Of a DNA stretch of 18,566 bases, positions 1 to 18,566 are shown piece by piece. The notes under the pieces are model-generated. The model made no database searches. It was not told the DNA's origin and was given only the letters and a program-made list of their open reading frames with translations. This DNA is from Fidelibacterota bacterium (lineage in GTDB: Bacteria > Fidelibacterota > Marinisomatia > Marinisomatales > UBA1611): NCBI GenBank assembly GCA_002717915.1, contig PBCV01000047.1, forward strand, positions 1-18,566. Direction: 5' to 3'. The position numbers and the translations under genes are program-made. The stretch's first letter is position 1. Each line of letters opens with the position of its first letter.

Positions 1-974
1 TGGATCATATCTATTTCCCAAATCCAGGGCATCTTTGGTTTCTGAGCACTATTTTTATCTATGTTCTGGTTCTGTGCCCCGTTTTCTTTTATCTAAAGAG
101 AAACCCCGATAACGTTCTGCTCGGGCTATTCGAACGGGTATTAAAGTTCCCGCCAGCACTATACCTGATTACCCTTCCATTTATTTTTGAAGCAGAGTTG
201 GTTGCGCCCGAACAAGGATTTTCGATCTATGCCAATACGCCCCATGGCTTCTGGGTGGGCCTGCTAACCTTTTTTACAGGATTCTTTTTTATTTCAATTG
301 GAGATGCCTTTTGGCAGGCCGTTGGAAAAATTAAGGGTCTTGCATTAGCTATTGCCATTCCACTCTTTCTGGTTCGGATGATCTTTTTTCAGCTTGGGGG
401 TCCGTTTTATTTAATCGTGATCGAATCCTGGAGTTGGCTCTTTGCGGTATTCGGGTTTGGAGCGACCTATCTCAACCATCCCAGTAAAAAGTTGACTTAT
501 ATGAGTAAAGCTGTTTACCCTGTTTATATCCTGCACATGATTTTTCTGTATCTGGCATCGGACCTGGTTTTAACACGTCCGGTCCATGTAGACCAAGCCC
601 ATACCATTATGGCCATTGAGCCAGACAGTCCAGCTGCCGAAGCGGGGCTTTTACCCGGCGATCAGTTAATTACAAAATTTGAAGATTGGAAACCGGACGT
701 TCCCCTTGAAATCAATGTAAACAGGAAAGAAGATTCCATGAAAATATCCGTTACACCAGATGAGAAGGGAAAGATCGGTGCTGAATTTATTCGAATACCT
801 TTTTTTATTCCGAAATATGCAGAATCAGACATCACAACCTTCTTTGCGTTCCTTCAATTTATTTTGATCAATGTAATGACTTTCGGAGGTTGTTTTACAG
901 TCTACGAGGTTATCAGGCGGATCAAATGGTTTCGGCCGTTCTTTGGGATGAAACCGGTGACGGTCAGCGAATAA
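1..974 (+). CDS. Acyltransferase-3 family membrane protein with inserted PDZ-like domain (5' end outside window)
   Basis: The reading frame is open from base 3, so the gene begins left of the window; only the C-terminal part (about 323 residues) is present. The motif HLWFL at bases 30-44 is followed by several hydrophobic segments. A VYPVYILHM segment, typical of the last helices of acyltransferase-3/OpgC-type integral membrane acyltransferases, lies near 513-539. These proteins usually move acyl groups onto glycans or other envelope molecules; the substrate here cannot be told. Between this helix and a final helix (about 840-905), bases 597-791 encode a soluble stretch with PDZ features (IEPDSPAAEAGLLPGDQLI, then a beta-rich part). 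By usual family topology this insertion would face the periplasm (inference). The gene ends at TAA and overlaps the convergent trmH by 11 bases. The family call is good; the PDZ call rests on the SPAxxAGLxxGD motif. Confidence 0.8.
   Translation, partial: DHIYFPNPGHLWFLSTIFIYVLVLCPVFFYLKRNPDNVLLGLFERVLKFPPALYLITLPFIFEAELVAPEQGFSIYANTPHGFWVGLLTFFTGFFFISIGDAFWQAVGKIKGLALAIAIPLFLVRMIFFQLGGPFYLIVIESWSWLFAVFGFGATYLNHPSKKLTYMSKAVYPVYILHMIFLYLASDLVLTRPVHVDQAHTIMAIEPDSPAAEAGLLPGDQLITKFEDWKPDVPLEINVNRKEDSMKISVTPDEKGKIGAEFIRIPFFIPKYAESDITTFFAFLQFILINVMTFGGCFTVYEVIRRIKWFRPFFGMKPVTVSE
597..791 (+). other. PDZ-like domain inserted in membrane acyltransferase
   Basis: The encoded stretch contains the peptide-loop motif SPAAEAGLLPGDQLI that marks PDZ domains of HtrA/RseP/Ctp proteins. 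It is followed by short beta-type segments ending near KIGAEFI. It sits between two hydrophobic helices instead of at a terminus. PDZ domains generally bind C-terminal or exposed peptides, so this could regulate or recruit a partner to the acyltransferase (inference). Confidence 0.65.
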
Positions 975-1614
975 TCTGTCCTTCTTTATCCAGTTGAGGG
1001 TAAGGCTCGGACTTACGTTTTAAAACAGCTGCCACTTCCGGGTAGGCAAATTCAAAAAGCAGTGTTTTATAAAGTGTATCATCCAGTCTTCTTTCTTTAT
1101 AGAGCCCTGCATGCTGTCTCTGCCGCTGGACTTCAAACAGAATGACTGCATTGGCTACAGAGACATTTAAACTTCCCACCATGCCGTCCATAGGAATCCT
1201 GATTTCTTTATCGGCCAGTTGTATTGAATCATTTGAAATACCATCCAGTTCAGCTCCCAGGACAATAGCAGATGACAGGGTATAGTCCACATCACGAAAA
1301 TCTACGGAATTGATGCTGTTGTTGGCGGTGTAGATTTTATAACCCTGCTTTTTCAGGGTGTCAAATACGCTGGGAATGGTATCATGAATATGAAGGTTGA
1401 CCCAGTGATTGGAGCCGCTGGCTGCTTTCAGGTTTACACCCACTTTTTGTTCATTTCTGGATACACCGTGAATGTCCCCGATTCCTATAGCATCACAGGA
1501 ACGTATGATGGCTGCAAGGTTGTGGGGTTTATGAACATGGTCCATGACAACGGTGAGGTCGGGCTGGCGCCTGCTAAGAACATCCTTGATCTTTTGGAAT
1601 CGTTCTGGTGTCAT
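964..1614 (-). CDS. trmH: tRNA (guanosine(18)-2'-O)-methyltransferase TrmH
   Basis: SPOUT-class methyltransferase expected to 2'-O-methylate G18 in the D-loop of tRNA using S-adenosylmethionine. The 216-residue product has the whole TrmH signature. The N-terminus RRQPDLTVVMDHVHKPHN resembles E. coli TrmH closely. Motif 1 holds N32 and R38 (HNLAAIIRSCDAIG), equivalent to the catalytic Asn/Arg pair. Motif 2 is IVLGAELDGIS, and motif 3 is IPMDGMVGSLNVSVANA, forming the knotted cofactor site. The QRQRQHAGLY segment and a YP..A.VLKRK tail are also typical of TrmH as opposed to TrmL or RlmB. The start ATG at 1614 lies 21 bases from the divergent queG start. The 3' end overlaps the upstream acyltransferase gene by 11 bases. 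Confidence 0.93.
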   Translation of the reverse strand: MTPERFQKIKDVLSRRQPDLTVVMDHVHKPHNLAAIIRSCDAIGIGDIHGVSRNEQKVGVNLKAASGSNHWVNLHIHDTIPSVFDTLKKQGYKIYTANNSINSVDFRDVDYTLSSAIVLGAELDGISNDSIQLADKEIRIPMDGMVGSLNVSVANAVILFEVQRQRQHAGLYKERRLDDTLYKTLLFEFAYPEVAAVLKRKSEPYPQLDKEGQIIR

Positions 1615-1619
1615 ATAAT
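1614..1619 (+). promoter_or_regulatory. Possible -10 box (TATAAT) for queG
   Basis: A perfect TATAAT lies 16 bases before the queG GTG and overlaps the first base of the trmH start codon. No good -35 is seen (TTGGAA at 1594-1599 is only 14 bases away). With such a small gap, any queG promoter must lie inside trmH. Weak call, based on one hexamer. Confidence 0.25.
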
Positions 1620-1635
1620 CCGTTAAATTCTGTTT

Positions 1636-2550
1636 GTGAAAATTTCATCTGAATCTATAAAGAAAAAGGTAGAAGAACTTGGCTTTCAAAAAGTGGGGAT
1701 TGCTAAGGCCGAACCAATCCCAAAAGAGAAAGCAGATCTGGAATCCTGGCTGATTAAGGGTAACCATTCTACCATGGAGTGGATGTCAGAAAGAAAGAAT
1801 GAACGGGGGGATATTCATACGTATTTCCCGGAAGCCAAGTCTGTTATTTCCGTTGGAATGAACTATTATGTAGGGAAAGGGCAGGATGACCTTAAATCTG
1901 ATTTCAAATTTTCAAATTACGCCTGGGGAGATGACTACCATGATGGTTTAAAAAACCGTCTTTTCCAGCTCTTGGGCTGGATTAGGGGATCCGTTCCAAC
2001 TGTAAAAGGTGTTGCCTGTGTGGATACATCTCCGGTTATGGACAAAGTCTGGGCCCAGCGCGCCGGTCTGGGCTGGCTTGGAAAACATACAAACCTGATC
2101 ACCCAAGACCGGGGGAGCTGGCTGTTTTTGGGTGAATTAATATTGGATATAGATTTAGAATATGATTCCCCGTTTATGGAGGACCTCTGCGGAAGCTGTA
2201 CGGCCTGCATTGATGCCTGTCCGACCCAGGCCCTGGACCAATACAGGATTGATGCCAGAAAATGTATCTCATACCTGACCATTGAGCACCGGGGTAATTT
2301 CCCAGAATCTCAGGATGAGCTACACGGCTGGATCTACGGCTGTGATATCTGCCAGGACGTCTGCCCCTGGAATGAGAAATTTTCACATACTTCAGACCAG
2401 AAAGAATTTCAACCCAGGCCAGAGATCCTTACCTGGTCTAATGAAGACTGGCAAAACCTGGACGAGGCGGATTTCCGTAGATTATTTAAAGGTTCAGCAG
2501 TGAAACGGACCAAATATACCGGGTTGAAACGAAATATTAATCAAAACTAA
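1636..2550 (+). CDS. queG: Epoxyqueuosine reductase QueG
   Basis: Cobalamin- and iron-sulfur-dependent enzyme that reduces epoxyqueuosine to queuosine at tRNA wobble position 34, the last step of queuosine synthesis; cytoplasmic. The 304-residue product shows the QueG order: N-terminal LGFQKVGIAKAEP, the region with the putative catalytic acid D130 (VACVDTSPVMDK), the AGLGWLGKHTNLI segment, and a dicluster ferredoxin part. The latter has Cys 185/188/191/195, then C210, then 236/239/243 (CDICQDVCPW). It ends soon after GSAVKRTKYTGLKRN, so the C-terminal HEAT-like extension of E. coli QueG is missing; short forms like this are common outside Proteobacteria. The GTG start is the only usual start after the in-frame stop at 1624-1626, and no Shine-Dalgarno is visible. 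elbB follows after 12 bases. Confidence 0.93.
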   Translation: MKISSESIKKKVEELGFQKVGIAKAEPIPKEKADLESWLIKGNHSTMEWMSERKNERGDIHTYFPEAKSVISVGMNYYVGKGQDDLKSDFKFSNYAWGDDYHDGLKNRLFQLLGWIRGSVPTVKGVACVDTSPVMDKVWAQRAGLGWLGKHTNLITQDRGSWLFLGELILDIDLEYDSPFMEDLCGSCTACIDACPTQALDQYRIDARKCISYLTIEHRGNFPESQDELHGWIYGCDICQDVCPWNEKFSHTSDQKEFQPRPEILTWSNEDWQNLDEADFRRLFKGSAVKRTKYTGLKRNINQN

Positions 2551-2562
2551 AAGGAGAGACCT

Positions 2563-3225
2563 ATGGCAAAAGTTGGAGTTGTATTAGCAGGCTGCGGCGC
2601 TCAGGATGGAGCTGAAATCCATGAATCGGTCATTACACTGCTTGCTTTAGACCGAGCCGGGGCTGAAGTGCAGATTATGGCGCCGGATATGGATCAGTTT
2701 CACGTGATCAATCATTTTAATGGAGACACCATGGAACCGGCCAGGAATATTCTTGTGGAAGCGTCCCGGATTGCCCGGGGCAATATTGTTCCAGCAGCCA
2801 CGGTGAGCGGGGACCAGTTCGACGCCTTGATTTTCCCGGGAGGAACCGGGATGGCAAAGAATATTTTTGACTATGCCATGACAGGGCCGGAATGCACCAT
2901 CATCAGCGATATAGAACGGCTGGTCCGGGAGATCATTGAAGCGGGCAAACCCCTAGGTGCTATCTGTATCGCACCGGTTATGGTTGCCAAAGTGCTCCAG
3001 AATATGGGCAGAGAGGGGAAAGTTACGGGCGGTTGTGATAAACAAATTACTGCGGATATACAATCCATGGGGATTGAAACGGAGCAGGCAGGTGCAGGAG
3101 ACATTGTGGTGGATGAAGAGAATAAGATCGTATCCACGCCCGCATACGTGGAAGCCAAATCCATCAAGGAAGCGGCGGAAGGCATTGAAAAACTGGTTGC
3201 CAGGGTTTTACAGTTGATTGGATGA
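2563..3225 (+). CDS. elbB: ElbB-type DJ-1/PfpI superfamily protein (glyoxalase-like)
   Basis: Protein of the ElbB/ES1 branch of the class I glutamine amidotransferase-like (DJ-1/PfpI) superfamily. E. coli ElbB has been linked to isoprenoid synthesis and shows glyoxalase activity; the physiological role remains unclear. Seen here: N-terminal VGVVLAGCGAQDGAEIHE with acidic E20, the family-specific MEPARNILVEASRIARGNI segment (57-75), FPGGTGMAKN (91-100), and the nucleophile elbow AICIAP with C135. The length (220) is normal for the family. A strong Shine-Dalgarno (AAGGAGAG) precedes the ATG. The 12-base gap to queG suggests co-transcription. Its stop is one base from the 3' end of the convergent barrel gene. 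Confidence 0.9.
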   Translation: MAKVGVVLAGCGAQDGAEIHESVITLLALDRAGAEVQIMAPDMDQFHVINHFNGDTMEPARNILVEASRIARGNIVPAATVSGDQFDALIFPGGTGMAKNIFDYAMTGPECTIISDIERLVREIIEAGKPLGAICIAPVMVAKVLQNMGREGKVTGGCDKQITADIQSMGIETEQAGAGDIVVDEENKIVSTPAYVEAKSIKEAAEGIEKLVARVLQLIG

Positions 3226-3226
3226 T

Positions 3227-4678
3227 CTAAAAATTATAATTAAAGCGGACGGTTGATTCTACAGGGTTTTTATCATCCAGGGCTCTGGCAACATTAAATC
3301 CAATCCCTAATCCATCTTTTTTACTGGTCCCAAAACCAAAGCCTGCTCCCTGGAGCATTTCAGCGGGTTGAGTGGATGGAGAGTACGCTTTTCCCCCATC
3401 ATAAAAAATTTTGAATAAAAAGCCTTTTTGGGTGAACTCTTCCGTAAAGACCAATTCCAAGTTGACCTGTTCCATAGTTGAACCGGACTGTATTTTATAC
3501 CTATGTCCACTCACCGACCCTAATCCGCCTACACCAAACATCCGGTATGCAGGTACCGCTTCCGAGCTCCTCCCGAGTATACCCCTGCCTCTAAAAATGA
3601 TCCCTTCAGACATTTCCCAACCGCCAAGGATCATGCTGAACAGCCTGAAATTTGGATCCGACAAACCATTCGATTTCAAGAGCCACTCAACTTCAGTTAA
3701 GACAGCAAACCCCGTGGAGACGGGGCTATATCCGGTCGTTCGGAAGGCAGCAGCACTGATTATAGATTCCATATCTCTATTTTCTGTAATCAGGTTGGAG
3801 CGTAAGGGTCTGTTGCTGTTTGTTAAGGACCACATTTCATTGGTTACTTGAATAGGGCTCCTATCAGCTTTGACATATCTTGTTTTTAGTTTTAATCGTT
3901 TAAAATTCAGGCTGAACCCGGCTTCCAACCCTGTTTCATCCCAACGATCGTAGAAATCCTGTCTGCCCAGCAGCCCTGCCCAGGTATTTTCAGACTCTGG
4001 TAGGCGCCATTCATCATCTGTCAGGGAGGTCTTAAATCCGCTGGTAAAAAGAGTAACATGCTGTTTGTTAAACAGTACAGCCTCCACGGTTGTTCGACCT
4101 ATAAACTCTTTGGATCCGAAACGATACCCAAATGAAAAACTCAGCCTGATCCTCGATTGATTGCCTCGGTCCCAATTCCAGTAAAGGGGTGCAAACCGAA
4201 GCCCCTCATTTCGATTGTAAGCAATAATACCGGGTTCCGTGTGGTACCATACATCTTTTCTCTGAAAAAAATCAGATTTTTCCTGGTCGTCCTTAATAGA
4301 TCGTGTGGAATCGGAAGATGTTTCCCTGTAGATGAGTCCCTGGTCCATACCCGCTTCTATGATCTTTCCTGTAATCTGAGCACTTGGATCCCTGTGGACT
4401 TCTCCGCCAATTGAAATAATGGTTCCGTTTATTATGGCGGAAGGGAAAATATGTATATCACCGCCAACTACAGTGATCTGACCTTCTACAGTACCGTAGA
4501 CATTAAGGCTGCCTCCAAGAATCCGGATCGTGTTTACCGACACCTGGGAAGAATCGATAGTAACGTCTGAATAGAGACGGATTTCGTTCGATGTTAAAGC
4601 AGTTGAATCCCCTGATGAAAGTTCACGTCCGAAAAGAAGTCCCTGTGTAAAGATTAAAACAGCAATACCGAATTTCAT
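3227..4678 (-). CDS. Outer-membrane protein: bactofilin-like beta-helix fused to Omp85-like barrel
   Basis: A 483-residue exported protein with no single family name I can give. Residues 1-17 are a probable signal peptide. Residues 33-109 form a run of short glycine-spaced strands (IRILGGSLNVYGTVEG, ITVVGGDIHI, IISIGGEVHRDPSA), the pattern of bactofilin/polymer-forming right-handed beta-helices. A hydrophilic linker (110-145) follows. From about 150 to the end, alternating amphipathic strands and aromatic belts suggest an outer-membrane beta-barrel. The last 100 residues match the C-terminal half of Omp85/BamA-type barrels: GSVSGHRY (387-394) in place of the loop-6 V/I-RG-F/Y motif, LELVFTEEF, IFYDGGKAY, GAGFGFGTS, and a terminal Phe. 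No POTRA domain is seen. It starts 3 bases after the DUF4097 gene stops, so the two are almost surely one operon. Confidence 0.75.
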   Translation of the reverse strand: MKFGIAVLIFTQGLLFGRELSSGDSTALTSNEIRLYSDVTIDSSQVSVNTIRILGGSLNVYGTVEGQITVVGGDIHIFPSAIINGTIISIGGEVHRDPSAQITGKIIEAGMDQGLIYRETSSDSTRSIKDDQEKSDFFQRKDVWYHTEPGIIAYNRNEGLRFAPLYWNWDRGNQSRIRLSFSFGYRFGSKEFIGRTTVEAVLFNKQHVTLFTSGFKTSLTDDEWRLPESENTWAGLLGRQDFYDRWDETGLEAGFSLNFKRLKLKTRYVKADRSPIQVTNEMWSLTNSNRPLRSNLITENRDMESIISAAAFRTTGYSPVSTGFAVLTEVEWLLKSNGLSDPNFRLFSMILGGWEMSEGIIFRGRGILGRSSEAVPAYRMFGVGGLGSVSGHRYKIQSGSTMEQVNLELVFTEEFTQKGFLFKIFYDGGKAYSPSTQPAEMLQGAGFGFGTSKKDGLGIGFNVARALDDKNPVESTVRFNYNF

Positions 4679-4681
4679 GGA

Positions 4682-5941
4682 TCAGTTCTGTTTAATCGTA
4701 ATGGACCCGTAATGGGCTGTCAGGAGCAGGGGGATGGTTCCTCCTTTAACGGTTCCGGTTCCTTTAACCGTGGAGCCCTTTGATGTGATCTTTAAGGGAA
4801 TTTCAGAATTCAGTTCTTTGGTTGAACCTGTACCATAAATGGTGCTTTCTATACTGACCGGAAGTCCTTTTGGAATGTGAACAATCAGGTCTCCAGCATC
4901 CGTTTCCATATTAAAACTGTAATCCTTTATGGATGAATCGTATGTTAAATCCAGGGAAATATTTCCAGCCGATGTGAACGCATCAACGCTTCCGATAACC
5001 TCCTCTAAAGAAATGTTACCTGCTGATGTGTTGCATTTCAACGATCCTTTACATAACACCGCATCGATATTCCCTCCGGATGTACTCAGATCTATATTCC
5101 CTTCAATATTATTCAGGTTTATGCCACCACCGGAAGTTTTTAGGGTGACCTTTGCTGAAATAACTTCAGCCTGGATATTTCCTCCTGAGGTTCGACAGGA
5201 TATTTCATCCCCTGTAATATGGTCTAACTCAATGGATCCTCCGCTGGTCTGGGCATCAATGCTGCCGTTTAAATCGCTGAAGCGAATGCTGCCTCCCTCG
5301 GTGGATGCATTAAATTGTCCCTGAGAATCCGAGATGCTGATATTTCCTCCGGATGAGTGAATCCGGATGAATCCTTCTGTTTCTGTTACAGTCATATTCC
5401 CACCGGATGTTTGCGATTCAATACGCCCCGCGAAGCTGGTGATAACCACATCCCCGCCCAGGGTGTTTAAAATATATTCTCCCTGCAGGTCTCTCAGGTC
5501 TATATCACCGCCCAATATTTCAAGGTTTATATTCACATTCCTGGGCAGGTTAAACTCAAGGGTATTTTCTATGGTTCGATCGTATTGCATCTTTTTTTCT
5601 GAACGGACACGGATCAGATATTCATCTTCCAGGTGAAAGACAGAGATTTTAGAATCGTTGATCACTCGTTTCGCTTTTTTTTCTGATAATCCATGGATGG
5701 TTTTTAAAATGATCAGTTGGGCACCGGATCCGTTATGTCCTCTTAGCGTGATATTACCATACACGTCTGCAATAGAGATCGTGTAGGATCCATCATCTGG
5801 CAGTTCATCAAAACGGTATGTTTCCCTGTTGCGGAACGAATGATTACTGTCTTTTTCAAATTCGGCATGGGTCAACTGCCCGTAAAGGAACACCGTTAAA
5901 TTGAAAAATAACAGTACGTATATTTTATTTATCCGAGTCAA
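4682..5941 (-). CDS. Exported DUF4097-type beta-solenoid protein
   Basis: A 419-residue protein with an N-terminal signal peptide (hydrophobic 7-21, likely cut near THAE). After a mixed N-terminal part, residues 142 to about 335 hold tandem 18-residue repeats of the form TSGGNIxLxxxxGxIxxx, about eleven copies. The last part (345-419) is again beta-rich. This is the DUF4097 family, predicted to fold as a beta-solenoid; no enzyme activity is known. The start is TTG at 5941: no ATG or GTG lies between it and the upstream in-frame stop, and the signal peptide follows at once, so I keep it with moderate confidence. It is the first gene of a pair with the beta-helix/barrel protein, suggesting a shared envelope role, either a surface-displayed solenoid or a periplasmic partner. 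Confidence 0.8.
   Translation of the reverse strand: MTRINKIYVLLFFNLTVFLYGQLTHAEFEKDSNHSFRNRETYRFDELPDDGSYTISIADVYGNITLRGHNGSGAQLIILKTIHGLSEKKAKRVINDSKISVFHLEDEYLIRVRSEKKMQYDRTIENTLEFNLPRNVNINLEILGGDIDLRDLQGEYILNTLGGDVVITSFAGRIESQTSGGNMTVTETEGFIRIHSSGGNISISDSQGQFNASTEGGSIRFSDLNGSIDAQTSGGSIELDHITGDEISCRTSGGNIQAEVISAKVTLKTSGGGINLNNIEGNIDLSTSGGNIDAVLCKGSLKCNTSAGNISLEEVIGSVDAFTSAGNISLDLTYDSSIKDYSFNMETDAGDLIVHIPKGLPVSIESTIYGTGSTKELNSEIPLKITSKGSTVKGTGTVKGGTIPLLLTAHYGSITIKQN
4937..5518 (-). repeat. About eleven tandem 54-bp coding repeats (18-residue solenoid units)
   Basis: Units begin at LGGDIDL, LGGDVVI, SGGNMTV, SGGNISI, EGGSIRF, SGGSIEL, SGGNIQA, SGGGINL, SGGNIDA, SAGNISL and SAGNISL. Spacing is 18 residues, with one unit of 19 at residues 232-250. 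The repeats are conserved at the protein level, mainly T-S-G-G-N-I, and more diverged in DNA, so they look old and selected, not freshly amplified. Confidence 0.85.
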
Positions 5942-5942
5942 C

Positions 5943-5972
5943 AGTATAGTTTTTAGTACCTGTAAAATTCAA
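5943..5972 (-). promoter_or_regulatory. Possible sigma-70-type promoter for the DUF4097 operon
   Basis: On the minus strand TTGAAT (5967-5972) and TATACT (5943-5948) are separated by 18 bases. The -10 lies one base before the TTG start, so transcription would begin at or just inside the coding region. Either the message is leaderless with a later start, or this is chance. Low confidence. Confidence 0.25.
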
Positions 5973-6040
5973 TTTACACCTAAATGAAAAACAAAAAAAG
6001 TTCCCGGATAGAGAGCTTATTTATGGGCGTGTGCCTGGCT

Positions 6041-6976
6041 TTACAGCCCAGTATCTGCTACGGTCTTTTTGACAGCATCTAAAGTGTTATTCAATTCGGT
6101 TTTTTCATCCTCAGTCAGGGAGAATTCCAGAACTTTTTCAACGCCTCCGGCACCGATCACGGTTGGAACACCGATGAAATAACCATCAATGCCAAACTCT
6201 CCTTCACAGAGAGAAGCACAGGGTATGACCCGCTTTTTATCCCGGATGTACGACTCTGCCATTTCGATGGCAGATTGGGCTGGTGCGTAAAAAGCAGAAC
6301 CGTTGCCAAATAATTTTACAATCTCTCCGCCTGCCACACGGGTTCTGTCTTCAATTTCCTTGAGCCGTTGAGCAGAAATAAGGTCTGTGACTGGTACACC
6401 GCCAATGGTTGCCAAGCGGGAAATGGGAACCATAGTATCGCCGTGGCCCCCCAGGACCATGCAGGTTACATCCTGGACGGAGAAACCGGTTTCCATAGCA
6501 ATAAAGGTTCGGAAACGGGCACTGTCCAGTGCTCCTGCCATGCCCACCACTTGGTTTTTTAGAAAGCCTGAAACCTTATAAAAGGCGTAGACCATGGCAT
6601 CCAGGGGGTTTGAAATCACAATCACAAATGCATTGGGAGCCTGCTCTTTAATATTAGTGGCTACATCTTTCATAATTCCCAGGTTTATGCCCAGGAGATC
6701 TTCCCGGTCCATACCCGGTTTTCTTGGGATGCCTGCGGTAATGATAAATACATCGGTATTTTTTGCATCCTTCCAGTCAGATGATCCTGTTATGGTTGAG
6801 TCGTAACCATCATGGGGACGGAGCTGCATCAGATCCAGGGCTTTCCCTTTGACCATACCTTCTGCTTTAGGGATGTCAAAAATGACCACGTCGCCTAATT
6901 CTTTCTGTGCCGCCAGCAGGGCCAGGTTCCCGCCGATTTGTCCGCCGCCAATCAATGTAATTTTTTTTCGAGCCAT
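6041..6976 (-). CDS. mdh: Malate dehydrogenase (LDH-like, type 3)
   Basis: NAD-dependent malate dehydrogenase, converting malate to oxaloacetate in the TCA cycle; cytoplasmic. The 311-residue form starts MARKKITLIGGGQIGG, a Rossmann GxGxxG-type loop, followed by the acidic D34 that favours NAD. The substrate loop PRKPGMDRED carries R85 and R91, where Arg in place of Gln selects malate over lactate. D151 and R154 (DSARFR) and catalytic H178 (GGHGDTMVP) complete the site. I chose ATG at 6976 over an in-frame ATG at 7000 because an AAGGGGA Shine-Dalgarno sits five bases before 6976. The longer start would also lie in the terminator of the preceding ribosomal-protein operon, and family members start at this MARKK. 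Confidence 0.95.
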   Translation of the reverse strand: MARKKITLIGGGQIGGNLALLAAQKELGDVVIFDIPKAEGMVKGKALDLMQLRPHDGYDSTITGSSDWKDAKNTDVFIITAGIPRKPGMDREDLLGINLGIMKDVATNIKEQAPNAFVIVISNPLDAMVYAFYKVSGFLKNQVVGMAGALDSARFRTFIAMETGFSVQDVTCMVLGGHGDTMVPISRLATIGGVPVTDLISAQRLKEIEDRTRVAGGEIVKLFGNGSAFYAPAQSAIEMAESYIRDKKRVIPCASLCEGEFGIDGYFIGVPTVIGAGGVEKVLEFSLTEDEKTELNNTLDAVKKTVADTGL

Positions 6977-6995
6977 AGTTTCCCCTTTTTTCTGA

Positions 6996-7024
6996 AACAA
7001 AAAACCCCCCGGTAAAGGGGGGTT
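6996..7024 (-). terminator. Rho-independent terminator of the rng-rplU-rpmA operon
   Basis: On the minus strand an eight-base stem AACCCCCC (7024-7017) and GGGGGGTT (7010-7003) encloses a six-base loop. It is followed by TTTTGTTT. It begins five bases after the rpmA stop. The stem is strong and the T-run good. It leaves only about 20 bases before the mdh start codon, so mdh needs read-through or a promoter upstream or within the hairpin. Confidence 0.85.
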
Positions 7025-7029
7025 AGAAA

Positions 7030-7287
7030 TTAATTTTCAGTAACAACGGTTACAATTTTTCGGTCTCGGCCTTTTCGACCAAACCGAACAACCCCGTTTT
7101 CCGTAGCGAATAAAGAATCATCGTTTGCCCGGCGCACATTTATACCAGGGTGAATTTTTGTTCCCCGCTGTTTTAAAATAATCGTTCCAGCCAGAATGGA
7201 TTGTCCATCGGCCACTTTCAGCCCAAGGTAGCTGGGGTTTGAATCTCGACCGTTTCTGGAACTGCCTTGTCCTTTCTTATGTGCCAT
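7030..7287 (-). CDS. rpmA: 50S ribosomal protein L27
   Basis: Large-subunit ribosomal protein L27, whose N-terminal tail reaches the peptidyl transferase centre. The 85-residue product begins [17 protein letters not shown] and continues with LGLKVADGQ, the [15 protein letters not shown] segment and [12 protein letters not shown], all characteristic. The N-terminus is the mature E. coli-like form, without the cleavable extension seen in Firmicutes. It starts 3 bases after rplU ends. An AAGGA Shine-Dalgarno lies within the end of rplU, so the two are translated from one message. Confidence 0.97.
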
Positions 7288-7290
7288 ACC

Positions 7291-7677
7291 CTATTCCTTA
7301 TCCTGTGCCGTTTCTTTAACCTTTGGTTTTGCTTTTTTTGGTGCAGCTTTAGACTTTTTGACAGCAGATGCTTTAATTTTTTGTATCTCTATTTCTGTGT
7401 ACCATTGGCGGTGCCCATTTTTCCTCTGATACCCTTTCCGTCTTTTCTTCTTATAGATAAGAATTTTTCGTTCCCGGCCATGGTCCACAACAGTTGCGGT
7501 CACAGATGCACCGGATACAGTGGGTGTACCGATCTGAGTATTTGTTCCGTCATGGAAAAGCAGAACATTATCGAAGGTTAATGTTGCCCCCGTATCTCCA
7601 GTTTGCTTTGGAATGCGAACACGGGCTCCTTCTGAAGCCTTGAACTGTTTTCCTGATATATTTACAATTGCGTACAT
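7291..7677 (-). CDS. rplU: 50S ribosomal protein L21 with basic C-terminal tail
   Basis: Large-subunit ribosomal protein L21, binding 23S rRNA. The first 100 or so residues are typical: MYAIVNISGKQFKASEG at the start, DNVLLFHD, the DHGRERKILIYKKKRRKGYQ rRNA-binding stretch, and RKNGHRQWYTEIEIQKI. About 25 further residues are a Lys/Ala-rich, probably disordered tail (AVKKSKAAPKKAKPKVKE), making 128 residues versus about 103 in E. coli. It lies between rng and rpmA, an order seen in many bacteria. A short hairpin in the gap after rng (7695-7714) may affect its expression. Confidence 0.96.
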   Translation of the reverse strand: MYAIVNISGKQFKASEGARVRIPKQTGDTGATLTFDNVLLFHDGTNTQIGTPTVSGASVTATVVDHGRERKILIYKKKRRKGYQRKNGHRQWYTEIEIQKIKASAVKKSKAAPKKAKPKVKETAQDKE

Positions 7678-7689
7678 AATGGTTCTCTA

Positions 7690-7714
7690 AAAAGCCGGCG
7701 AATTTACTAGCCGG
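7690..7714 (-). terminator. Small hairpin plus T-run between rng and rplU (possible attenuator)
   Basis: On the minus strand CCGGC (7714-7710) pairs with GCCGG (7699-7695) around a ten-base loop that contains the rng TAG stop. It is followed by CTTTTTAG. The stem is only five to six pairs, so it is at most a weak terminator. It could reduce read-through from rng into rplU or act as an L21-sensitive leader; both are guesses. Confidence 0.35.
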
Positions 7715-9248
7715 TATTATCCTTTTCAAGATTCATTTCATCGGTAACGTCTTCCCCATCTTTTGTTCGTAAAAAGCGGAATTCATCCTGGGGGAGCTCC
7801 ACATTTTCTTCAATCTTCAGATGGACAAAATTTTGCCACATGAGACCTCGCAGGACGTGTTTTTTCTCACCGCTTAAATAGTCTGCATTTTGGGGATGGA
7901 GCTGAAGGCGGAGCCTGAGGGAGCGATGTTTGCTTTTATACCTGCGCAACCAGTGATCGATCCGTGTAATAAGGGTCTCCTGTGAGATAATGCGGCCTGA
8001 ACCGTGGCAGGATGGGCATTCTTCACTCATGGAATCCAGCAGGCTAACTCGTATTCGCTGGCGGGTCATTTCCAGAAGGCCAAACTCTGTTATGGGCGCC
8101 ACAGCTACCTTTGCCCGATCTTTTCTGAGCTCTTTCCTTAATTCGTGATATATCTTTTTACGGTTTTCATCCTGTTTCATATCAATAAAATCAATGACGA
8201 TTAAACCGGACAAGTCCCTAAGCCGGAGCTGCCGTGCTACTTCCCGTGCTGCTTCCAGATTTATCTTAAGTGAATTTTCTTCATGAAGTTTTTTTCCTAC
8301 AAATCGTCCGCTGTTTACATCCACTACCACCATAGCTTCTGTTTTTTCAATGATCAAATAGGCTCCACTTTTGAGCCAAACCTTGGGGCGCATAACTTTC
8401 TCGATTTCAGATTCAATACCAAAACTCTCGAACAGGGGAGATTTCAGTTTATAGAGTTCAAGACGGTCTAAGAGACTGGGAGAGATGTCTTCCAAGTATC
8501 GTTGTGTTTTCTTATAAATACGTTTGGAATCAATAATGATTTTTTCAACATCCGGTGTTAATAGATCCCGAACCACGCTGGATGCTGTTTCCAGGTCTTC
8601 ATAAACCAGCACAGGTGCTTCTTCCCGGTCTGCCTTATTCTCTATTTTATTCCAGTTGTTGATCAATTGGTTAAAATCATTTTCAATATGTTCTTCTGAT
8701 TTTCCTTCTGCAACGGTACGTATAATGACGCCAATATTGCCTTCCCGGAGCCGCTGTGCTATCTTCTTTAGCCTGCGCCGTTCATATTTATCCCATATTT
8801 TTTTAGAAATGCCAATGTAATTGGCATTGGGAACCAGAACCAGGAGCCTGCCAGGTAAAGCAACTTCCGTAGTGACCCGGGGTCCTTTACCGGCAAAGGG
8901 TTCTTTGATAACCTGGACATAAATTTCCTGATCCTTCTTCAGGTCAACTTCTATATTATCATATTTATTGTTTCTATTATTTCTGTTTTTCTTGTTTCCA
9001 TTTTCTTCGATAATGAATTCATCGGAACCGATCTCAGAAAAAGGGAGAAATGCGTTCAGTTCGTACCCTACATCTACAAAGGCGGCCTGCATACCCGGCA
9101 GTACATTTTCAACCTTCCCTTTGTAGACGTTTCCCACCATTCGGTGGTTATCCTGCTTTTCAATGTACACTTCAACCAGCTGTCCATCTTCCTGGATGGC
9201 TATGCGGGTTTCCCCCATACTTTCATTGATAAATATTTCTTTATGCAT
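7707..9248 (-). CDS. rng: Ribonuclease G/E family endoribonuclease
   Basis: Single-strand-specific endoribonuclease of the RNase E/G family, acting in rRNA maturation and mRNA decay. The 513-residue product has RNase G length, lacking the long scaffold tail of RNase E. An S1 domain (about 36-125) opens with GNVYKGKVENVLPGMQAAFVDVG. The 5'-sensor and RNase H-like region follows. The catalytic Mg-binding acids are D310 (VVVDVNSG) and D353 (GLIVIDFIDM), with the same 43-residue spacing as D303/D346 in E. coli RNase E. The Zn-link is C411 and C414 (CPSCHGSG). Odd: residues 81-98 inside the S1 domain are an Asn/Lys/Arg-rich, low-complexity insert. An AGGT Shine-Dalgarno lies before the ATG. It heads the rng-rplU-rpmA operon. 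Confidence 0.95.
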   Translation of the reverse strand: MHKEIFINESMGETRIAIQEDGQLVEVYIEKQDNHRMVGNVYKGKVENVLPGMQAAFVDVGYELNAFLPFSEIGSDEFIIEENGNKKNRNNRNNKYDNIEVDLKKDQEIYVQVIKEPFAGKGPRVTTEVALPGRLLVLVPNANYIGISKKIWDKYERRRLKKIAQRLREGNIGVIIRTVAEGKSEEHIENDFNQLINNWNKIENKADREEAPVLVYEDLETASSVVRDLLTPDVEKIIIDSKRIYKKTQRYLEDISPSLLDRLELYKLKSPLFESFGIESEIEKVMRPKVWLKSGAYLIIEKTEAMVVVDVNSGRFVGKKLHEENSLKINLEAAREVARQLRLRDLSGLIVIDFIDMKQDENRKKIYHELRKELRKDRAKVAVAPITEFGLLEMTRQRIRVSLLDSMSEECPSCHGSGRIISQETLITRIDHWLRRYKSKHRSLRLRLQLHPQNADYLSGEKKHVLRGLMWQNFVHLKIEENVELPQDEFRFLRTKDGEDVTDEMNLEKDNTG

Positions 9249-9546
9249 ATCTTACCTAATAATTTACACGATGCCCGGCTGCGTGTAGCATACAACGCCC
9301 GATGGTTATCGAGGAAATGGCCTACAGAACAGCCTATTCTTTTTTCTAAAAGGGATATAAAGAAGGAAGGAAAATTTTGGCCCTAAAGCGGGTGATAAAA
9401 ACTGTGTCAGTTCCGTCAGAAAAAATGATTAAAACTTTGTCATCCTTCTAATCCCAACGCCTGAAAATTACGGGATTTCTTTCATTCTATCAACGGATAT
9501 AAACCCATAACTTTGCTGTAGATTATCCTGCATTACTCTTCAGTAA
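9249..9546. other. Divergent intergenic region, no gene seen
   Basis: Almost 300 bases separate the divergent rng and FecR-like genes. I see no convincing protein, tRNA or conserved RNA. An open frame here on the plus strand (9144-9386) overlaps rng antisense and has no protein-like sequence. The region must hold the promoter of the rng operon and of the FecR-like operon, but I cannot place either with confidence. It also holds a spaced direct repeat described separately. Confidence 0.6.
9394..9442. repeat. 16-bp imperfect direct repeat, 33-bp period
   Basis: GATAAAAACTGTGTCA (9394-9409) and GATTAAAACTTTGTCA (9427-9442) match at 14 of 16 bases, with starts 33 bases apart, about three helical turns. 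This spacing places both copies on the same DNA face and would suit paired binding of a regulator. It may be chance in AT-rich DNA. Confidence 0.35.
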
Positions 9547-10176
9547 ATGAAAATTCGCCCCCTCACACGCCTTATATTTTTTAGTTGGTTTACCATTGTG
9601 ATAGGTTTTTCCAGATCTGAAAATATTGCCTTATGCACTGAGACCCATGGGGTGGTCCAGCGCAAAGGGAACGTTCGTAATGGTATAGTTCGAAAAGGTG
9701 ACCCCATCTACCACGGCGATAAACTTATCACAGGAGAAGATGGATTTGTATCCTTTATGAATATATACGAAAAAACCATTGTGAAAGTCTATGAGAATTC
9801 TTTTGTGAAAGTTCTTAGCAACAGGAAAAGTAGGTTTTCCCGTTCCGAATTAGCACTCTTTGGGGGCAAGGTTATTGTGGAAATGGATGAGCAAAATGAC
9901 CGGGAGTTTGTTTTAAGATCGCCTTCCGCAATCGCAACTGCATCTGGCACTCATTTTTTGACAGAATACAGGGATGAACTGCTCTATAATAATCTGTCCT
10001 ATTGTATTTTTACAGTTCTTACTGGAAAAATGGAAGTGGAAAATATAAAGTCAGGGCATTCCATATTCATGGATCAGGGAGAAACAGTTATTTCAACCCG
10101 GGAAGGGAAATTTCTGCTGTTGGATACATTCAGAGATAATTCAGGCATCGCAAATACATTAATGGAAGCTAATTAG
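9547..10176 (+). CDS. Exported FecR-domain protein
   Basis: A 209-residue protein with a signal peptide (positively charged MKIRPLTR, hydrophobic to about 20, cut near FSRS). The rest is a FecR-type beta domain: GVVQRKG, RKGDPIYHGDKLITGEDGF, the SFVKVLSN segment, ELALFGGKVIVEMD, SPSAIATASGTHFLTEY and TVLTGKMEV, then DQGETVIST. In FecR proper this domain is the periplasmic part of an anti-sigma factor. Here there is no N-terminal anti-sigma domain, no internal transmembrane helix after the signal, and no sigma factor next door. A stand-alone periplasmic sensor or carbohydrate/ligand-binding role is as likely. No Shine-Dalgarno is seen. The next gene starts six bases later, so they are probably co-transcribed. 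Confidence 0.82.
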   Translation: MKIRPLTRLIFFSWFTIVIGFSRSENIALCTETHGVVQRKGNVRNGIVRKGDPIYHGDKLITGEDGFVSFMNIYEKTIVKVYENSFVKVLSNRKSRFSRSELALFGGKVIVEMDEQNDREFVLRSPSAIATASGTHFLTEYRDELLYNNLSYCIFTVLTGKMEVENIKSGHSIFMDQGETVISTREGKFLLLDTFRDNSGIANTLMEAN

Positions 10177-10182
10177 ACAGAT

Positions 10183-10881
10183 ATGGAACAAGCTGGGCAG
10201 ATCATTGCCATAGGCGGCGGTGGATTCGGGCGGAATCCCAAGCATAATAAAATAGAGAAATATATCTTAGGCCAGACGGGAAAGGATAAACCCAACGTGG
10301 TATTCCTTCCCACAGCCAGTGCTGAAGATGAGTCCTACATTGTTAATTTTTATTCCTGCTTTTCAAAGCTCGATTGTTCTCCCAGCCATATAACCTTCTT
10401 CCAGAGAACACCCAGATTGGACAGTATTATTAATCAGGCCGATGTGATCTATGTTGGTGGAGGCAATACAAAAAGTATGCTTGCTGTCTGGCGGGAGTGG
10501 AAATTGGACAAGCTCCTGCTCAAGGCTTACAATAAAGGAAAAATCTTATCAGGTGTAAGTGCCGGGGCCATTTGTTGGTTCCAGCAGGGGATTACCGATT
10601 CCTGGGTCAGCAACTTAAATGTTCTAGACTGTCTGGGTTTTCTTAAGGGAATGGCCTGCCCCCACTACCAGGAAGAAGCAGATCGGCGTCCAAGTGTTCA
10701 TGAAATATTAAAGAATGGTAAAGCTACGACTGGTTATGCAATAGATGGTGGCGCGGCTGTCCATTTTAAGAATGGAAACTATTTTAAATCACTCCAGTTT
10801 TACCCAGATTCCTTTGTATATCACGTCTCCATGATGAATGGTAATATAATCGAAAAAAGAATGGAAACTAACCAGCTGTGA
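10183..10881 (+). CDS. Peptidase S51 family protein (dipeptidase E/cyanophycinase-like)
   Basis: A 232-residue cytoplasmic protein of the class I glutamine amidotransferase-like fold, family S51. The nucleophile elbow GVSAGAICW has the putative catalytic S126. Other family marks are IIAIGGGGFG at the start, VVFLPTASAEDE (39-50), VIYVGGGNTKSML (88-100), H161 in CPHYQEEADR, and GYAIDGGAAVHF. Peptidase E cleaves Asp-X dipeptides and cyanophycinase cleaves cyanophycin. The size and motifs resemble peptidase E and the Bacillus YgaJ type more than cyanophycinase, but substrate cannot be fixed from sequence. It sits six bases after the FecR-like gene and 32 bases before the molybdenum hydroxylase genes. 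A functional tie to either is not evident. Confidence 0.85.
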   Translation: MEQAGQIIAIGGGGFGRNPKHNKIEKYILGQTGKDKPNVVFLPTASAEDESYIVNFYSCFSKLDCSPSHITFFQRTPRLDSIINQADVIYVGGGNTKSMLAVWREWKLDKLLLKAYNKGKILSGVSAGAICWFQQGITDSWVSNLNVLDCLGFLKGMACPHYQEEADRRPSVHEILKNGKATTGYAIDGGAAVHFKNGNYFKSLQFYPDSFVYHVSMMNGNIIEKRMETNQL

Positions 10882-10913
10882 CTCAGATAGTTCAATGATG
10901 AATTATTAATATT

Positions 10914-11381
10914 ATGAAAAAATATATTATCAATATAAATGGCGAGAGAAAGGGCATCACCATAGATGGAGAAACACCACTTCTCTGGGTAATCCGTGAT
11001 GAATTAAAATTGACCGGTACCAAATTTGGGTGTGGAAGGGGTCTATGCGGTGCATGCACTATCCACATCGATGGTGAAGAGACCCGATCCTGTATAACAC
11101 CCATAGAAAACGCAGATGGTTTGAAGATCACCACCATAGAAGGTTTATCTGAAAACTCCAGCCATCCACTGCAGAAGGCCTGGATAGCTGAAGATGTCCC
11201 CCAATGTGGGTACTGCCAATCAGGACAAATCATGACTGCTGCTGCATTATTATCCAGGAACCCAGATCCAGACGAGGATGATGTGAATTCAGCCATGAGG
11301 ATGAATATCTGCAGGTGCGGTACGTATAATCGGATTCGCAAAGGGATCATGGTCGCAGCAAAAGAGATGAAAAATGGCTGA
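10914..11381 (+). CDS. Molybdenum hydroxylase small subunit, two [2Fe-2S] clusters (IorA-like)
   Basis: Electron-transfer subunit of a xanthine oxidase-family enzyme. The 155-residue product has the plant-type ferredoxin cluster C40/C45/C48/C60 in [18 protein letters not shown], and the second cluster C98/C101/C133/C135 (QCGYCQSGQ and NICRCGTY). [21 protein letters not shown] is the pattern of the isoquinoline 1-oxidoreductase alpha-type small subunits, not of three-subunit xanthine dehydrogenases. It has no signal peptide, while its partner has a Tat signal, so it would be exported, if at all, bound to the large subunit. It overlaps the large-subunit gene by 8 bases (translational coupling). 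No Shine-Dalgarno is visible; the leader is AT-rich. Confidence 0.92.
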
Positions 11382-13530
11382 AAAAGTATTCATCAATCGT
11401 CGGGATTTCATAAAAACCATATCTACAGCCGGTGCTGGGCTTACCCTTGGGTTTTATTTACCATTTAAGGATAGGCTACGGGCAGAAGTCTCTAGATCCA
11501 CAGTGGACTTTGTACCAAATATTTGGGTAAGCGTGAATCCAAACAGCCAGGTTACACTAACCGTCAGTGAGTCAGAAATGGGACAGGGTGTCTGGACGTC
11601 GCTCCCTATGATTATTGCTGAAGAAATGGAATTGGATTGGACAAAAGTCAAAGTGGTTCAAGCGCCAGTTGATGAAAACTACTTTGGAAGGTTTGATATG
11701 GGTACAGGAGGAAGTTCATCCATACGGACATCCTGGGATAAAATGAGAAAAGCAGGTGCGGTAGCTAAAGATATGCTGCATGAAGCTGCAACAATTGAAT
11801 GGTCAGTATCCAAAGCAGATTGCTTTGCAGAAAATGGATTTATTGTTCACCGTTTAACAGGGGAAAAGATCAGTTATGGTGATCTGGCACATAAAGCGTC
11901 TATGCTGGATGTACCGAAAAGTGTCCAACTTAAAAACCCTGACACGTTTCGTATTATTGGAACAGATATATTAAGAACAGATGCTCCACTGAAAGTAAAT
12001 GGGACTGCGCAGTACGCAATGGATGTGAATCTTCCGGATATGATGTATGCATCTGTCGAACGCTGTCCTTATTTTGGCGGCAAATTAAAAACAGTAGATG
12101 ATAGAGATTCAAAGAAGGTAAAGGGCGTGTTGGATATTATTGAAATTGAAAACGGTTTCGCTGTTGTTGGAACATCTACCTGGGCAGCGCTACAGGGAAG
12201 AAAAAAATTAAAAATTACGTGGGACAAGGGGTCAAACAAATATCCAGATAGTAAATCCATATCTGAATTCTTCAAAAAACGAAGCAGGAAACGAGGTGCA
12301 AAGGGTAGAAATGAAGGAAATGTTAAAAAAGTCCTAAAAGATGCGGATCGAGTTATAGAGGCAGCATACGAAGTTCCTTTCCAGGCTCATGCGACCATGG
12401 AGCCTATGAACTGTGTTGTAGATTATCAATCAGATCAGTGTCAGGTTTGGGCACCGACACAGTCGCCAAAAGACGCTAAAAAGAGGGTCAGAGAAATGAC
12501 AGGGTTGTCAGATGAAAAAGTCATAATCCATGTGCCTTTTCTGGGTGGTGGATTTGGCAGACGTGCCTTTAATGATTTTATCGAGGAAGGTGTAGAAGTA
12601 TCAATGAAACTGAAGAAACCTGTCAAATTGATCTGGACGAGAGAAGACGACATGCAGCATGATTACTACCGGCCTGCCAGTCGCCATGTATTGAAGGCAG
12701 GCCTAATGGACAATGGAGAAACGATCGCCTGGTTTCACAGTGTTGTGGCCCCATCCATATTCTTTGGTCAAATGTTTAAATACCCGGTTCCATTTAAGGA
12801 TAAGCTGGATGTAGTCGCATTGGCTGGAGCAAAGGAGGTTGCTTATGGGATCCCTAATATCCGTGTGGAATACACGTCGGCGAATACAGATATCCCGGTT
12901 GGCTGGTGGCGTTCAGTTTATGATTCTCAAAATGCCTATGCTAATGAATGTTTCATTGATGAATTAGCTAACAGCCTGAAGATTGACCCGGTAGACTACC
13001 GCCTTAGACTGCTGAAACAATCACCTCGTCATACGGCAGTATTAAAACAAGCCGCTCAGGAATCAGACTGGGGCAAGCCTCTTAAAAATAATCATCATCA
13101 GGGCGTATCATGCCACGCATCCTTTGGCACCTATGTTGCTCAGATCGCTGAAGTTTCCGTGAATAATGAGGGCAATGTTCATGTTCACCGGGTTGTATGC
13201 GCAGTGGACTGTGGACAGGCAGTGAGTCCCATAACCATAAAAGCCCAGATGGAAGGATCTATCGTGTATGGCCTTTCGGCAACATTAAATGGGGAAATCA
13301 CAATAGAAAATGGTGCAGTGAAACAGAGTAATTTCCATGACTTTCAAGTTCTTAGGATGGATCAGATGCCAACCATTGACGTGCACATCATAAAAAGTTC
13401 AGAACCACCGAGTGGTATTGGCGAGCCAGGCTTGCCTCCAATAGCTCCCGCAGTTGCGAATGCGGTTTTTTCTGCAACGGGAAAGCGAATTCGTAAGCTG
13501 CCCATTAAAGCTGAAGATTTCCTGGCTTAA
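11374..13530 (+). CDS. Molybdenum hydroxylase large subunit, Tat-exported (IorB-like)
   Basis: Molybdopterin-binding catalytic subunit of the xanthine oxidase family, which hydroxylates N-heterocycles or aldehydes with water as oxygen source. The 718-residue product opens with a twin-arginine signal (NRRDFIKT, R9/R10, then a hydrophobic stretch to about 28), so it acts in the periplasm. Then come the [23 protein letters not shown] segment, the a/b hammerhead part (about 205-295), and the cofactor motif GGGFGRR (391-397). The C-terminal [19 protein letters not shown] carries E684, the expected catalytic Glu. This layout fits IorB, single-chain with duplicated halves. No FAD or cytochrome subunit and no MoCo-maturation gene lies in the window, so electron acceptor and substrate are unknown; isoquinoline is only the name of the prototype substrate. 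Confidence 0.92.
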
Positions 13531-13542
13531 ACGCTGTTTAGT

Positions 13543-13572
13543 TTGTAATTAATAAATTCAATAGCCTATAAG
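13543..13572 (+). promoter_or_regulatory. Candidate promoter for the marR-efflux operon
   Basis: TTGTAA (13543-13548) and TATAAG (13567-13572) are 18 bases apart, just after the end of the molybdenum hydroxylase gene. A start site near 13579 would put the downstream dyad in the first transcribed bases, a good place for repression. TATAAA at 13585 and a perfect TATAAT at 13608 are rival -10 boxes, so the choice is open. Confidence 0.4.
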
Positions 13573-13591
13573 AATCATTAAAATTATAAAA

Positions 13592-13630
13592 TAGTTAAAC
13601 CATCAACTATAATAGTTGTAGGTTCAACTA
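13592..13630. promoter_or_regulatory. 39-bp dyad, probable MarR operator
   Basis: Left arm TAGTTAAACCATCAACTA (13592-13609) and right arm TAGTTGTAGGTTCAACTA (13613-13630) are inverted copies matching at 15 of 18 bases, around a 3-base centre. The core CAACTA-TAA-TAGTTG is perfect. MarR-family dimers usually bind such AT-rich dyads at their own promoter. The right arm ends at the base before the marR ATG, and its AGG would be the only Shine-Dalgarno. A TATAAT lies at the exact centre. Confidence 0.8.
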
Positions 13631-14086
13631 ATGGCAGATAAAGAATCATTACAATTTCATATGAATCTGGGGATGCTGATCAATTCGGCGCATCGGGCCA
13701 TGACAAAAAGGTTTGTTCAAAATGCCCATGAATCGGGCCTGGATATATCCCTGGATCAATGGATGGTTTTAGGACCTATTTGGCAACGTGGAGATGCCTC
13801 ACAGAAAGAGTTGGGCGACATGTGTCTCAAGGATAAAACCAGTGTCACAAGAATCATTGATACTCTCGAGAAAAAAAATCTGGTGGTTCGTGTCCCAGAC
13901 CAACTTGACCATAGAGTAAATCGTGTGATCTTAACAAATGCCGGTAAACAGTTATTCTATGATGTACTGCCGGTGATGGAAAAAACAAGGGAAGAAGTGA
14001 AAAAAAATATTCCTGATGAAGATATTGAAATATTCAAAAACGTTCTTTCCAGTATAATTATAAATCTAGAAAATGAAAAAGGTTGA
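13631..14086 (+). CDS. MarR family transcriptional regulator
   Basis: A 151-residue winged helix-turn-helix repressor. N- and C-terminal helices (about 8-40 and 115-150) form the dimer interface. The DNA-binding part is ASQKELGDMCLKDKTSVTRI (recognition helix) followed by LEKKNLVVRVPD, and the wing DHRVNRVILTNAGKQLF. These proteins commonly sense small aromatic or toxic compounds and release their operator when bound. The gene begins at a 39-bp dyad and overlaps the downstream outer-membrane efflux gene by 14 bases, so it most likely represses itself and the pump. The ATG has no spacer for a regular leader beyond the dyad. The next in-frame ATG (residue 11) would trim the first helix and has no better ribosome site. 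Confidence 0.93.
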   Translation: MADKESLQFHMNLGMLINSAHRAMTKRFVQNAHESGLDISLDQWMVLGPIWQRGDASQKELGDMCLKDKTSVTRIIDTLEKKNLVVRVPDQLDHRVNRVILTNAGKQLFYDVLPVMEKTREEVKKNIPDEDIEIFKNVLSSIIINLENEKG

Positions 14087-15572
14087 ACTTGAAACTATAA
14101 TATCGTCTCGTCTTTACATCTATCTTTTAACAATATTTTTTATAGGATGCGCTGGAAAGCACGACGTGCGAATTGAAGATCTAGATGTTCCTGTTCCGGA
14201 TATGTGGGGTGTTTTGATCCCGCAAAGTGAACAAATTACTGGAGATTGGTGGTCTTATTTTAATGATCTGAAGTTCAATACGTACTTAAATAATTTGAGG
14301 AATGAAAGTCCGGATATCAAAACACTGTACCAAAACCAGAGAATGGCCTATCATAGCGCCAGGATTAACGGCGCATCCATTTACCCGGCGGTAAATATGA
14401 GTGCAAAAGCGGATACAAGCATACAGAACCTGGCCGGGTTTGGGTTTGCAGACTCATTTTTGAATGCAGGAAACGGACAGGATTCTACTGGCAACGGCCA
14501 GACATCTGCAGATGAAGTTATTACATTTGGAAATAAAAATTATGGTCTTGGTCTGAACCTGCAGTGGGAGATTGATATTTGGGGACGATTGCTTAATGGT
14601 CGTAAAGCTGCCTATAAGGATTTCGAGGCAGCACAATATGATCTTTCCTACCTGGGTTTTTCCATTTTAGTCCATGGGGCTCAATTGTACTTCCAGGGAA
14701 GGGAGTCGGCTGCACAGCTAGCCTTGGCCCAAGAATCCTATAACAGCCTGGTAGAGATTAGGGATCTTGTCAAAGAGCGATACGAAAAGGGCTTACGTTC
14801 CAGTCTGGATTACCGGCTTGCAGAAACGTCAGTAGCCACATCTATTGTAACTATTGAAAATAGGAAAAACCAGCTTAAGACGATCAATCGTCAGTTAGAA
14901 ATCCTGATAGGGCAGTATCCCTCGGGAACTCTTGTTGAACAAAAAGTAATGCCTGACAATCTGCCCCCGGTCCCCGCGGGTATTCCCGCAGCAGTCCTTG
15001 GCAGGCGGCCGGATATACGCAGTCTTATTCTCAAAGTGGAGTCTGCTAGCCATCGTGCTGCACAGGCCAAACGAAATTTATTGCCCGGAATTACCTTAAA
15101 TGGATCAGCAGGTACGTCCACCCGGCAGTTGGAAGAAATACTCAACAGGGACCATGGTATCTGGACCCTGGGTTTAAATATCACGGCACCGGTTTTCAAT
15201 GGAAATAGGTTAAGAGCTGCTGTAAAAGTCCAGGAAGCATCTTTTGAAAGGTCTAAACAAGAATTGATCAGGGGAATTCTGGGAGCCTTCTCTGAGATAG
15301 AGCAGTTGCTTCAATCCAATGAGTCCCTAAATATTCAGCTAGATGCTTTGGAAACGGCTGTGCAGCAATCTGAAGATGCCTACACACTCTCAAAAGAGAG
15401 GTACGATAAAGGTGTTACGACTCTGGAATCGGTGCTAAACAGCCAGAGGCAATATAACACTATCCGTTCACAGCACCTTACCCTCCGGAGACAAGCCATA
15501 GATAATCGGCTCTCGCTCATTCTTGTCTTAGGAGGCGATATGAATTCTTATCATACTCAAATCTTAAACTAA
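14073..15572 (+). CDS. NodT/TolC-type outer-membrane efflux lipoprotein
   Basis: Outer-membrane channel of a tripartite RND pump. The 499-residue product has a lipoprotein signal ending in IFFIGC with lipidated C26, as in the NodT/OprM group. It then shows the N-terminal GDWWSYFNDLKFNTYLNNL segment and two long helical OEP repeats (about 75-280 and 290-490). LQWEIDIWGRL marks the first strand of the family, and VPAGIPAAVLGRRPDI is the repeat boundary seen in NodT proteins. YDKGVTTLESVLNSQRQ is near the end. Its start overlaps marR by 14 bases and the adaptor gene follows after 14 bases, so they form one operon. The signal peptide has an unusually long N-terminal region (about 13 residues). 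Confidence 0.93.
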   Translation: MKKVELETIISSRLYIYLLTIFFIGCAGKHDVRIEDLDVPVPDMWGVLIPQSEQITGDWWSYFNDLKFNTYLNNLRNESPDIKTLYQNQRMAYHSARINGASIYPAVNMSAKADTSIQNLAGFGFADSFLNAGNGQDSTGNGQTSADEVITFGNKNYGLGLNLQWEIDIWGRLLNGRKAAYKDFEAAQYDLSYLGFSILVHGAQLYFQGRESAAQLALAQESYNSLVEIRDLVKERYEKGLRSSLDYRLAETSVATSIVTIENRKNQLKTINRQLEILIGQYPSGTLVEQKVMPDNLPPVPAGIPAAVLGRRPDIRSLILKVESASHRAAQAKRNLLPGITLNGSAGTSTRQLEEILNRDHGIWTLGLNITAPVFNGNRLRAAVKVQEASFERSKQELIRGILGAFSEIEQLLQSNESLNIQLDALETAVQQSEDAYTLSKERYDKGVTTLESVLNSQRQYNTIRSQHLTLRRQAIDNRLSLILVLGGDMNSYHTQILN

Positions 15573-15586
15573 ATCTGGTATAATAC

Positions 15587-16711
15587 ATGAAAAATTATTT
15601 TGGACTCTTATTTTTAGTGATCAGCGTTGTATTGGCTTTTTTAATGATAAAAAATAAATCCGTGGCAGTATCAGAAAATGTGGAAATAGACATTCCTTAT
15701 GTAAAAACAATGATGCTGTTACCACAAACTGTAAATGCTTCCATTGCTTCCCAGGGGGTTATATCACCAGAATCAGCGCTAACACTTTTGTCTGAGTTAA
15801 ACTCCAAGGTAGATTGGATTTCGCCCAGCATGGAAACCGGCTCCAGTTTTAGTAAGGGCGATACACTCTTAATCTTGGATAAACGGGACTACGAACTAGC
15901 TCTCATTACGGCTGAGTCCAACGTTTTAAATGCAGAAGTAAATCTTGAACGTGAAAAAGCAGAATCGGACCTGGCTTCAAAGGAGTGGAAGCGGGTTGGC
16001 ACAGGAGCGGGGAGCGATCTTGCCTTAAGAAAACCCCAGCTTGCCCAGGCCAAGGCTACACTTGCAGCCGCACAGGCAACATTAGAACGGGCGCAGCGAA
16101 ACCTTAAACGGACAGTCTTTATAGCTCCCTTTGATGGCCGGGTAAGAACCAAAAATGTTGACCCAGGAGCCACCATATTTCCAGGGACTGCACTGGGCAA
16201 TATTTATGCTACAGAATCATTCGAAGTCCGTTTACCCATTGCGGACCAGGATGTGCCTTTTACGGGCCTTGATTTTAACGGTAGGCAAATTCCTGAGGAT
16301 AAACAGCTTGATGTCAAATTCTCACTGGGCAATAGTAATCTTAAGGGAAAAGTCGTCCGGGCTGAAGCGGAAGTGGATCCTTTGACCCGTATGCTCTCCA
16401 TCGTAGCACGGATCGATAATACACCTTCTATATCAAGCTCGAATCCAATTGCAGTAGGGCAGTTTGTACAGGCGACTATTTATGGCATTGAAATTCCAGA
16501 GATTGTTGTCCTGCCACGCACTGCGGTTCGGGATGAAGGAGTTTGGGTAGTGGATACATCCATGATCCTATATAATCGACCTGTAGACGTGCTCAGGTAT
16601 GAAAATGAATTTGCACTTATCGGCGAAGGTATAGAGCCTGGAGATCGCTTACTCACATCCCGCCTATCCTCATTGGTAAACGGTTTAAAAGTAACATTTG
16701 AGCTGAACTAA
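15587..16711 (+). CDS. RND efflux periplasmic adaptor (membrane fusion protein, HlyD/AcrA family)
   Basis: Adaptor linking the permease to the outer-membrane channel. The 374-residue protein has an N-terminal hydrophobic anchor (about 4-20) without a lipobox Cys, so it is anchored by a helix or cleaved. It next has a lipoyl half (ETGSSFSKGDTLLILDKRDY), an alpha-helical hairpin with Ala/Glu-rich coiled coil (about 105-178), the second lipoyl half (VFIAPFDGRVRTKNVDPGA), a beta-barrel domain, and a membrane-proximal part with VVLPRTAVRDEGVWVV. It lies 14 bases after the NodT-type gene and 5 bases before the permease gene. A TATAAT three bases before the ATG is too close to serve this gene in the usual way. 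Confidence 0.93.
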   Translation: MKNYFGLLFLVISVVLAFLMIKNKSVAVSENVEIDIPYVKTMMLLPQTVNASIASQGVISPESALTLLSELNSKVDWISPSMETGSSFSKGDTLLILDKRDYELALITAESNVLNAEVNLEREKAESDLASKEWKRVGTGAGSDLALRKPQLAQAKATLAAAQATLERAQRNLKRTVFIAPFDGRVRTKNVDPGATIFPGTALGNIYATESFEVRLPIADQDVPFTGLDFNGRQIPEDKQLDVKFSLGNSNLKGKVVRAEAEVDPLTRMLSIVARIDNTPSISSSNPIAVGQFVQATIYGIEIPEIVVLPRTAVRDEGVWVVDTSMILYNRPVDVLRYENEFALIGEGIEPGDRLLTSRLSSLVNGLKVTFELN

Positions 16712-16716
16712 ATCTT

Positions 16717-18566
16717 ATGGAACGGTTAATTCGCTGGTTTGTGAATAATGGGGTTGTAGCCAACCTTTTGATGGCCTTTATTATTATTGCCGGTGCACTC
16801 ACCATACCCTTGTTAAAAATGGAGGTCTTTCCTGAGATTGAGATCGATATTATTAATGTTACTGCTGTCTATCCAGGTGCTTCTCCATCCGATGTAGAAG
16901 AAGCTGTATGCATTCGAATTGAAGAAAGGCTCCAGGGCTTGGATGGAATTAAAAAAATCTCATCTACTGCATCCGAAAATATTGGCAGTGTTAATGTAGA
17001 AGTTCTGCCAGGCCAGGATGTGAGTGAAATGCTAGATCGTGTCAAGGCGCAAGTAGATGCCATCGATACATTCCCTGAAGATGTTGAACGCCCCATTGTA
17101 CGGCAGTTTGTAGGATCAAATCCTGTTTTGACTATAGCCGTAGATGGAGATGTCGGTGAAACTGCTCTGAATTATGTTACTGAAGAAATCAAGGATGAGA
17201 TTGATGGTCTTCCTGAAGTTACCTATACATCAATCGTTGCCAAGAAAGAGCGTGAGATTGCTATTGAAATCAGCGAGAATACACTTCGAAAATATAATCT
17301 TACCTTTGTCCAGGTGTCCCAGGCAATCAGGAACTGGTCCATCAATATGCCAAGCGGCAGTATTGAGAATAAAGGAGGGGAAATATTAATCAGATCAAAA
17401 AGCCAGGGCTATACTGCGGATGATTTTGCAGCCATTCCAATTATAACAAATCCTGCCGGGGCTATTGTAAACCTTGGAGTATTAAGTACGATAACGGATG
17501 GTTTTTCTGAGACCTACGAACTTGATATCCTTTTCAACAGCCAGACATCAAACTTGATTACGGTGTTTCGTGTTGGAGATCAAAATGCGATTGATATTTC
17601 CAGTGCTGTTAAAAATTACATAACAGTTAAACAGAAGAATCTCCCACCAGGAGTCAATATCACCGCCTGGGATGATGAAGCCCGTTTGCTCAGAGGAAGA
17701 ATAGACACCATGACTAAAAATGCTCAGTACGGATTGATGCTGGTTGTCCTTGTCCTGGCACTGTTTTTGAAGCCAAGATTAGCATTCTGGGTTTCTCTGG
17801 GAATTCCAATTTCATTCTTGGGTGGATTCTGGTTAATGCCCCTTATGGATCTTTCTATCAATATGCTTTCCCTGTTTACCTTCATACTTGTTTTAGGAAT
17901 TGTGGTGGATGATGCCATTGTAGTTGGAGAAAATGTTACACATTTTAGGGAGAGAGGTATGAGCCCTAAAGAAGCAGCGGTTAAAGGGACAGCTCAGGTG
18001 GCAACACCGGTCTTTTTTGCAGTTTTGACCACCATGGCGACATTTTCCCCAATGCTTGCTGTTGAAGGTGAGATCGGTTCCATTTGGCGTATATTCCCCC
18101 TCATTACAATTTCTGTTCTATTCTGGTCTCTTTTTGAAAGCCTGACAATTCTGCCCGCCCATTTGGCCCATAGCGGTGACGAGAAGCCAAAGCAGCCCTG
18201 GCTGCGATCAGTCTCTGATCAATGGGAGCAATTCCAATCCAGGCTCGTAGGCGGATTATTCTTTGTTGTGGAAAAAATTTATAAACCCCTGCTTCGCAAA
18301 GCAGTGGAGATGCCTTTATCTTTCCTATGCATTGCAGGTGGGATTTTTATTCTTACTGTTGGTGTTATCTTGGGTGGGATAATCAAATTTTCCTTCTTCC
18401 CACCCATTGAAGCAGACCTGGCCATTGGAACGATTGAATACCCATCCGGTACACCCATACAGGTCACTCGGGAAGGATACTTGGAGCTCGAAAAAGCCGC
18501 CCGGGAATTAGAGCAACAACTACAGGATGAATTTCCAGATAGGCCTACAATTAAAAACAGGCTTTC
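16717..18566 (+). CDS. RND efflux permease, AcrB family (3' end outside window)
   Basis: Inner-membrane proton-driven pump subunit. The frame is open from ATG 16717 to the right edge, giving 616 residues, over half of the usual 1,000-1,050. It starts MERLIRWFVNNGVVANLLM (first helix) and continues VFPEIEIDIINVTAVYPGAS and EEAVCIRIEERLQGLDGI, as in AcrB porter domains. After the docking part (about 200-330) comes the helix cluster with the proton-relay pair in GIVVDDAIVVGEN (residues 393-405), then TPVFFAVLTTMATFSPMLAV and the TILPAHLAH segment. A second membrane entry (KFSFFPPIEADL) starts the second half. Likely an HAE/multidrug-type pump; no metal-pump Met or His clusters are evident. It begins 5 bases after the adaptor gene. 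Confidence 0.95.
   Translation, partial: MERLIRWFVNNGVVANLLMAFIIIAGALTIPLLKMEVFPEIEIDIINVTAVYPGASPSDVEEAVCIRIEERLQGLDGIKKISSTASENIGSVNVEVLPGQDVSEMLDRVKAQVDAIDTFPEDVERPIVRQFVGSNPVLTIAVDGDVGETALNYVTEEIKDEIDGLPEVTYTSIVAKKEREIAIEISENTLRKYNLTFVQVSQAIRNWSINMPSGSIENKGGEILIRSKSQGYTADDFAAIPIITNPAGAIVNLGVLSTITDGFSETYELDILFNSQTSNLITVFRVGDQNAIDISSAVKNYITVKQKNLPPGVNITAWDDEARLLRGRIDTMTKNAQYGLMLVVLVLALFLKPRLAFWVSLGIPISFLGGFWLMPLMDLSINMLSLFTFILVLGIVVDDAIVVGENVTHFRERGMSPKEAAVKGTAQVATPVFFAVLTTMATFSPMLAVEGEIGSIWRIFPLITISVLFWSLFESLTILPAHLAHSGDEKPKQPWLRSVSDQWEQFQSRLVGGLFFVVEKIYKPLLRKAVEMPLSFLCIAGGIFILTVGVILGGIIKFSFFPPIEADLAIGTIEYPSGTPIQVTREGYLELEKAARELEQQLQDEFPDRPTIKNRL

Follow-up and report, generated by a model that had tools for sequence, protein, structure and literature searches.

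A toastrack and Omp85-like gene pair of Neomarinimicrobiota as probable effectors of an ECF-sigma-controlled envelope-stress operon

The gene pair and its surroundings

The window, i.e., the whole stretch of DNA analyzed here, comprises 18,566 nucleotides of contig PBCV01000047.1. Two neighboring genes on its minus strand encode a DUF4097-like solenoid protein and an Omp85-like barrel protein, and the coordinates, strand and 3-base gap assigned to them in an earlier sequence-only reading are exact. The features of the locus are:

3227..4678, minus strand, POTRA-less Omp85-like outer-membrane protein (ORF, 483 aa)
3392..3406, minus strand, FxDxG motif FYDGG, residues 425-429 of the barrel protein, in predicted strand 13
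3497..3520, minus strand, L6 signature region GSVSGHRY, residues 387-394, with Ser for the arginine of (V/I)RG(Y/F)
4352..4588, minus strand, bactofilin-like beta-helix, residues 31-109 of the barrel protein (model DSSP, invariant glycines, Pfam)
4682..5941, minus strand, DUF4097-like (toastrack) beta-solenoid protein (ORF, 419 aa, TTG start)
5943..5972, minus strand, putative sigma-70-type promoter TTGAAT-18-TATACT before the DUF4097 gene (9/12 positions match)

The pair is flanked by an mdh-like gene (assigned by eye) and a DJ-1/PfpI-family gene (assigned with Pfam). Chance ORFs are excluded as an explanation because both ORFs are conserved. Both proteins have hydrophobic N-termini, from which the DUF4097 protein is probably exported. 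Sigma-70-type sites number 8 in positions 3100-6200 against 5.9 expected in shuffles, so the putative TTGAAT-18-TATACT promoter is weakly supported.

Structure of the DUF4097 protein

The proposal that this protein contains about eleven 18-residue repeats is borne out by the spacing of its GG pairs (144, 162, 180, 198, 216, 234, 253, 271, and 289, with degenerate units onward to ~340) and by lag-18 identity, which over residues 121-335 reaches 0.305 against a shuffle maximum of 0.152 (n=2000). An AlphaFold2 model made with 45 sequences (mean pLDDT 92) is almost all beta and, judged from the strand pattern, is predicted to be a single long solenoid. The Pfam family Toastrack DUF4097 (PF13349) matches 21 of the 45 aligned sequences at E <= 0.01 (best 2.4e-22), the window copy not among them, while NCBIfam LiaG matches the window protein at 4.5e-10, far under its cut-off. 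Foldseek places 4qrk first among PDB entries (E 9e-7, the sole match below 0.001), followed by 4opw, 3pet, 3lyc, and 3ljy; 4QRK and 4OPW are the toastrack examples given in the main text of PMC11237479. These matches have low TM scores (0.16-0.46), and in VIA-align the top ranks go to generic beta-helices such as tailspikes and epimerases, ahead of 3ljy. The toastrack name therefore rests mainly on Pfam matches in relatives, and the function of the protein cannot be named from its fold alone. A Pfam scan for a TPS domain returned no such family at E <= 1.

Structure of the barrel protein

The model of the 483-aa protein (mean pLDDT 79) has residues 31-109 folded into short beta rungs and residues 111-142 as a linker of low confidence; 16 strands in a BamA/TamA fold were counted from model DSSP at 152-478. 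The best fold matches of the barrel are BamA, TamA, and SAM barrels, and every one of the 50 rows from VIA-align bears a title naming BAM/BamA, TamA, SAM or TOC. Among 36 aligned barrel sequences (A1), Pfam at E <= 0.01 finds Omp85 in 15, Bactofilin (PF04519) in 10 (best 1.5e-4), and DUF5686 in 9; the window copy scores 0.063 for Bactofilin and 3.2e-4, under the cut-off, for DUF5686. The 16-strand Omp85-type barrel and the Omp85-style C-terminal half of the sequence-only reading are thus upheld, with GSVSGHRY at 387, DGGKAY at 427, and Phe as the last residue.

The two signature motifs, as defined in a passage of PMC4490367, differ in their conservation. The L6 (V/I)RG(Y/F) motif is absent from the window copy (GSVSG), and its arginine is found in 0/36 A1 sequences and in 11/17 deeper A3 sequences. 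FYDGG fits the strand-13 motif (F/G)xDxG and falls within model strand 421-432; a loose (F/G)xDxG occurs in the last 110 residues of 35/36 (A1) and 14/20 (A3) sequences, and N or E replaces the D in some relatives.

A bactofilin-like beta-helix ahead of the barrel, in the place of POTRA, had likewise been proposed, and residues 31-109 are indeed modeled as one. In the window sequence alone its 18-residue period is not significant (282/2000 shuffles reach it) and lag 19 identity exceeds lag 18; the assignment is made because of the model, the glycines of the region, which are invariant across all 36 sequences, and the Bactofilin matches in 10 of them. No POTRA family was matched in Pfam scans of the window copy and the 36 aligned sequences. 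The A1 profile retrieved a lone match from PDB sequences, a scaffold protein at E 0.066, which was taken as chance.

Could the barrel be a specialized insertase or an assembly factor for lipids or outer-membrane proteins, performing stress repair in the manner of TamA with the solenoids as periplasmic holders? We regard this as possible but rather unlikely. Its closest folds are those of BamA, TamA, and SAM, and the predicted regulon described below includes CBM9-domain proteins that are probably located in the outer membrane; however, no POTRA was detected, the L6 arginine is missing in 36/36 A1 sequences, and the other Omp85-family proteins of the window's genome (G000) may already perform such a task.

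Six further Omp85-family (PF01103) matches occur in G000 (C8, C4, C28, C9, C10, C29), among them a possible BamA, an open frame of 812 aa. Elsewhere, two proteins of ~298 aa (L028:1417-2313, L027:1396-2289) place a similar bactofilin-like beta-helix before several hydrophobic TM-like stretches, as judged by eye, and the module may therefore be used in the inner membrane too.

Conservation of the pair and a five-gene operon in relatives

A first survey covered 61 relatives, and in 24 of the 25 with a full-length barrel DUF4097 adjoins it. A barrel-profile scan of 245 genomes of the phylum matched 87 and left 158 without a match. Loci were examined in 76 of the 87, of which 45 belong to the window's order and have a full-length barrel, the other 31 being deeper; partial, helix-only or weak matches (G010, G044, G055, G084, G085, G153, G155, G157, G194, G228, G229) were left out of the locus set. 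DUF4097 lies beside the barrel in 40/45 order loci and 25/31 deeper loci, so the adjacency anticipated from the window is conserved, within one phylum. A contig scan beyond the phylum gave 28 loci, from close relatives alone (titled Marinimicrobia or Neomarinimicrobiota, one “FCB group”), and a protein search with A3 picked out 19 of 7996 scored candidates, DUF5686 relatives included.

In many of these relatives the pair belongs to a five-gene operon with an ECF sigma/anti-sigma pair and a promoter motif, which went unnoticed in the sequence-only reading. The genes run ECF sigma, anti-sigma, DUF4097, barrel, LiaF-like toastrack, with median gaps of -8, -4, 3, and 1 bases at the loci of the window's order, and the complete ordered set is present at 30/45 order loci and 13/31 deeper loci. 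Ten more deep loci hold the first four genes, the contig ending after the barrel in four (L120, L129, L184, L189). Pfam on representatives identifies Sigma70 regions in 2/2 sigmas, HEAT repeats in the C-terminal half of 3/3 scanned anti-sigma proteins, and LiaF-like_C in 3/3 operon LiaF-like proteins (one under the cut-off). A hydropathy script finds a single TM-like stretch, starting at residues 63-108, in 9/9 anti-sigma proteins checked, and the HEAT part would lie outside the membrane. The operon is lacking from six deep loci, of which two are contig-edge fragments (L191, L192) and four are solo Omp85-like barrels of ~390 aa (L133:3800-4972, L134:6018-7181, L138:5521-6687, L193:5009-6181); those of L133, L134, and L138 adjoin an rRNA dimethyltransferase-like gene (ksgA-like, by eye).

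The two effectors are also found apart. No intact DUF4097 neighbor is present at 5/45 order loci with a barrel, and 22 of the 46 DUF4097-matched genomes have no full-length barrel match (one of the 22 being a 49-residue contig-edge piece and two being weak matches), from which it follows that the effectors are not strictly interdependent. At 12 barrel-less loci in the window's family, DUF4097 occupies the same place behind the mdh-like gene with another gene next to it.

These losses bear directly on the earlier suggestion that the pair is a passenger and its outer-membrane partner, in which the barrel would export the DUF4097 solenoid or display it on the surface and the beta-helix would dock it in place of POTRA. 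The genes are adjacent, an Omp85 barrel is present, and both proteins contain beta-helices. However, the losses are uncoupled in both directions, the next gene differs at the 12 barrel-less loci, no TPS domain was detected, and the sigma, anti-sigma, and second toastrack of the operon are left unexplained. On these grounds it is rejected as the main reading and considered very improbable.

Promoter motif and predicted regulon

The motif GACAAC-N17/18-GTC has the shape of an ECF promoter. It occurs upstream of the sigma gene at 46/53 loci (counting loci whose sigma score exceeds 150 and whose upstream stretch is distinct), against a shuffle mean of 0.2 and maximum of 3 (n=200), which implies that the sigma is autoregulated. 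When the pattern is tightened to TGACAACY-N16/17-GTCNWA, the 30 sigma-bearing genomes yield 88 sites against 21 for a reversed-pattern control, and the 22 genomes without intact sigma yield 5 against 18 for the control; the p value for this comparison disregards genome relatedness, the 30 include G007, whose sigma gene is presumed to lie past a contig edge, and the 22 were judged from the locus, G019 and G051 solely from a missing anti-sigma match.

By our own count the operon's own promoter accounts for 23 of the 88 sites, leaving 65 non-operon sites; among the 5 in genomes lacking intact sigma, the one at G129:C36 once served the operon as its promoter. All 69 non-operon sites were examined and merging of identical motif sequences reduced them to 67, sigma-less genomes contributing three of these (L282, L284, L285). 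At 40/67 merged sites an ORF of >= 60 aa starts -8 to 70 bp downstream, and 4 sites lie inside an ORF. With 21 control sites beside 65 non-operon sites, some must be chance. Other ECF sigmas exist, G000 holding one at 27 percent identity, and they may also read the motif.

The genes behind the motif include those for CBM9-domain proteins (15 in 15 genomes), Yip1 (11 in 11 genomes), PspC (4 genomes), and toastracks (5 genomes), together with three M1-like peptidases, pairs of PD40, TldD, membrane-fusion-like and ferredoxin-type genes, and 11 singletons. Three of the toastracks (G043, G053, G060) are related to the window DUF4097 and were also matched by the DUF4097 search; two contain DUF2807. 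Pfam on ten representatives gives CBM9_1, Yip1, PspC, DUF4097, DUF2807, PD40, PmbA/TldD, and 4Fe-4S families above the cut-off and Peptidase_M1 under it, with no family matched for L263; the membrane-fusion label was assigned by eye. For most CBM9, Yip1, and M1 genes the start lies no more than ~50 bp from the motif, and PspC (181-310 bp) and two toastracks (165-167 bp) start far from it for a promoter. The extended PSP network includes PspC and toastracks, and the HAAS domain has been likened to the Yip1 family, in the main text of PMC11237479; the link to this network emerged from the motif scan and was not an input to it.

Loss of the regulators in the window's lineage

The window copy lacks the sigma, anti-sigma, and LiaF-like genes. 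In G000, which is 72 percent complete, LiaF-like and anti-sigma searches gave no match, the sigma search returned the distant ECF sigma alone, and TGACAACY-N16/17-GTCNWA has 0 matches; nor is there an ECF motif before the window DUF4097 gene. In the sister genus, the complete set of five stands at L032 and L033, following the mdh-like gene known from the window, L031 has sigma and anti-sigma fused in one 259-aa ORF, and L182 begins within the anti-sigma at a contig edge. An assembly artefact is unlikely to account for the missing regulators, because the mdh-like and DJ-1/PfpI genes flank the window pair and L032 and L033 hold the five genes behind that same mdh-like gene.

Pair-alone loci also occur in family f7 (L159, L162, L163, L174), where L144 retains sigma and anti-sigma remnants. 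On the barrel tree the pair state requires at least three changes and the barrel-only state at least four, where L175, L176, and L182, cut off by a contig edge before sigma, are coded as full operon, and L144 and L150, which keep regulator remnants, are coded as pair; the three pair-state changes may comprise one regain along with losses. At L153 (G129:C36, 4545-4841; apparently the same record as L042, 5470-5766) a 98-aa ORF has a sigma-like start and a DUF4097-like end, and an internal deletion seems to have taken the rest of the sigma, the anti-sigma, and most of DUF4097, with the barrel behind them intact. At G055:C93:4114-5972 and G044:C13:191549-193413 the anti-sigma adjoins the LiaF-like gene, with no DUF4097 or barrel between.

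FecA/FecR/FecI surface signaling links an outer-membrane protein, an anti-sigma, and an ECF sigma. A comparable sensor, in which the barrel reads the state of the outer membrane and the beta-helix and toastracks pass this signal on to the HEAT domain, would account for the operon linkage of the barrel to the sigma and anti-sigma genes and for the conserved promoter. However, the pair survives loss of sigma and anti-sigma in the window and at the four f7 loci, and so acts without them, and in G044 and G055, where the anti-sigma adjoins the LiaF-like gene, no full-length barrel was matched. Persistence of the pair without sigma indicates that it is useful by itself and counts against a pure sensor role, and this alternative is judged unlikely.

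Proposed role of the pair

With its regulators gone, what would the pair do? The five-gene operon with a stress sigma factor in many relatives suggests that it helps to guard the cell envelope. We consider it fairly probable that, in the phylum Neomarinimicrobiota, these two genes supply the effector core of an envelope-stress operon under ECF sigma control, and that the regulators of this operon were lost in the window's lineage. The anti-sigma HEAT domain, together with the toastracks, would sense envelope damage on the outer side of the inner membrane; the sigma would then be freed and would switch on its own operon through the TGACAAC-N17/18-GTC promoter along with Yip1, PspC, other toastracks, and exported CBM9-domain proteins. 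The barrel in the outer membrane and the solenoid in the periplasm, which may be in contact, would most likely be an assembly or stabilizing factor and its scaffold. The lineage of the window would have lost sigma, anti-sigma, and LiaF-like gene and kept the two effectors. The predicted positions are those that such a circuit needs, with a switch in the cytoplasm, the anti-sigma in the inner membrane, solenoids outside it, and a barrel in the outer membrane, and the promoter motif is one that families of the envelope-stress response share.

Toastracks have been proposed as scaffolds of stress-signaling complexes, with an operon-linked sigma in one toastrack context, in the main text of PMC11237479. 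They are predicted there to be intracellular, whereas those described here look exported, which counts against the effector-core explanation. So do the separate occurrence of the two effectors and the 158 of 245 genomes without a barrel match. A more tentative extension, given low confidence, is a diderm outer-membrane branch of Lia/PSP. In it the POTRA-less barrel, its lid-lock arginine lost, would monitor the outer membrane, and exported toastracks stacked against the beta-helix would relay what it senses to the anti-sigma HEAT domain, the system having spread through the phylum and been dismantled piecemeal in reduced lineages.

Relation to known systems

LiaG is a DUF4097 protein and LiaF a DUF2154 toastrack. 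As in LiaIFGSR and PSP systems, DUF4097 and LiaF-like toastracks here share an operon with a transcriptional switch, and PspC, Yip1, and more toastracks lie behind the operon's motif; however, the toastracks look exported, ECF sigma/anti-sigma replaces LiaRS, and an Omp85-like barrel is part of the operon. The likeness to FecA/FecR/FecI is in the linkage of outer-membrane protein, anti-sigma, and ECF sigma, and the differences are an Omp85-like barrel instead of a TonB-dependent receptor, HEAT repeats, and toastracks in the operon. Two-partner secretion (TpsA/TpsB) similarly sets a beta-helix protein beside an Omp85-superfamily barrel, but here no POTRA or TPS domain was detected and DUF4097 often occurs without the barrel.

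The “noNterm” class of Omp85 proteins was reportedly described by Heinz and Lithgow in 2014. Its members, POTRA-less according to a passage of PMC4104836, share an Omp85-type barrel with the window protein, which differs in its bactofilin-like beta-helix, the loss of the L6 arginine, and the sigma operon of its relatives. DUF5686 (PF18939) proteins align in the barrel part (A1 against P0135, prob 74, E 2.7e-5) and differ in the N-terminal domain, P0135 bearing PF13715. We take PF13715 to be a CarboxypepD_reg-like domain.

Taken one by one, the elements have precedents, namely stress operons with ECF sigmas, toastracks (with sigma factors near some of them, according to PMC11237479), and Omp85 proteins that lack POTRA. 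The terms “outer membrane,” “Omp85,” and “ECF” are absent from the main text of that paper, and the operon combination, the beta-helix-fronted barrel, the L6 arginine loss, and the phylum regulon did not turn up among the titles and abstracts listed from open-licence PMC. The operon unites Omp85 barrels, PSP/Lia toastracks, and ECF sigma circuits, which are usually treated separately. It suggests a role, open to experiment, for DUF4097 and for Omp85 proteins without POTRA, and leads to the prediction of an envelope-stress regulon in a phylum from which a species has now been cultured (PMC11652737).

Other genes in the window

Three further observations were made in the window. A single ORF at 198-974 appears by eye to encode a membrane acyltransferase-like and then a PDZ-like segment. 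A FecR-domain protein with a hydrophobic start is encoded at 9547-10176 (Pfam FecR E 3e-5). Positions 10914-13530 encode what by eye is a two-subunit molybdenum hydroxylase-like oxidoreductase, consisting of a [2Fe-2S] subunit and a large subunit that has a Tat-like start.
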